The notes below the pieces were generated by a model, which did no database searches, was not told the DNA's origin, and was given only the letters and a program-made list of their open reading frames with translations. This document shows positions 1 to 64,000 of a stretch of DNA of 64,000 bases, piece by piece. The position numbers were made by a program, and so were the translations under genes. The stretch lies in contig NZ_CP059560.1 in NCBI RefSeq assembly GCF_017894385.1, positions 186,001 to 250,000 on the forward strand, written 5' to 3'. The stretch comes from Aromatoleum petrolei. Its GTDB lineage: Bacteria; Pseudomonadota; Gammaproteobacteria; Burkholderiales; Rhodocyclaceae. How positions within the stretch are numbered: position 1 is the stretch's first letter; each line of letters begins with the position of its first letter.

Positions 1-2
1 TC

Positions 3-704
3 GCTACGGAAATGCTGGTCCGTTGGCAGCACCCGGCCTATGGCCTGATCTCGCCAGACCAGTTCGTCCCTTTCGTGGAAAGCACCGGCCTCATCGGTCC
101 CCTGACCAAATGGGTGCTCGAAGCCACTCTGATGCAGTGCCGCGCGTGGGAGCGGGCGGGAGTCCGACTGCAGGCCGAGGTCAATCTGTCGACCCGCAAC
201 CTGGAAGATCCGCGTATCGTCGAACAAATCCGCGATGCGCTGACCACCTGGGGCGGCGGGCCGAGCTGGATCGGCCTTGAGATTACCGAAAGCGCAATCA
301 TGGCCGAGCCTCAAGTTGCGCTCACGGCGCTGCGGCAACTCAAGGACATGGGCATGAGCCTGTACATCGATGACTATGGTACGGGCTACTCCTCGCTCGC
401 TTATCTGCAGAAACTTCCGGTGGATGCGATCAAGATCGACAAGTCCTTCGTCCAACCGATGCTCGAAGACGCAGGCGCCGCCCTGATCGTGCAGTCCACC
501 GTGGACCTGGGTCACAAACTCGGGCTGCGCGTCATCGCCGAAGGGGTCGAGAACCAGGAGATATGCGAGCGCCTACGGGCCATCGGTTGCGACGAGGCGC
601 AGGGCTATTTCGTTGCGATGCCGATGCCCGTCGGGGATTTCCTGTCCTGGACCGAAGCGTGCGGTTGGCGGTTGGCTCCTCGCGCCGCTGGCGAGCAAAC
701 TTGA
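3..704 (+). CDS. EAL-domain c-di-GMP phosphodiesterase, C-terminal part
   Basis: The gene enters from outside the window, so only the EAL domain is visible; anything N-terminal (often sensor plus GGDEF) is missing. EAL proteins hydrolyse c-di-GMP to pGpG. The signature reads E-M-L instead of E-A-L, but the metal-binding Glu is kept. The other active-site blocks are present: NLSTRNL, EITES, IDDYGTG, IKIDKSF, VIAEGVE and QGYF. The domain therefore looks catalytically competent. It closely resembles the EAL domain of the protein at 38178-40088, so the two are probably paralogues. It is convergent with the response-regulator gene that ends at 872. Confidence 0.93.
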   Translation, partial: ATEMLVRWQHPAYGLISPDQFVPFVESTGLIGPLTKWVLEATLMQCRAWERAGVRLQAEVNLSTRNLEDPRIVEQIRDALTTWGGGPSWIGLEITESAIMAEPQVALTALRQLKDMGMSLYIDDYGTGYSSLAYLQKLPVDAIKIDKSFVQPMLEDAGAALIVQSTVDLGHKLGLRVIAEGVENQEICERLRAIGCDEAQGYFVAMPMPVGDFLSWTEACGWRLAPRAAGEQT

Positions 705-871
705 TTTCTTCCCCAAGGTCGCGGCCGACGCCTCGCACGTGCACGTGACGCCCTTCGATCCCGAACGCCGCGCCCCTCCTCGCCGCCCCGTCCGACGAGT
801 TTCGCGCCAAACGCCTGGGCTTCGAATCCGACGACGAGGACGACGATGAATGAAGCTTCAGGATCCCGGCC

Positions 872-1528
872 TCAGTTGGCGCGTCGCGATGCCCATTTGC
901 ACTCGAGGCAGTGACTGTTCGTGAGCATCGACAACTGAATCAGCTCGCCCGACGAGCGCACGCCCAGCTTGCTCATCAGTCGCCCTCGGTGCGCCTCCAC
1001 GGTCTTCGGGCTGATTCCCAGGATTCTGGCGATCTCCTTGCTGCTGTTTCCTTCGACCACGAGATCGAAGATTTCCTTTTCCCTCAGCGAGAGACTTTCG
1101 AAACAGTTGCGGTACTTGTGCTGCTCGCTTTGTTTGCTCAACGTCTCCTTGCTCTGGGTCAGGGCCGCATTGACGGCATCGAGCAGATCCTGATTGCGGT
1201 ACGGTTTCTGCAGAAAATCGATGGCGCCCTTCTTGATGGCCTGCGCCCCCATCTGGGCATCCCCGTACGCCGAGAGAAAGATGATCGGCAGTTTGAAGGC
1301 GCGCTCGCACAGCACTTCCTGCAACTGCAGACCGCTGAGCGCCTGCATCCGCACATCGAGGATCAGGCAGCCGTAGTCACAGGAAACATCGGTGTCGAGA
1401 AACGCCTGCGGCGAGTCGTACATTTTCACGTCGAGCGCGATCGAGCCGAGCAACCACTTCAGCGAATGACGGACCGACTCTTCATCGTCGACCACGAACA
1501 CGGTCGGCGAAAGTTTTTCCACCTGCAT
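872..1528 (-). CDS. FixJ/NarL-type response regulator
   Basis: A 218-residue two-component regulator. The N-terminal receiver domain has the acidic pair (VVDDEE), a phospho-acceptor Asp at residue 58 (LILDVRM) and the conserved Lys in FLQKPY. The C-terminal LuxR-type helix-turn-helix is shown by LSLREKEIF and SSKEIARILGISPKTVEAHR. Length and layout match FixJ, StyR and TodT. It lies 69 bp downstream of the histidine kinase in the same direction, so they form a cognate pair. The set of target genes is not visible here. The start is the first ATG, preceded by AGGAGG. Confidence 0.93.
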   Translation of the reverse strand: MQVEKLSPTVFVVDDEESVRHSLKWLLGSIALDVKMYDSPQAFLDTDVSCDYGCLILDVRMQALSGLQLQEVLCERAFKLPIIFLSAYGDAQMGAQAIKKGAIDFLQKPYRNQDLLDAVNAALTQSKETLSKQSEQHKYRNCFESLSLREKEIFDLVVEGNSSKEIARILGISPKTVEAHRGRLMSKLGVRSSGELIQLSMLTNSHCLECKWASRRAN

Positions 1529-1597
1529 GGACTCCTCCTTTGTGCATGGTCTTCGCCGCCGGAGACTCTTCGGTCTTCGTGCAGGCGCGGACCTCCC

Positions 1598-3235
1598 CTA
1601 CATCGGCAAGGTGAATTGAAAGCGCGACCCGCCCTTGCCGATCCTCGAAAACGAAAGCTGCCCGCCGTGCGACTCGACAATCGAACGGCAGATCGTCAGG
1701 CCGATACCCATCCCGTCGGGCTTGGTGGAGAAATAGGGCTCGAACACGCGCTTTGCAGACCGCTTCTCGAGCCCTGTGCCGTGGTCCTGGACGAACACCT
1801 TCATCGCCCCACCCTCATCGATGATCTCGCTGCCGATGACGAGCTTGCGCGCCCCCGGCGGCAGGCCCGTCATCGCCTCCATGCCGTTCTTCATCAGGTT
1901 GAACAGCACCTGTTGAATCTCGACTTTGCATAGCGGCACCAGCGGGGGATCCTGCAGCAGCCGCAGGTCGACGCTGACGTCATGCCGGCGGACCTCGAAA
2001 TTCAGGAATGAGAGCGCGTCCTGGATCACCTCGTTGATATTCTCGGGTTCCTTGTCGGGCTTGTGCTTGCACACGAACTCCTTGACGTGGCGCAGGATCT
2101 CGCCCGCCTGCTCGAGATACTTGAGCGTGAGCCCCATGGACTCGGAAATCTCCTCGACGCCGTCGACGCGCTCAAGACGCAAGCGGCAGCCGTTCAGGTA
2201 ATTGACCGCGGACACCAGCGGCTGCCCCATCTGGTGCGCCAGCGCCGCCGCCATTTCGGCCATCGAGTTGATCCGGCCCAAGCGCGTGAGCTCCGCGTGA
2301 CGCAGCCGTTCGAGCTCTTCGATGCGCTTGCGGTAGGTGATGTCGGTGAAGGCGGCGACGACGAACTGCTCGTCCTTCCGCTCGATCAGGGATGAGCTCA
2401 CGCTCAGCCAGCGCAGCTTGCGCCCCTTCTCGTCGCGCATCCCGATCTCGATGTTGTCGATCGAATCTTTCTGAAAATCGCGGATCTGCCAGGGCAGGCG
2501 ATGCCTCGGGATCTCCGTGCCGTCGTGCAGAAAGAAACGCAACGGCAGTTTGCGCCAGTTCTCGGGCGACGCACGCCGCAAACCGACCATTTCGGCAAAT
2601 TGGCAATTGGCCTCGAGGATGGTGCCCTGCGTATCGGTGATCGAAATGCCGATCGGCAGCATGTGAAAGAGCTTCTGGTATTTCTCGCGGTTCTCGTTCG
2701 CGACCTCCTCGGCGCGCTGGCGCGTCGCGACTTCCTCCTCGAGGCTCGCGACGTGCCGGCTGAGCTCCACGGTGCGCTGCTGCGCGACGAATTCGAGCTT
2801 CTCGACGTCGGCCTTCAATTCCTCCTCGATCCGCTTGTGCTCGGAGATGTCCTGCACCACCCAGATGCTGCCGAGCTTGGGGTTGGCCGGATCGAGCAAG
2901 GTGCCGGTGACGATGCACCAGATCAGCGTGCCGTCCTTGCGCACGAACGGCCGCTCGTCCTTGAAGGTGTGATGGGACTCGAAGAAGCGGCCGAATTTCC
3001 GGGCGATCGTCCCAAACGATTCGTCACTCGGGTAATGCACGCCGACCGACTGGTTGTGGAGTTCGCCGGGTTCATACCCGAACAATTCCTCGTAGCGGCG
3101 GTTGCAGCGCCTGATCCTGCGGTTGAACAGATGGCAGATCGCCACGGGCGTATTGCGAAAGAGCGCTTCATAGCCGACCGAGGCATCCTCGCTCAGCTCG
3201 TCGTCCGGCTCCACGTCGAACGCGTCATTCCGCAT
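1598..3235 (-). CDS. PAS-domain sensor histidine kinase
   Basis: A soluble-looking kinase of about 545 residues with no membrane segments. It has two PAS domains, the first ending at VVQDISEHKR and the second at FTDITYRKR, separated by a coiled-coil stretch. The dimerisation/phospho-acceptor block is MAAALAHQMGQPL (His about residue 334). The HATPase domain shows the N box (NLMKNGMEA), GTGL, and GMGIGL. The reading frame allows an ATG at 3301, but the ATG at 3235 has a strong AAGGAGG eight bases upstream and is preferred. It is transcribed with the FixJ-type regulator, and a sigma-54 promoter lies upstream. A cytoplasmic ligand is likely sensed by PAS; which one is unknown. Confidence 0.9.
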   Translation of the reverse strand: MRNDAFDVEPDDELSEDASVGYEALFRNTPVAICHLFNRRIRRCNRRYEELFGYEPGELHNQSVGVHYPSDESFGTIARKFGRFFESHHTFKDERPFVRKDGTLIWCIVTGTLLDPANPKLGSIWVVQDISEHKRIEEELKADVEKLEFVAQQRTVELSRHVASLEEEVATRQRAEEVANENREKYQKLFHMLPIGISITDTQGTILEANCQFAEMVGLRRASPENWRKLPLRFFLHDGTEIPRHRLPWQIRDFQKDSIDNIEIGMRDEKGRKLRWLSVSSSLIERKDEQFVVAAFTDITYRKRIEELERLRHAELTRLGRINSMAEMAAALAHQMGQPLVSAVNYLNGCRLRLERVDGVEEISESMGLTLKYLEQAGEILRHVKEFVCKHKPDKEPENINEVIQDALSFLNFEVRRHDVSVDLRLLQDPPLVPLCKVEIQQVLFNLMKNGMEAMTGLPPGARKLVIGSEIIDEGGAMKVFVQDHGTGLEKRSAKRVFEPYFSTKPDGMGIGLTICRSIVESHGGQLSFSRIGKGGSRFQFTLPM

Positions 3236-3363
3236 GAGCACTGCCTCCTTATTGAGGAAGCGCACTGCCTCTGACCGTCGTAATGTTATTGGGGTTGTCA
3301 TGTATATGCCCCCTTCGTGGATTGGTAGACCTGCACTTGCAAAACCCGGTGATGTCAGACCCG

Positions 3364-3379
3364 AGCAGGATGTGTGCCA
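3364..3379 (-). promoter_or_regulatory. sigma-54 (-24/-12) promoter of the histidine kinase operon
   Basis: On the minus strand the sequence is TGGCACACATCCTGCT. This matches the sigma-54 consensus TGGCACG-N4-TTGCW, with the invariant GG and GC separated by exactly ten bases. Transcription would start near 3352 and run into the kinase gene at 3235. It lies upstream of a divergent sigma-54 activator gene, which makes a chance match less likely. Confidence 0.72.
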
Positions 3380-3513
3380 GTGGCGTGAGCGGTGCGCAAG
3401 AATCGTGATATTCCTGACAAGACCCCACTAAGCAGCGGACAGACGAAGGCGGGGACCTCCTCGTTGCACACGCAGCCGGGTGCAATCTCGCGGTGCCCAG
3501 CCGCCATTCGATG

Positions 3514-3623
3514 ATTTGATCGAATCGATCCGGACGTTTCTTTCATCAAATGATCGATTACTCAGGCGTTCACTCGCACAAACCTCGCTTGCCAGACTCG
3601 CGATTCTCTATTATTTGATGAAA
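3514..3623. promoter_or_regulatory. UAS-like repeats for the sigma-54 activator
   Basis: Three related elements carry the core ATTTGAT or its complement ATCAAAT: ATTTGATCGAATCGATC (3514-3530, with GATCG/CGATC arms), TTTCATCAAATGATCGAT (3541-3558) and ATTTGATGAAA (3613-3623, the reverse complement of 3541-3551). They resemble the TTGATC-rich upstream activating sequences of XylR/DmpR proteins. The first lies 135 bp upstream of the -24 element of the kinase promoter, a normal distance for an enhancer site. They also precede the activator gene itself, so autoregulation is possible. The rest of 3236-3778 holds no gene that I can support. Confidence 0.5.
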
Positions 3624-3778
3624 CCAATCGCCCAATCCGGCGGCTGGGCATAAGCTCTTTCAATCGAATCCTGTATGGCCTGCGCAGGCCGGTGGACGAC
3701 ATTCGCCGGACCGGCTCCTGCAATGCACGGCGGCGAGTTCCCGTGCCAGCAACCGCGCCGGCCGCGATCGAGGAAATC

Positions 3779-5548
3779 ATGGCGAAAAGGCATCCCCAAG
3801 GACCCGAGCCCGACTCATCCGCGCAAACTGACCAAGAGCTCCACGCGACTTCCAAGGGAATTCGGGTGCCGGCTTTCCATGACCTCGCCAAGCGCCTGCG
3901 TTTCGCGCCCCAGCAAGGCCGCATCTGGCTTGACGACCAGCGCATGATGCTCATGCATGTGAGCTCCCTTGGCGCCCTGCGACAGGAGCTGATCGAGAGC
4001 CTCGACAAGGAGACTGCGCGCGGGCTGATCACCCGCATCGGCTACCAGGCCGGCACGCGGGACGCGGCGATGGCGCGCAAGGTCCGCGCCGGCCTGAACA
4101 CCTATGACGACTTCCTCGCCGGTCCACAACTCGTCTCGCTGGAGGGCATGGTGCATTGCGAGCCCGTGGCGCTGGATATCGACGTCCAGCGTGGCCACTA
4201 CTTCGGCGACTTCTATCTCGTGGACAGCTCCGAGGCGGAGGCCCATATCGCCAGCTACGGTATCGGCAACGAATCGGTGTGCTGGATGCTGATCGGTTAT
4301 GCATGCGGTTACACGAGCGCATTCATGGGCCGTCCCATCCTGTGGAGGGAAACCGAATGCCGCGGAATGGGGCACGCGAAATGCCGCGTGGTCGGCAAGC
4401 CGGTGGAGGAATGGGAAGACGCGCAGGATGATCTGCGCTTCCTGCGCATCGGCGATTTCGTCAAATGGGCGCCACAGGCCGAGGAGCAGTTGCCCGCGAC
4501 GAGCCGTATAGCCGCTCAGCTGTCCAGCGCACCGGAGCATAGCTTCGGCGTGGTGGGGGTCTCCGCCGGCTTCAATACGGTCTGCCACATGGTCAACAAG
4601 GTGGCGCCCACCGACGCGACCGTGTTGTTCCTGGGTGAGAGCGGTGTCGGCAAGGAAGTCTTCGCAAACAACCTTCATCGCCTGAGCAAGCGCGCGAATG
4701 GCCCGTACGTCGCGGTGAACTGCGCGTCCATTCCGGAACACCTGATGGAATCGGAACTGTTCGGCGTCGAGCGCGGCGGCTTCACGGGCGCTACGACGTC
4801 ACGCGCCGGACGCTTCGAGCGGGCCGACCATGGCACGCTTTTCCTCGACGAGATCGCCACACTGAGCTTCACGGCGCAGGGCAAGCTGCTTCGCGCACTG
4901 CAGCAGGGCGAGATCGAGCGCGTGGGCGATACACGCACGCGCCAGGTGGACGTCAGGGTGGTTGCGGCGACGAACGTGAATCTGCGCGAAGCCGTCAAGG
5001 CCGGACAATTTCGCGAGGACCTCTTTTTCCGCCTCAATGTCTTTCCGATCGAGGTGCCACCGCTGCGCGAGCGCCGTGACGACATCCCCCTGATGATGAA
5101 CTGGTTCCTCCAGCGCATGGGCCGCAAGCACGATAAACACATCACCGGCTTCCGCGAACGGGCGGTTGATGCGATGTTCGCCTACGACTGGCCGGGCAAC
5201 GTGCGAGAGCTGGAGAACATGATAGAACGTGCGGTCATCCTGGCCGAGGATGGCGGCGCGCTCGACCTATGCCATCTGTTCACCGGCGGCGAGGAAGTCG
5301 ATACCACCGCGTTCATGTTGAAGCGTAGTGGCAGCATCGGACGGGTCAGCAAGCCGGGCGGAACGGAATCGCTATCGACAGCCGCCGCCGGACACACAGG
5401 CCTGGCGGAAACTGAGGTGGCCATGTTGCGCGCTGCCGTGGCGGAGGCTAACGGCAACCTGTCGCACGCCGCCCGAGTGCTGGGCATCAGCCGCCCGACG
5501 CTGGTGTACAGGCTCCGTAAATACAATGTCCTACCCGAAGCACGCTGA
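3779..5548 (+). CDS. XylR/DmpR-family sigma-54-dependent activator
   Basis: A 589-residue aromatic-responsive enhancer-binding protein. Order of domains: XylR_N effector-binding domain (about 30-130), V4R (about 140-205), linker, AAA+ ATPase (about 255-490) and a Fis-type HTH at the C-terminus (SHAARVLGISRPTLVYRLRKY). Walker A is GESGVGKE (286-293) and Walker B is LFLDE (354-358). The sigma-54 contact loop reads GGFTGA (333-338), not the usual GAFTGA. The chosen ATG has GAGG six bases upstream; an in-frame ATG at 3692 lacks a site. It is divergent from the kinase operon with the sigma-54 promoter, which is its most likely local target. The inducer is probably an aromatic compound, from family knowledge only. 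Confidence 0.93.
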   Translation: MAKRHPQGPEPDSSAQTDQELHATSKGIRVPAFHDLAKRLRFAPQQGRIWLDDQRMMLMHVSSLGALRQELIESLDKETARGLITRIGYQAGTRDAAMARKVRAGLNTYDDFLAGPQLVSLEGMVHCEPVALDIDVQRGHYFGDFYLVDSSEAEAHIASYGIGNESVCWMLIGYACGYTSAFMGRPILWRETECRGMGHAKCRVVGKPVEEWEDAQDDLRFLRIGDFVKWAPQAEEQLPATSRIAAQLSSAPEHSFGVVGVSAGFNTVCHMVNKVAPTDATVLFLGESGVGKEVFANNLHRLSKRANGPYVAVNCASIPEHLMESELFGVERGGFTGATTSRAGRFERADHGTLFLDEIATLSFTAQGKLLRALQQGEIERVGDTRTRQVDVRVVAATNVNLREAVKAGQFREDLFFRLNVFPIEVPPLRERRDDIPLMMNWFLQRMGRKHDKHITGFRERAVDAMFAYDWPGNVRELENMIERAVILAEDGGALDLCHLFTGGEEVDTTAFMLKRSGSIGRVSKPGGTESLSTAAAGHTGLAETEVAMLRAAVAEANGNLSHAARVLGISRPTLVYRLRKYNVLPEAR

Positions 5549-5907
5549 CGACATGCTCTCGGGGGTGCCGCGCAGGGCGCCCTGATCCGCCCGGCGCGCG
5601 TGCAACAGGCCGCGACGGTGAGCTGGATGGAGAGCGGTGCGACCGTAAGCGGCTGACTGCCATGCTCGGCGGTGTTGGACAACAGCTACTCGCCACATCT
5701 GCGATTAATGAGATCGCTCCATTCACGATCGCCGCCATGCGGGCAACGCCATCACATAGCGCAGGCTCCAGATCTCGCACGCCCATCGGTCTCCAGGCTT
5801 TCCCAAAAAAATGCGGTCGGCGCCAGCTGATATTCATGAACGACCACGCCAGCGACGACCACAACTCCGATGAATCGGACAAAGGAGGAAAAGATTCCTG
5901 GGCGAAA
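5549..5907. other. intergenic region between convergent genes
   Basis: This gap separates the sigma-54 activator from the TorF-type porin gene, which converge here. Short open frames exist on the plus strand, but none has a ribosome-binding site or a recognisable protein. A GC-rich palindrome (CAGGGCGCCCTG, near 5572) is not followed by a T run, so I do not call a terminator. Nothing else is evident. Confidence 0.5.
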
Positions 5908-6690
5908 TCAGAATGTCCGCTTCAGGTGTAAGAGCCACTTGCTGGCCCCGGTGTCCTTGCAGCGGCTGTTTCCATCACACAGGGTATAGAGTTCCGAATC
6001 CGCGCTCGTATCGATCCACGCCACGCCCAGTTGCCAGCCACCGTCGAAATCCTTCGTGACACCCAGTTTCCAATCGGTGAAGCTGTAATCGCCATAGTTG
6101 CGGACATGCTGGCGCCCCACGTGAGCCAGGGCTTTCCAGCCCGGAATGAATTCGTAGGCCAGATTTCCCTCGATATAATGCGATCCATCCGAATCGCCCT
6201 GCCCCAGTCCGAATGACTTGTCGTTGAAGCCGAAGTAATCCGTCAGGGTTTGCGAATACTTCACGTTCAGGAACTTCCACGTTACGCCGGCATAAATTTC
6301 CAGCGTGTTGTATTTCTCGTTGGTCCCGTTGATCTCTCCACCCGGAAAGGTGAATTGCAGCAAGCCGACGTCGTAGCTGAAATCACCGATCGATTTTGCA
6401 TATCCGCCATACACGTCGATCTCGCCCACGGCATTGTTCAACGCCGTATCGCTCACGTTTGTGCCCCAGATTCCTGCGTACAAGCCGCTCTCGTGGGCAA
6501 GATCGAAGCCACCTTGCACTGCCGGCTTTTCCTGCGTATAGGAGATCCCGCGAAAGACATACTGGGAAAAGAGTCCTACGTTGGCGCTGACGGTATAGGG
6601 CGACGACGCTTCCTGCGCATGGGCGCCCGATGCGGCGGCGAGCAGGCTCGCAATCAGGGCAGTCACGACGTTATGCTTGGTCGAAGTCAC
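5908..6690 (-). CDS. TorF-family putative porin (Gcw_chp)
   Basis: A 260-residue predicted outer-membrane beta-barrel with a signal peptide (TALIASLLAAASGAHA, then QEASS) and a barrel rich in Tyr/Gly that ends in ...HLKRTF, with the C-terminal Phe typical of outer-membrane proteins. It resembles the TIGR02001/TorF family. I chose the GTG at 6690 because GAGGAG precedes it and a normal signal peptide follows; ATG 6711 and GTG 6735 are alternatives, the latter overlapping the qhpG stop. It is the last gene of the qhp operon, so it may admit amine substrates to the periplasm, where the dehydrogenase works. That role is an inference. Confidence 0.78.
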   Translation of the reverse strand: MTSTKHNVVTALIASLLAAASGAHAQEASSPYTVSANVGLFSQYVFRGISYTQEKPAVQGGFDLAHESGLYAGIWGTNVSDTALNNAVGEIDVYGGYAKSIGDFSYDVGLLQFTFPGGEINGTNEKYNTLEIYAGVTWKFLNVKYSQTLTDYFGFNDKSFGLGQGDSDGSHYIEGNLAYEFIPGWKALAHVGRQHVRNYGDYSFTDWKLGVTKDFDGGWQLGVAWIDTSADSELYTLCDGNSRCKDTGASKWLLHLKRTF

Positions 6691-6731
6691 GTTCTTGTAT
6701 CTCCTCTTCATCGGTGGATGGCTGTGCCAGA

Positions 6732-8066
6732 TCACTGGACGGGCCTGGGGGCCAGTCGCCGCGCCTGCAACCAGTGCAAGGCGCGGCAGACTGATTCGTG
6801 AGGAGCGCTCAGCAGCCGGCTGAGGCGCTCGGGATCGGGAACCTGCAGTGTCCGGACCAACTGGTCGAGGCGCGCAAGGTCAATGCCGCCGATGAAGCGC
6901 ACGCCCCTGGGGTGCTCATCGCTGACGACGACGCTCCGATCGGTGATGAACCCGTCCTCTACGACGGGACGCATCACGAAAGCGGGCTCCCTGATCTCCG
7001 GCACTTCCATCGAAGGCCTTCGCGGAGCGATCGCGCGCTCCCAGAACTCCGCGTCCGGCCATCGGGTCTCGCTCCGGTAGTGCTCATGAGCCGCAGTGAC
7101 GCGTGATGCAAACACCTCGGAGGCCCGCTCGGTGAAATACCGGACTGCAAGGGAGGCGTCGTCCGGACGTTGCAGCAAAGTGTTGATCACGGGCGCCGCT
7201 GCGATGGCACCGGAAGCGGCTTCGAACACGCCGTGTCCCGAAAGGGGGTCGCAGCTATAGGCGGAATCGCCCACCCGCAAGAAATCCCTGCTCGCGACGC
7301 CACCTCGCAGTGCCGGCTGGATGCCGCGGGCGCGCGCGGGCCCGACAGGCCGAAGATTGCGTCCGAACCGCCGCCGCAGGCCGTGCAGATGCTCGAAGCA
7401 GGCGGCGTGCGTGGCGTCGAGATCGCCGCCGTGCGCAGAGACCGACTCCGGCAGGACCACGATCTGAATATGCGCCAGCCCCGAAGCTTCGACCGCCCCC
7501 CAGGCCCAGCCTTGGGCAAAGGATTCCACATACGTCGTGCGGGGCTGGATCGCCGCGCCGGTAAATGTGCGCGCGACCGCTACCCGCATTGCCTCGACTT
7601 GCAGGTCGGGCGCCTTCTTCGGTGCGGTACGGCCGCGGCACTCCACGATGACTTGCGCTGCTGTCCGCTGCGATCGGCCGGATTGATCTTCCCAGTGCAC
7701 GTACCACATGCCTTCTTCGACGTGCTCCAGCGTTCGCACCTTCCCCTCTCGCACGTCGATACCCGATGCACGGACATCGGCCAGCAGGGCGCGGTCGAAC
7801 GCGACGCGCTCGACCACGAATTCGCCATTCATCTCCACTTCCGCGCCATTCCACGACGACACGCGAAGCCAGCGCGGCCCCAGCATCGATAGCGCCTGCG
7901 AACATCCGAACTGCCTCAAGGCCTCGATGACGCGCTGGGAAAGACCTTCCGCTGCACCGCGTTGACGCGGTTGTCCGATCACCAGGGCAGACTGACCGCC
8001 CCTCGCTAGTGCGAGGGCAAGCAGGCAGGCCGAGGGACCTGCTCCGAGGATGACCACGGGATTCAT
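6732..8066 (-). CDS. qhpG: QhpG-like FAD monooxygenase for CTQ biogenesis
   Basis: A 444-residue flavoprotein of the tryptophan-halogenase/monooxygenase type. The N-terminal dinucleotide-binding loop is VVILGAGPSA, and the second FAD motif is RVGDSAYSCDPLSGHGVFEA. In characterised qhp systems QhpG hydroxylates a Trp of the gamma subunit on the way to cysteine tryptophylquinone. The open frame extends upstream to 8255, but the real start is ATG 8066. That ATG overlaps the stop of the CcmF-like gene as ATGA, which points to translational coupling. Identification rests on fold motifs plus the complete qhp context. Confidence 0.87.
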   Translation of the reverse strand: MNPVVILGAGPSACLLALALARGGQSALVIGQPRQRGAAEGLSQRVIEALRQFGCSQALSMLGPRWLRVSSWNGAEVEMNGEFVVERVAFDRALLADVRASGIDVREGKVRTLEHVEEGMWYVHWEDQSGRSQRTAAQVIVECRGRTAPKKAPDLQVEAMRVAVARTFTGAAIQPRTTYVESFAQGWAWGAVEASGLAHIQIVVLPESVSAHGGDLDATHAACFEHLHGLRRRFGRNLRPVGPARARGIQPALRGGVASRDFLRVGDSAYSCDPLSGHGVFEAASGAIAAAPVINTLLQRPDDASLAVRYFTERASEVFASRVTAAHEHYRSETRWPDAEFWERAIAPRRPSMEVPEIREPAFVMRPVVEDGFITDRSVVVSDEHPRGVRFIGGIDLARLDQLVRTLQVPDPERLSRLLSAPHESVCRALHWLQARRLAPRPVQ

Positions 8067-10201
8067 GACGTTTCCTTTCTTGAACGGAAGGCAAGCCACA
8101 ACGCGCCTCCCGAAGTGATCACGAGTCCGATCCAAAGCAACGACGCGAAAGGGAAAACTCGCAATACGACGACTGCCTGTTCCGGCTGGGCACCGCCTTC
8201 GAGCGCGGCGACCGCGGCGGAAGTGGAGACCCAAACCTGGACATCGCGCCCCCATCCCCGATCGATGAAGGGGTGAAGGACGTACCCCGGCTGATTGGCA
8301 TAGCGCGCGTAGCGGTAGTCGAGAATCTCGCAGATCTGGCGTACGGGACCGGCATAGCCTGCGACTGCAGCGCGTGCATCGCGATAGAGCGTCTCGCCGC
8401 CTATCACTTCCTGCGAAGGCGTTCGGAGCTCGACCTGTGCGAGTGCGCGGAAACTTCCCTTGCCGTCCCGGCGGCCGCCGTCGGCAGTGCGGTCAATATC
8501 CAGCGTCGTGACGCGGAACGCATATCCGTGGTGCTCGCCGCGCCAGTTGTCATTGGAAATATCGATGACATGCTGCGAATAGCCGTTCAGCGCGGTCGAC
8601 AGCAGCGCCCCCCACAGGCTCAGCATTGCACCGAGGTGCACCAGTCCGAGGGCGAGAACATATCCCCTGGCCGCCGCCTTCCGTGCAGCGTTGATGCTCC
8701 ATGCGAATACGCCGATCGCCAGATATCCTCCCGCAATGAGACTCGCATCGATACGAGGGAGAACGGCGACAATCTGCTGTGACAGGACACCCGTGCCCGA
8801 ATACTCCCGTGCGAGCATTCCCCCATCGGACCAGACAACGGCGCACACCAGCGATGCGAGAGTCAACGTTATCCAACCGAGGCGCGTCGCAACCCGCCGC
8901 ATGAAGAACCAACCGCCGATCAGTCCGACGCCGATCAACGGGAATAGCAATACCCGCGCGAGCGCATAGCCATCGACGTCCCATTGGGCGAACGCTGTAC
9001 GCAGCGCCGGTAGTTCGCTCCCGCGCGCCCAGTTGGTCAGCGTCGCAAAGAAGGGCTTCAATTCCTCCGGCCGGGGCAACCCTTTCGCGCTGGCAATGAA
9101 AGCCCACGCGAGATAGCCCCCCGCGAGCAGCCCCAGCATGGCAAACGCGAGTTGCGTCAGACGAAGCGCGCTGGCCGCGACCCCAATGCGCAGCGGGATC
9201 GACGTGACGCGATGCATCCCGTACATCCACGCCACGCCGGCGAACAAGACAAGTAAGCCCGCGAGCGAAAAATATAAGGAGGACGACGTCGCGCCGATGT
9301 AACGGTGAGAGCTGGCAAGGGCTTCGTGCCGCGTAACGCCCATCGCCACCATCGTCAGCGCCGCCGCAAGCGCCCCGGCCAGCGGCATCCAACGCCATGT
9401 CGGGCGCCCCGCACGCCAGCCCGCAATGCCGTGCAAATGCGCGCCAAGCAGGCACCAAGCGGCGAACACGGCGGTCTGGACCGGGTCCCAGTGCCAAACC
9501 TGCCCGTACATTGCATCCTCGAATGCCCACACCATGCCGAAGCCGATTCCTGCCGTGAGTAGCGCCCAGGCGCGCCGCGCCCGCATGAGTGCGTCGTTGG
9601 GCCACGTCGTCAGCGCTCCCGCGAGCGCGGCGATGGCCGGCGAAGCGAGGGACAGGGTCCACGCATACGCCGCCAGCACCAGCGGCGCATGCGCGAGCAT
9701 CCAGATCTTCATCAGGTGCGCGTTCATCCCCTGATACGCAGCGCGTGCCAGCCAATCGGCGGGCGTCGCCACGAACGGACCCGACAGCGCCGCCGTCAGC
9801 GCAAGTGCGGCGGCGACGATCGCATTGACGTCGGGGTGACGCCAAACCGCGGGCTTCGGTCCCAACAGACTCGCGCACACCGCCGCCAGCAGGAGCGTGG
9901 TTCCCTCGTCGCCTCCCCACACGTTCGCGAGCTTCAGATATGCGGGCAGCTCGGCACCGCTGTACAGCCACACGTAGCGGACATCGAAGCGGTCGGTAAG
10001 CATCAGGACCGCGAGGGCCAGGACGGCAGTCCATAGCCCCACGACACCCAGCCGCACACCCCGCAGCCGGTATCTATCGGACACCGCCGCCACGAGCAGT
10101 GCCAGACCGGCGCTGGCGACTAGCAGGTCCCCGACGCCGGGAAACAGCACGCACAATGCAGCGACGACAACGACCGTGATCCAGCTCTCGAGGTCACGCA
10201 T
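8063..10201 (-). CDS. CcmF/NrfE-like heme lyase embedded in the qhp operon
   Basis: A 712-residue polytopic membrane protein of the CcmF/CcsA heme-handling superfamily. It keeps the early CcmF block WGGDEGTTLLL (WGxHEGSLLLW in E. coli CcmF), a periplasmic-His region (LAHAPLVLAAYAW, matching FHPPLLYMGYVG) and a WWD-like motif, VWHWDPVQTAVFAAW. CcmF attaches heme to CxxCH cysteines of apocytochromes c. The partner here would be QhpA, which has two such sites. It overlaps qhpE by 8 bp and qhpG by 4 bp, so it is part of the operon. The ATG at 10201 is chosen over an upstream frame start at 10270. The sequence is divergent, so its specificity is inferred. Confidence 0.84.
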   Translation of the reverse strand: MRDLESWITVVVVAALCVLFPGVGDLLVASAGLALLVAAVSDRYRLRGVRLGVVGLWTAVLALAVLMLTDRFDVRYVWLYSGAELPAYLKLANVWGGDEGTTLLLAAVCASLLGPKPAVWRHPDVNAIVAAALALTAALSGPFVATPADWLARAAYQGMNAHLMKIWMLAHAPLVLAAYAWTLSLASPAIAALAGALTTWPNDALMRARRAWALLTAGIGFGMVWAFEDAMYGQVWHWDPVQTAVFAAWCLLGAHLHGIAGWRAGRPTWRWMPLAGALAAALTMVAMGVTRHEALASSHRYIGATSSSLYFSLAGLLVLFAGVAWMYGMHRVTSIPLRIGVAASALRLTQLAFAMLGLLAGGYLAWAFIASAKGLPRPEELKPFFATLTNWARGSELPALRTAFAQWDVDGYALARVLLFPLIGVGLIGGWFFMRRVATRLGWITLTLASLVCAVVWSDGGMLAREYSGTGVLSQQIVAVLPRIDASLIAGGYLAIGVFAWSINAARKAAARGYVLALGLVHLGAMLSLWGALLSTALNGYSQHVIDISNDNWRGEHHGYAFRVTTLDIDRTADGGRRDGKGSFRALAQVELRTPSQEVIGGETLYRDARAAVAGYAGPVRQICEILDYRYARYANQPGYVLHPFIDRGWGRDVQVWVSTSAAVAALEGGAQPEQAVVVLRVFPFASLLWIGLVITSGGALWLAFRSRKETS

Positions 10202-10844
10202 GGCGCCGCTCCGCCCCAACGTAGGCTGCGCGACAACGCAACTCGCGTCGTACGTCGAACGCATCTGCACCGCCTTCGAGCAAAGACCCGATCAATCCCG
10301 TCATCCGCGCCGCCGCGATACTCGCGCCGCCGCCACGCTCCGGATTGCGCGGATCGCAGAAGGGATGGGTGCCGAAGTCGGCGGCAGGCGTACCGAGCCA
10401 TGACACTTCGCCAGGAGCGCAGCGCGCGTCGCCCGTCACCGCGAGACAATCGCCCAGCGCGGCCGGAAACGTGACGCTTCCGCGTGCTGGCGCAGACGCG
10501 ACCAGAATGGCGCCAGCGCTCGCTGCGCGGCGGCAGGCGCTGGCGAGCCGCGCGCTCGCGCCCCCCATTCCGAAGCTCATGTTGATTAGCTGCACACCCC
10601 GGCTGACGAGCCAATCCAAACCTTCGAGAACCGCGTCGACGGACGAGTCGCGGCCCTCGCCAAAGACCTGCGCGACAAGCAATTCCGCGGAGGGGCAATG
10701 CTGGAGCACGCAGCTTGCGATCTGCGTGCCGTGACCCGTTCTGTCGTTACCCGCGGATGTCAGGAGACGAGTCTCGACGACCGCGGCCGCTGGTGCACCA
10801 CGGACCGCACTGTCGATCAGCCCGACGCGGATCGGCCTCAGCAT
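10194..10844 (-). CDS. qhpE: QhpE-like subtilisin-type serine protease
   Basis: A 216-residue S8-family protease without signal peptide, hence cytoplasmic. The catalytic triad is visible as Asp11 (GLIDSAV), His38 (TGHGTQIAS) and Ser175 (GGGASIAAA). It is shorter than secreted subtilisins, as known for QhpE, which removes the leader peptide of the QhpC gamma subunit after its crosslinks are made. It overlaps qhpF by 7 bp upstream and the CcmF-like gene by 8 bp downstream. Its position in a full qhp operon makes the assignment firm. Confidence 0.9.
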   Translation of the reverse strand: MLRPIRVGLIDSAVRGAPAAAVVETRLLTSAGNDRTGHGTQIASCVLQHCPSAELLVAQVFGEGRDSSVDAVLEGLDWLVSRGVQLINMSFGMGGASARLASACRRAASAGAILVASAPARGSVTFPAALGDCLAVTGDARCAPGEVSWLGTPAADFGTHPFCDPRNPERGGGASIAAARMTGLIGSLLEGGADAFDVRRELRCRAAYVGAERRHA

Positions 10845-12568
10845 GTAACACCTTGCGGGAGATCGATAATCCGATCGAAGGCGGCGGGATCGAGTTCGCG
10901 GTGGCTCACGATGATTCGTGTCGCCCGGGGGAGCAGCGCATCGATCGCCTGCAAGAAGCGCTGTTCGAGGGCTGTGTCTAGCGAGGACGTGCCCTCGTCG
11001 ATGATCAGAACGTCTGGCTTCATCAACAGCGCACGAGCAAGCGCAACACGTTGCCTTTCACCGCCCGACAGACTCGCCCCGCGCACGCCGACCGTCGCAT
11101 CGAGCGCGCCCGACAGTCGCTCGGCGAACTCGAAGACGCCGGCGGCGCGCGCCGCTCGTCGGACGTCCTCAGGCGTCGCATCGGGGCAGGCATAGCGTAT
11201 GTTGTCGGCAATGGAGCCGGAAAAGAGCACGGGCTCCTGCGAAACAACGACCACGTGCCGACGCAACACCCGGGGATCGAGCTCGCGAAGATCGATACCT
11301 CCGATCATGATCGAACCGCTGGCGGGATCGAACTGTCGGTGCAGCAGATCGATGAGCGTCGATTTCCCGCTTCCCGACACTCCCCGCAGCCAGACCTTCG
11401 CCCCGACGGGCACCGTGAGGCTCAATTCGGACAACACTCTTCGGGGCGATCCTGGATACACGAACGCCACATCACGCATCACAAGCTCGCCTGCAGCAAC
11501 GCGCCGACTGCCCGGTTGATCGGGCATAGTCACGGCCGGACTCAGACTGCGGACCTCTTCCACGCGGCCGAGACCAACCTTGACGCGCTGCCACTGCAGG
11601 TAAAGGCCCATCAGCGCATGCAGGGGCGCACTCGCCCGCTGGACGTAGGTTGCGAATGCAACCAGCGTGCCGAGCGTCAATGCATCACCCCCGATCATCG
11701 CCAGGCTGCCGCCCACGAAGATGCCGATGACCGCTAGGGACAACACGAGATTCGGGAATGCGCCCCCCAGGTAGCCAACGGCCTGCAGGGAAAGCATGCG
11801 ATCACGAACCGTGCGGTGGAGCGCGGCCAGGTGGGCGATCTCCCGCTTCTCGGCCACGTAAGTCTGGACGCAGCGCACGGCGCCGAGCTTCTCGACAAGG
11901 AAGCTCGACACCTCCACTCCCGCGTCCCGTGCTTTCAGCGAAAGTGCTTCGATGCGGGGCTTGACCCACGACAGCACAATTGCGTTGATGGCCATCAGGA
12001 CACCTAGATAGAGCGCGAGCATCGGACTCAGCATCGCGAGTAGCGCGACGGTCCCAATCAGCGTCAGGATGGAGTTGATCGCCGAAAGCACGGCATCGAC
12101 AGCGAAACGCTGCACTTCCCCGAGATCGCCTTCCAATCGCGCGATCAGATCACCCTGTCGCGTTTGCGAGAAGAACACGGGCGAAAGCGTCAACACATGA
12201 GCGAACAGCGATTCGCGCATGCGATGCAGCATCCGGGCGGATGCTGCAACGTGGATCCGGCGGCATGCAAATCCGATGACCAGTGCCACCAGGGCCAGCC
12301 CCACCATCAGGGCCCCGATCATCAACACACCCTGCCGGTCTTGCGCGAGGATGCCGTCGTCGATCAGTGCCTTTGTGAGGTAGGGCTGCGCCAAACCAGC
12401 CCCTACCGCCAGGAACGAGAGCAGAAGCACACCCGCGAAGGCAGGCGCTTCCGGACGAATGAACGCCCACAGCCAGCGGTACAGCGCGTTCAGGCGAGCC
12501 CCCTCGCCCTGCGCGGCCGACCGTGAAGCCGGTGCCGCACCGGCCATGCGAATGGCTTCTGCACTCAT
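10838..12568 (-). CDS. qhpF: QhpF-like ABC exporter (fused TMD-NBD)
   Basis: A 576-residue half-transporter with an N-terminal six-helix membrane domain and a C-terminal ATPase: Walker A GVSGSGKST, signature LSGGERQRVALARAL, Walker B VLIIDEGTSSLD, and the H-loop in IIVSHRE. In Paracoccus, QhpF is needed to move the processed gamma subunit to the periplasm. It starts 8 bp after the qhpB stop and overlaps qhpE. Other lipid- or peptide-exporting ABC proteins look alike, but the neighbours favour QhpF. Confidence 0.9.
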   Translation of the reverse strand: MSAEAIRMAGAAPASRSAAQGEGARLNALYRWLWAFIRPEAPAFAGVLLLSFLAVGAGLAQPYLTKALIDDGILAQDRQGVLMIGALMVGLALVALVIGFACRRIHVAASARMLHRMRESLFAHVLTLSPVFFSQTRQGDLIARLEGDLGEVQRFAVDAVLSAINSILTLIGTVALLAMLSPMLALYLGVLMAINAIVLSWVKPRIEALSLKARDAGVEVSSFLVEKLGAVRCVQTYVAEKREIAHLAALHRTVRDRMLSLQAVGYLGGAFPNLVLSLAVIGIFVGGSLAMIGGDALTLGTLVAFATYVQRASAPLHALMGLYLQWQRVKVGLGRVEEVRSLSPAVTMPDQPGSRRVAAGELVMRDVAFVYPGSPRRVLSELSLTVPVGAKVWLRGVSGSGKSTLIDLLHRQFDPASGSIMIGGIDLRELDPRVLRRHVVVVSQEPVLFSGSIADNIRYACPDATPEDVRRAARAAGVFEFAERLSGALDATVGVRGASLSGGERQRVALARALLMKPDVLIIDEGTSSLDTALEQRFLQAIDALLPRATRIIVSHRELDPAAFDRIIDLPQGVTC

Positions 12569-12576
12569 GTCCCGGC

Positions 12577-13686
12577 TCAGCGCGAGAAGATGCGCAACGA
12601 GGTCAGGACCTGGTCACCGCCACCCGGGGTCCGGATGTTTCCGATGCGCTTCAGGGTCTTGCTGTCGTGGACCGCGATGTCTCCCTGCGTACCGCCGATG
12701 TAGAGTTCCGAACCGTCGCTCGAAACGTTCACGTTGTAATAGGTGTGATCGAGATCGACGCGGTCCATCTTGCCGGTGTTCATGTCGGTCCGCGTGAGCT
12801 GCGTGTACACCGTATAGGCCTCGTTGCGCCGTACCGGGTTAATCGCCGTCGAGAACAGGACGACCGACGCGTCCTCGAACTCCTTGAAGCTCACCGTGTC
12901 CTTTTCCAGGTCCAGTGCCCATATTCCCGCCCGCAGCGCCGCCGGGTCCCCGGCGGCCTTGTCGGTGCTCGCGACGTAGAATGGCGTAGCAAAGATGTTC
13001 GTCTGCTCCCACTGCGGCCAGATGGCGAGCGTGTCGGGCTCTCCCCGGTTGGGGCGCTGCCAGCTCCGCCACGGATGGGTGCCCTTGACGGCCCCCGTCT
13101 GCGGGTCCAGTTTCAGCATGTCCCAGCTGAACGCATACAGCGAATCTCCCTTTCCCGAATAGGCAAGCGTCGAGACGCGGCGCGGTGTCGAAAGCTTGCG
13201 TGCCGGCTTCGCATCGGTCCCTGCATCAGTGCGATAGACGGCAATGTACGGGTCGAGCGACTTGTATTCGCCCGGGAGCAACTGCGTGGGATTCACGAAC
13301 ACGGCAAGCTCCTTGCCGTCGGGGCTCAGGTCCATCGCATAGGGCGCCTTGCCGCGAATATCGCCTCCCGACAATTCGGCGCGGAACACCTCCTTGCCCG
13401 ATTCGAGATCGATGCCCGACACGGTTTCCCAGCGGTTATGGATCACGTAGGCGACTTTGCCGTCGCGGGACGGCACCAGCGTGATCGGGCTGTTGCCCAT
13501 CGACGTGTTCGGAATCTGGTGCGTCGCCACGACCTTGCGTTCCTTCGCATCTGCGACAAACACGAGATTGGGTCGCGCCGCGGTAACGATGTAGTCCTTG
13601 GCAGCCAAGGCCCCCGCCGAATACATCGCCAGCGATGCCGCGATGGCGCTTGCGAGGCGGGTTGTTGTCGTCATTTTCGATGTCAT
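12577..13686 (-). CDS. qhpB: quinohemoprotein amine dehydrogenase beta subunit
   Basis: A 369-residue secreted beta-propeller protein. A signal peptide (ATG 13686, then ASAIAASLAMYSAGALAAKDY) is followed by repeated propeller blades such as DYIVTAARPNLVFVADAKER, SPDGKELAVFVNP and SSDGSELYIGGTQGDIAVHD. This YVTN-like layout is that of the beta subunit, which holds the gamma subunit and lines the active site. The open frame runs further upstream, but GGAGG about 12 bases before ATG 13686 and the signal peptide set the start. It follows qhpC by 41 bp. Confidence is high because the four-gene ADCB order is intact. Confidence 0.93.
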   Translation of the reverse strand: MTSKMTTTTRLASAIAASLAMYSAGALAAKDYIVTAARPNLVFVADAKERKVVATHQIPNTSMGNSPITLVPSRDGKVAYVIHNRWETVSGIDLESGKEVFRAELSGGDIRGKAPYAMDLSPDGKELAVFVNPTQLLPGEYKSLDPYIAVYRTDAGTDAKPARKLSTPRRVSTLAYSGKGDSLYAFSWDMLKLDPQTGAVKGTHPWRSWQRPNRGEPDTLAIWPQWEQTNIFATPFYVASTDKAAGDPAALRAGIWALDLEKDTVSFKEFEDASVVLFSTAINPVRRNEAYTVYTQLTRTDMNTGKMDRVDLDHTYYNVNVSSDGSELYIGGTQGDIAVHDSKTLKRIGNIRTPGGGDQVLTSLRIFSR

Positions 13687-13727
13687 GATCTCGGGACTCC
13701 TCCGGTTCTTCGTAATGGTTTGATGCC

Positions 13728-14048
13728 TCACTTCGGGAACACGCTTTGCAGCGCTTTCCAGTCGCGCGCTGCATCGTCCCGACCGCTGTTCCATTCCGGG
13801 TAGTTGTGCAGCGTGTCCGGCACCTGAGCGGGCCACCAGCACGGGTCGGAACACCCGTAAAGATCGGCCTCCATCGGCTGACACAGTCCGGCAACCCCCA
13901 TGAAGGGATCGATTTCCCAGCCGGGATCGAAAGTGGTTGAACATCCCGCCACGGCGGCGGACATAGCGACGACCTTCTCCACCGCGTCCTCGGTGGGTGC
14001 GCTATCGATCTGGTGGGCTTTGCGGTTGAGCGGCTTGATTCGGTTCAT
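13728..14048 (-). CDS. qhpC: quinohemoprotein amine dehydrogenase gamma subunit (CTQ precursor)
   Basis: A 106-residue precursor of the cofactor-bearing subunit. All crosslink residues are present: Cys36/Glu45, Cys56/Asp62 and Cys70/Asp78 for the Cys-to-acid thioethers, and Cys66/Trp72 for the cysteine tryptophylquinone. The spacings equal those of the Pseudomonas putida mature subunit (7/16, 27/33, 41/49, 37/43), which places the mature N-terminus near residue 30 after a leader of about 29 residues. QhpD forms the thioethers, QhpG hydroxylates the Trp and QhpE cuts the leader. Its ATG overlaps the qhpD stop (ATGA). Confidence 0.96.
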
Positions 14049-15487
14049 AGTTCGGAGCTCCTGTTGGCAACGTGGCGATGAAGGAAGGCGGGGTTCTTCT
14101 CCAGGATTTCGAGATACGCTTCGATCCCGAAATCAACCCACTCCCTCAGCAGTTCGCAGTAGTGATAGACGGGCGAATGTGGGTCACTGAAATTGGCGTA
14201 GGACTCGTGATAGCAGCCCCCCGAACACAGGTTGCGGATGCGGCAGGTAGCGCAACCGCGTTCGGAACGGTCCAACGCGTGCTCGAGAAATGCACCGAGC
14301 TCTACCTTGGCAATGCCCGAATCGACGTTGCCGAAGGTCGGCAACTCCGACCCCGTGAAGCGATGGCAGAGATTCAGCTCACCCTTGTGATCGACGGCAA
14401 GCAAACCCACACCCGCGCCGCACGGCAGCGCTTTGCGACGTCCTTCGTAGAGGTCGCTGAGCATCTGGTGCATGTTGGAAAAGCCGGTGTTCTCCCCCCG
14501 GATGGCAGCCTCGACATACTCCCGCCCCAGGGACTTCATCGAATCGAACACCCCGCGGAGTTCGTCGCCCACGAGATTGAAGGTAGTGACCGGATTGCTC
14601 GTGACGGGCGCAAAACCGACCTCTGCAAATCCGATTTCATCCTTCAGATGGTGATGAATGGCCGAGACATCGGAGTACCCCGCCGTCAGCGTGACCCGTG
14701 CGCCAACCGGACGCGACTTGTAGCGGGACAGCAGCATCCGCGTCTTGGCCGCAACCACCTCATAAGTGCCCTTCCCGCCAATCGTCCTGCGTCGCCGGTC
14801 ATGGATGGCCTGCGGGCCGTCCATGCTGATCGAGACGCCGAAGCGATGTTCGTCGAAGTAATCGACGATCTCCTCGGTCAGCAAGGTGGCATTCGTGGTC
14901 AGCGAGAGGTCGAGCTGCTTGCCCTCCTCGCGGCAACGATCCTCGGCATACGCGGTGATCGCACGGATGAGCGGCATGTTGGTCAGGGGCTCGCCCCCGA
15001 AGAACACGACGTTTACCTGGCTGCGCTTCGCGCCCTCCCGCAACAGCAGTTCGATCCCTTTCTTTGCAGTCTCCAGGTCCAGCTTGTCGCCCTTTGACGG
15101 CGTGGTCAGGTCCTCCTTGTAACAATAGGTGCAGCTCAGGTTGCAGCCCGTATTCACGTTCAGAACGATCGTGCTGAGCGGAAACTCGGTGACACTGATA
15201 CCCGGACCGCGGTCGAGCATCGCGGGGTCGGCCCTGAGGACGCCAAGCGACTTGAGATCCTCCACTGCGTCCGCAACCAGCGTGGGGGAACCGCTATCGA
15301 GGAAGCGTTCCTGCAATTCCCCGAAACTCACCGTCGATCGCGGCCGCACGAAATCGAGAACCTCGCTCGTCATGCCATCGAGATCGAAGATGCCCGTGCT
15401 CGGCACGTGCAGCAGGACCCGGCGCCCCTTCACGGCAAGGTCGTGGAACGCATGGGCATCCACGTAGAGCAGATCGGCTTCAGACAT
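14045..15487 (-). CDS. qhpD: QhpD radical SAM/SPASM thioether-crosslinking enzyme
   Basis: A 480-residue radical SAM enzyme. The SAM cluster motif is CNLSCTYCY (CxxxCxxC). The C-terminal SPASM-type Cys-rich region includes [29 protein letters not shown] and HYCEL, for auxiliary Fe-S clusters. QhpD installs the three intrapeptide thioether bonds in QhpC. The long open frame begins at 15757, but ATG 15487 is preceded closely by AAGGAGA and lies 23 bp after the qhpA stop. It is translationally coupled to qhpC by a 4-bp overlap. The enzyme is oxygen-sensitive and cytoplasmic by family knowledge. Confidence 0.95.
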
Positions 15488-15510
15488 TGCTTTCTCCTTG
15501 AAGCCAGGTG

Positions 15511-17130
15511 TCAGCGGATCGGGGGGTCGTTGAAACGCTGCACCGTCACGATCAGCGGCGCGGTCGCCTTCACCGTACGGGAGCCGTCCTTGACCGACGC
15601 GATCACCTTCAATTCGCCCGCGTTGTTGGTCTTGTACTTGCGCTCCGGATTGGGGCCCGCCCCGTTGGGCACGAAGAGTCCGTTCGGCTCGATCCGTCCT
15701 GCGTACTTGGTGTCCTTCATCTCGGCGGCAACCTTGTTGAGGTTGTCGACCGACCACGCCGCCGGAACCGGGCCGAGTGCGATGTCGTCTGCGCTGCCCG
15801 GCTTGCCGTCAGGCCCTGCAGCGAAGGCAATCGCCTCGAGCTGCGCGGGCACCTTGGGAATCGCCCCGCCGCCACCGCCAAGGCGTGCCATCGGATGCTC
15901 GGGAATGATCTTCACGTAATCGATCTGCCGGTAGATCTTCACCACATCGCTTCCCGCGGCCGACCCGACCTTGACCGCCCGGCTTCCGCTCGCCGCATCC
16001 TTCTCGACCTCGACCTCCGCGACCACCCGGTCCGCCGAGCGCTCGAGCACCTTCGCGACCTTCACGCCATTTCCGAGATCCACGTCGCCATTCAGGCCCA
16101 CCCCGTTGATGGCAATGCGCGCACGACTTCCTGCCCGCAGCATCGCCGGTTGCACTGACAGCACCGATGGCTGCGCCGCCTTGTCGGCCCGCACCGCCCG
16201 CATCGTCCCGCCGATCGAATCGTTGTTGGTTTCGAACCACCGCCCGGTGAGCTCGGTGCCCCCCGTCCCGAGGCTCATTACCTGATTGACTTCGCGGTTG
16301 CCCTGCTTGACCGATGCGCGCCATTCGTGCCCCGTGTAAACGACCGCCGCACCCTTGGCCGTCTCCGAAGTACCGTTCTCGTAACGCATCACCATGTCGA
16401 CGGAATAGCGATCGTCGCCGGTCCGTGTGATCGTCGCGCTTCCTTCGTAAGCGCCCATCCCCGGGCGATGTCCAACCAGGCGCCACGTTCCGCTCGCGTC
16501 GGCAGGCTTCTGTGCCTTCCACTGCTTCCAGCTGGCAGAGTCGAAGCCATACTGATTTGCCAGCTCTTTTACAGTGTCCCCGGTGGCAATCTCGAACCAG
16601 TTGCGATCGCGTCCGCCTGCCTGGATCTCAATCGCAGGAAACTGCCCCACGTGGAAGTGCACAAGCTTGCGCCAGTCAGCTTCCGTGCGTCGTTGTACGG
16701 CAATTCGCCCATACGAATGACAGCGCGCGCAGGTATCACCGATCAACTTGTTTTCGGCATGCTCGACGACGCTCGGCGTACGATCAACGATGTACCGATG
16801 CGTGAGCGTTTCATCCGGGGCAAGACCGTATGCGTCAGAAAGATGCTTCACGATTGCACTGCGCTCATCCCCCGTGAGCTTTACTCCGTGGGCAAACGAC
16901 ATTCGGGCGACCGTCATGTCCCACCCTTCGGGCGTACGCCGACTTTCGCTGATGCGATCCCATTTGCCCTCACCAGTAGCGGTGTGACACGAGGCGCACT
17001 TGCTGTTGACCAGCGCCTCGGCCGATACGGCAGCCCATGCGCCACCGGTTGAGACGAGCGGCGTCAGAAACCCCGCAATCGCAAGCAAAGCGCGACGGGA
17101 CGGTTTCATGACTGCATTGGTTATTCCCAT
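15511..17130 (-). CDS. qhpA: quinohemoprotein amine dehydrogenase alpha subunit (diheme)
   Basis: A 539-residue periplasmic subunit with a signal peptide (LLAIAGFLTPLVSTGGAWA). It has two heme c sites, CASCH (45-49) and CARCH (134-138), followed by Ig-like beta domains, the known layout of the alpha subunit. Electrons from amine oxidation at the CTQ pass through these hemes to a periplasmic acceptor. The start at 17130 has GGAGGAG at good distance; a second ATG at 17109 also gives a signal peptide. It is the first gene of the qhp operon, and the 17131-17367 region upstream holds promoter and operator sequences. Confidence 0.95.
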   Translation of the reverse strand: MGITNAVMKPSRRALLAIAGFLTPLVSTGGAWAAVSAEALVNSKCASCHTATGEGKWDRISESRRTPEGWDMTVARMSFAHGVKLTGDERSAIVKHLSDAYGLAPDETLTHRYIVDRTPSVVEHAENKLIGDTCARCHSYGRIAVQRRTEADWRKLVHFHVGQFPAIEIQAGGRDRNWFEIATGDTVKELANQYGFDSASWKQWKAQKPADASGTWRLVGHRPGMGAYEGSATITRTGDDRYSVDMVMRYENGTSETAKGAAVVYTGHEWRASVKQGNREVNQVMSLGTGGTELTGRWFETNNDSIGGTMRAVRADKAAQPSVLSVQPAMLRAGSRARIAINGVGLNGDVDLGNGVKVAKVLERSADRVVAEVEVEKDAASGSRAVKVGSAAGSDVVKIYRQIDYVKIIPEHPMARLGGGGGAIPKVPAQLEAIAFAAGPDGKPGSADDIALGPVPAAWSVDNLNKVAAEMKDTKYAGRIEPNGLFVPNGAGPNPERKYKTNNAGELKVIASVKDGSRTVKATAPLIVTVQRFNDPPIR

Positions 17131-17232
17131 TGTGTATCTCCTCCAGAATCTGCCTTAAGTGCAATTACACAAATCAACGCTTTTGCGAATCACGCGACGG
17201 GGGTGTCTTGGTGAGCTCCGTCGTCTCGAAAC

Positions 17233-17260
17233 TTTATGAGCTGAAGCGATATGGGGGTTA
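17233..17260 (-). promoter_or_regulatory. candidate activator-dependent promoter of the qhp operon
   Basis: On the minus strand a weak -35 (TAACCC, 17255-17260) and a -10-like CATAAA (17233-17238) are 16 bp apart. The -35 is poor and shares two bases with the proximal operator repeat, as expected for an AraC-type class II activator. The same arrangement is found at 21147-21175. Confidence 0.5.
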
Positions 17261-17307
17261 TCGTGAATCGGCCAAACTCGATGTTGCGAATATCAAAATC
17301 CGGCCTT
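17259..17307. promoter_or_regulatory. paired direct repeats, probable QhpR operator upstream of qhpA
   Basis: Two related elements lie 32 bp apart on the plus strand: TATCGTGAATCGGCCAA (17259-17275) and TATCAAAATCCGGCCTT (17291-17307). They match, in the same order, the pair at 21174-21190 and 21205-21221 upstream of the U32 operon. Spacing of about three helical turns puts both on one face of the DNA, suiting an AraC-family dimer. Confidence 0.65.
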
Positions 17308-17367
17308 CAGTGATTCACACGGGCACCGAAAAATTCTTTGCAGAAAATAGGGCGCTTGATTCGTGGC

Positions 17368-17397
17368 AAAAAAAAACGGGCGGCCGGAGCCGCCCGT
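17368..17397 (-). terminator. rho-independent terminator after the U32/aldehyde dehydrogenase operon
   Basis: A perfect 9-bp stem (ACGGGCGGC at 17376-17384 and its complement at 17389-17397) closes a CGGA loop and is followed on the minus strand by eight or nine U residues. It lies 148 bp after the aldehyde dehydrogenase stop, insulating qhpA from read-through. Confidence 0.88.
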
Positions 17398-17545
17398 GAA
17401 TCTCATCCGTTGATCGGAAGAGAAGGAGAGATGAACAACAAGACAAACCTGGTCCGGAAAGGGGCCGGATCCGGCCCCGCAAGAATTCGAGCGTGAATAC
17501 CTGGTAACACGCTCGGAAAACCCGAGCGCGTTACCTGTGTTGCGT

Positions 17546-19066
17546 TCAGAAGAACCCGAGGGCGTTGGGGCTATAGCTCACGAGAAGGTTCTTGGTCTGC
17601 TGATAGTGGTCGAGCATCATCTTGTGCGTTTCGCGACCGATGCCGGACTCCTTGTATCCGCCGAAAGTGGCGTGGGCCGGGTAAGCGTGGTAGCAGTTGG
17701 TCCACACGCGTCCGGCCTTGATGCCGCGGCCCATGCGGTAGGCACGGCTGCCGTCGCGCGACCACACGCCGGCGCCGAGGCCGTAAGGGGTGTCGTTGGC
17801 GATCTCGAGCGCTTCGGCTTCGTCCTTGAAGGTCGTCACGGCCAGCACCGGCCCGAAGATCTCCTCCTGGAAGATGCGCATCCTGTTGTGGCCCTTGAAC
17901 AGCGTCGGCTGGATGTAGTAGCCCTCCGCCAACTCACCCCCGAGACGGGCGCGGTCGCCGCCGATCAGAAGTTCGGCGCCTTCCTGGCGGCCCACCTCCA
18001 GGTAGGACAGGATCTTGTTCATCTGATCGGTCGAGGCCTGCGCGCCCATCATCGTCTCGGTATCGAGCGGACTGCCCTGCTTGATCGCCTTCACGCGGGC
18101 CAACACTCGATCCATGAACTGGTCGTACATCGACTCCTGGATCAGCGCGCGCGAGGGGCAGGTACACACTTCACCCTGATTGAAGGCGAACAGGACCATG
18201 CCCTCGACCGCCTTGTCGAAGAGGGCATCGTCCGCCGCTACGATGTCCTCGAAGAAGATGTTCGGCGACTTGCCGCCGAGTTCGAGCGTCGCCGGGATCA
18301 GGTTCTGCGCAGCAGCTTGGGCGATCACCCGGCCGGTGGCGGTGGACCCGGTAAATGCGATCTTGGCGATGCGCTTGCTGGTTGCCAGCGGCATACCAGC
18401 TTCGCGACCGAGGCCATTGACGACATTGAGCACGCCGGGGGGCAGCAGGTCGGCGATGAGCTCGACCAACACCATGATGGAAACCGGGGTCGATTCGGCG
18501 GGCTTCAGCACCACGCAGTTGCCGGCGCCGATCGCGGGTGCAAGCTTCCATGCCGCCATCAGGATCGGGAAATTCCAGGGGATGATCTGGCCGACGACGC
18601 CCAAGGGCTCGTGAAAGTGGTACGCCACGGTGTGTTCGTCGATTTCGCTGATGCCGCCTTCCTGCGCGCGCAGGCAGCCGGCAAAGTAGCGAAAATGGTC
18701 AATCGTCAGCGGAATGTCGGCATTCAGGGTCTCGCGGATCGCCTTGCCATTGTCGACGGTCTCGGCGTAGGCCAGCATTTCGAGATTGGTTTCCAGCCGG
18801 TCGGCGATCTTGAGCAGGATATTGGCGCGCTCGGCCGCAGAAGTGCGTCCCCACCTGTCGGCCGCGGCATGGGCGGCATCGAGGGCGAGATTGATGTCTT
18901 CCTCGGTGGAGCGGGCGACCTGGCAGAACGGCCGGCCGGAGATCGGCGTGACGTTTTCGAAATACTGGCCGCGCACCGGCGCGACCCACTTGCCGCCGAT
19001 GAAATTGTCGTAGCGGGTCTTGAACTGAACCTTGGCGCCTGCTTTGCCGGGCATCTCATAGATCAT
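17546..19066 (-). CDS. NAD-dependent aldehyde dehydrogenase (ExaC/AcoD-like)
   Basis: A 506-residue aldehyde dehydrogenase. The catalytic Glu is in LELGGKSPN and the nucleophilic Cys in [12 protein letters not shown], with the NAD-loop FTGSTATG. The sequence is of the ExaC/AcoD acetaldehyde-type group. It follows the U32 pair on the same strand and ends before a strong terminator, so it is the last gene of that operon. Amine oxidation by QHNDH yields an aldehyde and ammonia; this enzyme would oxidise the aldehyde to the acid in the cytoplasm. The functional link is an inference from shared operator repeats. A 107-bp gap separates it from the U32 gene, so an extra internal promoter is possible. 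Confidence 0.92.
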
Positions 19067-19173
19067 TTGCTTTATGTCTCCTGTTGCAGTGGTATTTGGA
19101 CAAATCGTCCATAGAGCGGTCGGTCATCCCAAGTCGGATGCGACCAGATTCCGTGATCAATCCAAAAGCCCGT

Positions 19174-20187
19174 TCAATACACGGCCTTTCGTAGCACTTC
19201 GGGGTAGTAGCACATGTACCCCGTCCTGCAGTGCTCGACGGACGGGCGCAGATTCTGTGCAAGACGCACGATTTCTTCCCCATGCTCACCTGCCTCGACG
19301 CGATCGAGCACAGCCTTCACCATCCGAACGCTGGCAAGCTTTCTTGCGGTTGGCGCTTCCCTGCCAGCGATCTTCACGGCCGCAACGCCGCCATTCAATA
19401 ATCTTGGCAATGCACAGAGGCCACAGGGGCCGAACGCCATGCCCTGCTCGTTCGTCGTGAATCCGCAGGAGAAGCGATACCAGAGCCACTTCTCGTATTC
19501 CTGATCGTTTTCCCGGAGGCTCTGGCACAGCGCCACCGACAGCTTCCTCGCGCCCCGCGGGCGATAGTCGCTCACATAGCGATCGAGACAGATCGGACCG
19601 CCCATGCGCTGGGGTAGATGAACAGTGCTGCAGGCGCCCTCCTCGAACACGCAGCCGTCATTGAGGATGAATACCTCGGTCTCCAGATCCGGGACCTCCG
19701 CCGCAATTTCACATGCTTCCTCGATCGTGACATCGCGAGGCAGGATCAATCGCGAGGCCCCCAGATCCCTGCAAAGGCGCGCCGCACTGCCATTACGACA
19801 AGTCGCGACCGAGCTGACATGAATGCGTCGCAGTGGAAGATGCAGGGAAAGCTCGCTGATCAGGCCCAGATCCGACGCAATCAGCGCATCCCCCCCGCGT
19901 TCGATGAAGAGTTTCCCCATTTCGACTGCCGCCTCAAGCTGTTCATCCGAATAGCTCTGAGCGTTGAGCACGAGTGAAAGCGTGCAACCGCTCTGCCGGG
20001 CCGAGCTTATTGCCGCCTCAAGCTCACGCAGACTGCGGAGGTTTCCTGAGGGGCGGCGGTTCGCATTTCGCACCTTGAATCGGCCAACCCAATCGTCCGG
20101 GACGAATCCGCAATAGAGCTCGTTTGCTCCTTCGCGAGCCAGGAGCGCCACTTCCTCCACTCTTGAAATCGGGGCAACAATTCTCAT
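19174..20187 (-). CDS. U32-family protein, UbiU-like
   Basis: A 337-residue member of the peptidase U32 superfamily. It begins with the U32 barrel strand (IVAPISRVEEVALLAREGANELYCG). It contains Cys179-x6-Cys186, the spacing of the first two 4Fe-4S ligands of UbiU, and further cysteines at 200, 221, 241, 255 and 258. UbiU/UbiV-type proteins act as pairs in oxygen-independent hydroxylation of ubiquinone precursors, while other U32 proteins act on RNA or collagen. The start overlaps the stop of the upstream partner as ATGA. It is unlikely to be the ubiquinone gene itself because it sits in an amine-oxidation regulon, but that cannot be excluded. Confidence 0.8.
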   Translation of the reverse strand: MRIVAPISRVEEVALLAREGANELYCGFVPDDWVGRFKVRNANRRPSGNLRSLRELEAAISSARQSGCTLSLVLNAQSYSDEQLEAAVEMGKLFIERGGDALIASDLGLISELSLHLPLRRIHVSSVATCRNGSAARLCRDLGASRLILPRDVTIEEACEIAAEVPDLETEVFILNDGCVFEEGACSTVHLPQRMGGPICLDRYVSDYRPRGARKLSVALCQSLRENDQEYEKWLWYRFSCGFTTNEQGMAFGPCGLCALPRLLNGGVAAVKIAGREAPTARKLASVRMVKAVLDRVEAGEHGEEIVRLAQNLRPSVEHCRTGYMCYYPEVLRKAVY

Positions 20188-21080
20188 ATCGGATCCCCAG
20201 GGACGACGAGCCGTGAAACAGATCCGCTATTGACAGCATCCAGGACGGCAGTGAGCATCTCGTCAGTCACCCGGCTCACGATCGAATTACCCAACTGAAA
20301 CACCTGCCGTTGGTCGTCTGCATGCGGTCGCGCAAGTCTCGCGCTCACCCGCAGACATTCCTTCCGGCAGCGACGTCCCACAGCAAATCGTTCGACGCCT
20401 CGCATTGCAGTCGAGCCGATTCGACACATCCTTCCCTTCGCTACACACGCGAACGGGACATGAACGCTGCCCGGCAGCGGCAGCGATGACAGTGCCCGTC
20501 GTGAGTCGAAGATCGGCACATCAACCTCCATTCGCACAAAACCGAGGCGCGCAAGCATGGCCTTCATTGGCCGCGCATCGAAGGGCGCAGACAAAGCTGA
20601 ATAGGCCGCGGGAATGCGCGGATCCTTCCCCATGCGACATAGAATCCGCCCTGCGACCAGCGTCAGGTTCGGGAAGTGCTCCCGGATGAAGTAAGCAGTT
20701 CCCCAGTCACTCACGATCACCTCCGATTCGTCAGGTAGGTGCGGCAATAGCTTACCGAGGGTCCGGAGATCGGCTGGCGCTGAAATCGGCGTAAGCAGTG
20801 AAAGGCGGCAATTCAACTCGGTCGCCACTCCCAGCGCGTTGAGCAAGGAACGCGACGCGGGGATCAAGTGCTCGCAGAATTCACTGCCGAGATAGACATG
20901 GGTCGGCGCTAGTTTTTCGAACAAATTTCCAAGCGCCGAATCGGCCAGCGTCCGGCGCCAATGCGTACTGCCATCGGTCTTGATCAGGGAGGACGCATCG
21001 ACAACAGAAACGGCAATTTCCGGAGCCCGAACTGCGACTTCCCGAGTCATACCTGCGATATCCGGCACGGCGCTATCCAT
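20184..21080 (-). CDS. U32-family protein, UbiV-like partner
   Basis: About 298 residues; a shorter U32-related protein with a barrel-like N-terminal half (VYLGSEFCEHLIP, RLSLLTPIS) and a cysteine cluster near the C-terminus. In numbering from the GTG at 21110, the cluster is Cys222-x6-Cys229 and Cys248-x3-Cys252. The C-x3-C pair matches UbiV. Pairing of a longer and a shorter U32 protein, with overlapping genes, is the UbiU/UbiV arrangement. ATG 21080 with GGGGGAGG just upstream is the preferred start; GTG 21110 is the alternative. It is first in an operon whose promoter carries the same repeats as qhpA. Confidence 0.72.
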   Translation of the reverse strand: MDSAVPDIAGMTREVAVRAPEIAVSVVDASSLIKTDGSTHWRRTLADSALGNLFEKLAPTHVYLGSEFCEHLIPASRSLLNALGVATELNCRLSLLTPISAPADLRTLGKLLPHLPDESEVIVSDWGTAYFIREHFPNLTLVAGRILCRMGKDPRIPAAYSALSAPFDARPMKAMLARLGFVRMEVDVPIFDSRRALSSLPLPGSVHVPFACVAKGRMCRIGSTAMRGVERFAVGRRCRKECLRVSARLARPHADDQRQVFQLGNSIVSRVTDEMLTAVLDAVNSGSVSRLVVPGDPI

Positions 21081-21146
21081 GTCCTCCCCCTGTTTAACCT
21101 CCCGCGGCACCGGAACGCTTCCACGGCGCGCAGGTCTGTGGGGAGG

Positions 21147-21175
21147 ATGCTAGGGCGGAGCCTGCATTCGGTGTA
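21147..21175 (-). promoter_or_regulatory. candidate promoter of the U32/aldehyde dehydrogenase operon
   Basis: On the minus strand a weak -35 (TACACC, 21170-21175) and a -10-like TAGCAT (21147-21152) are 17 bp apart. The -35 shares two bases with the proximal operator repeat, exactly as at the qhpA promoter. Confidence 0.5.
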
Positions 21176-21221
21176 TCGCGAAACGGCCACGCCCGCATCA
21201 GGGCTATCAAGAATCGGCCTT
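21174..21221. promoter_or_regulatory. paired direct repeats, probable QhpR operator upstream of the U32 operon
   Basis: TATCGCGAAACGGCCAC (21174-21190) and TATCAAGAATCGGCCTT (21205-21221) lie 31 bp apart. Their shared core is TATCNNGAAWCGGCC. The pair and its order repeat upstream of qhpA. The araC-type regulator gene starts 180 bp away in the other direction, so the site could also control it. Confidence 0.65.
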
Positions 21222-21399
21222 ACTGTTGATTGCGCGGGCAAAGGTGCTTGTTGTCGCCTTGGCCTAGCACCTAAGATGTATCTCGCTGGTGCTGCTAGCA
21301 CCGTCATGTTCGGCGCGCGATGGGGACTGCTTCACCGTCTCGGGTCCGTCGGGCAAGGGGCCGCATTCTCGCGGCAGCACATGAGGAGACAAAACTACA

Positions 21400-22428
21400 A
21401 TGAACTCTGGCCTGATTCAGGACCGGGAGACGCCGCGTCGGCGAAACGAACGGGTGTCGATCATCTCGACCAATGATGCGTGCGAGCATGCCGCGAGCCT
21501 TCGCGACTGGTCGCAGGACTATCTTCAACTCTCACAGGGCGCTTTCGAGGGGGAAATAATCGAAGCCACGGTGGGTCCGATGCAGGTCTTCAAGGAAACG
21601 ATCCGCCAATCCGTCGATGAGAAGGCAAGCCCTCGTTGCGACAGTTATACGATAGGAGTGCCTGCCTCCGTAACTCCCAACGGTTATTGGCAGGGACGCC
21701 ATTTGGAGCGCGATTCATTGATTACGCTCTGCCCGAATGAGGAACTTCATTTTCGGACTCCTATGGAGTCAACGATTCTTGTCACGGTCATCGACTGCAA
21801 CGCATTTGACTCGTTCGCTCAGGACTCCGCAGCAGTGGATGTACTGCCATTGATTTCAAAGTCGCATGCGGCCGCCTTGCCCGGGGATGCTGCTCAGACC
21901 TACCGCGTGATGCTCGAAACGGTGCTTTCCTCAGTGGCTTCGACTCCCGAGATCTTTGAGCACAGTGCGTCGGCGCAGTCAGTTGCCGAAACGGTAATGA
22001 ATGCATCGCTAAATGCCCTGCGGGCACGATCCCAGGAAACAGAGTCGCCTCGCACCTCGCATTCGGTCCAACGCGCAATTGTTGAGCGGGCACGCAGCTA
22101 CGTGATCGCCAATCGAGAGAATCCGCCAACGGTTGCCGAACTCAGCTCTTATCTGAAGATGAGCCGAAGAGGACTTCACCACGCATTCATCAACGTGCTG
22201 GGAATCAACATCACGACGTTCCTGCGCTATGTTCGGCTCCACGGTGTCCGCAAGGAATTGCTGCGCGCCACTCCGGAGGACTCGATTAGCGGCATTGCCT
22301 GCAAATGGGGGTTCTGGCACATGGGAATGTTTTCCTCCTACTACAAGTGCCTGTTCGGAGAAACCCCATCATCGACCCTGCGCAGGACGTCCAACTTTTC
22401 CAAAGTTGCCTCTCGCCGTCACCATTAA
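21400..22428 (+). CDS. qhpR: AraC-family regulator, QhpR-like
   Basis: A 342-residue regulator with a non-cupin N-terminal domain and a C-terminal double helix-turn-helix (PPTVAELSSYLKMSRRGLHHAF, then ISGIACKWGFWHMGMFSSYYK). This resembles the FeaR/EutR-like AraC proteins that often respond to amines or aldehydes. QhpR is the known AraC-type activator of qhp operons, and this is the only AraC gene in the region. The start has GAGGAG about 11 bases upstream. It is divergent from the U32 operon, and paired repeats in both target promoters are the likely binding sites. Confidence 0.84.
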   Translation: MNSGLIQDRETPRRRNERVSIISTNDACEHAASLRDWSQDYLQLSQGAFEGEIIEATVGPMQVFKETIRQSVDEKASPRCDSYTIGVPASVTPNGYWQGRHLERDSLITLCPNEELHFRTPMESTILVTVIDCNAFDSFAQDSAAVDVLPLISKSHAAALPGDAAQTYRVMLETVLSSVASTPEIFEHSASAQSVAETVMNASLNALRARSQETESPRTSHSVQRAIVERARSYVIANRENPPTVAELSSYLKMSRRGLHHAFINVLGINITTFLRYVRLHGVRKELLRATPEDSISGIACKWGFWHMGMFSSYYKCLFGETPSSTLRRTSNFSKVASRRHH

Positions 22429-22593
22429 CAGATTGCCTGGGGGCCCGCGCAACGTCTCGAGCATCTCGCGCAATTCTGCCCGAAGCGCACGCAAGTGCGC
22501 AGTGGCGGAAGCCTCGTCCCGTTCGGCCAAGGACGGGCGATCCGATGTTGGAGCCCCTTGCAGTGCGCCAATCGAAAGCCTTGCAGAAGGGCT

Positions 22594-24177
22594 TTATTCC
22601 CGCAGGCCCGCTCTGCGTAGGCCGTCCACCAACGTGATGACATTCTCCCGCCGGCGGATCGGTAGCCAATCCGCGAGACTGGAGAGCCGCAAGCGTGGGT
22701 CGAGCTGGCGCAAATTATCCATCGCGTGCTGCGCTTGCGCCGCCCGCCCCGCGAGCGCATGGCTGGCCGCGAGGGTGGCGGCCGCCAGCAGCAGGCTTGG
22801 CAGCTCCCGTAATGCCTTCTCCGCCCAGGACGATGCGGTGTCGAAGTGCCCCATGAAGAGATGCGCGGCCGCCAGTCCGGCCTGCATCCTATACAGCTCG
22901 GGATCAAGCGGGCTCAAACGCATGGCGTGTGCAAAGTGCTCAACCGCTTCTTCCGTTTCGCCGTGCCAGAGTCTGAGAAACGCGCCGAGGAACCACGCCG
23001 CCGCGAGATTGGGATTGAGCACGAGCGCCCTGTCCAGCAATGCAATGCCGCCAGGAAGGTCGTCGGCAAGATGGCCAAGTGCATGCGCACTTCTCGTGAG
23101 GGCCACCGCATCGCCCTTGCCCAACTCGACGGCCCGGCGAGCCAGTCGGATACCCTCCGCCACCTCCTGCGGGTGATCGCTCATCCAGCCGTTGATCTTC
23201 CGCCAACAGTGACACCACGCCGCCATCGCGTAGGCTGACGCAAAGTCGGGATCGAACTCGATTGCCTTGAGGAAGAGGGTCAGCGCCTGATCGATGGCCT
23301 CCTTGGTACCGTGATGCAGCCTGGCCATCCCGCGCAGATAGTAATCGTAGGCGTCGAGACTGTCGGTCGGCTTGTGCCGCGCACGCTCGATCTCCGCGCG
23401 CTCGAGCTGGGGGGCAATCGCACCGACCACCGTCTCGGTGATCTGATCTTGCAGCTCGAAGATGTCTCCCAGCACCCCTTCGAAGCGGCCAGCCCAATGG
23501 TGCGCCCCGGTTGTGGCATCGATCAGTTGGCCCGTGATGCGCACGCGATTGTCTGCCTTGCGCCAGCTGCCTTCCAGCACGTAGCGAACGCCCAACTCGC
23601 GCCCGACCTGTTTCACGTCCATCGCACGATTCTTGTACGTAAAGCTCGAATTGCGCGCGACGACGAAAAGCCAGCGGTTTTGCGACAAGGCCGCGATGAT
23701 GTCCTCGACCACGCCGTCGGCGAGGTACTCCTGCTCCGGGTCCCCGCTCAAGTTCGCGAAGGGCAGGACGGCAATCGACGGTTTGGCAGGCAGGGCCGGC
23801 GCAGACGCCGGGACTTCGACCGATCCGGCGGATTCGGCACCCGGCGCAGCAGCGCCCTCCAATGACGCGATTTCCCTGACCTCGGCGACGAACCGGAACC
23901 CCTTGCGGGCAACGGTTCGAATCACCCGTTGTTGCTGACCGTCGTCGCCGACGGCCTTGCGCACGGCGTTGATGTGACTGGCCAGGGTGGATTCCGAGAC
24001 GACCCGGCCGCTCCATACGGCATCGATCAGGTCGTCCCGGCTGACGACGCGCTCGCGGCGCTCCGCCAGGTACACCAGCAGATCGAAAACCTTGGGCGCA
24101 GTCGCAACGATCCCGGACGCCCGGGAGAGCTCCCGCCGGTCGAGATCAAGCACGCAGTCGTCAAACACTAGAAGCAT
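22594..24177 (-). CDS. winged-helix (CadC/OmpR-type) regulator with TPR repeats
   Basis: A 527-residue protein. Residues 1-100 form an OmpR-type winged helix (LLVYLAERRERVVSRDDLIDAVW, STLASHINAVRKAVGDDG). A TolB-like segment follows (SIAVLPFANLSGDPEQEYLADGV), then TPR repeats (for example AIDQALTLFLKAIEFDPDFASAYAMAAW). Unlike CadC there is no hydrophobic stretch between the two parts, so it is soluble. It is divergent from the SDR-cupin-efflux operon and separated by 155 bp, so it probably controls that operon. The stimulus is unknown. Confidence 0.88.
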   Translation of the reverse strand: MLLVFDDCVLDLDRRELSRASGIVATAPKVFDLLVYLAERRERVVSRDDLIDAVWSGRVVSESTLASHINAVRKAVGDDGQQQRVIRTVARKGFRFVAEVREIASLEGAAAPGAESAGSVEVPASAPALPAKPSIAVLPFANLSGDPEQEYLADGVVEDIIAALSQNRWLFVVARNSSFTYKNRAMDVKQVGRELGVRYVLEGSWRKADNRVRITGQLIDATTGAHHWAGRFEGVLGDIFELQDQITETVVGAIAPQLERAEIERARHKPTDSLDAYDYYLRGMARLHHGTKEAIDQALTLFLKAIEFDPDFASAYAMAAWCHCWRKINGWMSDHPQEVAEGIRLARRAVELGKGDAVALTRSAHALGHLADDLPGGIALLDRALVLNPNLAAAWFLGAFLRLWHGETEEAVEHFAHAMRLSPLDPELYRMQAGLAAAHLFMGHFDTASSWAEKALRELPSLLLAAATLAASHALAGRAAQAQHAMDNLRQLDPRLRLSSLADWLPIRRRENVITLVDGLRRAGLRE

Positions 24178-24332
24178 TCAGGGCTCGGTAACTCCATGGG
24201 TTCTGGAAAGACACGCGAGCCAAATCCAAGGAAAACCCAAGAAGTCGGCAAAGTTTTCGGCCCACCTGCCGAGCACACTGCAGTCATCGATCGCCGCAAT
24301 GGAGTGATCGACACTCAGTCGAGGAGCAGAGC

Positions 24333-25088
24333 ATGAAAATCGTGGTTATCGGCGGTACCGGCCTTATCGGTTCGAACATTGTAGACAGGCTGCGTCGCAA
24401 TGGGCATGAGACGACGGCCGCATCGCCCCGCGCGGGCGTCAACACCATCACCGGACAGGGTTTGGCCGAAGCGCTTGCAGGCGCCCAGGTCGTGGTCGAC
24501 GTGAGCAACTCACCCTCGTTCGAAGACCAGGCCGTATTGGAGTTCTTCGAAACGTCCACCCGCAACCTGCTTGCCGCGGAAGCCGCCGCCGGCGTCGAGC
24601 ATCACGTCGCGCTCTCCATCGTCGGCACCGATCGCCTTCCCGACAACGGTTACTTCCGCGCCAAGGTGGCCCAGGAAAACCTGATCAAGGCGTCGAAGCT
24701 TCCCTACACCATCCTGCGCGCGACGCAGTTCTTCGAGTTCATCGGCGGCATTGTCGACTCGAGCGCCGACGGCGGCGCGATTCGCATTTCGCCCGCGCTG
24801 ATCCAGCCCATCGCGGCGGACGACGTCTCGGCCGTGCTAGCCGATCTGGCGGTCGGGGCGCCCGTGAATGGCACCGTCGAGGTGGGCGGCCCCGACCGAT
24901 TCCCGCTCGACGAGCTTGCCCGCAAGCTACTCAGCGCGCGCAAGGACATGCGTGAGGTGATCGCTGACGTCCATGCGCGCTATTTCGGCAGCGAGCTGGA
25001 CGATCGATCGCTGGTTGCCGGCGACGGCGCGCGGGTCGGCCCGACACGTTTCCACAACTGGCTCAGCCGCTCGTCGGCGCAAGGATAA
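24333..25088 (+). CDS. atypical SDR, NAD(P)-binding NmrA-like oxidoreductase
   Basis: A 251-residue atypical short-chain dehydrogenase with the N-terminal motif VVIGGTGLIGSNIV (GxxGxxG). The middle (YFRAKVAQENLIKASKLPYTILRATQFFEF) is typical of NmrA/TMR-like quinone or flavin reductases of this group. It opens an operon with a cupin and efflux genes, so it may chemically modify the compound that is exported. No substrate can be named. Confidence 0.87.
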   Translation: MKIVVIGGTGLIGSNIVDRLRRNGHETTAASPRAGVNTITGQGLAEALAGAQVVVDVSNSPSFEDQAVLEFFETSTRNLLAAEAAAGVEHHVALSIVGTDRLPDNGYFRAKVAQENLIKASKLPYTILRATQFFEFIGGIVDSSADGGAIRISPALIQPIAADDVSAVLADLAVGAPVNGTVEVGGPDRFPLDELARKLLSARKDMREVIADVHARYFGSELDDRSLVAGDGARVGPTRFHNWLSRSSAQG

Positions 25089-25168
25089 GCCGACGCCACC
25101 ACCGGGCGGGAAATAGCGGGCTGACGGCCCACCACCGCCCCACACGAACCCACCAGGAGAAACACGCG

Positions 25169-25570
25169 ATGCTCAACTTCCGAACCCTTTCCATGGTGCT
25201 GCTGTTGGCAACCGGCGCCGCCGACGCCGAGCAGCCCCCGCCCCCGGCGCACGTGACACCGCTGATGAGCAAAGCGCTGGCCGACTATCCAGGCAAGGAC
25301 GGAGTCGTCATCACGGTCGACTATGCGCCCGGCGGAGAAAGCTCCGTGCATCGTCACAATGCGCACGCATTCGTCTATGTGCTCGAAGGTTCGATCGTGA
25401 TGGGTGTGCGCGGCGGCAAATCCGTCACGCTGACACCGGGCCAGACCTTCTACGAAGGCCCGGACGATATTCACACGATCTCGCGCAACGCCAGCCTCAC
25501 CGAGCCCGCCAAGTTTCTGGTTGTCCTGTTGAAGAACGGCGACGAACCGATCTCGATGCCGGTTCGCTGA
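25169..25570 (+). CDS. secreted single-domain cupin
   Basis: A 133-residue protein with a short N-terminal signal sequence (FRTLSMVLLLATGAADA) and one cupin barrel. The metal-binding motif 1 is seen in SSVHRHNAHAFVYVLEG and motif 2 in PGQTFYEGPDDIHTISRN. It lies 80 bp after the SDR gene and 42 bp before the outer-membrane efflux gene, so it belongs to the same operon. Small periplasmic cupins of this kind have no settled function. Confidence 0.83.
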   Translation: MLNFRTLSMVLLLATGAADAEQPPPPAHVTPLMSKALADYPGKDGVVITVDYAPGGESSVHRHNAHAFVYVLEGSIVMGVRGGKSVTLTPGQTFYEGPDDIHTISRNASLTEPAKFLVVLLKNGDEPISMPVR

Positions 25571-25612
25571 CGGCGGCACCGCCGCTATGCCTTCCTTTAA
25601 CGGGACGCTGCA

Positions 25613-27169
25613 ATGACCTCACACCCGGTGCTTTCACAACTACGGCGGTGCGCAAGCGCGACGCTATGCGCAGCCTCGCTGGCGGGCTGTGCGGTTGGCC
25701 CCGACTTCGTGAAGCCTGAAAGCGGGCTTCACGAAGTGGCGCTGGTGCCCAGGGCGGACTATGCCGATGTCGCCCCGACGTCCGATTCCGACATTCCCTC
25801 CCGGTGGTGGCTGCTGTTCAACGACGCAGTGCTCGCCGAACTGCAATTGCGTGCGCAGGCGGACAACCTCGATCTGCAAATGGCGTCCGAACGCATTGAG
25901 CAAAGCCGGGCGCAACTGGGAATTGTCTCCTCGCAGTTGCGGCCCAGCGTGGCGGCCAGCGGCAGCCACATGCGTGAGGCGCTCAGCGAACATGGAAAGT
26001 TCGCCGCACTGGGTGCACCGACGAGCCCCAGCGATTTCTGGCAGCTCGGATTCGATGCCAGTTGGGAGATCGACCTGTGGGGCCGCGCGCGACGCGCACG
26101 CGAGGGCGCAGCAGCGGCCTTGGAGGCCACGGTATATGACCGCGAAGCGGCACGGGTGGCCTTGTCGGCCGAAGTGGCTCGAACCTATTTGCAGTTGCGC
26201 GGAACGCAGGCCCAACTGGACATTGCTCGGCAGAATCTGACCGTTGCCGAGCGGACCCTCAGGCTGGCCGAAAATCGCGTGCGTCACGGCGTCGCTACTC
26301 GGTTCGAAACCTCGTCCGCTCACGCGCAGTGGGCCACGATCAAGGCGATGGTTCCGGAGCTGATCCAGCGTCGCAACACCCTGATGAATACCCTTGCACT
26401 GTTGTTGGGGGAAAAGCCGCGCGCACTCGATGTGCAACTGCGCGAGACCATGCCCTTGCCTTCGCTTCCAACCAGCGTGCCGGTCGGCGTCCCTTCTGAA
26501 CTGGCTCGCAGGCGACCCGACATTCTGCGCGCCGAAGCTCAGCTCCATGCGGCCACAGCAGCCATCGGTGTGGCCAAAGCTGACTTCTACCCCCGTATTG
26601 GTTTGAGAGGGCGAATCGGCGTGGAAGCCTTCGAAAGCGGCGATCTCGATAGTTGGGATTCCCGTTTCTTTTCCGTCGGTCCGACGGTCTACCTACCCAT
26701 TTTCCAGGGTGGTCGATTGACGCAGCGCCTGGCGCTCAACGAATCACGGCAAAAAACGGCCGCTCTGGCGTATCGGCAAACGGTATTGCGAGCCTGGCAT
26801 GAAGTGGACAACGCCTTGGATGCCTGGGCGGCCCAACAGCGCCAGCACGCCGACTTGTCGGATTCCTATGAGCAGAACAAGCAGGCACTTCACGCTGCCG
26901 AGCGCGGCTATCAGGAAGGCGCCGCCGACTATCTGAGCGTACTGACTGCGCAGCGCAACCTGCTTGCCAGCCAAACCGGTCTCAATGCCAGCGCAACCAA
27001 CGCCGCGCTCACCTTGGTCAATCTGTACAAGTCGCTGGGCGGCGGTTGGGATCCGGACGCACTCAAGACTTCGTCGCGGGTTGCCAGTGGGGATTCGGCA
27101 GAGCCTTCATCGGATCGCGCGGTTGCCATTGCGTCGCGCGTCACTTCACCGGCAAAGGCCAATCAATGA
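25613..27169 (+). CDS. NodT/OprM-type outer-membrane efflux lipoprotein
   Basis: A 518-residue outer-membrane factor. The lipobox LAGC places the acylated Cys at residue 26. Two outer-membrane efflux repeats follow, with typical segments WEIDLWGRARRAREGA, LALLLGEKPRAL and RRPDILRAEAQLHAATAAIGVAKADFYPRIGL. It would form the outer-membrane duct of a tripartite pump with the two following genes. Its stop overlaps the MFS start (ATGA). Confidence 0.94.
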   Translation: MTSHPVLSQLRRCASATLCAASLAGCAVGPDFVKPESGLHEVALVPRADYADVAPTSDSDIPSRWWLLFNDAVLAELQLRAQADNLDLQMASERIEQSRAQLGIVSSQLRPSVAASGSHMREALSEHGKFAALGAPTSPSDFWQLGFDASWEIDLWGRARRAREGAAAALEATVYDREAARVALSAEVARTYLQLRGTQAQLDIARQNLTVAERTLRLAENRVRHGVATRFETSSAHAQWATIKAMVPELIQRRNTLMNTLALLLGEKPRALDVQLRETMPLPSLPTSVPVGVPSELARRRPDILRAEAQLHAATAAIGVAKADFYPRIGLRGRIGVEAFESGDLDSWDSRFFSVGPTVYLPIFQGGRLTQRLALNESRQKTAALAYRQTVLRAWHEVDNALDAWAAQQRQHADLSDSYEQNKQALHAAERGYQEGAADYLSVLTAQRNLLASQTGLNASATNAALTLVNLYKSLGGGWDPDALKTSSRVASGDSAEPSSDRAVAIASRVTSPAKANQ

Positions 27170-28746
27170 GTGGCGCCGCATTGTCGCAAACAGCGGGCGG
27201 CCCTGCTACCGGGGCGCCCTTGGCCAAGTCATCGAAACGCCCCATGGCAGGACTGCTTGGCATTTTCCTCGCCGCCATGATGGCGGGGTTCAACAACCGC
27301 GTCGGCGCATTGGCGCTGGCAGATATACGCGGTGCACTCGGTTTGGGCCTCGACGACGCCTCCTGGCTGACCACGGTGTACAGCGCCGGGGAGTTGATTG
27401 CCATGCCATTTTCGGCGTGGTTTGCCATTACGCTGACGCTCCGCCGCCTCGAACTGTGGGTGCTCGGAACTTGCACGCTGCTGGCGGTGATCCTGCCCTT
27501 CATCCACGATCTGAACCTGCTGCTGACCCTGCGCTTTCTGCAAGGCATTGCCAGCGGCACGACGATCCCATTGCTGATGATGGCGGCCCTGAAATTCCTG
27601 CCAACACCCGTTCGGCTGTATGGACTGGCGCTGTATGCGATGACCGCCACCTTCGCGCCCAATCTCTCGATCTGGCTGGCCGGACACTGGACGGATGGCT
27701 TACTCGACTGGCGCTGGGTGTACTGGCAGATCGTTCCCCTCGCCGTCGCCGCCGCATTGTTAGTGGGCTGGGGGCTGCCGCGCGAGCCCATCCAGATCGC
27801 ACGCTTCAGGCAGGCCAATTGGTCGGGCATGGCATGTGGCGTACCGGCGCTCGGCATGATTGCCGTCGCACTGGATCAAGGCGTACGGCTGGAGTGGTTT
27901 CATTCGTCCTTGATCACGGTGTCGCTGATGGCTGGGCTGACCCTGCTGGCCATCTACCTGCTGTCCGAGTGGTACCACCCGTCGCCGTTCATCAAATTGC
28001 AGATCCTGGGACGTCGGAACCTGGGACTGGGCTTCATTCTGTTTGTCGTCCTGCTCGTGGTGCTGATGTCCAGCTCGCTACTGCCGGCCAACTATCTCGG
28101 GCCTCTCCAGGGCTACCGGCCCCGCCAGCTGGCGTCGATCGGTCTGACCGTCGCCTTGCCGCAACTGGTGCTGGGGCCTGTGGTCGCAGTGCTGCTGTAC
28201 CAGAGGTGGGTCGATGCGCGCGTCGTGTTCGCGTCGGGGCTGTTCTTGATCGCACTCGCGTGCGTTTCCGGCGCGCAATTGACCTCCGACTGGAACCGCG
28301 ACCAGTTCGTAGTGGCGCAAACGCTGCAAGCCCTTGGCCAGCCCATGGCGGTAGTATCGATGCTATTTCTCGCCACCAGCGTTGTGCAGCCCCAAGAAGG
28401 GCCCTATGTGTCCGGCGTCATCAACACGCTGCGCGCCTTCGGGTCACTGGGCGGCGCAGCGGTGGTGGGACAGCTCATGACCGCGCGGAGCCGCTTCCAT
28501 GCGGAAATGCTGCTGGACCATGCTGCTCTGGTGGGTAATTCCCTCGCGCTTCCGCCCGAGCCTTCCGAAATGATGAGCATCATCGGCCAGCAGTCGCTGG
28601 TGCTGTCGGTCGCCGACGCCTATCGGGTACTGGGCGTTCTCGCACTCCTTTTGATTCCGCTCGTGCTGCGCCTGACCTACGTTCCCGCACCCGACTTGCG
28701 CGCTGCCTCGTCCCCATCTTCTGTTTCAACTTCCTCACAGGGATAA
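27166..28746 (+). CDS. DHA2-family MFS exporter (EmrB-like)
   Basis: A 526-residue inner-membrane protein with about 14 hydrophobic segments and the DHA2 signature region (ALADIRGALGLGLDDASWLTTVYSAGELIAMP, quoted in part). It exports drugs or aromatic compounds by proton antiport. An in-frame upstream start at 27046 lies inside the preceding gene and is rejected; ATG 27166 overlaps the NodT stop. It works with the neighbouring adaptor and outer-membrane factor. Confidence 0.93.
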   Translation: MSGAALSQTAGGPATGAPLAKSSKRPMAGLLGIFLAAMMAGFNNRVGALALADIRGALGLGLDDASWLTTVYSAGELIAMPFSAWFAITLTLRRLELWVLGTCTLLAVILPFIHDLNLLLTLRFLQGIASGTTIPLLMMAALKFLPTPVRLYGLALYAMTATFAPNLSIWLAGHWTDGLLDWRWVYWQIVPLAVAAALLVGWGLPREPIQIARFRQANWSGMACGVPALGMIAVALDQGVRLEWFHSSLITVSLMAGLTLLAIYLLSEWYHPSPFIKLQILGRRNLGLGFILFVVLLVVLMSSSLLPANYLGPLQGYRPRQLASIGLTVALPQLVLGPVVAVLLYQRWVDARVVFASGLFLIALACVSGAQLTSDWNRDQFVVAQTLQALGQPMAVVSMLFLATSVVQPQEGPYVSGVINTLRAFGSLGGAAVVGQLMTARSRFHAEMLLDHAALVGNSLALPPEPSEMMSIIGQQSLVLSVADAYRVLGVLALLLIPLVLRLTYVPAPDLRAASSPSSVSTSSQG

Positions 28747-28752
28747 GCCTCC

Positions 28753-29787
28753 ATGACATTACCGAAGACAGCCACGATCATCAGTGCGGCGCTGCTGCTC
28801 GCAGTGGCGATCGGCAGTGTTCTCTATCTCAATCGCGCCGAATCCAGCGGATCGACCCAGTCTACGGATGATGCCTACGTGCAGGCGGACTTCACCACGG
28901 TAGCCCCGCAGGTGTCAGGAACGGTTGACAGGGTGTTGATCGAGGACAACCAGCCGGTAAGGGAAGGGGACCTGCTCGCCACCATCGACGACCGTGATTT
29001 CGTCGTCGTGGTGACCGCGGCGAAGGCCCAGGTCGCCAGCGCCCAGGCCGGCATCGCCAGCCTGGAGGCGCGCGTGGTTCAACAGGAAACCACAATACGC
29101 CAAGCACGCGCGGCAGTTGCCGCAGACGAGGCGGCGCTTGAACTGGCCAGAGCGAATCATGCGCGTTACCGCAACTTGGCCAACGACGGTTCGGGCACCG
29201 TGCAAGCGCTGCAACAGGCCGAAGCTCAGTTGAGCATTCAATTGGCCAGCCGGGAAAAGGACCTGGCGGGCCTTGAGGTCGCCCGGCAGCAAGTGGACAT
29301 TCTGCGAGCTGATCTTGGGAAAGCCAGGGCGGCTCTTGCCCACGCGCAAGCCGCCCAAGCCGCCGCAGAACTGAAGCTTTCCTATACCCGCATCACGGCA
29401 CCGATCGGCGGCACGATCGGGCAGAAATCGCTACGCGTCGGTGCTTTCGTCAATGCCGGGAAACCATTGCTGGCAATTGTTCCGCTCGATGCCGTCTACA
29501 TCACGGCCAACTTCCGGGAGACGCAACTCGCGCGCGTACAGGCGGGTCAAGCCGTGGATATCGAGGTCGATGCCTTGCCGGGCGCAGCGCTGAAAGGAGC
29601 GGTGGAAAGCCTGGGACCGGCCAGCGGAGCCAGCTACTCCGCCGTTGCGCCACACAATGCCACAGGCAACTTCACGAAGATCGTCCAGCGCCTGCCCGTG
29701 CGCATTCGCATCGATCCCGGTCAGCCCGCGGCGGCGAAGCTGCGCGTAGGGATGTCGGTAACACCGAAGATCCGTATCGGTGAATGA
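28753..29787 (+). CDS. HlyD/EmrA-type periplasmic adaptor
   Basis: A 344-residue membrane-fusion protein. One N-terminal membrane anchor (TIISAALLLAVAIGSVLYL) is followed by STDDAYVQADFTTVAPQVSG, the classic EmrA/HlyD lipoyl entry, then a long coiled-coil hairpin and the segment SYTRITAPIGGTIGQKSLRVG. It starts 6 bp after the MFS gene. It completes the pump. The operon order outer-membrane factor, MFS, adaptor is common in betaproteobacteria. Confidence 0.94.
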   Translation: MTLPKTATIISAALLLAVAIGSVLYLNRAESSGSTQSTDDAYVQADFTTVAPQVSGTVDRVLIEDNQPVREGDLLATIDDRDFVVVVTAAKAQVASAQAGIASLEARVVQQETTIRQARAAVAADEAALELARANHARYRNLANDGSGTVQALQQAEAQLSIQLASREKDLAGLEVARQQVDILRADLGKARAALAHAQAAQAAAELKLSYTRITAPIGGTIGQKSLRVGAFVNAGKPLLAIVPLDAVYITANFRETQLARVQAGQAVDIEVDALPGAALKGAVESLGPASGASYSAVAPHNATGNFTKIVQRLPVRIRIDPGQPAAAKLRVGMSVTPKIRIGE

Positions 29788-29861
29788 CTTTGTCAAATTG
29801 CCGACGGACGCGAAACCTCTGCATGGGGTTGAAAAACGGCGATCGCTCCAGACTCCTCGCG

Positions 29862-31109
29862 TCATTGCGTGACCGCCTGCTCACGCGCGGGCGCCTGAGC
29901 ACATTTCTCCCCGCAATGGATCGCGCCCCATTCCCGCAGCACATCGACATCGACATCCGAATACCCGGCTAAGCGCAGAACGTCGCGCGTGTGTTGGCCG
30001 CAGGCCGGCGCAGGTGTTGAAGCGAGTGAATTCGCCTGGGTGCTGTTGATCGGAAAGCCCGGCATTCGGATCTCTCCCAGTTCGGGGTGCTGCACCGCGC
30101 TCATCATCAGATTGGCGGCGACTTGCGGGTGCGCCATCACGTCCTCGTAGGTCGCGACACGGGCGCAAAGGATGTCGGCGTCCGTCAGGAGCGGGAGCCA
30201 GTCTTCGGTCGGACGCGTCCGGAAAACCTTTGTCAGCGCTTCCACCATTTCCGTGCGGTGCGCAACGCGCAGCGGCGACGTGGCGAAACGGGCGTCGGCG
30301 ATCAGCTCGGACAGGCCGAGCAGTTGGCACAGGCGTTCCCATCGTGCCGGCGTGTATGCGGCAACCATGATCCAGCCGTCGGCCGTCGCAAAGGCCTGGT
30401 TGGGGGCCGAGTAGGGGGCGGCGCTGCCGGAGCGGACGGGCAGTTCGCCGTCGGCGAAGTAACTCGCGATCGACGACTGCTGCAGCGCGAGCGCCGAGTT
30501 GAGCAGATTTACGTCGAGGTGGCCGCCCTGCCCGTCCCGGTCGCGCTGCGCGAGCTTGGCGAGGATTCCCATGCAGGCGACGTAGCCGGTCATGACGTCG
30601 ACTACCGGCGCCTGGACCTTGCAGGGTTCGCTGCCGGCAATGCCGATCAGACTCATCAGGCCGGAGTCGGCCTGGATGATGCCGTCGACGCCGGCGCGAT
30701 CGGCGTAGGGGCCGCGTTGACCGTAGGCGGAGATCGAGCAGTAGATGAGCGCGGGATGCTCGTCCGCGAGCTGCTCGTGACCGAGGCCGAGCCGCGCCAT
30801 GACGCCGGGTCGCATGCTCTCGACGACGATGTCCGCATCGGCGATCAGGCGCTTCGCGACCGCGATGCCATCCGGCGACTTGAGGTTGAGCGCGACGCCG
30901 AGCTTGTTGCGGTTGAAGGCATGGAAGAGCGCGCTGTCCTTGCCGATCCAGGCGGGCCCGAGGCCGCGGCCGAGTTCGCCTGCCGGGGCCTCGACCTTGA
31001 TCACGCGTGCGCCCATGTCGGCCATGAGCATCGTGCAGGTCGGGCCGGCGCCGATCTGAGTGAAGTCGAGGACGGTCAGGCCGTCGAGAGCATTGCGTAA
31101 CATCTTCAT
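29862..31109 (-). CDS. CaiB/BaiF family III CoA transferase
   Basis: A 415-residue class III CoA transferase. The N-terminal Rossmann part is GLTVLDFTQIGAGPTCTMLMADMGA, and the catalytic Asp is in HLDVNLLNSAL, matching Asp169 of formyl-CoA transferase. It would move CoA onto the carboxylic acid imported by the TRAP system. The start overlaps the thioesterase stop (ATGA at 31106-31109); the ATG two codons later (31103) has better spacing to GGAG. The same frame stays open to 32279, but that extension overlaps other genes and is rejected. Confidence 0.93.
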   Translation of the reverse strand: MKMLRNALDGLTVLDFTQIGAGPTCTMLMADMGARVIKVEAPAGELGRGLGPAWIGKDSALFHAFNRNKLGVALNLKSPDGIAVAKRLIADADIVVESMRPGVMARLGLGHEQLADEHPALIYCSISAYGQRGPYADRAGVDGIIQADSGLMSLIGIAGSEPCKVQAPVVDVMTGYVACMGILAKLAQRDRDGQGGHLDVNLLNSALALQQSSIASYFADGELPVRSGSAAPYSAPNQAFATADGWIMVAAYTPARWERLCQLLGLSELIADARFATSPLRVAHRTEMVEALTKVFRTRPTEDWLPLLTDADILCARVATYEDVMAHPQVAANLMMSAVQHPELGEIRMPGFPINSTQANSLASTPAPACGQHTRDVLRLAGYSDVDVDVLREWGAIHCGEKCAQAPAREQAVTQ

Positions 31110-31588
31110 GTCTCCTGGCTGGGGATGTTGCGTTTGAAGGTTCCCTGCGCGGTGGCGACGACCACGCCCTCCGCCGTTGCGAGTTCCGCCGAGGCGAAAT
31201 ACAGGCTGCGCCCGGTGCGCGTGACGAGGCCCTCTGCACGCACGCGCCCCGCCGCGACCTTGTTCAGGTAGGCGATGTTGAGCATCACGGTGACGGCGTG
31301 GCCGAGCAGCCCCTGCGGGCTCTTCAGCCCGGCATAACCACAGGCGGCGTCCAGCAGCGTGGCAATGACACCCCCGTGCAGGCTCCCCTGGCGGTTGAGG
31401 TGACGCGGTTCGAGGTCGAGCTCCAGCGCGCAGCGCCCCATGTCGACGCCGACGAGGCGGACGCCGAGGTGTTCCAGCAAGGGGTTGTCGAGCGATGTCT
31501 CGAGCACCGCTGACATTCCTGTCTCGTCCCGGAGCGGGGGCGAATCCGGTTGTCGGGCAACCGGCGGGTCGATGATTGCCGCAGCCAT
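31106..31588 (-). CDS. PaaI-type hotdog thioesterase
   Basis: A 160-residue hotdog-fold acyl-CoA thioesterase. The family motif RQGSLHGGVIATLLDAACGYA carries the HGG and the acidic residue used in catalysis. The N-terminal 25 residues look unstructured, and an ATG inside them (GMSAVLE) could be the true start. It sits between the solute-binding protein (3 bp away) and the CoA transferase. It may release CoA from dead-end thioesters of the same pathway. Confidence 0.88.
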   Translation of the reverse strand: MAAAIIDPPVARQPDSPPLRDETGMSAVLETSLDNPLLEHLGVRLVGVDMGRCALELDLEPRHLNRQGSLHGGVIATLLDAACGYAGLKSPQGLLGHAVTVMLNIAYLNKVAAGRVRAEGLVTRTGRSLYFASAELATAEGVVVATAQGTFKRNIPSQET

Positions 31589-31591
31589 GAT

Positions 31592-32668
31592 CTATTTCGC
31601 CTTTGCCAGCGCGTCGCGGAATGCCGTGAGCGTCGCCGTTCCAGGCTTGCCGCGCTTGTCCAGGTCGGCCGCCCAGGCACTTGCCACCTCGTCGGCGATG
31701 CGGCCGAAGGCAGCGCCGTCGGCACCCTTGAACTCGACGAGCTGCGCGCCGGCGCTCTTGAGTTTTTCGCCCGCCGCTCGCTCCTGGGCGTCGAAGGCCG
31801 CGCAGGCGGACTGCACCGTCCGGTCGCCGGCCTCGATGAGCGCCCGCTTCGCCTCGGGCGGCAGCTTCGCCCACTTGGCGTCGCTGATCGAATAGGTGAC
31901 CAGCACCGTGCCGAAATTGCTGCCCACCGTGGCGGTCTTCGTGAGCGGGGTCAGCTTGTACGACTCGACGCTGACGAAGGAGAACAGCGTGCCGTCGATG
32001 GTGCCGCGCGACATCGACTCGTAGATCTCCGGCGGCGACATGCGCACGGGGATGACGTTGAGCCGGTCGAGCGTCAGGTTCTGAGCCCCGCCGCTCGCGC
32101 GCAGCTTGGTTCCCTCCAGATCCTTCAGCGAACTGACGCTCTTCGAACTGCCAAGGACGATCTGATAGGGCGGCAGCGCCGCCACCAGCAGCGGGCGAAT
32201 GCGATTCGGCTTGAACTCGTTCGTATACAAGGGACCGTCGTCCTTCGCCAGCGACCAGTACGCGCGCATCACCTGGCACGCGTTGGTCGCCGCACCCGGC
32301 AGCTCGGCGACGGCCGACAGCGGCATCTTCTCGGAGATGTAGGACGGGCCGACATACCCGATGTCAATGACGCCGCTTTGCGTCAGCGTCAGCATGTCCT
32401 TGGCCTTCCCCATCTGTTCGGCGGGGTAGTACTTGAAGACGAGGCGCCCGCCGGACAGCTCGGTGGCGAGCTTCATCCACGGCTTGGTCAGGTTCTCCGC
32501 GATGATGTGCCCGGCTGGCAGCGAATCGGCGATGCGCAGTTCGATCCTGCTTTCCTGGGCCTCACCGCGCGGTGCGAAGGCGACGAGTGGAAGGCCGAGC
32601 AGCACGACACCTGCAAGGCGCGCGGCGGGAGTAACCGACGCGGGGTGGGAATTACGATGACGGTTCAT
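31592..32668 (-). CDS. TRAP transporter solute-binding protein (DctP family)
   Basis: A 358-residue periplasmic binding protein. The signal peptide (LAGVVLLGLPLVAFAPRGEAQ) precedes the DctP body. The segment IPVRMSPPEIYESMSRGTIDG holds the Arg that clamps the carboxylate of the ligand in this family. ATG 32668, with GAGGAG seven bases upstream, is preferred over 32701. It forms one TRAP system with the two following upstream genes. The ligand is probably an organic acid. Confidence 0.92.
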   Translation of the reverse strand: MNRHRNSHPASVTPAARLAGVVLLGLPLVAFAPRGEAQESRIELRIADSLPAGHIIAENLTKPWMKLATELSGGRLVFKYYPAEQMGKAKDMLTLTQSGVIDIGYVGPSYISEKMPLSAVAELPGAATNACQVMRAYWSLAKDDGPLYTNEFKPNRIRPLLVAALPPYQIVLGSSKSVSSLKDLEGTKLRASGGAQNLTLDRLNVIPVRMSPPEIYESMSRGTIDGTLFSFVSVESYKLTPLTKTATVGSNFGTVLVTYSISDAKWAKLPPEAKRALIEAGDRTVQSACAAFDAQERAAGEKLKSAGAQLVEFKGADGAAFGRIADEVASAWAADLDKRGKPGTATLTAFRDALAKAK

Positions 32669-32714
32669 GATGGGTCTCCTCAGGGGACGATTGGCAGGCA
32701 TCTCGATCGATGCT

Positions 32715-34001
32715 CTATTGCATGTGCGAGGGCAGCCACAGGATCAGCTGCGGAAAGACGACGAGCAGCGCGATCGCGGCAAGGTGGGCGACAACGTGCG
32801 GCGTCGTGCCGCGAAACACCTCCCCAACCGGCCGACCGGAATAGCGCGACACGATGAAGCAGTTGAGCCCGACCGGCGGCGTCACCATGCCCATCTCGGC
32901 GACGACGATGATGATCACGCCGAACCACACGAGGTCGAAGCCAAGCGATTGCACCAGCGGAACGACGATCGGCACGGTCAGGATCAGGATCGCGATCTGG
33001 TCCATGAACGCCCCCAGCAGCATGTAGCCGCACAGGAGGAGTAACAGCACGACCCAGCGCGACACGTCGAGTCCGCCGACCCACTGCACGAGGTCCTGCG
33101 AGACCTGGGTGAGCGCGAAGAAGTAGCCGAAGATGCTGGCGCCGAGCAGGATCATCACGATCATGCAGGACCCGTGGGCGGCTTTGAGAACCGCACGACG
33201 CAGCCCCTCCGCGGTCATCTTTCCGCTGCGCCAGGCCTGCAGCATCGCAACGAAGGCGCCCAGGGCCGACGCTTCGGTGGGCGTGGCGATACCCGAGTAG
33301 ATGATCCCCGTCACGGCACCGAACAGCGCAATCATCGGGCCGACGATGCGCAGCAGGCGCAACCGCTCGCACAGCGGCGTCTTTCCCGACGACGGTGCCC
33401 GTGCCGGGTCCTGCCAGACCAGGAACCACACCGTACCCATGATCACGAGGGTCACCAGCAGACCGGGAATCACGCCGCCGACCAGCAGCTTGCCGATGTT
33501 GACGTCGGCGATGAGCCCATAGACGACCATCGCGATGCTGGGCGGGATCAGCATGGCCAGCGTACCGGAGATGGCCACGACGCCCGCTGCGAGTTTCGGC
33601 TCGTAGCCATGCTTGAGCATCGCTGGCAGGCTGGTCGCCGACAGGGTTGCGGCCGACGCCGTGCTCGTGCCGCAGATCGCACCGAACCCGGCTCCCGCGA
33701 CGGCCGTCGCCATGCCGAGTCCGCCGCGGATGTTGCCCACCCACGCCGCCGTGGCACGGAAGAGATCGTCGGCGACGCCGCTGAGCAGCACGAATTCCGC
33801 CATCAGCATGAACATCGGGATCGTGATCAGTTCGTAGGAAGACACGATCGACAACGGCGTCGTCTGCAGCACGCCGAGCAGCGCATCTACGCCGCCGGTC
33901 AGGATGAGGCCGAGCGAACCGGCCGCCGCCATCGCGAAGCCGACGGGGGTGCCGATCGCCAGCATGAGCAGCAGCGCGGCAACAACGAGTGCGGTGGTCA
34001 T
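32715..34001 (-). CDS. TRAP transporter large permease (DctM family)
   Basis: A 428-residue membrane protein with about 12 hydrophobic segments, starting TTALVVAALLLMLAIGTPVG and containing the DctM signatures GAGFGAICGTSTASAATL and PTEASALGAF. It drives sodium-dependent uptake. The long open frame to 34415 is spurious; ATG 34001 overlaps the DctQ stop by 4 bp. Confidence 0.94.
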   Translation of the reverse strand: MTTALVVAALLLMLAIGTPVGFAMAAAGSLGLILTGGVDALLGVLQTTPLSIVSSYELITIPMFMLMAEFVLLSGVADDLFRATAAWVGNIRGGLGMATAVAGAGFGAICGTSTASAATLSATSLPAMLKHGYEPKLAAGVVAISGTLAMLIPPSIAMVVYGLIADVNIGKLLVGGVIPGLLVTLVIMGTVWFLVWQDPARAPSSGKTPLCERLRLLRIVGPMIALFGAVTGIIYSGIATPTEASALGAFVAMLQAWRSGKMTAEGLRRAVLKAAHGSCMIVMILLGASIFGYFFALTQVSQDLVQWVGGLDVSRWVVLLLLLCGYMLLGAFMDQIAILILTVPIVVPLVQSLGFDLVWFGVIIIVVAEMGMVTPPVGLNCFIVSRYSGRPVGEVFRGTTPHVVAHLAAIALLVVFPQLILWLPSHMQ

Positions 34002-34552
34002 TGTGCGATCTCCTCGGAGTGGCTTGCGCGGGCGGTGTCGTCGGCCGGCAGCACGCAGCGTCCCGCCAGGCCGGCCAGATGCACGACCACCTGCAGCATC
34101 AACCGCAGCACGAGCAGAATCGAACCGATCGGCACGATGATCGACGACAGCCACATCGGCCAGGCGATCGTGCCGGCCAGCACCTCGTCGTTGTTGAAGC
34201 TCTCCCACGTGCGCTCGATCCCGATGTACGCGATCAGCGAGAACAAGGTGACGCCGACCAGGGCCGTGACCAGATCGGCGCCATGCCGCAGGCGTGGCCC
34301 CATTCGCTCCTGCAGGATGTCGATGCTGACGTGTGCGTGCTGCCGATGCGCATCGGCCAGCACGAAATAGAACACGCCCGCCATCAGGTAGAGCGCGATC
34401 AGGTCGTAAGCCCATGCGAATGGGCTGTTGAACAGATAGCGCATCACGACATCGGCGCTCACCACCAACATGATCGCCAACATCAGGCCCACGGCGACCA
34501 GCGCCGCCGCGCGCTCGGTCGCCGTCAGGGTTTTGTCGATTCGCATCAACAT
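33998..34552 (-). CDS. TRAP transporter small permease (DctQ family)
   Basis: A 184-residue protein with four membrane segments and typical DctQ features (VVMRYLFNSPFAWAYDL and HAHVSIDIL). It pairs with the DctM protein encoded 4 bp into its end. It is the first gene of the operon dctQ-dctM-dctP-thioesterase-CoA transferase. The 248 bp upstream contain a palindrome shared with two other promoters of the cluster. Confidence 0.92.
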   Translation of the reverse strand: MLMRIDKTLTATERAAALVAVGLMLAIMLVVSADVVMRYLFNSPFAWAYDLIALYLMAGVFYFVLADAHRQHAHVSIDILQERMGPRLRHGADLVTALVGVTLFSLIAYIGIERTWESFNNDEVLAGTIAWPMWLSSIIVPIGSILLVLRLMLQVVVHLAGLAGRCVLPADDTARASHSEEIAQ

Positions 34553-34703
34553 GCTGTCTCCTCCAGGTGTTGCTTCAAGTTATCGGGATCGGTCGGTGCC
34601 CGCGGCTGGCCTCCGAAGGCCTTCGTGCGGACACCGGCCGTCCCATGAATCAAGCGTAGTGCTGCAACTTTCGGGCTTCAAACGACTAATCCGAGCCCAA
34701 CGT

Positions 34704-34718
34704 TTGAGAAAAACTCAA
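34704..34718. promoter_or_regulatory. LysR-type operator upstream of the TRAP operon
   Basis: TTGAG-AAAAA-CTCAA is a perfect palindrome with the T-N11-A form of LysR boxes. It lies 151 bp upstream of dctQ. The same TTGAG-N5-CTCAA occurs at 38004-38018 and 42124-42138. Confidence 0.6.
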
Positions 34719-34783
34719 TCAATGGCGCGCATGCGGGAAATGGGTTCCCTGCAGGCCACGCCGCCGTGCGAAATCGCCGGCCG

Positions 34784-34806
34784 CAGCGTCAGCGTCAGCG
34801 TCAGCG
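34784..34806. repeat. short CAGCGT tandem repeat
   Basis: Three exact CAGCGT units followed by CAGCGG run into the last codons of the crotonase gene. This hexanucleotide array is short; it may be slippage-prone but has no evident function. Confidence 0.6.
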
Positions 34807-35604
34807 GCCGACGTAATTCGGCCTTCGCTTCTCCGCAAAGGCCTTGCGTCCCTCCAGGCGGTCTTCGGTATCGCGCAGCACGCCCCAGTAAAGCTCCGTG
34901 AGTTGCTGCGCGTCGGCCTCGCCGAGATGGCTCGTCTGCCGCGCAAGCTTCTTCACCGCCTGCACGGCGAGCGGCGCGTTGGCCGCGATGCGCCCGGCGA
35001 TCGACATCGCACGGTCCAGCAGGGCGTCAACCGCCACCGCTTCGCTGACGAGCCCGATCCGCAGAGCCTGCTCTCCACCGATCCGCTCGCCCGTCAGCAC
35101 CATCTGCATGGCATGCGCCGACGGCACTGCCTTCAAGAGACGATGCAGGCCGGAAACCGCCGGAATCGATCCGACCGCGACCTCGGGCAGGCCGAAGCTC
35201 GCGTTGCTGGACGCCAGCCGAAGATCGCACTGCAGCGCGATCTCCAGACCGGCCCCGAGGCAGTGGCCATTGACCGCCGCGATGATTGGCTTGCCCACAC
35301 CGAGGTCGGTGAGGTCCATCAGGCGGATGTACAGCCCCAGATCAGCCGCCCGCTCGGGCGCCTGAAACAGCGCTTCCGGGTAGCTCGCCGGCGACGTCTG
35401 CGTCCCTTTCAGGTCGGCGCCGGCACAGAACGCGCGGGTTCCGGCACCGGTCAGGATCGCGACGCGCAGGTCGTCACGGTCCCGCAGTTCGACGAGGAAG
35501 GCGCGCAGCGCGCGCAGCGAGGCGACATCGAGGGCGTTCAGCGCCTCCGGCCGGTCGATCGTGATCAGGGCCACCGCGCCCTGCGTCTCGAAACGGATAC
35601 TCAT
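34801..35604 (-). CDS. crotonase-family enzyme (enoyl-CoA hydratase/isomerase)
   Basis: A 267-residue crotonase. The oxyanion-hole segments are seen (RAFCAGADLKGT and NGHCLGAGLEIALQCDLRLA). The first catalytic Glu of hydratases is present in FGLPEVAVG, but the second, normally in LAMEMVLTG, is Gln here (HAMQMVLTG), and the PGxGG turn reads PAVSG. The enzyme may therefore be an isomerase, hydrolase or lyase and not a simple hydratase. It is last in an operon with an SDR, a thiolase and an OB-fold protein, a set that looks like beta-oxidation of an imported acid. Confidence 0.88.
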   Translation of the reverse strand: MSIRFETQGAVALITIDRPEALNALDVASLRALRAFLVELRDRDDLRVAILTGAGTRAFCAGADLKGTQTSPASYPEALFQAPERAADLGLYIRLMDLTDLGVGKPIIAAVNGHCLGAGLEIALQCDLRLASSNASFGLPEVAVGSIPAVSGLHRLLKAVPSAHAMQMVLTGERIGGEQALRIGLVSEAVAVDALLDRAMSIAGRIAANAPLAVQAVKKLARQTSHLGEADAQQLTELYWGVLRDTEDRLEGRKAFAEKRRPNYVGR

Positions 35605-35614
35605 GGCGCCCTCC

Positions 35615-36379
35615 TCACACGCTCGGCGACGACAGGCTTCGCCCGCCGCACACGTAGAGCGTCTGTCCCGTCACGTAGGACGACTTCGGATCGAGGAAGA
35701 AGGCGACCGCGTTGGCGATGTCCTCGGCGGTGCCGATCCGCTGCACCGGCACCGATTTCTGCAGCCTCGCCTGGACGTCGGGATCGAAATTGCGAAACAG
35801 CGGCGTATCGACGATGCCGGGTGCGACGGCATTCACCGTGACACCCTTGGCTGCGAACTCGATCGCCAGCGAGCGCGTGAGACTCACCACCCCGCCCTTC
35901 GCCGCCGAGTAGTTGGCTTGGCCGAAGCCGCCGAGCCATGCCCGCGACGAGAGGTTCACGATGCGCCCGAAGCCGCGCTCGACCATGCCCGGCAGGGCCG
36001 CGCGGCAGCACAGGAACTGAGAGCGCAAGTTCGTATCGACGACGAGATCCCAGTCCTCGTCGGTCATTTTCAGGAAGCGCGTGTCGCGCACCGCACCCGC
36101 GTTGTTGACGAGATAGTCGATGCGCCCGGCACGCGCGATGATGTCGCCGAACGCGGCATTGACCGCTGCCGAGTCGGTGAGGTCGACCGTGACGCCGATG
36201 ACCTTCAAGCCCTCGGCGCTCAGCGCCCCGACCGCGTCGTCGAGCGCCGCGCCGTCGCGGTCGAGCAGAGCCACCGTCACTCCGTCGCGGGCGAGGCTCG
36301 TCCCGATGCCGAGCCCGATGCCGCGCGCAGCCCCCGTCACGACCGCGACATGGCCGGTGTCGAATCTGTTCTGATCCAT
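35615..36379 (-). CDS. short-chain dehydrogenase/reductase (3-hydroxyacyl type)
   Basis: A 254-residue classical SDR. The cofactor loop is VVTGAARGIGLGIG, with NNAG, catalytic Ser in IVNLSS, and YxxxK in NYSAAKGG. It most resembles FabG-like 3-oxoacyl reductases and 3-hydroxyacyl-CoA dehydrogenases. It is one bp after the thiolase gene and 10 bp before the crotonase gene. In this pathway it would oxidise the hydroxyacyl-CoA before thiolysis; the direction is inferred. Confidence 0.9.
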   Translation of the reverse strand: MDQNRFDTGHVAVVTGAARGIGLGIGTSLARDGVTVALLDRDGAALDDAVGALSAEGLKVIGVTVDLTDSAAVNAAFGDIIARAGRIDYLVNNAGAVRDTRFLKMTDEDWDLVVDTNLRSQFLCCRAALPGMVERGFGRIVNLSSRAWLGGFGQANYSAAKGGVVSLTRSLAIEFAAKGVTVNAVAPGIVDTPLFRNFDPDVQARLQKSVPVQRIGTAEDIANAVAFFLDPKSSYVTGQTLYVCGGRSLSSPSV

Positions 36380-36380
36380 G

Positions 36381-37526
36381 TCACACCCCCAGCAGATGAA
36401 CCGACGACGCGGCGTGATCGACCCCAGCGATACCGCCGCCCGTGCACTGCGTCAGGCCGACCTTGGCCCCTTCCACCTGCCGTGCCCCCGCCCGTCCCTG
36501 CAGGTGCCACATCACTTCGACCATCTGTGCGACGCCGGTCGCACCCAGCGGATGCCCCTTCGCCAGCAGGCCGCCACTCGGATTCACCGGCACGCGGCCG
36601 CCGAGCCGGGTAGCCCCGGACTTCAGCAGCGCCACCGCGTCCCCGCGCGGGGCCAGACCCAAGGCCTCGTAATACAGCAGCTCCGCGATCGTGAAGGCAT
36701 CGTGCAACTCGACCACATCGACATCGTCGGGCCCGAGGCCGGCCTGCTCGTAGGCCTGGCGCGCGGCGCGCGCGGTGATCTCCGCATCGAGGATGTCGTC
36801 ATCGGCCTCCTCGCGGATGCCGGACACGACGACCGAGGACAGCACCTTCACGGCACGCGCCTGGTCGGGACGGCGCGTACTCAACACCACCGCCGCCGCG
36901 CCGTCGACTTGCGACGGGCAGCACTGCAGCAAGGTCAGCGGATCGGCGATCATCCGTGACGCAAGCACCTCCTCCACCGTCGTCTCGGTACGCTGCTGCG
37001 CGAACTCGTTCAGGGTGCCATGGCGCCGATTCTTGACCGCCACCGCGGCAAGATCGGCGGGCTTCGCATCGCGCTCGTGCAGGAAGCGCGTGCCGCGCAT
37101 CGCATACACGGCCGGCAACACCATCCCGGCCCGGGCGTATAGGTCGGTCTTGTGGTCGTTGCGCTGCATCGGGATCGTGCCGCCGCCCAGCGTCGTCAGC
37201 TGCTCGATGCCGAAGACCAGCACCGTGTCGTACTGGCCCGCGAGCATCGCGTGCCGCGCCAGATGCACGCCGGTCGCGCCACTCGCGCAGGCGTTCTCGA
37301 CGTTGTAGACGGGGATGCCCTTGAACCCGAGGTCGCGCACGATGAGCTGGCCGAGGATCATGCCGCCCAGCACGTTCGCGCAATAGACGGCCTGGATGTC
37401 ACCCGGCGCGACGCCCGCGTCGTCCATCGCCTTGAGGATGGCCTGCTGCGCAAGCTCCGGCGCCAACACGCCCGGATGACGTCCGAAGGCGGTCATCGCG
37501 CCGCCGGTCATGTAGATGTTCTGCAT
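36381..37526 (-). CDS. thiolase-family protein (SCP-x/BbsB-like)
   Basis: A 381-residue thiolase. Catalytic residues are all visible: the nucleophilic Cys in VENACASGATG, the His in KGHPLGATG and the second Cys in TQCTGGGIAG. It is of the lipid-transfer thiolase type, which works with a separate OB-fold (DUF35) protein, like BbsA-BbsB of anaerobic toluene degradation. That partner is encoded 19 bp upstream. It probably cleaves a 3-oxoacyl-CoA. Confidence 0.92.
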   Translation of the reverse strand: MQNIYMTGGAMTAFGRHPGVLAPELAQQAILKAMDDAGVAPGDIQAVYCANVLGGMILGQLIVRDLGFKGIPVYNVENACASGATGVHLARHAMLAGQYDTVLVFGIEQLTTLGGGTIPMQRNDHKTDLYARAGMVLPAVYAMRGTRFLHERDAKPADLAAVAVKNRRHGTLNEFAQQRTETTVEEVLASRMIADPLTLLQCCPSQVDGAAAVVLSTRRPDQARAVKVLSSVVVSGIREEADDDILDAEITARAARQAYEQAGLGPDDVDVVELHDAFTIAELLYYEALGLAPRGDAVALLKSGATRLGGRVPVNPSGGLLAKGHPLGATGVAQMVEVMWHLQGRAGARQVEGAKVGLTQCTGGGIAGVDHAASSVHLLGV

Positions 37527-37545
37527 ATCGCTCTCTCGCTAGGGT

Positions 37546-37899
37546 TCAGGCCGCGACGGCCTCGAAGACGTAGCCGAAGTCCGCATCCGGCCGCGGCAGA
37601 TAGCGGTCGCCGATCGCGGGCCGGTCCTTGCCCTGCAGGCGGCCGAAGATGCGCACCGGTCCGGGGAAATCGACATAGCCGAGCGCATACGGGCTCAGGC
37701 CGCTCTTCGGGTTCGGGTGAATCATCGTGAAGCTGTACACCCGCCCGCTCCCGCTCACCGACACGGTGGCGTGGCGTGGGGCGAGCGGCGACGCGTCGGC
37801 GACGGGTGGGAATACCCATTCGTCGCTTTCGAGATCGCGCGAAGCAAGCAAAGCAGCCGGTGAAGCGGTGCTCCACAGCGGATAAGGTTGGGCTGACAC
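37546..37899 (-). CDS. DUF35 OB-fold partner of the thiolase, zinc ribbon lost
   Basis: A 117-residue protein of the DUF35/OB-fold type (GRVYSFTMIHPNPKSGLSPYALGYVDF, quoted in part). These proteins normally begin with a four-Cys zinc ribbon, but this one has no cysteine at all; the segment FPPVADASPLAPRHATVS stands where FPPR-CPxC would be. It begins at GTG with AAGGAG six bases upstream. As the first gene of the DUF35-thiolase-SDR-crotonase operon it should bind the thiolase. A regulatory palindrome lies 105 bp upstream. Confidence 0.82.
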   Translation of the reverse strand: MSAQPYPLWSTASPAALLASRDLESDEWVFPPVADASPLAPRHATVSVSGSGRVYSFTMIHPNPKSGLSPYALGYVDFPGPVRIFGRLQGKDRPAIGDRYLPRPDADFGYVFEAVAA

Positions 37900-38002
37900 G
37901 TCGGTCTCCTTGTCGAAATTGTCCAGCTGTGCCCGTGCGGGCCAGTGACGCCATGGTTGCTTTCCGACAAAACCGCGACAATCGATAAATCGGGCGGACT
38001 TG

Positions 38003-38019
38003 CTTGAGCTTTACTCAAG
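38003..38019. promoter_or_regulatory. LysR-type operator upstream of the thiolase operon
   Basis: CTTGAG-CTTTA-CTCAAG is a palindrome with 6-bp arms in the gap between the DUF35 gene and the divergent GGDEF-EAL gene. It shares the TTGAG-N5-CTCAA format with 34704-34718 and 42124-42138. Confidence 0.6.
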
Positions 38020-38177
38020 TCAGCGCAAGCCACGATGGAACGCACCGCGGACTTCCCTGACTAAGAAATGAGGCGCTTTGCGGAGTGGTTCACGCGTCTC
38101 TTCGCGACGGGGATGAACGCATGCGCGGGTGCCGCCTCGCGAGCCCCCTCGGTCATCGGGCTGCAAGGAGGCGGAAC

Positions 38178-40088
38178 ATGGACGGAGCCAAGGACGAAAG
38201 CACGCGGCCCCCTGAAGCGGCCTGCGTGTCCATCGAGGACTACAAGCGCCTGTACCGGGCCTTGAAGACGCTGAGCGCCGGCAACCGGACGCTTGCGCGA
38301 GCGGTCGACGAAGAAGCCCTGCTACAGGACATGTGCCACGCCATCGTCGATCAGGGCGGTTACCGCATGGCATGGATCGGCTACGCGGACCGCGACGAGA
38401 GACGGACCATCCGGATGATGGCGTGTGCGGGGGCCGAGGAAGGGATCTGGGAGGTTTTCCCGCTGTCGTGGGCCGACGACATCAAGCATCCCACCGCACT
38501 CGCGATCCGCAGCGGCGCACCGCGCGTGAGCCATCTCGTGCAGGAGGATCCCGCGCTCGCATTCCTGCACGCCGAGCAGCGCAAACGCGGCTACGTGGCC
38601 GTGAGTGCCTTTCCGCTGATCATCGACGGCCAGGTGGAGGGTAATCTCACCATCATCGCCGGCGACAAGGACGCCTTCGGGAACGAGGAGGTCAACGTGC
38701 TCAGCGAACTTGCCGAGGACGTGGCGTTCGGCATCGGAGCCCTCCGCGCGCGCAATCGCCAGCAGGAGGCCGAAGCGGCCTTGCAGCGCGTGGCCCTGTA
38801 CGACCCGGTGACCGATCTACCCAACCGTTCGCTGTTCCACAAACGACTCGGCGAGTTGATCGCGCGAGCGCCGCGAACGCCTCGCCCGTTTGCCGTCAGC
38901 ATCGTCGCGCTCGACCAGTTCCGCGAGGTCAACGAGCTGCTCGGGGCGCAGCACGGCAACGAACTGCTGGTCCAGGCTGCGGCAATCCTGCGCCCTCTTC
39001 TCGACGACGAGGACCTGCTCGCGCGGGTCAGCGACGACGAGTTTGCAGTGCTGTGGCGCGACACTGACGCCGAACGCGCGGGGCAGAGAGCGGTCCGCGT
39101 TCTCGCGGCCTTCGACCAACCGCTCAAACTGTCCGGCTTCGCAATCGACGCGCGGCCGCGCGTCGGGATCGCGCTGTTCCCCGGCCACGGCCCCGGCCCG
39201 GACGCCCTCATGCGGCGTGCGGCGCTGGCTTCGCGCGAGGCACGCCAGAGCCCAGGCAACTTCGCCATCTTCACCGGCAACCTGGACCGTGACTGCAACC
39301 GCAACCTGTCGCTGGTCGCCGAGCTGCATCACGCGATCGCCGACGAGCAACTGCGCCTGTACTGCCAGCCCAAGGTCGACATCGCCACCGGCATCCCCTG
39401 CGGCGCCGAAGCGCTGGTGCGCTGGGCCCATCCCGAGCACGGGCTGATCGGGCCGGACCGCTTCATCAAGATGGCTGAGAAGGCCGGCCTGATCACACCG
39501 CTCACGAACTGGGTGCTGGGCGAGGCCTTTCGACAGGTCTACACCTGGCAGTCCGACGGCATCGCGGTGCCGCTGGCCATCAACCTATCCACGAGGGACC
39601 TCCTCGACTCCCGCCTCGTGGACCGCATCCGCGGGCTCTTCCTCACCTGGGGCGTCGACGCGGGGAACGTCCAGTTCGAAATCACCGAAAGCGCACTGCT
39701 GGAGGATCCGCGCGGTTCGCTCGAGACACTCAAGCGCCTCAGGGACTTGGGCGTCCACCTCGCGATCGATGACTTCGGCACCGGCTTCTCCAGCCTCACC
39801 TATCTGCAGCGCTTGCCGACGGACTCGATCAAGATCGACCAGTCCTTCGTCGGCCGCATGCTCGAGCACGAAGGCTCGGACGCGATCGTGCGCTCGACGA
39901 TCGACCTCGGCCACGACCTGGGCCTCAGCGTGATCGCCGAAGGCGTCGAGGACCAGGCGACTTGGACTCGCCTGGCCGCGCTCAAGTGCGACGTCGCTCA
40001 GGGCTACTTCATCAGCCAGCCGCTACCCGCGGAGGAGTTCGCGAGCTGGCATCTGCCCGAAGACATGTTCCACGCGACGCTACACTGA
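38178..40088 (+). CDS. GAF-GGDEF(degenerate)-EAL c-di-GMP protein
   Basis: A 636-residue soluble signalling protein: a GAF domain (about 40-200; QGGYRMAWIGYAD, VSAFPLIIDGQVEGNLTI), a GGDEF domain and an EAL domain. The GGDEF signature is changed to SDDEF (ARVSDDEFAVLW), so cyclase activity is doubtful. The EAL domain keeps EALVRW, NLSTRD, EITES, IDDFGTG, KIDQSF, AEGVE and QGYF and should be an active phosphodiesterase. The start has AAGGAGG six bases upstream. It is divergent from the thiolase operon, perhaps under the same control. The GAF ligand is unknown. Confidence 0.92.
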   Translation: MDGAKDESTRPPEAACVSIEDYKRLYRALKTLSAGNRTLARAVDEEALLQDMCHAIVDQGGYRMAWIGYADRDERRTIRMMACAGAEEGIWEVFPLSWADDIKHPTALAIRSGAPRVSHLVQEDPALAFLHAEQRKRGYVAVSAFPLIIDGQVEGNLTIIAGDKDAFGNEEVNVLSELAEDVAFGIGALRARNRQQEAEAALQRVALYDPVTDLPNRSLFHKRLGELIARAPRTPRPFAVSIVALDQFREVNELLGAQHGNELLVQAAAILRPLLDDEDLLARVSDDEFAVLWRDTDAERAGQRAVRVLAAFDQPLKLSGFAIDARPRVGIALFPGHGPGPDALMRRAALASREARQSPGNFAIFTGNLDRDCNRNLSLVAELHHAIADEQLRLYCQPKVDIATGIPCGAEALVRWAHPEHGLIGPDRFIKMAEKAGLITPLTNWVLGEAFRQVYTWQSDGIAVPLAINLSTRDLLDSRLVDRIRGLFLTWGVDAGNVQFEITESALLEDPRGSLETLKRLRDLGVHLAIDDFGTGFSSLTYLQRLPTDSIKIDQSFVGRMLEHEGSDAIVRSTIDLGHDLGLSVIAEGVEDQATWTRLAALKCDVAQGYFISQPLPAEEFASWHLPEDMFHATLH

Positions 40089-40205
40089 CTGCGGCGCCGC
40101 GGTGGCGTCCGGTGATTGGCGAGGAATCAGCAGCATCACGGCTGCGGCGAGTGCGAACGCGCCGACCTGGATCGCCAGCATCGGCACCGACGTTCCGGCA
40201 TAGAG
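40080..40205 (-). pseudogene. C-terminal remnant of a membrane transporter
   Basis: A 42-codon open stretch on the minus strand reads LYAGTSVPMLAIQVGAFALA, then AAVMLLIPRQ and ends at a stop that overlaps the GGDEF-EAL gene. It looks like the last membrane helix of an MFS-type permease with no start or upstream body. The intact SDR gene next to it ends at 40236. This suggests that a transporter gene was lost by deletion here. Confidence 0.4.
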
Positions 40206-40235
40206 TCGCACTGTACACACCCAGGGGCGAAGCCG

Positions 40236-41093
40236 TCACCCGCGCGCCACGTCGTCGTGATCGGTCGACACCGCCACCGCGTGCCAGGCGGCGAGCTCGC
40301 CCTCGACGAAGCGGTTCTTCTCCGCGATCTTCGTCACCGTGTCCGTCCCCAGCGGCAGGCGCACGGGCGGCTCGGCGCTGTCGGCCAGCTGCAGGAAGGC
40401 CTTCGCGAGCCTCTTCGGATCGCCCGGTTGCCGGTGGTTCGCGCCGGCCATCAGTGCCCGCATCTCGCCGACGGTCGCGGCGTAATCCGCATGCTCGACC
40501 GCGGTCTTCACGAGCGAACTCGAATCGAGAAAATCCGTGCGGAAGAAGCCCGGCTCGACGACCGTCGCGCGGATGCCCAGCGGCGCAAGCTCCAGCGCCA
40601 GCGCTTCGGTCAGCCCTTCGACCGCGAACTTCGTCGCGCCATACACGCCCCAACCCGGATAGGCAGCATAGCCGCCGATCGACGAGACATTGATGACGTG
40701 GCCGCTGCGGGCGCGGCGCATATGGGGCAGCACCGCGCGGGTAACGTGCAGCAGGCCGAAGACGTTGGTCGCGAACTGGTTCTCGACTTCTCGGGCGCTC
40801 GACTCCTCGACGGCGCCGAGCAGCCCGTAGCCGGCGTTGTTCACCAGCACGTCGATGCGGCCGAAGCGCGCAACCGCCGCGTCGGCAGCGGCGATGGCGT
40901 TCGCTTCGTTCGTCACGTCGAGCGCGACGCTCATCACGTTGTCGTGCCGCCCGAGGACGGCCTCGACCGCCTCGGGCTTGCGTGCGGTCGCAACGACGCG
41001 GTCGCCGCGGGCAAGCGCTTCGCGAGCGATCTCCAGGCCGAAGCCGCGGGAGGCACCGGTGATGAACCAGACTTTGGTGTTGGCGTTGGACAT
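40236..41093 (-). CDS. short-chain dehydrogenase/reductase
   Basis: A 285-residue classical SDR. The cofactor loop is WFITGASRGFGLEIA, followed by NNAGYG, the Ser in INVSSIGG and YxxxK in GVYGATKFA. The long C-terminal part resembles oxidoreductases of the YusZ/DltE-like group that is often paired with a divergent LysR gene, as here. Substrate unknown. Confidence 0.9.
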   Translation of the reverse strand: MSNANTKVWFITGASRGFGLEIAREALARGDRVVATARKPEAVEAVLGRHDNVMSVALDVTNEANAIAAADAAVARFGRIDVLVNNAGYGLLGAVEESSAREVENQFATNVFGLLHVTRAVLPHMRRARSGHVINVSSIGGYAAYPGWGVYGATKFAVEGLTEALALELAPLGIRATVVEPGFFRTDFLDSSSLVKTAVEHADYAATVGEMRALMAGANHRQPGDPKRLAKAFLQLADSAEPPVRLPLGTDTVTKIAEKNRFVEGELAAWHAVAVSTDHDDVARG

Positions 41094-41187
41094 TTTGGAT
41101 TCCTCGTTCGGGTGGGTGAATGGGTCAGGCCCGGAACGAAATCTATGCCCCTCAAAGAGGGCTAACTAGACGCATAATCAGCGTTTC

Positions 41188-41210
41188 ATTCGCAACTTCC
41201 GGATGCGAAT
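41188..41210. promoter_or_regulatory. inverted repeat before the first lysR gene
   Basis: ATTCGC and GCGAAT are separated by 11 bp directly upstream of ATG 41213, in the short gap shared with the divergent SDR gene. It is a candidate binding site for the LysR protein encoded there. Confidence 0.35.
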
Positions 41211-41212
41211 TC

Positions 41213-42127
41213 ATGGACGAACTGAAAGCACTGTGGACGCTCGCGCGGGTCGTGGAAACGGGCAGCTTCCGCCGCGCCGCACTCGAGCAAGGCGTCGCGC
41301 CGCAAGCAACCAGCAAGACCATCCGACAGTTCGAAGCGCAGGTCGGGGTGCGCCTGCTGCACCGGACGACGCGCAAGCTGAGCCTGACCGACGAAGGCGC
41401 GCAGTTGCTTGCCCAGGTGCGCCCGGCCCTTGCGTCGATCCGGGCGGCGATGGACGAATTGCAGTCGTCCCGCCGCGAAGTCGGCGGAACGCTGCGCATT
41501 ACGGCGCCTCGCTCGGTCGGACAGCACCTCGTGCAGCCGCTGCTCCCGCCCTTCATGCAGGAATACCCGGCGCTCGCCGTCGATCTCGAACTCGACGACC
41601 GTCTCAGCGACATCGTTGTGGAAAAGATCGACGTCGGGTTCCGGATGGGGCCGGCAATGGACCGCAACGTTGTCGCCCGCCGCCTGATGGACATCGAACA
41701 ATGGATCTGTGCCTCGCCAGGCTACGTGGAGCTCCACGGACGGCCGCGGCGCTGGGAGGATCTCGCGCAGCACCGCTGCACCGGCTTTCGCCACACGAAC
41801 ACCGGCAAGCTGATGCCTTGGGAGTACTCGGAACGGCATCAGACCGTCTATTCAGAGGTGGCCGCGCGTTTCACCACCAACGACGTCGACGCGGAAGCGA
41901 AGGCCGTCGTCGAGGGCGTCGGCATCGGCCAGATCCCCGACTACATCGCTGCCCCCCTGGTGCGCGAGGGCCGGCTCGTGCATCTGCTCGCGAAGCACAC
42001 CAGCCAACGCATCGGCCTGTACATCTACTATCCGCAGCGTGCGCACCTGCCGGCGCGCACGCGCCGCTTCATCGATTTCACCGTTGCCCGTCTGCACGAG
42101 GCGCGCCGCGCGCCGCGCGCGGATTGA
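41213..42127 (+). CDS. LysR-family regulator (DsdC/AaeR-like layout)
   Basis: A 304-residue LysR protein: winged HTH in residues 1-60 (ALWTLARVVETGSFRRAALEQGVAPQATSKTIRQFE, quoted in part) and a periplasmic-binding-like effector domain. The frame is open from 41120, but ATG 41213 gives the standard N-terminus. It is divergent from the SDR gene, which is its likely target. Confidence 0.92.
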   Translation: MDELKALWTLARVVETGSFRRAALEQGVAPQATSKTIRQFEAQVGVRLLHRTTRKLSLTDEGAQLLAQVRPALASIRAAMDELQSSRREVGGTLRITAPRSVGQHLVQPLLPPFMQEYPALAVDLELDDRLSDIVVEKIDVGFRMGPAMDRNVVARRLMDIEQWICASPGYVELHGRPRRWEDLAQHRCTGFRHTNTGKLMPWEYSERHQTVYSEVAARFTTNDVDAEAKAVVEGVGIGQIPDYIAAPLVREGRLVHLLAKHTSQRIGLYIYYPQRAHLPARTRRFIDFTVARLHEARRAPRAD

Positions 42128-42138
42128 GCAGAGCTCAA
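42124..42138. promoter_or_regulatory. LysR-type operator before the GcvA-like regulator gene
   Basis: TTGAG-CAGAG-CTCAA, with GC added to each arm (TTGAGC-AGA-GCTCAA), ends 21 bp before the regulator ATG and overlaps the end of the preceding lysR gene. It is the third copy of the cluster palindrome and suggests autoregulation. Confidence 0.6.
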
Positions 42139-42159
42139 GCGTGTGACAGACTCGCACGC

Positions 42160-43071
42160 ATGGACCGCCTGCCTCCCCTCAACGCGATACGCGCCTTCGA
42201 AGCCGCGGCGAGACATCTGAGCATCACCGTCGCCGCCGACGAACTGCACGTCACGCCCGGCGCCGTCAGCCGGCAGATCCGGTCGCTCGAGGAGACGCTC
42301 GGCATCCAACTCCTGCACCGCGGCCATCGCCAGATCACGCTGACGGGACCGGGCGAGGACTACTACCGCGCGGTGACGAAGGCCATCGACGGACTGCGCG
42401 AGGCGACCCGCCGACTGACCAAGCGCGCCAAGCGCAAGCAGCTCAAGATCCGCGCTTACACCACCTTCGCGATGCGCTGGCTGATCCCCAGGCTCTCCAG
42501 CTTCCATGCGGCGAATCCCAGCATCGAAGTGCTGCTCACCGCATCGCTCGACCCGGTCGACTTCCGCAAGGAAGACATCGACGGCGCGATCCGTCTTGGC
42601 GACGGCAAATGGAGCGGCGTGAACGCCTATCGCCTGGTCGACAACGTGCTCATCCCGGTGTGCAGCCAGAGCCTGCTCGCCGCCAGCGCGAAGATCCGCA
42701 AACCGGCCGACCTGCGCCACCAGACACTGCTCCATTCGATCGCGCGTCCGGACGATTGGCGCCACTGGCTCGAAGCGGCGGGCGTCGAGGCGCAGGTCGA
42801 TGCGCGCGGCGGGATGACCTACCAGAGCTCCGCCATGGCCTATGCAGCCGCAGTGGAAGGTCAAGGCTTCGCGATCGCACAGCAGTTCCTGGTCACTGAC
42901 GACCTTGCCTCCGGCAAGCTGGTCGCCCCATTCCGCCAGAACGTCGACATGGGCGACTACACCTACTATCTCCTGATGCCCGCAGACCGAAAGGAAAGCG
43001 CGAGCATGGCGACCTTCCGCACCTGGTTGCTGGAACAGTTTCAGAAATCCGCAATCGGCTCCACGACCTGA
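42160..43071 (+). CDS. LysR-family regulator (GcvA-like)
   Basis: A 303-residue regulator that begins MDRLPPLNAIRAFEAAARHL, the typical N-terminus of GcvA/AmpR-type LysR proteins, followed by the HTH (VTPGAVSRQIRSLEE) and an effector domain (FAMRWLIPRLSSFHAANPSIEV). The frame is open much further upstream through the previous gene, but ATG 42160 is clear. A palindrome of the type found before both acid-degradation operons precedes it, so it is the best candidate for their regulator. Confidence 0.93.
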   Translation: MDRLPPLNAIRAFEAAARHLSITVAADELHVTPGAVSRQIRSLEETLGIQLLHRGHRQITLTGPGEDYYRAVTKAIDGLREATRRLTKRAKRKQLKIRAYTTFAMRWLIPRLSSFHAANPSIEVLLTASLDPVDFRKEDIDGAIRLGDGKWSGVNAYRLVDNVLIPVCSQSLLAASAKIRKPADLRHQTLLHSIARPDDWRHWLEAAGVEAQVDARGGMTYQSSAMAYAAAVEGQGFAIAQQFLVTDDLASGKLVAPFRQNVDMGDYTYYLLMPADRKESASMATFRTWLLEQFQKSAIGSTT

Positions 43072-43296
43072 ACGGTCCCATCCTGTTTCAACAATGCTTC
43101 AATCATTGCTCGCAAGAATTTGGTTTGACACAAGCTCTAGCCATTCCCGCCACCTCGGTTGAGAACATCAAGGATCGCGCAGGGACGTGGGCCTCACCGC
43201 GGTCGCATCGCGCCCCGGCGCGATTCACTATCGTTGCCCCTTCGCGGTTTTGTGACAGAATCCGCTTCCTGATGACAGGAAGGGAAGTGCGGAAAG

Positions 43297-43701
43297 ATGA
43301 TCATTTCAGGGTTTCAAAATCTCTTGGAGACGGCTCGCCGGCAACCCGAGCCGCAGCGTTTGTTGTTCGTTTTCGTGCGGGCCGAATTGCCGGAAGGCGC
43401 CTCTGTGAAAGAAAAGCGCATCTTCGAAAATGGTCAGGGGGGCGCGCTCGTTCCCGTGATGTACGTAGACAAGAAAACCAGTGAAATCCAGAGCTTCGCT
43501 GAACTGGTGGAAGAATCGCGCCACACCGGACAATCCTGGGATATGGTGTTTGTCGGCTGCCTAAGCGGGCAAGGACGCAGAGAACCGAGCGACGAGGCGA
43601 CACAGCAGGCACTGGAAACCATGGTCAAGTCGATTCAGGGCGGAGTGGTCAAGCATCTGCTGACCTATCGCCCGGACGGGCAGCAAGTCACCCTGCCCTA
43701 A
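43297..43701 (+). CDS. small conserved protein of unknown function
   Basis: A 134-residue soluble protein. It starts MIISGFQNLLETARRQPEPQ and contains LLFVFVRAELP, GGALVPVMYVDK and SWDMVFVGCLSG. From memory, similar short proteins occur widely in betaproteobacteria, some of them labelled ribonucleotide reductase subunit alpha although they are far too short for that. No motif points to a function. It stands alone, 225 bp after the lysR gene. Confidence 0.72.
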   Translation: MIISGFQNLLETARRQPEPQRLLFVFVRAELPEGASVKEKRIFENGQGGALVPVMYVDKKTSEIQSFAELVEESRHTGQSWDMVFVGCLSGQGRREPSDEATQQALETMVKSIQGGVVKHLLTYRPDGQQVTLP

Positions 43702-44109
43702 GCACCGCCGCCAACGGCAGCAGCGAGTCGGTCCGGGCTGGAGACGGCTGCGGACTCATCCTCGCGCAGCCCCCCCTTCGCGAGGGCTGTTCTGCCTCGA
43801 TTCCCGCACTTCAGCACCTCCGCCGCCGCTTCCGGCCAGCCAGCGCCAGTTAAGCGGCGGCAGCGCGGCCGCACGACGTTCACCGCCATCTACCAACAGG
43901 TCTCCGGTTCATCGCACTGGTGCTGGCGACCTATTGCCAACGTACCGCTTTTTCGCTGACTTGCTCAGGAATATGCCCGGCAACATGCGTACGGTGATCG
44001 GTCGCCGTTAAAGGAAGCCATCGAGGATCGGGGCCGCGTTAGCCACCGCGAATTCCCGCTTTGAGAGGCTCACACAATCTCGAACCCCTGGCCTTTTCAG
44101 GGTGGGCTT
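43702..44109. other. intergenic region without a supported gene
   Basis: About 400 bp between the small conserved gene and the convergent TetR gene. Only short open frames without ribosome-binding sites are present. I see no clear terminator, RNA gene or repeat. Confidence 0.5.
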
Positions 44110-44763
44110 CTATCGCACGCCTGCAACACGGGCCCCATCGACGAACAGCCGCACCACTTCCGCTAATTCCTGCTTCAGATCGAGCCGCCGGTCGGTGATC
44201 CAGCGCATAAGGGCGCCGAAGTACAGGTAGTGGAAATAGGTCGCGAGTTGTTCAGGCGGACGCGTCGGATCAAGTTCTCCGCGCTGCTGCCCGGCGACGA
44301 TCAGCAGCATCCACGCCTGCACCATGTCACCGCTGCCGCCGGGTCTATCGGCCGTATTTGCGCTCGGCTCAAAACTGGCAAATTTGTAACGGATATAGGG
44401 CAGAAGGTAGTCGGGATGGCGCTCGCACCAGCCTGCCGACTCCGTCAGCAGTGCCGAGACGTTGGCGCGGAAAGAAGCGTTCTCATCAAGGCGGAAATCG
44501 AGGCGAGCGAGGTCTCGCGCCAGCTCAGCTTCAAGCAGATGCGCCAGCACCGCCTCCTTGACCGGGAAATACTTGTACAAGGTGCGCTTTGAGACCTCGG
44601 CGGCGCATGCGATCTCTTCCATCGTTACCGCCGCGTAGCCTTGGATCTGAAATAGTTCGCCGGCCGCAGCGGCGATGCGCTCCATCAGACGCGCCCGCTT
44701 CAGGGGGCGCAGGCCGCCGGCGAGCACGTCGGGTTGGTCTTCCAGGTCGGCCGAGGGGGTCAT
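44110..44763 (-). CDS. TetR-family repressor
   Basis: A 217-residue TetR protein. The N-terminal HTH reads AAAGELFQIQGYAAVTMEEIACAAEVSKRTLYKYFPVKEA (quoted in part), and a helical ligand-binding domain follows. It is divergent from the glycosyltransferase gene with 57 bp between them, and a strong palindrome fills the gap. It most likely represses both genes. Confidence 0.92.
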   Translation of the reverse strand: MTPSADLEDQPDVLAGGLRPLKRARLMERIAAAAGELFQIQGYAAVTMEEIACAAEVSKRTLYKYFPVKEAVLAHLLEAELARDLARLDFRLDENASFRANVSALLTESAGWCERHPDYLLPYIRYKFASFEPSANTADRPGGSGDMVQAWMLLIVAGQQRGELDPTRPPEQLATYFHYLYFGALMRWITDRRLDLKQELAEVVRLFVDGARVAGVR

Positions 44764-44785
44764 CGTCAGGCAGTATAGAGAATGT

Positions 44786-44809
44786 TAAAGTATACGCCGT
44801 ATACCTTTT
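44786..44809. promoter_or_regulatory. TetR operator in the divergent promoter
   Basis: GTATAC-GCC-GTATAC (44790-44804) is a perfect palindrome and is flanked by TTAAA on one side and TTTTAA on the other, extending the symmetry. It lies between the start codons of the TetR and glycosyltransferase genes. Confidence 0.65.
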
Positions 44810-44820
44810 AAGGTACTTCG

Positions 44821-46029
44821 ATGAAACTGCTGATCCTCACGTACGGCACCGAAGGCGACACTCGCCCGCTCGTCGCCCTCGGCGACGCCCTGCGTGGCGC
44901 CGGTCACAAGGTGCATGTGCTCGGCGATGCGCGCACCCTTGGTTCGGCCGAGGAGGCAGGTCTACCCCACTCGGCGCTGTCCGGCGACATCCGCCAACTG
45001 TTCTCTGAATGGAGCGGCCAGGGGCCGAAAGGCACCGCCAAGGCACTGGTGCAACTGACCAACGCTCACACCCGCGCCTGGATGCTGGAGACGCTGGCCG
45101 CTGCTGAAGGCTGCGACGCGATCCTCACGTCGGGCTTGGCCGGCTTCGTCGGCCTGTCGGTCGCCGAACGCCTGGGCATTCCGGCCATCGGCACCGGCAT
45201 GATCCCGCTCACGCCTTCACGGGAATTCGCCTCGCCCTTCCTTCCCGCCGGCGTCGTGCCACGCTGGCTCAACCACGCCAGTCTCAGGCTGACCAACCAG
45301 TTGTTCTGGCTGGCCTTCAGGAAAACCCTGAACGAAGCGCGCCAAACGGTCCTCGGGCTGCCGCCGCGCCGAACGCTGCCGACCGAACATCCGATGCTCT
45401 ACGGCATCTCCCCGACGATCCTCCCGCAACCCGCCGACTGGCCAGCTCACGCCCGTCTGTGCGGCCAATGGCAGACGCCGGCCGGCGAGTTCACGCCGCC
45501 ACCCGAACTTGCCAGCTTCCTTAACGCCGGGCCGTCGCCGATTTATATCGGTTTCGGCAGCATGGTCGGGATCGACGAGCAGTGCATGATGCAGACGCTG
45601 ATCACCGCCCTGGCCGGGCGCCGCGCGCTGTTCTATCCGGGCTGGAGCGGCATGGACGACATCGTGTTGCCGGACAACATCTTGCGCATCGGCACCACCC
45701 CGCACGATTGGCTGTTCCCGCGCACCGCTGCCGTCATCCACCATGGGGGCTCCGGCACCACCCATACTGCCACCCGTGCAGGCAAGCCCTCGATTGTCAT
45801 CCCCTTCGCCGGCGACCAGTCATTCTGGGCGGAACGCCTTACGCGCCTGGGTATTGCGCCGCCAGCGATCGACGCAGCGAAGTTGAATGCGACGTCATTG
45901 CAGACGGCGATAGACTTTGTTGACTCTTTGGCGGTTCAGAGGCGGGCGGCGGAGCTTGGCGAGCGGATGGAACGGGAAGGCGGGCTGGATGCGGCGGTGC
46001 GGGAGGTTGAGAAGCTGATTGGGCGGTAG
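44821..46029 (+). CDS. GT1-family glycosyltransferase (UGT/macrolide type)
   Basis: A 402-residue GT-B glycosyltransferase. The N-terminus MKLLILTYGTEGDTRPLVALG is typical of sterol/macrolide transferases, and the nucleotide-sugar site shows IYIGFGSM and AAVIHHGGSGTTHTATRAGKPSIVIPFAGDQ (quoted in part). It would attach a sugar to a small hydrophobic molecule, perhaps for detoxification. Control by the divergent TetR protein suggests induction by the substrate. Its stop lies one base from the stop of the convergent FRG gene. Confidence 0.9.
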   Translation: MKLLILTYGTEGDTRPLVALGDALRGAGHKVHVLGDARTLGSAEEAGLPHSALSGDIRQLFSEWSGQGPKGTAKALVQLTNAHTRAWMLETLAAAEGCDAILTSGLAGFVGLSVAERLGIPAIGTGMIPLTPSREFASPFLPAGVVPRWLNHASLRLTNQLFWLAFRKTLNEARQTVLGLPPRRTLPTEHPMLYGISPTILPQPADWPAHARLCGQWQTPAGEFTPPPELASFLNAGPSPIYIGFGSMVGIDEQCMMQTLITALAGRRALFYPGWSGMDDIVLPDNILRIGTTPHDWLFPRTAAVIHHGGSGTTHTATRAGKPSIVIPFAGDQSFWAERLTRLGIAPPAIDAAKLNATSLQTAIDFVDSLAVQRRAAELGERMEREGGLDAAVREVEKLIGR

Positions 46030-46030
46030 C

Positions 46031-46816
46031 TCAGGCACGCGCACGGTACTGACGCGCCAGCCAGCGGCTCAGGCCGTCCAGCCCGGGGAACAGCACCCGC
46101 TCGGTGATATTGCACTGATCGAGCTTGTCGCGGATCTCCCACTTGAGGGCCGCCGGGACGACGATCTTGCGGCACAGCGCCGGATGCCGCGCGATCCAGT
46201 CGTCCACGCCGGCCGCCGCCGAGGACATCACCGAGAACAGCGCGTATTGGTTCGCGATGCGGTCGTCGATCGACGGCGGCTCGAAGAACAGCAGAAAGGA
46301 CTGCGCGGACATGGCCTCGAGGCTGTCCAGCGTCGTCACGGTGTGCGCGAGCATCTCGGTCGTGAAGGCGTTCGCCCCCTCGCGGTCGAGCGCGTCGCGC
46401 ACCACGGCGGGCAGCAGGCGGTGTGCGCGCTCGTAGTTGATGGACCAGATCGCGCCGTCACGCTCCATCGCTTCGGCGCGGGCGGTCGCGAAGTGCATCG
46501 CGACCAGTGGCGAGTGCGTCCAGTCGAGGAGGCGCGTCGGCAGGCCGTGGTGCTGCGCGACCGAGAGCCAGTGCCACAGGGAGTCGCGCTCGACGACGTC
46601 GCGGTGGGCGTACTTGATGAAGTTGCGGATCAGATGGCGCTCGAGCCGCGCGCTGTCGCCGCCCAGCCGGGCGAGGCTGGTCGCGAGGCGATGGCCCGCA
46701 TCGTCCAGGCCACGGAACGCGCAGGGCGAGCGGTAGCGCAGGATGCGCTCGTTCCACGCACCCTCGAAGAGCAGCGCCTGCAGATCGCTCCACGACTGCG
46801 CGACGCAGACTTCCAT
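46031..46816 (-). CDS. FRG-domain protein
   Basis: A 261-residue protein with the FRG domain. The name motif is seen in SPCAFRGLDD, and the second conserved block in AQHHGLPTRLLDWTHSPLVAMHFA. The molecular role of FRG is not established; many members lie near mobile or defence genes. Here it is the last gene of a sixteen-gene catabolic run, 24 bp after the reductase, with no sign of a separate promoter. It is convergent with the glycosyltransferase gene with a 1-bp gap. Confidence 0.88.
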   Translation of the reverse strand: MEVCVAQSWSDLQALLFEGAWNERILRYRSPCAFRGLDDAGHRLATSLARLGGDSARLERHLIRNFIKYAHRDVVERDSLWHWLSVAQHHGLPTRLLDWTHSPLVAMHFATARAEAMERDGAIWSINYERAHRLLPAVVRDALDREGANAFTTEMLAHTVTTLDSLEAMSAQSFLLFFEPPSIDDRIANQYALFSVMSSAAAGVDDWIARHPALCRKIVVPAALKWEIRDKLDQCNITERVLFPGLDGLSRWLARQYRARA

Positions 46817-46840
46817 CGTCGTCTCCCGCCCGCCGGCCGC

Positions 46841-47812
46841 TCAGAGATCGAGCACCAGGCGCGCGCCCTTGCAGCCCGAGACGCACACCATCATGCTCTT
46901 GTTGGCCGCCCGCTCGGCCTTGCTCAGCACCGAGTCGCGATGGTCGGCCTCGCCTTCGATGATGCGCGTCTCGCACGAGCCACACACCCCTTCCTGGCAG
47001 TTGAACGGTACCTCGATACGGTTCGCCTGCAGCACGCTGATGAGCGACTCGCCGGCGGCGACGTGCAGGCTGCGGCGGCTGCGCTGGAGCACGAGCTCGT
47101 AGGCGCCGCCGCCTTCGGCGGGCGCCTGATCCGTGCGCGCGGCGAAGCGTTCGACATGCACGTTGGGGTAGCCGAGCTCCTCGCACACCGCCTCGAAGCG
47201 GTCGATCATCGGTGTCGGCCCGCAGCAGTAGAAGTGCGCCTTGGCGTCGAACCTTGCAAGGTAGGCCTTCAGGTCCGGCGGGCCGCCCGCCTCGTCGTCG
47301 ATGTGCCAGTCGGTTGCGCCACCGAGCCGCTCGATGTCGCGCGCGAACGCGGCCTGGCGGCGCGAGCGCACGCTATAGAGCAGGCGCACCGGCCGCCCCA
47401 GCGCGACGAGGCGCGCGTACATGCTGTAGATCGGCGTGATGCCGATGCCGCCCGCGAGCAGCACGGTGTCGCCCGCATCCTCGTCGAGGACGAAATGGTT
47501 GCGCGGGCGCGACACCGGGATCTCCTGGCCGACGCGCAGCTGCTCGTGGATGTAGCGCGATCCGCCGCGGCTCGAGCGGTCGAGCAGCACGCCGACGACG
47601 TAGGCGCGCGGCGAGGATCGCGGCACGACCAGCGAGTAGCTGCGCGCGATTCCGTTGGGGAGGAAGAGGTCGACGTGCGCGCCCGCTGCCACCACGGGCA
47701 GTTCGGCGCCGTCGGGGGCAGCCAGTTCGATGCTCAATATGCCCTCGGCCTCGTAGCGCATGGCCTCGACGCGCATCGTCACGGTTTCGTCTGTAGTCAT
47801 CTCGATATCCAT
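46841..47812 (-). CDS. VanB-type oxygenase reductase (FMN/NAD/2Fe-2S)
   Basis: A 323-residue reductase of the class IA type. The flavin-binding motif is RSYSLV, the NAD-binding part GGIGITPIYSMY, and the C-terminal plant-type ferredoxin holds Cys ligands in CQEGVCGSCETR plus a late Cys in MMVCVSGCKG. It passes electrons from NADH to the Rieske oxygenase encoded 51 bp upstream. Together they form a two-component oxygenase like vanillate demethylase or phthalate dioxygenase. Confidence 0.94.
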   Translation of the reverse strand: MDIEMTTDETVTMRVEAMRYEAEGILSIELAAPDGAELPVVAAGAHVDLFLPNGIARSYSLVVPRSSPRAYVVGVLLDRSSRGGSRYIHEQLRVGQEIPVSRPRNHFVLDEDAGDTVLLAGGIGITPIYSMYARLVALGRPVRLLYSVRSRRQAAFARDIERLGGATDWHIDDEAGGPPDLKAYLARFDAKAHFYCCGPTPMIDRFEAVCEELGYPNVHVERFAARTDQAPAEGGGAYELVLQRSRRSLHVAAGESLISVLQANRIEVPFNCQEGVCGSCETRIIEGEADHRDSVLSKAERAANKSMMVCVSGCKGARLVLDL

Positions 47813-47863
47813 CGGCTCCCGGGCCGTCCGGTATGCGGACGGCCCGTCGTGTGGGCGACCCGC

Positions 47864-48892
47864 TCAGCGGGCCGACTGGGCGGCCTCGATCTGCTCTGCC
47901 GCGATGCTGCGCATGTAGCGCCGCTGGCGCACGAGACCCATGTCGTGCTGGTAGAGGAATTCGCGCTCGCACGCATCGGGCTCCATCAGCTCGAGCGTCG
48001 TGCGGTCCTGTTCGACGACTTCCCAGTGCCGCGCCTCAAGGCGGTTCTTGTACAGGAAGCGCCACACGTCGCGCTGCCAGCCGCCCAGCTTGCGGCAGCG
48101 CCAGAACACGACGCCGCAGGTGTCGCGCGTGATCGGAACGTACATGCCGATGATGGTGAAGTTGCCGCCGGGACCGCCAGTCTTCGGGTAGGGGATCTCG
48201 AGGCGGTGGTACATGAGCTTGCCGTCGTCGTGGAGCTCGGTCCAGTCGAAGTTCACGTTGCGTTGGCCCTTCTTCTCGAAGAAGAAGCCGTGGTCGGTGT
48301 CGCGGATCACGAAGTCGGCCGAGATGTCGCCTTCAGACATCGAGTGCGACTGGCGGTGCAGGTAGGCGCCGTGCATCGGGTCCATGACGTTGTCGGCGAC
48401 GTAGCGGTAGTCGCTCTTCCACTCCATGTAGGAGTGGAAGCTGCTCCACTCGGGCGAGGCGAGGTACTCCGGGAGCTCCAGCGGCGGCGGGACCTCGACG
48501 GGGCTCGCGGCGTTGTACAGGAAGATCATGCCGGCGGCGTCCTGCACGTGGTACGAGCGTGTCGTGCGCGAGCCTTCGAGCTTGCATCCCGGGCTGCCGG
48601 GCACGCGTGTGACGACGCCGTCGCAGCGCACTTCGACGCCGTGGTAGGCGCACGCGATGCGGTCACCCAGCACGACGCCGACCGACAGCGGCGCGCCACG
48701 GTGCGGGCAGTGGTCCTCGAGGCAGTGGATCGTTCCGCTCGCGGGATCGCGCCACAGGGCGAGCTTGAGGCCGAGGCGGCGCAGGCTGATGGCGCGGTCG
48801 GTGACGAAGCTGGACGGGCAGATCGCGTACCAGCGTTCCTTCAGGCCGTCCGCGAGGTATTCGTCGATGGGGTCGATTTCCTTGGTGCTCAC
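47864..48892 (-). CDS. Rieske non-heme iron oxygenase, VanA-like
   Basis: A 342-residue oxygenase. The Rieske cluster ligands are CPH (DHCPHRGAPLS) and CAYH (IACAYHGVEV). The mononuclear iron site is seen in DNVMDPMHGAYLHRQSH, giving Asp/His/His, with Asn before Asp in the usual place. The fold is the alpha-only type of VanA and other O- or N-demethylases and aromatic hydroxylases. No beta subunit gene is present. Together with the VOC dioxygenase gene this suggests hydroxylation or demethylation before ring opening. The substrate is unknown. Confidence 0.93.
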   Translation of the reverse strand: MSTKEIDPIDEYLADGLKERWYAICPSSFVTDRAISLRRLGLKLALWRDPASGTIHCLEDHCPHRGAPLSVGVVLGDRIACAYHGVEVRCDGVVTRVPGSPGCKLEGSRTTRSYHVQDAAGMIFLYNAASPVEVPPPLELPEYLASPEWSSFHSYMEWKSDYRYVADNVMDPMHGAYLHRQSHSMSEGDISADFVIRDTDHGFFFEKKGQRNVNFDWTELHDDGKLMYHRLEIPYPKTGGPGGNFTIIGMYVPITRDTCGVVFWRCRKLGGWQRDVWRFLYKNRLEARHWEVVEQDRTTLELMEPDACEREFLYQHDMGLVRQRRYMRSIAAEQIEAAQSAR

Positions 48893-48927
48893 TTTGGTAT
48901 CTCCGATTCGTTATCGAGTCGCGGCGC

Positions 48928-49158
48928 TCAGGCGCCGAGGCGGGCCATCTCGGCGCAGAACAGGTCGGTCGTCCACGGCGAGCCGTTCGGCGCGCTGGGG
49001 CCGGACTGGTTCAGATAGGCGATCAAGGACTCCAGCTCGTGGATCCCCTGCGCGTAGGCGCGCTCGATCGCGTCGCCCAGCAGGTCCTCGAAGGGGGTCG
49101 GCGCCGCGCTGCGGGCCTGGTGCGGCTCGAGATAGAGCGGCCGGTTTGCTGTGCACAT
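48928..49158 (-). CDS. small HTH-like protein of oxygenase operons
   Basis: A 76-residue protein with an acidic helical core (SPYLEPHQAR-like start: LYLEPHQARSAAPTPFEDL) and a C-terminal recombinase-type helix-turn-helix look (IAYLNQSG, APNGSPWTTDLFCAEMARLGA). Similar short proteins, annotated as recombinase-like helix-turn-helix, accompany Rieske oxygenase genes in other betaproteobacteria, as far as I recall. The ATG at 49158 has GAGGAG nine bases upstream. It lies directly before the Rieske gene. It could be a subunit, an assembly factor or a small regulator. Confidence 0.75.
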   Translation of the reverse strand: MCTANRPLYLEPHQARSAAPTPFEDLLGDAIERAYAQGIHELESLIAYLNQSGPSAPNGSPWTTDLFCAEMARLGA

Positions 49159-49235
49159 ATGTGACGTCTCCTCGTGATTGACTCGCTGCGGATGCATGCC
49201 GCGGCGATGGCGTGAAATAAAGGTTTGTCGGCCCC

Positions 49236-50210
49236 TCAGCGGTCGGTCTCGCCGCTGCGGTCCGTGAGAAAGCCCGAGCGTGGCGCGTCCGCCCCGTGCG
49301 GCCGGCGACTGAACCCGTCGATACCGCCTTCGACCGCCCACTCCGCGAACACCGTCGGGCCGGGCTCGAAGTCGCGCGGCACCCATTCGCCGGTGAGCTC
49401 ATCCTCGTCGGCGTAGTACTCGGCGAGCCCCCCGGCGGGGTTCTCGAAGTACCAGAAGTAGGCCGAGGACACCGGGTGGCGACCCGGGCCAAGCTGGGTG
49501 CGCCAGCCGCAGCGGTCCATCGCCATCCCGCCGCCGATCACCTCGTGGATGTCGCGCACCGTGAAGGCAACGTGGTTGAGGCCGTTCTTGCCGCTCGGCA
49601 GCTGCAGCAGGAACAGGTCGTGATGGCCGCCATGGGGCGCACAGCGCAGGAAGCTGCCGCGCCCCGGGTACTGGTCCGACAGCGCGAAACCGAGCTTCTC
49701 CGTGTAGAAGCGCACCGCCTCCTCGCGATGCGCAGCGAAGAACACGACGTGGCCGACCTCGATCGGCACCGCGCGCTCGTAGATTGGCGCGGACCGGTTC
49801 ACGCGCGGGCGCCGGTTCCAGGTATTGAACTCGGCGCCTTCGACCTCGACCGCACGCTTGCGGCTCACCTGCAGGCCGAGTGCGATACCGTTGGGGTCGA
49901 TGCAACGCACCCGTCCGTCCGCGACCGAGTAGCCGGGCGCATCGCGCAGGCCCTCGGCATAGGTCGCGAGATTGGCTTCGCTGTCGACGCCCCACACGAC
50001 CTCGACCAGGGTCGGGCCGTCCTCGATGCCGGCCGGCACGCCGGCGCGCGATGGGTGGGCGACGCGCACGACACAGTCGTTCAGCGTGTGGAACACGAGC
50101 TCGTCGTCGCGCTCGGCGACAAGCCGCAGGCCCCAGTCGGCAAAGAACTTCCCGCAGGTCGCGAGATCCTCGGCGCGATAGGTGATCTCGTCGATGCCCA
50201 GTACCGCCAT
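49236..50210 (-). CDS. VOC-family extradiol-type ring-cleavage dioxygenase
   Basis: A 324-residue protein with two VOC modules, like type I extradiol dioxygenases. The C-terminal module holds the 2-His-1-carboxylate metal site: His in IEVGHVVFFA, His in NGLNHVAFTV and Glu in GGLAEYYADEDE. The N-terminal module lacks the ligands, as usual. ATG 50210 has GAGGAG eight bases upstream. It likely opens a dihydroxylated ring made by the Rieske oxygenase. Related proteins act on bicyclic or hydroxylated heteroaromatic rings, so the substrate stays open. Confidence 0.88.
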   Translation of the reverse strand: MAVLGIDEITYRAEDLATCGKFFADWGLRLVAERDDELVFHTLNDCVVRVAHPSRAGVPAGIEDGPTLVEVVWGVDSEANLATYAEGLRDAPGYSVADGRVRCIDPNGIALGLQVSRKRAVEVEGAEFNTWNRRPRVNRSAPIYERAVPIEVGHVVFFAAHREEAVRFYTEKLGFALSDQYPGRGSFLRCAPHGGHHDLFLLQLPSGKNGLNHVAFTVRDIHEVIGGGMAMDRCGWRTQLGPGRHPVSSAYFWYFENPAGGLAEYYADEDELTGEWVPRDFEPGPTVFAEWAVEGGIDGFSRRPHGADAPRSGFLTDRSGETDR

Positions 50211-50276
50211 GATGCTGTCTCCTCTCACTCTCTCTGTATTTCTTCCGGGGCGCCTGTCGCGCCCCGTGACGATTGC

Positions 50277-51779
50277 TCAGACGCCCGCCAAGTCGGTCCG
50301 CGGCGCGGCCCAGGCCAGCGGGGTCTCGTTCATGCCCCAGTAGACGCCCTTCTGCTCCATGTACTGCAGGATCCCCAGGCGCCCCTTCTCGCGGCCGAGG
50401 CCGCTGTCCCGCCAGCCGCCGAAGGGCGTCGAGGCGGAGAACTGCTTGTAGGTGTTGATCCACACGGTGCCCGCCTGCACGGCGCGGGCGACACGCCAGG
50501 CACGCTGGTAGTCGCGCGTCCAGATGCCGGCGGCGAGCGCATAGACGCTATCGTTGGCCTGCACGACGAGATCGGCCTCGTCGTCGAAGGGCAGCGCGAC
50601 CAGCACCGGCCCGAAGATTTCCTCGCGGCAGAGGCGCTTGCGGTTGTCGAGCCCGTCGAGGATCGTGGGCAGGTAGTAGTTGCCCCGCTCCAGATGTGCG
50701 CCCTGCGGGCGTGCGCCGCCGCAGCGCACGCGCCCGCCCTCCTCGCGGCCGAGCGCGACGTAGCGCTCGACCGATTCGCGGTGCTGCGCGGTGATCAGCG
50801 GCCCCATCTGCGTGCGCTCGCTCGCCGGGTCGCCGACCGTCAGTGCCTCCGCACCGGCGACAAGGCGCGCGACGAAGTCCTCGTAAAGGGCGCGTGCGAC
50901 GAAAAGGCGCGAGCCGGCGATGCAGGACTCGCCCGACGAACTGAAGATGCCGTAGAGCACCCCATTGACCGCGTGATCGAGGTCGGCGTCGTCGAACACG
51001 ATGGTCGGCGACTTGCCGCCGAGTTCGAGCGACACCGGCATGCACTTGTCGGCCGCGATGTGCGCGATGTGGCGGCCCGTCGTCGTGCCGCCGGTGAAGG
51101 ACACGCGGCGGACCAGCGGGTGACGGGTGATCGCGTCGCCGATCACCGAGCCCTTGCCCGGCAGCACGCTGACCATGCCGCGCGGCACGCCCGCCTCCTC
51201 GCAGATGCGCGCGAGCTCGAGCGCCAGCAGCGGCGTGACCTCGGCGGGCTTGACGACGACCGCGTTGCCCGCCGCGAGCGCCGGCGCCATCTTCTGAGCC
51301 TCGCTCGCGATCGGCGAGTTCCACGGCGTGATCGCGGCGACCACGCCCATGGGCTCGTACACGCTCATCGACAGGTAGTCGCCGCGCGCCGGCGTGATCG
51401 CCTCTTCGAGCGTTTCGCAGGCCGCGGCGAAGAACTGGAAGGTGCCCGCCGCGCTCGCGACCAGCGCGCGCGTCTCGAGGATCGGCTTGCCGTTGTCGAG
51501 GCGCTGTTTCTGCGCGAGCTCCTCGCCGCGCGCGCGGATCAGCTCGGCGACGCGGTACAGCACCAGCGCGCGCTCGTGCGGCTTCTTCTGCGCCCAGCCA
51601 CTCGTCTCGAAGGCGCGCTGCGCGCCGGCGATGGCCTCCTCGACGTCGGCAAGGTTCGCCGCGTTGAGGCGCGCGACGACTTCGCCGCTCGCCGGGTAGA
51701 GCGAGGCGTAGACGTCGCCGCCGCCCCGGCGCCATTCGCCGGCAATGCAGATGGATTGAATCTGGTCGGGGTCGTACAT
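50277..51779 (-). CDS. NAD(P)-dependent aldehyde dehydrogenase
   Basis: A 500-residue aldehyde dehydrogenase of the betaine/hydroxymuconic-semialdehyde-like group. The cofactor loop is FTGGTTTG, the catalytic Glu in LELGGKSPT and the Cys in SSSGESCIAGSR. The open frame extends to 52385, but ATG 51779 with AGGAA upstream starts the family's N-terminus. In this operon it would oxidise an aldehyde made after ring cleavage. It lies 8 bp after the aspartate-dehydrogenase-like gene. Confidence 0.92.
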   Translation of the reverse strand: MYDPDQIQSICIAGEWRRGGGDVYASLYPASGEVVARLNAANLADVEEAIAGAQRAFETSGWAQKKPHERALVLYRVAELIRARGEELAQKQRLDNGKPILETRALVASAAGTFQFFAAACETLEEAITPARGDYLSMSVYEPMGVVAAITPWNSPIASEAQKMAPALAAGNAVVVKPAEVTPLLALELARICEEAGVPRGMVSVLPGKGSVIGDAITRHPLVRRVSFTGGTTTGRHIAHIAADKCMPVSLELGGKSPTIVFDDADLDHAVNGVLYGIFSSSGESCIAGSRLFVARALYEDFVARLVAGAEALTVGDPASERTQMGPLITAQHRESVERYVALGREEGGRVRCGGARPQGAHLERGNYYLPTILDGLDNRKRLCREEIFGPVLVALPFDDEADLVVQANDSVYALAAGIWTRDYQRAWRVARAVQAGTVWINTYKQFSASTPFGGWRDSGLGREKGRLGILQYMEQKGVYWGMNETPLAWAAPRTDLAGV

Positions 51780-51787
51780 GGCGTTTC

Positions 51788-52612
51788 CTAGATCGTGATC
51801 GCGTGCGCGCTGTTGGTCAGCGCCCGCGCGACGCAGAACACCGTCAGCGCGGAGGTCTTGGGATTGGCGCGCAGCGGCTTGCCGCTCATCGTCAGCTCGA
51901 GGCGGCCGAAGGCACCCTGCGCGTCGATGTGGTGCTGGTTCTCCTCGACGCGGGGGTCGGCCCACAGCTCGACACGGGTCGCGTCCAGGCCCAGCCCGGC
52001 GAGCGCGACGGTGGCGGCGACGTTGGCGTTCTTCGGAAAGCGGTGCGCGGCCTCGCGGGCGGTGCCGACGAAGATGCGCACCGGCTCGTCGACCATGTCG
52101 AGGTCGAGCTCGGCCTCGGCCGGCGTGCCTTTCCAGGCCTGCGGCGGCTTGCGTCCGACGTAGCGCACCTCTTCGAGGCCGCCGAGGCGCGCCGCGGCGA
52201 GCGCGTCGATGGCGCCGATCGCGCCGGGCAGGAGCTGCGCCTGGGTGCCGCCGCGGCGTGCCGCCTCCTCCAGCCGCTCGGCGAGCCCGTCCTCGGACAG
52301 CGCGCCGACCGAGATCACGAGGCAGGGCACGCCGCGCTCGAGCGCCGGGATCACGTGTTGCCCGATCGCCGAATGTCCGGCGCACTCGACGATGAGATCC
52401 GGACGGCCTGCCCCGAGCTCGACCTCAGCGGCGAGCTTCGCACCCGGGGCGGCACGGCGCAGCGCCTCACGCAGGGCCGCGTCCGCGGGGTCCGGGACGA
52501 CGACGGTGTCGATCGCGATCTCGGGGTTGCCGCGCACGAGCTCCAGCACGCCGGCGCCGATCGCGCCGAAGCCGATCATGGTCACGCGCTTCACGTTGGC
52601 CGGCCCGCTCAT
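51788..52612 (-). CDS. aspartate dehydrogenase-like protein (NadX family)
   Basis: A 274-residue protein. The N-terminal Rossmann motif is VTMIGFGAIGAGVLE, and the family blocks LIVECAGHSAIGQHVIPALERG, GAIGAIDALAAARLGGL and FPKNANVAATVALAGLG are present. Family members convert L-aspartate to iminoaspartate with NAD(P). Placement between an aldehyde dehydrogenase and a ThDP enzyme suggests a catabolic amination or deamination step, not NAD synthesis. It overlaps the ThDP gene by 4 bp. Confidence 0.9.
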   Translation of the reverse strand: MSGPANVKRVTMIGFGAIGAGVLELVRGNPEIAIDTVVVPDPADAALREALRRAAPGAKLAAEVELGAGRPDLIVECAGHSAIGQHVIPALERGVPCLVISVGALSEDGLAERLEEAARRGGTQAQLLPGAIGAIDALAAARLGGLEEVRYVGRKPPQAWKGTPAEAELDLDMVDEPVRIFVGTAREAAHRFPKNANVAATVALAGLGLDATRVELWADPRVEENQHHIDAQGAFGRLELTMSGKPLRANPKTSALTVFCVARALTNSAHAITI

Positions 52613-54294
52613 GCCGCGCTCTTTTCGAGGTCGCTCTTTTCGTTCACCGGCGGGCCGGCGAACACCGTCTTGAAGCTGCCGATCGCGAGCATGTCGATCT
52701 CGAGCAGGAACGGCCCCTTGCGCGACAGCGCGCCGTCGAGCGCGGCGCCCAGTCCACCGAGCTCGCTCACCCGCGCGTGCCGCAGGCTCAGTGCGGCGCA
52801 CAGCTGCGCGTAGTCGGGGGTGTGCAGGTCGACGTAGCAGCGGCGCCCGCCGTAGTAGGTGTCCTGGATGTTCTTGATGACGCCGTAGCCCTTGTCGTTC
52901 ATCAGCACGATCAGCAGGTCGGCCTCCTCCTGCACGGCGGCAGCGAGCTCGCCGAGGTTGAGGATGAAGCCGCCGTCACCGGCGAGGCACACGGTCTTGC
53001 GCCCCGAGCCGCTCACGGCCGCCGCCACCGCTGCGCCGATGCCCATCGCGAGCCCCTGGCCGATGCCGCCGCCGAGCGCATGCACGCCCGCAGTCGGCTC
53101 GAAGACGCGCAGCTCGCGGTTGCCCCAGGTACTGTTCGATACGGTCACGTCGCGCACCCAGTTGAAGTTGCGGCCGAGGCGCGCCTGCAGCGTCCGGACG
53201 AGCTGCGCGTAGGGCCCGAGGCCGTCGATGAGGCCGCGCACGGCCTCGTCGTGCGCGCGGCGCAGCGCTGCGGCGTGCTCGGGATCGACCTGCATGCGCC
53301 CTTCGAGGCGGTCGGCGAGCCCTTCGAGCGCGAGCACGGCGTCGCCCGTGACGAAGTAGTCGCTGTTGTAGCAGCGCCCCTCGGCGGACGGGTCCGCGTC
53401 GATGCGGAACAGCGGGCGCGGCAGCTCGAGCTCGTACTTCAGCGTCTCGTTGCTGCGCAGGCGCGAGCCCACGACCAGCATTGCGTCGCACCCGCGGTAG
53501 AACGCCTGCACCGGCGCGTGCAGGTTGTAGGCGCCGAGGGAGCGCGGGTCGTCCTCGGGCACGATGCCGCGGCCCTGGGTGCTGGTGACGACGCCGAAAC
53601 CCATGTCGAGCAGACGCTTGACCGCAGCGCCGGCCTGGCGCGCACCGCCGCCGAGCCACAGCAGCGGGCGGCGCGCGCTCGCAAGGCGGTCGGCGAGCTG
53701 GTCGAGCGCCTCGGCCGAAGGCGCAAGCGTCTTCAGCGGCAGCGGCGACAGGTCCTCGGGCATCGGGATGTGCGCGCCCTGAATGTCGATCGGGATTTCG
53801 ACGCTGACCGGGCCGGTCGGCGCGCTCATCGCCGTCTGCACCGCGAGTTTCAGCGTGCTGAGCGCGGTCTCGGCGCTGCGCACGCGGAACGCGGCCTTCG
53901 ACACCGCCTTCAGCATCGTCAGTTGGTCCGGCGCCTCGTGGATGTAGGCGAGGTTGCGGTCGAGGTAGGGGCTCTCGATCTGGCCGGTGATGTGCAGCAG
54001 CGGCGTGCCGGCCGTGAGCGCCTCGACCATCGCGCCGGAGGCGTTGCCCGCGGCGGTGCCGGTGCTCGTGAGGCACACACCCAGGCCCGCGGTCGTGCGC
54101 GCCGCGGCGTCCGCCATGTTGGTCGCGCCGGCTTCGCCGCGTGCGGGCACGAAGCGGATGCGGCCGCGCTCGTGGAACGCGTCCAGAATCGGCATGTTGT
54201 GAATCGAGATCACGCCGAAGGCCGTGCGCACGCCGCAGCGCTCGAGGAAGGCGGCGATGGCGGCGCCGACGGTGACGGTGTTCTTATCTTGCAT
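52609..54294 (-). CDS. ThDP-dependent enzyme (acetolactate synthase/benzoylformate decarboxylase family)
   Basis: A 561-residue ThDP enzyme with the three-domain layout. The Glu that activates the cofactor is in ARGEAGATNMA. The ThDP/metal motif runs from LAGDGGFILNLGEL to LMNDKGYGVI. The central domain keeps a Rossmann-like fold but no clear FAD signature. It may decarboxylate a 2-oxo acid or join two carbon units. Start ATG 54294 has GGAGG upstream; the open frame to 54426 is not used. It overlaps the SDR gene by 11 bp and the NadX-like gene by 4 bp. Confidence 0.9.
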   Translation of the reverse strand: MQDKNTVTVGAAIAAFLERCGVRTAFGVISIHNMPILDAFHERGRIRFVPARGEAGATNMADAAARTTAGLGVCLTSTGTAAGNASGAMVEALTAGTPLLHITGQIESPYLDRNLAYIHEAPDQLTMLKAVSKAAFRVRSAETALSTLKLAVQTAMSAPTGPVSVEIPIDIQGAHIPMPEDLSPLPLKTLAPSAEALDQLADRLASARRPLLWLGGGARQAGAAVKRLLDMGFGVVTSTQGRGIVPEDDPRSLGAYNLHAPVQAFYRGCDAMLVVGSRLRSNETLKYELELPRPLFRIDADPSAEGRCYNSDYFVTGDAVLALEGLADRLEGRMQVDPEHAAALRRAHDEAVRGLIDGLGPYAQLVRTLQARLGRNFNWVRDVTVSNSTWGNRELRVFEPTAGVHALGGGIGQGLAMGIGAAVAAAVSGSGRKTVCLAGDGGFILNLGELAAAVQEEADLLIVLMNDKGYGVIKNIQDTYYGGRRCYVDLHTPDYAQLCAALSLRHARVSELGGLGAALDGALSRKGPFLLEIDMLAIGSFKTVFAGPPVNEKSDLEKSAA

Positions 54295-55084
54295 GGCGGG
54301 ACAAACCTCCGGAAATATCGATATGGCTGCCGGTCGTGTAGGAGGACAGCGGCGAAGCCAGGAAAAAGACGGCATGGGCGGCCTCTTCGGGGCGCCCCAG
54401 GCGCCCGAGCGGAATCTGCTTCGCACGGGCGAGCTCGGCGCTCCAGGCGTCCCAGCCCTGCTCGCGGCGCTCGCGCAGCTCGTAGCGGCGGCGCCACTGG
54501 CCGGACTCGACGAGCCCGATGAGGATGCCGTTCACGCGAATGCCCTTGGGTGCGAACTCGACGGCCAGCGAGCGCACGAGATTCGCGATGCCGGCGCGCG
54601 CGGCCGAAGTCGCAACCATGTGTGGCTCGGGCTGCAGCGCGAGCAGCGAATTGACGCAGACGATCGCCGCATCCGCCCGGCGCTCGAGCTGCGGCAGGAA
54701 GGCACGGGTCGGGTTCAGCACCGAGAAGAACTTCAGGTGCAGCTCCTCGGTCCAGGCCTCGTCGGAGGTGTCGGCGAAGGTCGACACGCGCCCCTGGCCG
54801 GCGTTGTTCACGAGGATGGACGCCGGGCCGAAGGTCTCCTCGGTGTGTGCCGCGAACGCCTGCACCGAGGCCGCATCGAGCACGTCGCACGGAGCGGCGA
54901 GCAGGCGCGCACCGGGGAAGCGCTCGCGCAGCTGCCTCTCGGCGCCGCGCAGGCGCGCCTCGTCGCGGCCGCAGAAGGCGACGGCCGCGCCAGCCGCGAG
55001 AAACTCGGCGACGCAGGCGAGGCCGATGCCGGACGAGCCGCCGGTCACCACGGCGACCGAGTCTTCGAGATTGCAGATTGCCAT
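54284..55084 (-). CDS. short-chain dehydrogenase/reductase
   Basis: A 266-residue SDR. The cofactor loop is VVTGGSSGIGLACVA and NNAGQG follows. The usual catalytic Tyr-x3-Lys is not obvious: where YxASK would stand the sequence reads MVATSAARAGIANL. The Ser in CVNSLLAL is present. Loss of the Tyr/Lys pair is unusual and may mean altered chemistry. Two adjacent ATGs occur; the second (55084) has better spacing to GGGGGAG. Confidence 0.87.
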   Translation of the reverse strand: MAICNLEDSVAVVTGGSSGIGLACVAEFLAAGAAVAFCGRDEARLRGAERQLRERFPGARLLAAPCDVLDAASVQAFAAHTEETFGPASILVNNAGQGRVSTFADTSDEAWTEELHLKFFSVLNPTRAFLPQLERRADAAIVCVNSLLALQPEPHMVATSAARAGIANLVRSLAVEFAPKGIRVNGILIGLVESGQWRRRYELRERREQGWDAWSAELARAKQIPLGRLGRPEEAAHAVFFLASPLSSYTTGSHIDISGGLSRHAR

Positions 55085-55097
55085 CATCGCTCCCCCG

Positions 55098-55925
55098 TCA
55101 CAGCGAAATGACCTTGCCGGTGCGGGCGCGGCGCTGCGAATAGCCGAGCGCGGACGACAGCTCCAGCGCCGCGGCGCGGATGTGGGTAACCAGGCTCTCG
55201 CGCAGCCCCTCCTCGATCTGGCCGAAGGGCACCGTCGCGCCGAGCGCGGCAATTACCTGCCCTTCGCGATCGCGCACCGGCGCCGCGACGGTCGAGATGC
55301 TCGGCTCGAAGAAGCCTTCGCCGACGATGCAGTCGCGCCCCTTGTCGAGTTGCAGCAGGTTGAACAGATCCATCGCCGTCGCGGGCGTCTGCCCACTGTG
55401 ACGCTCGAGATGCTCCTCCGGATAGAGCGCGCGCAGATCGTCGAGCGACAGCTCCGCCAGCAGGATGCGGCCGAAGACCGTCGCATGCGCCGGCAGGCGC
55501 GTGCCCACGGTGACCGAGGACGCGATCCACGAGGCCGGCGTGACCTTCGCGACATACACGATGGAACGGCCGTCGCGCACGACGAGGTTGCTGGCGTAGC
55601 CGATCTCGTCGCGCAGCCGGCCGAGGATGGGCATGCCAAGCTCGGTCAGTTCGAGCGAAGAGAGGTATTCGAAGCCCAGCCGCAGCACCGCGATGCCGAG
55701 GCGGAAATCGCGCCCGCCCTCGGCGCGCTCGACGAAGCCGAGGTCCTCCAGCGTTGTCAGCATGCGGAACACGGTCGAGCGCGGCAGGTCCAGCCGGCGC
55801 GCGAGCTCCGCCGCCGACAGCACCGGATCGTGGCGGCTGAACTCGCCGAGCAGGCGCAGGCCGCGCTCCAGCGCCGGCACCGAGTACTTGTTGCCTGGGT
55901 GGTCGAGGGAATTGTCGTCACTCAC
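55098..55925 (-). CDS. IclR-family regulator
   Basis: A 275-residue IclR protein: N-terminal winged HTH (ALERGLRLLGEFSRHDPVLSAAELARRLDLPRSTVFRML, quoted in part) and a C-terminal effector domain ending with HIRAAALELSSALGY. These proteins often control aromatic catabolism as activators or repressors. It lies inside the operon it probably regulates, overlapping the hydrolase gene by 8 bp. Paired GTTYC-N6-GRAAC palindromes in the 61.3-61.6 kb promoter region are its likely sites. Confidence 0.94.
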   Translation of the reverse strand: MSDDNSLDHPGNKYSVPALERGLRLLGEFSRHDPVLSAAELARRLDLPRSTVFRMLTTLEDLGFVERAEGGRDFRLGIAVLRLGFEYLSSLELTELGMPILGRLRDEIGYASNLVVRDGRSIVYVAKVTPASWIASSVTVGTRLPAHATVFGRILLAELSLDDLRALYPEEHLERHSGQTPATAMDLFNLLQLDKGRDCIVGEGFFEPSISTVAAPVRDREGQVIAALGATVPFGQIEEGLRESLVTHIRAAALELSSALGYSQRRARTGKVISL

Positions 55926-56775
55926 AGCACTCTCCTTTCATTTCGATGGACTCCCGCAGCGTCGCCGCGAGGAGGTGGGGAATCTCGACCGGGCTTGCGT
56001 GGCCGCAGCCCGGTAACAGAACCAGTGGCACGCCGTACGCGGCGGCGACCGCCTCGCAGGCCGCCGGCGGCGTCACGACGTCGTCGGCGCCGCAGAAGCA
56101 GGCGACCGGCAGAGGCGCGGGCGCGTAGCGGGCGAGATCGTCGCCGCACAGCAACTCGGTTGCCTGGCGATAGCCGTCGGCGTTCAGGCTCGCCATGTTC
56201 CAGCGCACCCATTCGCGCACCGACGCGCCCGCCGACGGCGACACGAGCCGCCCCGCGCGCTCCGCGGCCATGCCGGCCACGCCCAGCGCGGCCAGCGCCT
56301 GCAGGCGGGAGGCACGCACGCGCTCGCGCTCGGCGTCGAATTCGCGCGCACCGTAGCCGCGCGCCGGCGACACCAGGATGAGCTGCGCCGCGCGTCCCCG
56401 CGGGTAGGCCGCGGCGTAGGCGGTCGCCATCAGCGCGCCAAGCGAGTGCCCGACCAGCACACAGCCCTCGATGCCGAGCGTCGCGAGGAAGCCTTCGAGC
56501 GACTGCGCGTAGTCGGTCGCGAGCGGGCGCTCCGCCGCAAGCGGGGTCGAGCCGCCGTAGCCGGGCGCATCCCACGCGACGACGCGGAAGTCCCGGCCCG
56601 CCGCCAACGCAACATCGAGCCACGAGGCCGAGCTCGAGCCGATGCCGTGCAGGAGCACCAACGTGCGCCCGCCGCGGCCGGCCGTCCGGTAGGTCCAGCG
56701 CCGCCCGCCCTCGCCCGCTTCGACGAGCGGAAAATGCGTGCCGAGAGCAGCGAGGCGTTCTTCATGCGTTCTCAT
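55918..56775 (-). CDS. alpha/beta hydrolase (C-C bond or ester hydrolase type)
   Basis: A 285-residue alpha/beta hydrolase. The oxyanion region is VLLHGIGSSSASW, the nucleophile Ser is in LVGHSLGALMA, an acid lies in CFCGADDVVTP, and the His is in PGCGHASPVE. The pattern fits MhpC/BphD-like meta-cleavage hydrolases as well as esterases. With the VOC dioxygenase in the same operon, hydrolysis of a ring-cleavage product is the natural suggestion. Confidence 0.9.
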   Translation of the reverse strand: MRTHEERLAALGTHFPLVEAGEGGRRWTYRTAGRGGRTLVLLHGIGSSSASWLDVALAAGRDFRVVAWDAPGYGGSTPLAAERPLATDYAQSLEGFLATLGIEGCVLVGHSLGALMATAYAAAYPRGRAAQLILVSPARGYGAREFDAERERVRASRLQALAALGVAGMAAERAGRLVSPSAGASVREWVRWNMASLNADGYRQATELLCGDDLARYAPAPLPVACFCGADDVVTPPAACEAVAAAYGVPLVLLPGCGHASPVEIPHLLAATLRESIEMKGECCE

Positions 56776-56790
56776 GTCCGTCGCCCCGCC

Positions 56791-57546
56791 TCAGTTCATC
56801 ACGAAGCCGCCATTCACGGCGAGCAGCTGGCCAGTCGTGAAGCGCGCGAGATCGGACAGGCAGAAGAGCACCGCGCCACACACGTCCTCGGGCACCTGCT
56901 CGCGCTGCAGTGCGCGCTGCTCGATATAGAGGCGGTGACGTGCCTCGGGCACGTACTCGGTCGCCTCGACCAGCGTGAGTCCCGGCGCGATCGCGTTGAC
57001 CGTGACGCTGCCGTCGCCGAGCTCGCGGGCGAGGCTGCGCGTCATCGCGACGATCGCACCCTTGCTCGCGACGTAGGCCAGCAGACGCGGCGCGCCCCAC
57101 AGCGCGGTGTCCGAAGCGAGGTTCACCACCGCCCCGCGGCCGGAGGCGCGCAGCGCCGCAGCGCACGCGATCGTCATCAGCCAGGTGCCGCGCACGTTCA
57201 CGGTCATCACGCGGTCCCAAGTCGCGACCTCGAGTTCCTCGGCCGGCACGCCACCCGAGTCGGTCACCGCTCCATTGTTCACCAGGCCGTCGAGGCCACC
57301 AAGCACCTCGCACGCCTGCCGCGCACAGCTGCGGATCGACTCCGGATCCGCGAGATCGAGCGACAGTGCATGCACCGCCAGCCCTTCGGCCGCGAGGCGT
57401 GCGGCTTCGGCCGCGGCGAGCTCGTCGCGCAGGTCGGCGATCACCACCGTGCCGCCCTCGCGCGCGATGCGCTCGGCAAAGGCGAGCCCCAGTCCGCGTG
57501 CGCCGCCGGTGACGAGCACCCGCTTTCCTGTCAGCAATCCATTCAT
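56791..57546 (-). CDS. short-chain dehydrogenase/reductase
   Basis: A 251-residue classical SDR. Cofactor loop VLVTGGARGLGLAFA, NNGAVT, Ser in VVNLASDTALWG and YxxxK in AYVASKGA. It may act on a dihydrodiol or alcohol intermediate. ATG 57546 is nine bases from GAGG; an ATG three codons earlier is possible. It follows the ABC permease by 11 bp and precedes the hydrolase by 15 bp. Confidence 0.9.
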   Translation of the reverse strand: MNGLLTGKRVLVTGGARGLGLAFAERIAREGGTVVIADLRDELAAAEAARLAAEGLAVHALSLDLADPESIRSCARQACEVLGGLDGLVNNGAVTDSGGVPAEELEVATWDRVMTVNVRGTWLMTIACAAALRASGRGAVVNLASDTALWGAPRLLAYVASKGAIVAMTRSLARELGDGSVTVNAIAPGLTLVEATEYVPEARHRLYIEQRALQREQVPEDVCGAVLFCLSDLARFTTGQLLAVNGGFVMN

Positions 57547-57557
57547 CGCATCCATCC

Positions 57558-58331
57558 TCACACCGTGGTCCGGCTTGCCTTGGGCATGTAGTGCAACACC
57601 TTCTTCTCGATCAGGATCACCGCCGCATAGGCGACGATGCCAATGACCGTCAGGCCGGTGATCGCGACGAACACGCCGGCGGTGTTGCCCTGCCCTTCGG
57701 AGGCGACGAGCAGGAAGCCCAGGCCGAGGTTGCCGCCCACAAGCTCGCCGACCGTCACGCCGATCACTGCCAGCGTCGAGGCGATGCGCAGACCCGAGAA
57801 CAGGTTCGGCAGCGCCGACGGGAACTCGAGCAGAGTGAAGATCTGCCAGCGCGTCGCGTTGAGCGTGCGCACGAGGTTCACCATGTCCGGATCGACGGTG
57901 CGGATGGCCGCGAGCACGTTGATCATCACCGGGAAGAACACGATCAGGATTGCGACCAGGATCTTCGGGTACATCGTGTAGCCCAGCCACATCACGAAGA
58001 GCGGCGCGAACGCGACCTTGGGCGCGATCTGCAGCGCGAGGATGTAGGGCGAGAGCACCGCCTCGGCGGTCGGCGACAGGCCCAGCGCGACCCCGACCGC
58101 GATGCCCAGCAGCGAGCCGAGCACGAAACCGAGGAAGACCTCCAGCGCGGTGATGCCGGAGTGCTGGAGGAGCTGGCTTTCCGACCACATCCGTCCCGCC
58201 TCCACGACCGTGCTGGTGAGCGTCGGGAAGATGTACTCGGGCAGACCGACCCAGCCAGGCGCCCATTGCCACAGGGAAAGCGTCAGTGCGAGCAGCACGG
58301 CGCTGCCCCAAAGCGTGGAAGAGTTGTTCAT
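57558..58331 (-). CDS. ABC permease (SsuC/TauC type)
   Basis: A 257-residue inner-membrane permease with about six helices and the EAA-like loop (RTLNATRWQIFTLLEFPSALPNLFSGLRIA, quoted in part). It belongs to the nitrate/sulfonate/taurine importer family, which in catabolic operons often carries aromatic acids. It partners the binding protein and ATPase of the next two entries. Confidence 0.93.
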   Translation of the reverse strand: MNNSSTLWGSAVLLALTLSLWQWAPGWVGLPEYIFPTLTSTVVEAGRMWSESQLLQHSGITALEVFLGFVLGSLLGIAVGVALGLSPTAEAVLSPYILALQIAPKVAFAPLFVMWLGYTMYPKILVAILIVFFPVMINVLAAIRTVDPDMVNLVRTLNATRWQIFTLLEFPSALPNLFSGLRIASTLAVIGVTVGELVGGNLGLGFLLVASEGQGNTAGVFVAITGLTVIGIVAYAAVILIEKKVLHYMPKASRTTV

Positions 58332-58350
58332 GGCACTATGCTTCCCTGAA

Positions 58351-59343
58351 TCACTGGCCCGTTTTCACGAACTGGTTGGTGTAGAGGTCCTCGACCGGGG
58401 TCGCGCGTGGCACGATGCCCTCGGCGAGATAGAAGTCCTGAACTTCCTTCAGGCGCGCCGCATCGATCAGCCCGAGCGTGTCCTGGCCCGGATAGACGTG
58501 CTTGCCGTAGAGGCGGAAGATCGCGACGAGCGTCGCCTCCTTGCCCTGGTAGGAGGGAACCGCGGCAGCAAAGGATTTCGCGGCGGCCGTCGGGTCCTCC
58601 ATGATGTCCTTCATGCCGTGCAGCGTCGCCTGCACCAGCTTGCGCAAGAGCTCGGGCTGCTTCCTGATCGCCTCGTCCGAGGCGAGGATCGCCTGCGCCA
58701 TGCTCTTGAACTGCTGCTCGGCGGGCAGCAGGTGGATGTCGCCGCCCGCCTCCTGCGCGCTAACCACCCAGTCCGGCACCCCCGCCATCGCCGCGGCCTG
58801 GCCGCCGGCGAGCATCTGCCACACGCCGGCCGGCCCCGACGCCTGAACCGAGACCTTCTGCTTGTCGAGACCGGCGAGCTTCAACGAGCCGAGCAGCGCG
58901 TAATAAGTGGTATCGGCGTAAGACATCACGGTCATCGTCTTGCCGACAAGATCCTTGACGTTGTTCACGCCCGAGGCCTTGGTCGCCGCGATCATCGTCA
59001 GCGAACCGCCGCCCAGCACTGCCACGGCCCGCACCGGCACGCCATTGGCACGCACGATGATGGGCGTGTCGCCGATCGCGCCACCGACGATCGCGTTGCC
59101 CGAACCGATCTGCTTGGCGACGTCGACGCCGCCGCGCGCGGCGACGAAGGTCACGTTGAGGCCCGCGGCGTCGTAATAGCCGTTCTGCTTCGCGACGATC
59201 CACGGCGCGAACGCGGGCAGCGTGGGGGGCGCGGGCAGCAGGTAAGTGATGTTCTCCTTGGCGACTGCCGCCGCGGGCAGGGTCGTGGCGAGGCTCGCGG
59301 CCGCGAACGCGGAGCCGGCGAGTTTGCGCAGGTTGGATGTCAT
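58351..59343 (-). CDS. ABC substrate-binding protein (SsuA/TauA type)
   Basis: A 330-residue periplasmic protein with a signal peptide (FAAASLATTLPAAAVAKEN). The NMT1/SsuA-like body contains FAPWIVAKQNGYYDAAGLNVTFV and GVPVRAVAVLGGG. It delivers the substrate to the permease. Its gene is 53 bp after the ATPase gene and 19 bp before the permease gene. Confidence 0.92.
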   Translation of the reverse strand: MTSNLRKLAGSAFAAASLATTLPAAAVAKENITYLLPAPPTLPAFAPWIVAKQNGYYDAAGLNVTFVAARGGVDVAKQIGSGNAIVGGAIGDTPIIVRANGVPVRAVAVLGGGSLTMIAATKASGVNNVKDLVGKTMTVMSYADTTYYALLGSLKLAGLDKQKVSVQASGPAGVWQMLAGGQAAAMAGVPDWVVSAQEAGGDIHLLPAEQQFKSMAQAILASDEAIRKQPELLRKLVQATLHGMKDIMEDPTAAAKSFAAAVPSYQGKEATLVAIFRLYGKHVYPGQDTLGLIDAARLKEVQDFYLAEGIVPRATPVEDLYTNQFVKTGQ

Positions 59344-59396
59344 GTTGGTCTCCTTTGGGGTGTCTATTTGTCTTGTAGGCGGCGCGCGGTACCCGC

Positions 59397-60266
59397 TCAG
59401 TGTCCTTCCAGCCCGTCCTGGCCGACCCGCAGCAGCTCCATCAGGCGGCTCACGAGCGGACCGACCTCGGGGAGCTTGCGGCGCTCGAGCGGGTTGTTGC
59501 GATGCGGCAGCGGCACGGTGATCTCCTCAATGATCGTGCCCGGCCGGTGGCTCATCACCAGCAAGCGGTCGGACAGCGCGATCGCCTCGACCAGGTCGTG
59601 AGTGATGAAGAGCGCGGTCTTCTTCGCGTCGTACAGCATCTGCGCAAGATCCTGCTGCAGCACCATTTTGGTTTGCGCATCGAGTGCCGAGAACGGTTCG
59701 TCGAGCAGCAGCACCTGCGGATCGGTCGCCAGCGTGCGGGCGAGCGCCGCGCGCTGGCGCATGCCGCCCGAGAGCTGGTACGGGTAGTGGTTCTCGAAAC
59801 CGACGAGGTGGCACTTGGCGATCAGCTCGAGCGCCACCGCGCGGCGCCGCTCGCGCGCGACGCCGTCGATCTCCAGCCCGAGCTCGACGTTCTGGCGGAT
59901 CGTGCGCCAGGGCATCAGCAGGTCCTTCTGCAGCATGAAGGAAATCTGCTTTACCGGTCGCGTCACGCGCTGCTGCGCGACATACACCTCGCCCTCGCTG
60001 GGCAGGTAGAGCCCGGCGCCCATGTTCAGCAGCGTGCTCTTGCCGCAGCCGCTGGGGCCGACGATGGAGACCACTTCGCCGGCGCGGATGCGGATGTTCA
60101 GATCCTTGACGGCGTAGGGCGGGTTCGGTTCGCGCTTCGTCGGGAAGCGCTTGCTGACGTTGCGGAACTCGATCTGGACGTCCAGATCCTCGCCGGTACT
60201 GGGGCGGCCGGCCTCCCCCTGCGGGAAGGATGGGCGGCGGGTGTTGCGGGTTTCGATCTCGATCAC
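59397..60266 (-). CDS. ABC ATPase (SsuB/TauB type)
   Basis: A 289-residue ATPase. Walker A GPSGCGKST, signature LSGGMRQRAALARTLA, Walker B LLLDEPFSALD and the H-loop in FITHDLVEA. An extra N-terminal stretch of about 30 residues precedes the conserved IEFRNVSKRF; an internal start cannot be ruled out. It energises the importer above. Confidence 0.93.
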   Translation of the reverse strand: MIEIETRNTRRPSFPQGEAGRPSTGEDLDVQIEFRNVSKRFPTKREPNPPYAVKDLNIRIRAGEVVSIVGPSGCGKSTLLNMGAGLYLPSEGEVYVAQQRVTRPVKQISFMLQKDLLMPWRTIRQNVELGLEIDGVARERRRAVALELIAKCHLVGFENHYPYQLSGGMRQRAALARTLATDPQVLLLDEPFSALDAQTKMVLQQDLAQMLYDAKKTALFITHDLVEAIALSDRLLVMSHRPGTIIEEITVPLPHRNNPLERRKLPEVGPLVSRLMELLRVGQDGLEGH

Positions 60267-60396
60267 GACTTTTCCTCAAACACGGCAACGAGATGGTGGG
60301 CGCGACGCACTCGGCTCGGCCGCGCGGTGGTCCGGTACAGGGGGCTCGGCCGGCGGCCGTCGCTGCGGCGGCTACGCGGACAGGGAGAGCCGGGAA

Positions 60397-61260
60397 TCAG
60401 AAGTGGAACTCCACGTTGAGCGTTGCGGTGTCGGTGTCCACGCCGGGGATGTCGCGGTTGCCGAACTTGTTGCGCCACAACTCGTAGCCCACACCCATCA
60501 GGAAGGTGTTCTTCTTGCCGAACGCGAGCTGCCCGGCATCAAGCATCAGGGCCGAGCGGAACAGCGTTTCCCTGCCGGTTTGCTTGTTGAAATAATCCTT
60601 GCCCTTCCTGCCGTTGTAGGCCAGAAAGCCTTGGTATTTCAAAGGCAGGCCGGCGAGCTGAAACGGGATGCCCCACGCGGCCTCGAGGCGCGGGTAGGGA
60701 TCGAACTTGATGTCGGTGCTGAAACCGGGCACGTTGCGACACGCAGGCAGGCCGCAGTGGTTCCATTCCTGCGTATACAGCAGGCTCACGTCGAGGAAGC
60801 CGGGCACGTCGAACTTCAGCGTCGGGCCCACGACGAACATGCGCTTGCGCGGCGCGAAAGTGTTGTTCTTGGTCTGCAGGTCGAGGCCCGCGGTGATCGC
60901 GACGTCCTTCACCGGACCGAACGCGATCGGCGTGTCGCGCAATTTGCCGAGATGCAGCTGGTGGCGGTACGCGGCATAGAACTCGGTCGCGCCGTTTCGG
61001 CTACCATTGGCCGGGTCGGCGCTATCGGAGTTCAGGACGTCGAGGTTGAAGTAGTTCTGCCCGTAGCTGTAGCCGCCGACGTAGCTGAACTGGACGATGT
61101 GCTTGCGGATGTCGTCGTCGGTGCCGGGGTCGTGGAAGTCGTTACCGACCCGGTAACCGACCATCGCGTCGGACCAGGTGGCGGCAGGGGCGGGAATCGA
61201 CGCCGTCGCGCCGAGCCCTGCGAGCAGGGCGGTCGCGGCGTACTTATGCTTGATGAACAT
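60397..61260 (-). CDS. Tsx/OmpK-like outer-membrane channel
   Basis: A 287-residue predicted outer-membrane barrel. The signal peptide (AATALLAGLGATASIPAPAA) is followed by WSDAMVGYRVGNDFHDPGT and a series of barrel strands that end in ATLNVEFHF, with C-terminal Phe. This resembles the nucleoside-channel Tsx/OmpK group. The start has GAGGAG just upstream. As the first gene of the catabolic operon it probably lets the substrate through the outer membrane. Confidence 0.87.
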   Translation of the reverse strand: MFIKHKYAATALLAGLGATASIPAPAATWSDAMVGYRVGNDFHDPGTDDDIRKHIVQFSYVGGYSYGQNYFNLDVLNSDSADPANGSRNGATEFYAAYRHQLHLGKLRDTPIAFGPVKDVAITAGLDLQTKNNTFAPRKRMFVVGPTLKFDVPGFLDVSLLYTQEWNHCGLPACRNVPGFSTDIKFDPYPRLEAAWGIPFQLAGLPLKYQGFLAYNGRKGKDYFNKQTGRETLFRSALMLDAGQLAFGKKNTFLMGVGYELWRNKFGNRDIPGVDTDTATLNVEFHF

Positions 61261-61320
61261 GTTCTCCTCTCGCGGTGTGCGTGTTCTTGTCGTCGGTGCC
61301 GGCATGTTGTTGCTGGCTTT

Positions 61321-61355
61321 GTTTCACCTATGAAACAGCGTTCCTTTCTTGGAAC
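61321..61355. promoter_or_regulatory. paired palindromes, probable IclR operator of the minus-strand operon
   Basis: GTTTCACCTATGAAAC (61321-61336) and GTTCCTTTCTTGGAAC (61340-61355) are two perfect 16-bp palindromes 19 bp apart, 61 bp upstream of the channel gene. Format: GTTYC-N6-GRAAC. A mirror-image pair lies at 61589-61623. Confidence 0.62.
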
Positions 61356-61588
61356 GCCTCGAACGCTACTCGCGTCGCACTAGCGCCATCAATTAGGGTT
61401 TTCCCTGATTGTCTATTTATTTGCGTTCTGCTAAATGCGGACGCCTGGACAAGCTGCAGACACTCCACCGCAAGAAGGACGCGCCACCTTCGGCTCAAGA
61501 GCGCAGTTCCGCTCCTCACTTTCCTAATCTTGTCAATTCGTAGTTTCCGCAATTGCAGCACCTTGCACGACGGAAATAGGGTTGCGTT

Positions 61589-61623
61589 GTTCCGTGGGTA
61601 ATCCCTTGTTTCACCTATGGAAC
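61589..61623. promoter_or_regulatory. paired palindromes, probable IclR operator of the cupin operon
   Basis: GTTTCACCTATGGAAC (61608-61623) is one base from the 61321 palindrome. A half-site GTTCC begins at 61589, again 19 bp away and on the side away from the gene. The pair is thus a mirror image of 61321-61355. The rest of 61261-61765 holds no gene I can support. Confidence 0.55.
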
Positions 61624-61765
61624 ATCTGGCGTACTGACGCACGCACCGCGTTTGCGGCACCGCCGATTTTTCCTTTTCGACACCGAGACCGGAGCGCCCC
61701 CGGCGGGCGGCGTGGCGAGGTCGAAAAGAACGAGCGCAAGACGAAGCCAAACCCGAGGAGGAAGC

Positions 61766-62311
61766 ATGAACGACCACATCGCAAGCCTGACCGAAGAAGC
61801 CAGCCGGACCCTGCAGCGTCCGAACGGCGCGTCATTCGAGGACTGGATGAATTCCCGCTGCGTGCTGCGCTCGACGCGCAGCTACGACTGGAACGCGCTG
61901 AAGTTCCAGACCGAGGTCGATCCCACCTATGCGCGCGCGCAGATGCGCTACGTCGGCACCGGTGGCACCGGCGTGCATTCCGATGGCAACGTCGTACCGG
62001 CCGTGCATTTCACCTTTTCGACGATGAAGATCCCGGTCGGCCACACGGGCCCGCTACACCTGCACACGGACACCGAGGAGATCTTCTTCGTGCTGCGCGG
62101 CAAGGTGAAGGTGTTCTGCGAGTCGCCCGAGGGGGAGAGGTGGGAGGCGGTGGTCGGCGAGCGCGACTTGATCTCGGTACCGCCCGGCGTCTATCGCGGC
62201 GAACAGAACGTCGGCGACGAGGAGGCGCTGATGTGTGTCATGCTGGGTTCGCCGAGACCGGTTACGCCGACCTACAAGCCGGACGACCCGCTCGCCGCAA
62301 TCAAGCGCTGA
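61766..62311 (+). CDS. cupin-domain protein
   Basis: A 181-residue single cupin. Metal motif 1 is in GPLHLHTDTEEIFFVLRGKVKVF, where two His and a Glu can bind metal, and motif 2 is in PPGVYRGEQNVG. No signal peptide. GAGGAGG precedes the ATG. It is divergent from the large catabolic operon and shares the candidate IclR sites, so it may be a dioxygenase, isomerase or sensor in the same pathway. Confidence 0.87.
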   Translation: MNDHIASLTEEASRTLQRPNGASFEDWMNSRCVLRSTRSYDWNALKFQTEVDPTYARAQMRYVGTGGTGVHSDGNVVPAVHFTFSTMKIPVGHTGPLHLHTDTEEIFFVLRGKVKVFCESPEGERWEAVVGERDLISVPPGVYRGEQNVGDEEALMCVMLGSPRPVTPTYKPDDPLAAIKR

Positions 62312-62382
62312 GCGGATCCTGAGCGCGCCGGTCGGCCGAGCGGCGATTCGCGGCACGATTTAGATCGCATCGGAGGTAGAGC

Positions 62383-62928
62383 ATGTCCATCGATTCCTTT
62401 CGTGGCATCACGCCCACGCTCGCCGAGGGTATCTTCATCCACGACTCCGCCCAGGTGATCGGCGACGTGCGCCTGGGTCGCGACGTCTCGATCTGGTGCA
62501 ATACGGTACTGCGCGGCGACGTCAACAGCATCATCGTCGGCGCCTGCAGCAACGTGCAGGACCTCACCATGTGCCACGTGTCGCACCGAAACGCGGCCAA
62601 GCCGGACGGCTCGCCGCTCATCATCGGCAGCCACGTCACGATCGGCCATTCGGTGATCCTGCACGGCTGCACGATCGGCGACGCCTGTTTGATCGGCATG
62701 GGCTCGATCGTCATGGACGACGCCGTGATCGGCCCCGAAGTCATCCTCGGCGCCGGCAGCCTGGTGTCGCCAGGAAAGCGCCTCGAAAGCGGCCACCTCT
62801 ACGTCGGTCGGCCGGCCGTGCCGGTGCGCCCGCTCACTCCGGAGGAGCGCGTCTTCCTGCGCTACTCGGCCGAGCACTACGTCCGCCTGAAGAACGACTA
62901 CCTCGCGCAGCTCCCCCGCGCGCGCTGA
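62383..62928 (+). CDS. gamma-carbonic-anhydrase-like hexapeptide protein (YrdA/PaaY type)
   Basis: A 181-residue left-handed beta-helix protein with hexapeptide repeats (VIGDVRLGRDVSIWCNTVLRGDV, quoted in part). The zinc His ligands are in MCHVSH and IGHSVILHGC, so the metal site is intact. PaaY of phenylacetate catabolism is a related thioesterase, and carbonic anhydrase activity is the alternative. It follows the cupin gene by 71 bp in the same direction. Confidence 0.9.
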   Translation: MSIDSFRGITPTLAEGIFIHDSAQVIGDVRLGRDVSIWCNTVLRGDVNSIIVGACSNVQDLTMCHVSHRNAAKPDGSPLIIGSHVTIGHSVILHGCTIGDACLIGMGSIVMDDAVIGPEVILGAGSLVSPGKRLESGHLYVGRPAVPVRPLTPEERVFLRYSAEHYVRLKNDYLAQLPRAR

Positions 62929-63153
62929 ACCTTTCCCGCCCCCCGGCACCTCCCGGGGCGCAACGCAAGTGAACTGCGTCACTTCGGCGCAGTGCACCAC
63001 GTCATCGGCCCCCGCCACCCCACACCCCTAACCTGTGCTCGCACCCTGCGGCCCGAGCGGCCGCGCGGTGTCCGCCAGAAATCCGCGCAGCCCCCGACGG
63101 CGCCACTCTCACAACGCACCGCCGGCCCCTGCGTCACCGTGTGGAGGTGCCCC

Positions 63154-64000
63154 ATGAGATGCCGAAAGAACGTCCGCAAACTGATCGAGGCTCACAATGC
63201 CGCGGCGGACAAATCGAACACCGAGCTCGCCCGCTTCCGCGACGCCGTCGTCGCCCTGGGGGCCGCGCCGAGCGCGCTGCCGCCACCCCACGCGCAGGCG
63301 AACCGCTACGACGACTTCGTCTACGTGCACGAGCAATCGATGGCCGGACACCCGGGCGGCGACCCCGGGCCGCATGCCGCGCACCGCGGCCCCTTGTTCT
63401 TCCCGTGGCATCGCGAATTCCTGCGCCAGTTCGAAAATGCGCTGCGCGACGTGTCGGGCGACCCGACGATCTGCCTGCCGTATTGGGACTTCTCGCGCGA
63501 CCAGGCGCCTGCCGACGCGGGCTATCCCTTCATCGACGATCTCCTCGGCGGCGACGGCACGGGCCCCGGCGGTGAGGTGCAATCGGGCCCGTTCGCGTTC
63601 GCCAACGGCTGGACGCTGCACCTCGGCTCGAGCGACCGCCTGCAGCGCGAATTCGGCGCGAGCACACCCTCGCTGCCCACGACCGCCGCGATCACCGGCG
63701 CGCTCGCGGAGACGACCTACGACAGCCCGCCCTTCGACCTCACCGTCGCTGGCGCGGACAGCTTCCGCAACCTCGTCGAAGGCTGGGTCGGCCCGCAGGC
63801 CGGCCCCAACCTGCACAACCGCGTGCACGTGTGGGTCGGCGGCTCGATGCTGCCGGCGACCTCGCCCAACGATCCGGTATTTTTCCTCAACCACGCCAAG
63901 GAAGACGAGCTGTGGGCGGTGTGGACGCAGAAGTACCCAGCCGTGCCGCACTACCTGCCCGACGACGGCTACGCGATCCCGCCCGCGCAGCATCACCTGA
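63154..64000 (+). CDS. tyrosinase-family copper oxidase, 3' end outside the window
   Basis: The first 282 residues of a tyrosinase-like protein; the frame has no stop before the window ends. GGAGG precedes the ATG by six bases. The CuA ligands are His in YVHEQSM, His in HAAHRGP and His in FPWHREF. The CuB ligands are the HxxxH in NLHNRVHVWVGG and His in VFFLNHAKEDELW. There is no obvious signal peptide. Such enzymes oxidise phenols to quinones. It is 225 bp after the carbonic-anhydrase-like gene and may belong to the same transcript. Shadow frames on both strands are ignored. Confidence 0.9.
   Translation, partial: MRCRKNVRKLIEAHNAAADKSNTELARFRDAVVALGAAPSALPPPHAQANRYDDFVYVHEQSMAGHPGGDPGPHAAHRGPLFFPWHREFLRQFENALRDVSGDPTICLPYWDFSRDQAPADAGYPFIDDLLGGDGTGPGGEVQSGPFAFANGWTLHLGSSDRLQREFGASTPSLPTTAAITGALAETTYDSPPFDLTVAGADSFRNLVEGWVGPQAGPNLHNRVHVWVGGSMLPATSPNDPVFFLNHAKEDELWAVWTQKYPAVPHYLPDDGYAIPPAQHHL

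Follow-up and report, generated by a model that had tools for sequence, protein, structure and literature searches.

A UbiU/UbiV-like U32 protein pair in qhp operons as a candidate oxygen-independent tryptophan dihydroxylase for CTQ maturation

The quinohemoprotein amine dehydrogenase (QHNDH) operon in the window, the 64,000-nt stretch of Aromatoleum petrolei DNA analysed here, is headed by two genes for U32-type proteins, one short (U32S) and one long (U32L). We consider it probable, at roughly 0.78, that this pair is an O2-independent peptidyl-tryptophan dihydroxylase, an Fe-S heterodimer acting in CTQ maturation with prephenate as its probable oxygen donor. The evidence is sequence-based and comprises the pairing of the two proteins, their cysteine pattern, the U32 fold, their operon membership, the replacement of QhpG and the intact substrate. 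An earlier note made from the window alone had suggested that the CTQ tryptophan could be modified by a route needing no O2; linkage to qhp, replacement of QhpG and the recurrence of that swap now lend it support, and the note's alternative, that the pair repairs or modifies a cofactor, is not favoured.

The window contains a qhp operon, as indicated by equivalogs of qhpA, qhpD and qhpB and by the CTQ-forming Cys and Trp of its QhpC (Table 1). Eleven same-strand genes run in the order U32S-U32L-ALDH-QhpA-D-C-B-F-E-CcmF-QhpG, separated by gaps of −8 to +107 bp with the exception of 415 bp before qhpA; the start of the CcmF-like gene was chosen. The qhpG gene lies inside the window and was absent from the earlier note. 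FNR-type boxes (TTGAT-N4-ATCAA, up to two mismatches), sought as an indication of anaerobic control, number 16 across the whole window versus 9.8 expected, with none beside the U32 pair; there were none at window positions 18094–22195 and none near the pair in locus L048. The CcmF-like gene recurs in 20 of the 51 qhp loci that were compared, and its product is perhaps concerned with heme attachment to QhpA.

Table 1. Genes of the qhp locus in the window
Feature	Coordinates	Strand	Evidence or remark
AraC/EutR-like regulator, divergent, candidate qhpR	21400..22428	+	
U32S, short U32-fold protein, UbiV-like	20184..21080	-	298 aa, counted from ATG
U32L, long U32 protein, UbiU-like	19174..20187	-	337 aa, PF01136
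Aldehyde dehydrogenase, ExaC equivalog	17546..19066	-	951 bits, cut-off 900
qhpA, alpha subunit	15511..17130	-	TIGR03908, NCBIfam equivalog, 769 bits, above cut-off
qhpD, radical SAM maturase	14045..15487	-	TIGR03906, NCBIfam equivalog, 802 bits, above cut-off
qhpC, gamma subunit precursor	13728..14048	-	106 aa; CTQ Cys and Trp present
qhpB, beta subunit	12577..13686	-	TIGR03907, NCBIfam equivalog, 509 bits, above cut-off
ABC transporter, which we take to be qhpF	10838..12568	-	Name by position
S8 protease, qhpE	10194..10844	-	Name by position and fold
CcmF-like cytochrome c assembly protein	8063..10201	-	PF01578
qhpG, O2-dependent peptidyl tryptophan dihydroxylase relative	6732..8066	-	PDB 7ctq match, 1.7e-50

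The ORF coordinates confirm the 4-bp overlap between the long and the short U32-type gene that had been noticed earlier, with both genes on the minus strand; a GTG at 21110 is an alternative start for U32S and would give 308 aa. U32L scored 128.8 bits against PF01136 (Peptidase_U32) in a Pfam profile search, above the gathering cut-off of 22.4, and its best NCBIfam match was UbiU (NF047963), at 74.7 bits below the equivalog cut-off of 440. U32S matched no Pfam family, PF01136 included, at E values up to 1. Among 28 members of the U32S family, PF01136 was absent at E values up to 0.1, nothing was returned at E values below 0.016 and no Pfam family was matched by more than one member. The predicted fold of U32S is good (pLDDT 84.0, pTM 0.85) and that of U32L fair (pLDDT 76.6, pTM 0.79), with pLDDT under 50 in the cluster loop (residues 178–203) that carries three ligand cysteines. 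In Foldseek searches, the U32 structure 5d88 was the best match of U32L (2e-7) and the third-best of U32S (2e-4), whose top rows include unrelated TIM barrels. Comparison of profiles gave a mutual match between U32L and U32S (89 % over 84 columns) and a weak one between U32S and UbiV (6.9 % probability, 137 colinear columns), in which the UbiV side consisted of eight rather similar rows.

UbiU and UbiV are described as a heterodimer that hydroxylates without O2, with cluster ligands C169, C176, C193 and C232 in UbiU and C39, C180, C193 and C197 in UbiV (PMC6747719). The resemblance to these 4Fe-4S ligands that the earlier note had seen was borne out in part on alignment, with a UbiV-like pattern in U32S and three U32L cysteines aligned with UbiU ligands. 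C179-x6-C186-x13-C200-x54-C255 of U32L is invariant in 22/22 aligned rows, picked from the best 120 of 564 matches, and C258, C26, C130, C320 and C326 are likewise kept across them. The first three UbiU ligands align with C179, C186 and C200; the fourth is unaligned, with C255 and C258 as possible counterparts. For U32S (numbered after the 288-aa form P0001), C59 and C209-x18-C228-x3-C232 are invariant in 28/28 rows picked from 103 matches. UbiV C39, C193 and C197 align with C59, C228 and C232, and C209 lies near UbiV C180, a few columns off, with a spacing of X18 versus the CXnCX12CX3C of UbiV.

A branch with 100/100 support in the U32 tree separates 18 qhp long proteins from UbiU, TrhP, RlhA and the other U32 proteins of the window genome. 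This genome encodes a genuine UbiU, at 58 % to that of E. coli, and a genuine UbiV, at 39 %, at C1:3.16 Mb, away from qhp. The earlier note had named a pair lying inside genuine UbiU/UbiV, with no other copy in the genome, as a result that would speak against its idea; we found a separate clade and a UbiU and UbiV elsewhere. Judged by this placement, the qhp U32 pair are not UbiU/UbiV. Four more U32 genes stand in tandem in the same genome (C1:2478633-2483166, L006-L009 of G000) and show no close kinship to UbiU, TrhP, RlhA or the qhp pair.

The occurrence of the pair was compared with that of QhpG in 70 qhpD genomes, of which 43 carry QhpG only, 16 the U32 pair only, 10 both and 1 neither. 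The single 'neither' genome compares with 10.7 expected (Fisher p 3e-8), p-values here being guides, as the genomes compared are related. The set is the union of an order draw (qhpD in 3/300) and a family draw (38/249), both sampled regardless of U32, an alphaproteobacterial draw (7/385, with the centre G559, picked for its U32 gene, excluded from the count) and the genus of Pseudomonas G543 (24/25, G543 and G547 being known beforehand to have U32). The home family and order (n=40), where QhpG-only calls have E values below 1e-20, contributed 16 U32-only, 16 QhpG-only, 8 'both' and no 'neither' genomes (p 1.2e-5, or 0.001 when the same genomes are collapsed to 18 genera). Five of the six Alphaproteobacteria are QhpG-only and one (G884, the sole 'neither') has a broken qhp contig of 5.4 kb, and the 24 Pseudomonas genomes divide into 22 QhpG-only and 2 with both. 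In three 'both' genomes (G340, G458 and G504) the QhpG homologue stands alone, with no qhp genes within the 10–17 kb fetched; counted by operon, these become U32-only.

Diverged QhpG was sought with a profile of 19 rows and 26 invariant columns in 40 genomes, including the 16 U32-only genomes and four positive controls; for most of them, scoring was confined to 42 first-look candidates. Full-length QhpG returned 265 to 587 bits and fragments in G561 returned 124 to 151, and 15 of the 16 U32-only genomes gave at most 37.8 bits or no match with this profile. The least clean case is U32-only genome G387, with a partial match of 121.6 bits in a 498-aa frame, which we read as a paralogue because similar weak matches (494–499 aa) occur in G466 and G495, both of which have a true QhpG. 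ORF clustering of 51 loci (24 U32-only, 6 'both' and 21 QhpG-only, selected by those labels) returned no third family that was present in all U32-only loci and absent from QhpG-only loci.

A scan of genome contigs with U32S found 35 loci, in every one of which a long U32 gene adjoins the short one; QhpD is visible in 17 of these stretches, and many of the others end at contig edges. Of the 32 genomes to which these loci belong, 29 have QhpD, so that the pair goes together with qhp, a co-occurrence the earlier note had proposed looking for. The other three are MAGs G566 and G567, which have small contigs, and the Omnitrophota MAG G571. QhpG is present in 11 and absent from 21 of the 32, ten of which are members of the first set too (identical contig coordinates). 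Those without QhpG include, beyond the home family, G556 (Rhodospirillales), G557, G559 (Magnetospirillum), G560, G563 (Phaeospirillum) and G568 (Nitrospinota). Among the 45 QhpD stretches that were fetched, 15 have the pair immediately after qhpE. None of the plasmid records matches U32S, though 27 carry QhpD.

On a maximum-likelihood QhpD tree of 63 sequences, the U32-only label needs seven changes, at least six of them forced by well-supported branches, and the three labels together need 13. Labels were assigned by fetched stretch, with exceptions where the partner lay on a different contig of that genome (L061, L074, L112 and L113); G340, G458 and G504 were labelled U32-only, and L042 and L073 are long branches. 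On this tree, the swap between U32 and QhpG is recurrent.

Several related loci lie apart from qhp. QhpG homologues stand alone, away from qhp, at L093, L094, L095 and L122; their annotation on plasmid pAZKH of Azoarcus sp. KH32C is 'tryptophan 7-halogenase', a name also given publicly to QhpG relatives of Leisingera (plasmid records H31-H40), for which it is probably misleading. The U32 pair of Pseudomonas schmalbachii (L014 9944-11856; G543) is far from the two qhp operons and from QhpG and adjoins a gene for a GAD-like domain protein. On Omnitrophota contig L045 (8877-13345), which has no qhp, a distant long and short U32 pair (27 % each) shares the Cys motifs and adjoins genes for an unassigned 305-aa protein, for PqqD and for a radical SAM enzyme; judged by these neighbours, it looks like a peptide-modifying cluster.

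The substrate is kept throughout. QhpC residues C66, C70, W71, W72 and D78 are invariant in 82/82 loci, duplicates counted. The published CTQ pair is Cys37/Trp43, with a Cys41-Asp49 ring (PMC7876137); by comparison with these, CTQ would form from C66 and W72, and the residue spacing agrees with both published pairs. Since the CTQ residues are invariant, operons without QhpG still make the CTQ precursor. As would befit a functional analogue of QhpG, the U32 pair is present where QhpG is absent, and the QhpC residues are kept there.

To our knowledge, QhpG is the one enzyme known to add two oxygens to the CTQ tryptophan. Both oxygens are reported to come from O2, within a QhpC-QhpD-QhpG complex, and QhpG is described as also promoting, in this ternary complex, the crosslinking catalysed by QhpD (PMC7876137). 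Of the two qhp operons of Aromatoleum aromaticum (G392, whose short protein is identical to a record under that name), each carries the U32 pair and one lacks QhpG; the window genome is alike in that its second qhp operon, at C1:4.10 Mb, has the pair but not QhpG. In the denitrifying A. aromaticum, two such amine dehydrogenases reportedly initiate anaerobic amine degradation, to judge by the title of the study, and its authors are said to regard CTQ maturation there as independent of O2. If these enzymes do act anaerobically, O2-free synthesis of CTQ needs explaining, as QhpG requires O2. Several observations count against the pair as the answer: QhpG stands in the window operon too; U32S matches UbiV only weakly by profile; the U32L model is poor in the cluster loop; the upstream side of the pair has no FNR-type box; and the plasmid qhp operon of Paracoccus pantotrophus, a strain from a denitrifying plant, has QhpG but gave no U32 match. 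The lone QhpG homologues of G340, G458 and G504, the partial QhpG match in G387 and the 'neither' genome G884 also belong on this side.

Ring hydroxylation by UbiUV needs no O2 (PMC6747719, PMC11574389), and the oxygen is reported to derive from prephenate (PMC11574389); the hydroxylation is also treated in PMC10470549, which predates the prephenate finding. By analogy, we infer for the qhp pair cluster binding, heterodimer formation, hydroxylation, an oxygen donor and a role without O2. U32S and U32L would each bind one 4Fe-4S cluster and associate as a heterodimer. QhpD would first form the thioether crosslinks in QhpC, and the heterodimer would then bind crosslinked QhpC and add both ring oxygens to precursor W72 in two hydroxylations, the oxygen coming from an organic donor, probably prephenate, in place of O2. 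In QhpG-less operons the pair would be the only route; where an operon has both QhpG and U32, like that of the window, its use would be in growth at low oxygen. We lean slightly towards the broader view that the pair is the first known U32 hydroxylase acting on a protein, that its donor is prephenate and that it belongs to a larger class of U32 pairs which modify peptides alongside radical SAM maturases, the pair on the Omnitrophota contig being another possible member.

Other roles within or near the operon were weighed against the distribution of the pair. It could serve another step in QHNDH maturation, such as the Cys-Trp bond, the oxidation that yields the quinone, electron supply to QhpD or the chaperoning of QhpC as QhpG does, with U32-only operons using some other oxygenase for the tryptophan. 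The role of QhpG in promoting QhpD crosslinking (PMC7876137) could then be what is replaced, and QhpG and U32 do occur together in 10 of the 70 genomes; we nevertheless hold this to be unlikely, as the U32-only loci share no further gene family and the pair tracks the absence of QhpG, not that of QhpD, which is everywhere by selection. Somewhat less likely still is a pair that hydroxylates or otherwise processes a small molecule in the catabolism of amines or aromatics, its tie to qhp being one of co-regulation only. The adjoining aldehyde dehydrogenase gene would suit such a function, as would the location of the pair away from qhp in several genomes (e.g. Pseudomonas G543), but it would leave unexplained both the 16 of 70 qhpD genomes that lack QhpG yet keep the CTQ residues and the scarcity of 'neither' genomes.

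The family name of PF01136 invites the reading that the U32 proteins are peptidases processing QhpC or the amine dehydrogenase. We regard this as very improbable, given that the operon already has the S8 protease qhpE, beside the pair in the 15 stretches mentioned above, that those U32 enzymes which have been characterised are reported to be Fe-S oxidases (PMC11574389) and that the ligand-type cysteines are invariant in the qhp U32 rows. Least credible of all are genuine UbiU/UbiV paralogues for ubiquinone synthesis, located here by chance: UbiU is indeed the best NCBIfam match of U32L, but its score falls far under the cut-off, the genome has its own UbiU/UbiV and the qhp long proteins form a separate, fully supported clade.

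As an O2-independent tryptophan dihydroxylase, the U32 pair is a concrete, testable candidate for O2-free CTQ synthesis and suggests a general enzymatic means of hydroxylating peptide side chains without O2. If this reading is true, it explains how some bacteria build QHNDH without air, adds proteins to the quinones and RNA on which U32 hydroxylases act and provides a marker for amine-oxidising systems that work anaerobically. The literature searched held no prior report linking U32 proteins to QHNDH or tryptophylquinone; Schmitt et al. 2019, which lay outside it, may discuss the matter.

Among known systems, the pair is most reminiscent of UbiU-UbiV, the O2-independent ubiquinone hydroxylases of E. 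coli, in its adjacent long and short U32-type genes, its UbiV-like Cys pattern with the first Cys far upstream and its three aligned UbiU ligand cysteines. It differs in forming its own clade, in being linked to qhp rather than ubiT, in a short partner that Pfam does not recognise and in its substrate, which would be a protein side chain. The U32 RNA hydroxylases TrhP and RlhA share the family and a prephenate-linked, O2-free hydroxylation (PMC11574389), whereas their substrates are RNA and their branches are separate from the qhp long proteins in the tree. QhpG would perform the same step on the same substrate, and it and the U32 pair replace each other across genomes; QhpG is, however, an FAD-dependent flavoprotein for which O2 is the source of both oxygens (PMC7876137), and its fold is unrelated to U32. 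Compared with the qhpABCDEFGR operon, the window operon has homologues of A, B, C, D, E, F and G but adds the U32 pair, which in 16 of the 70 qhpD genomes occurs without G.
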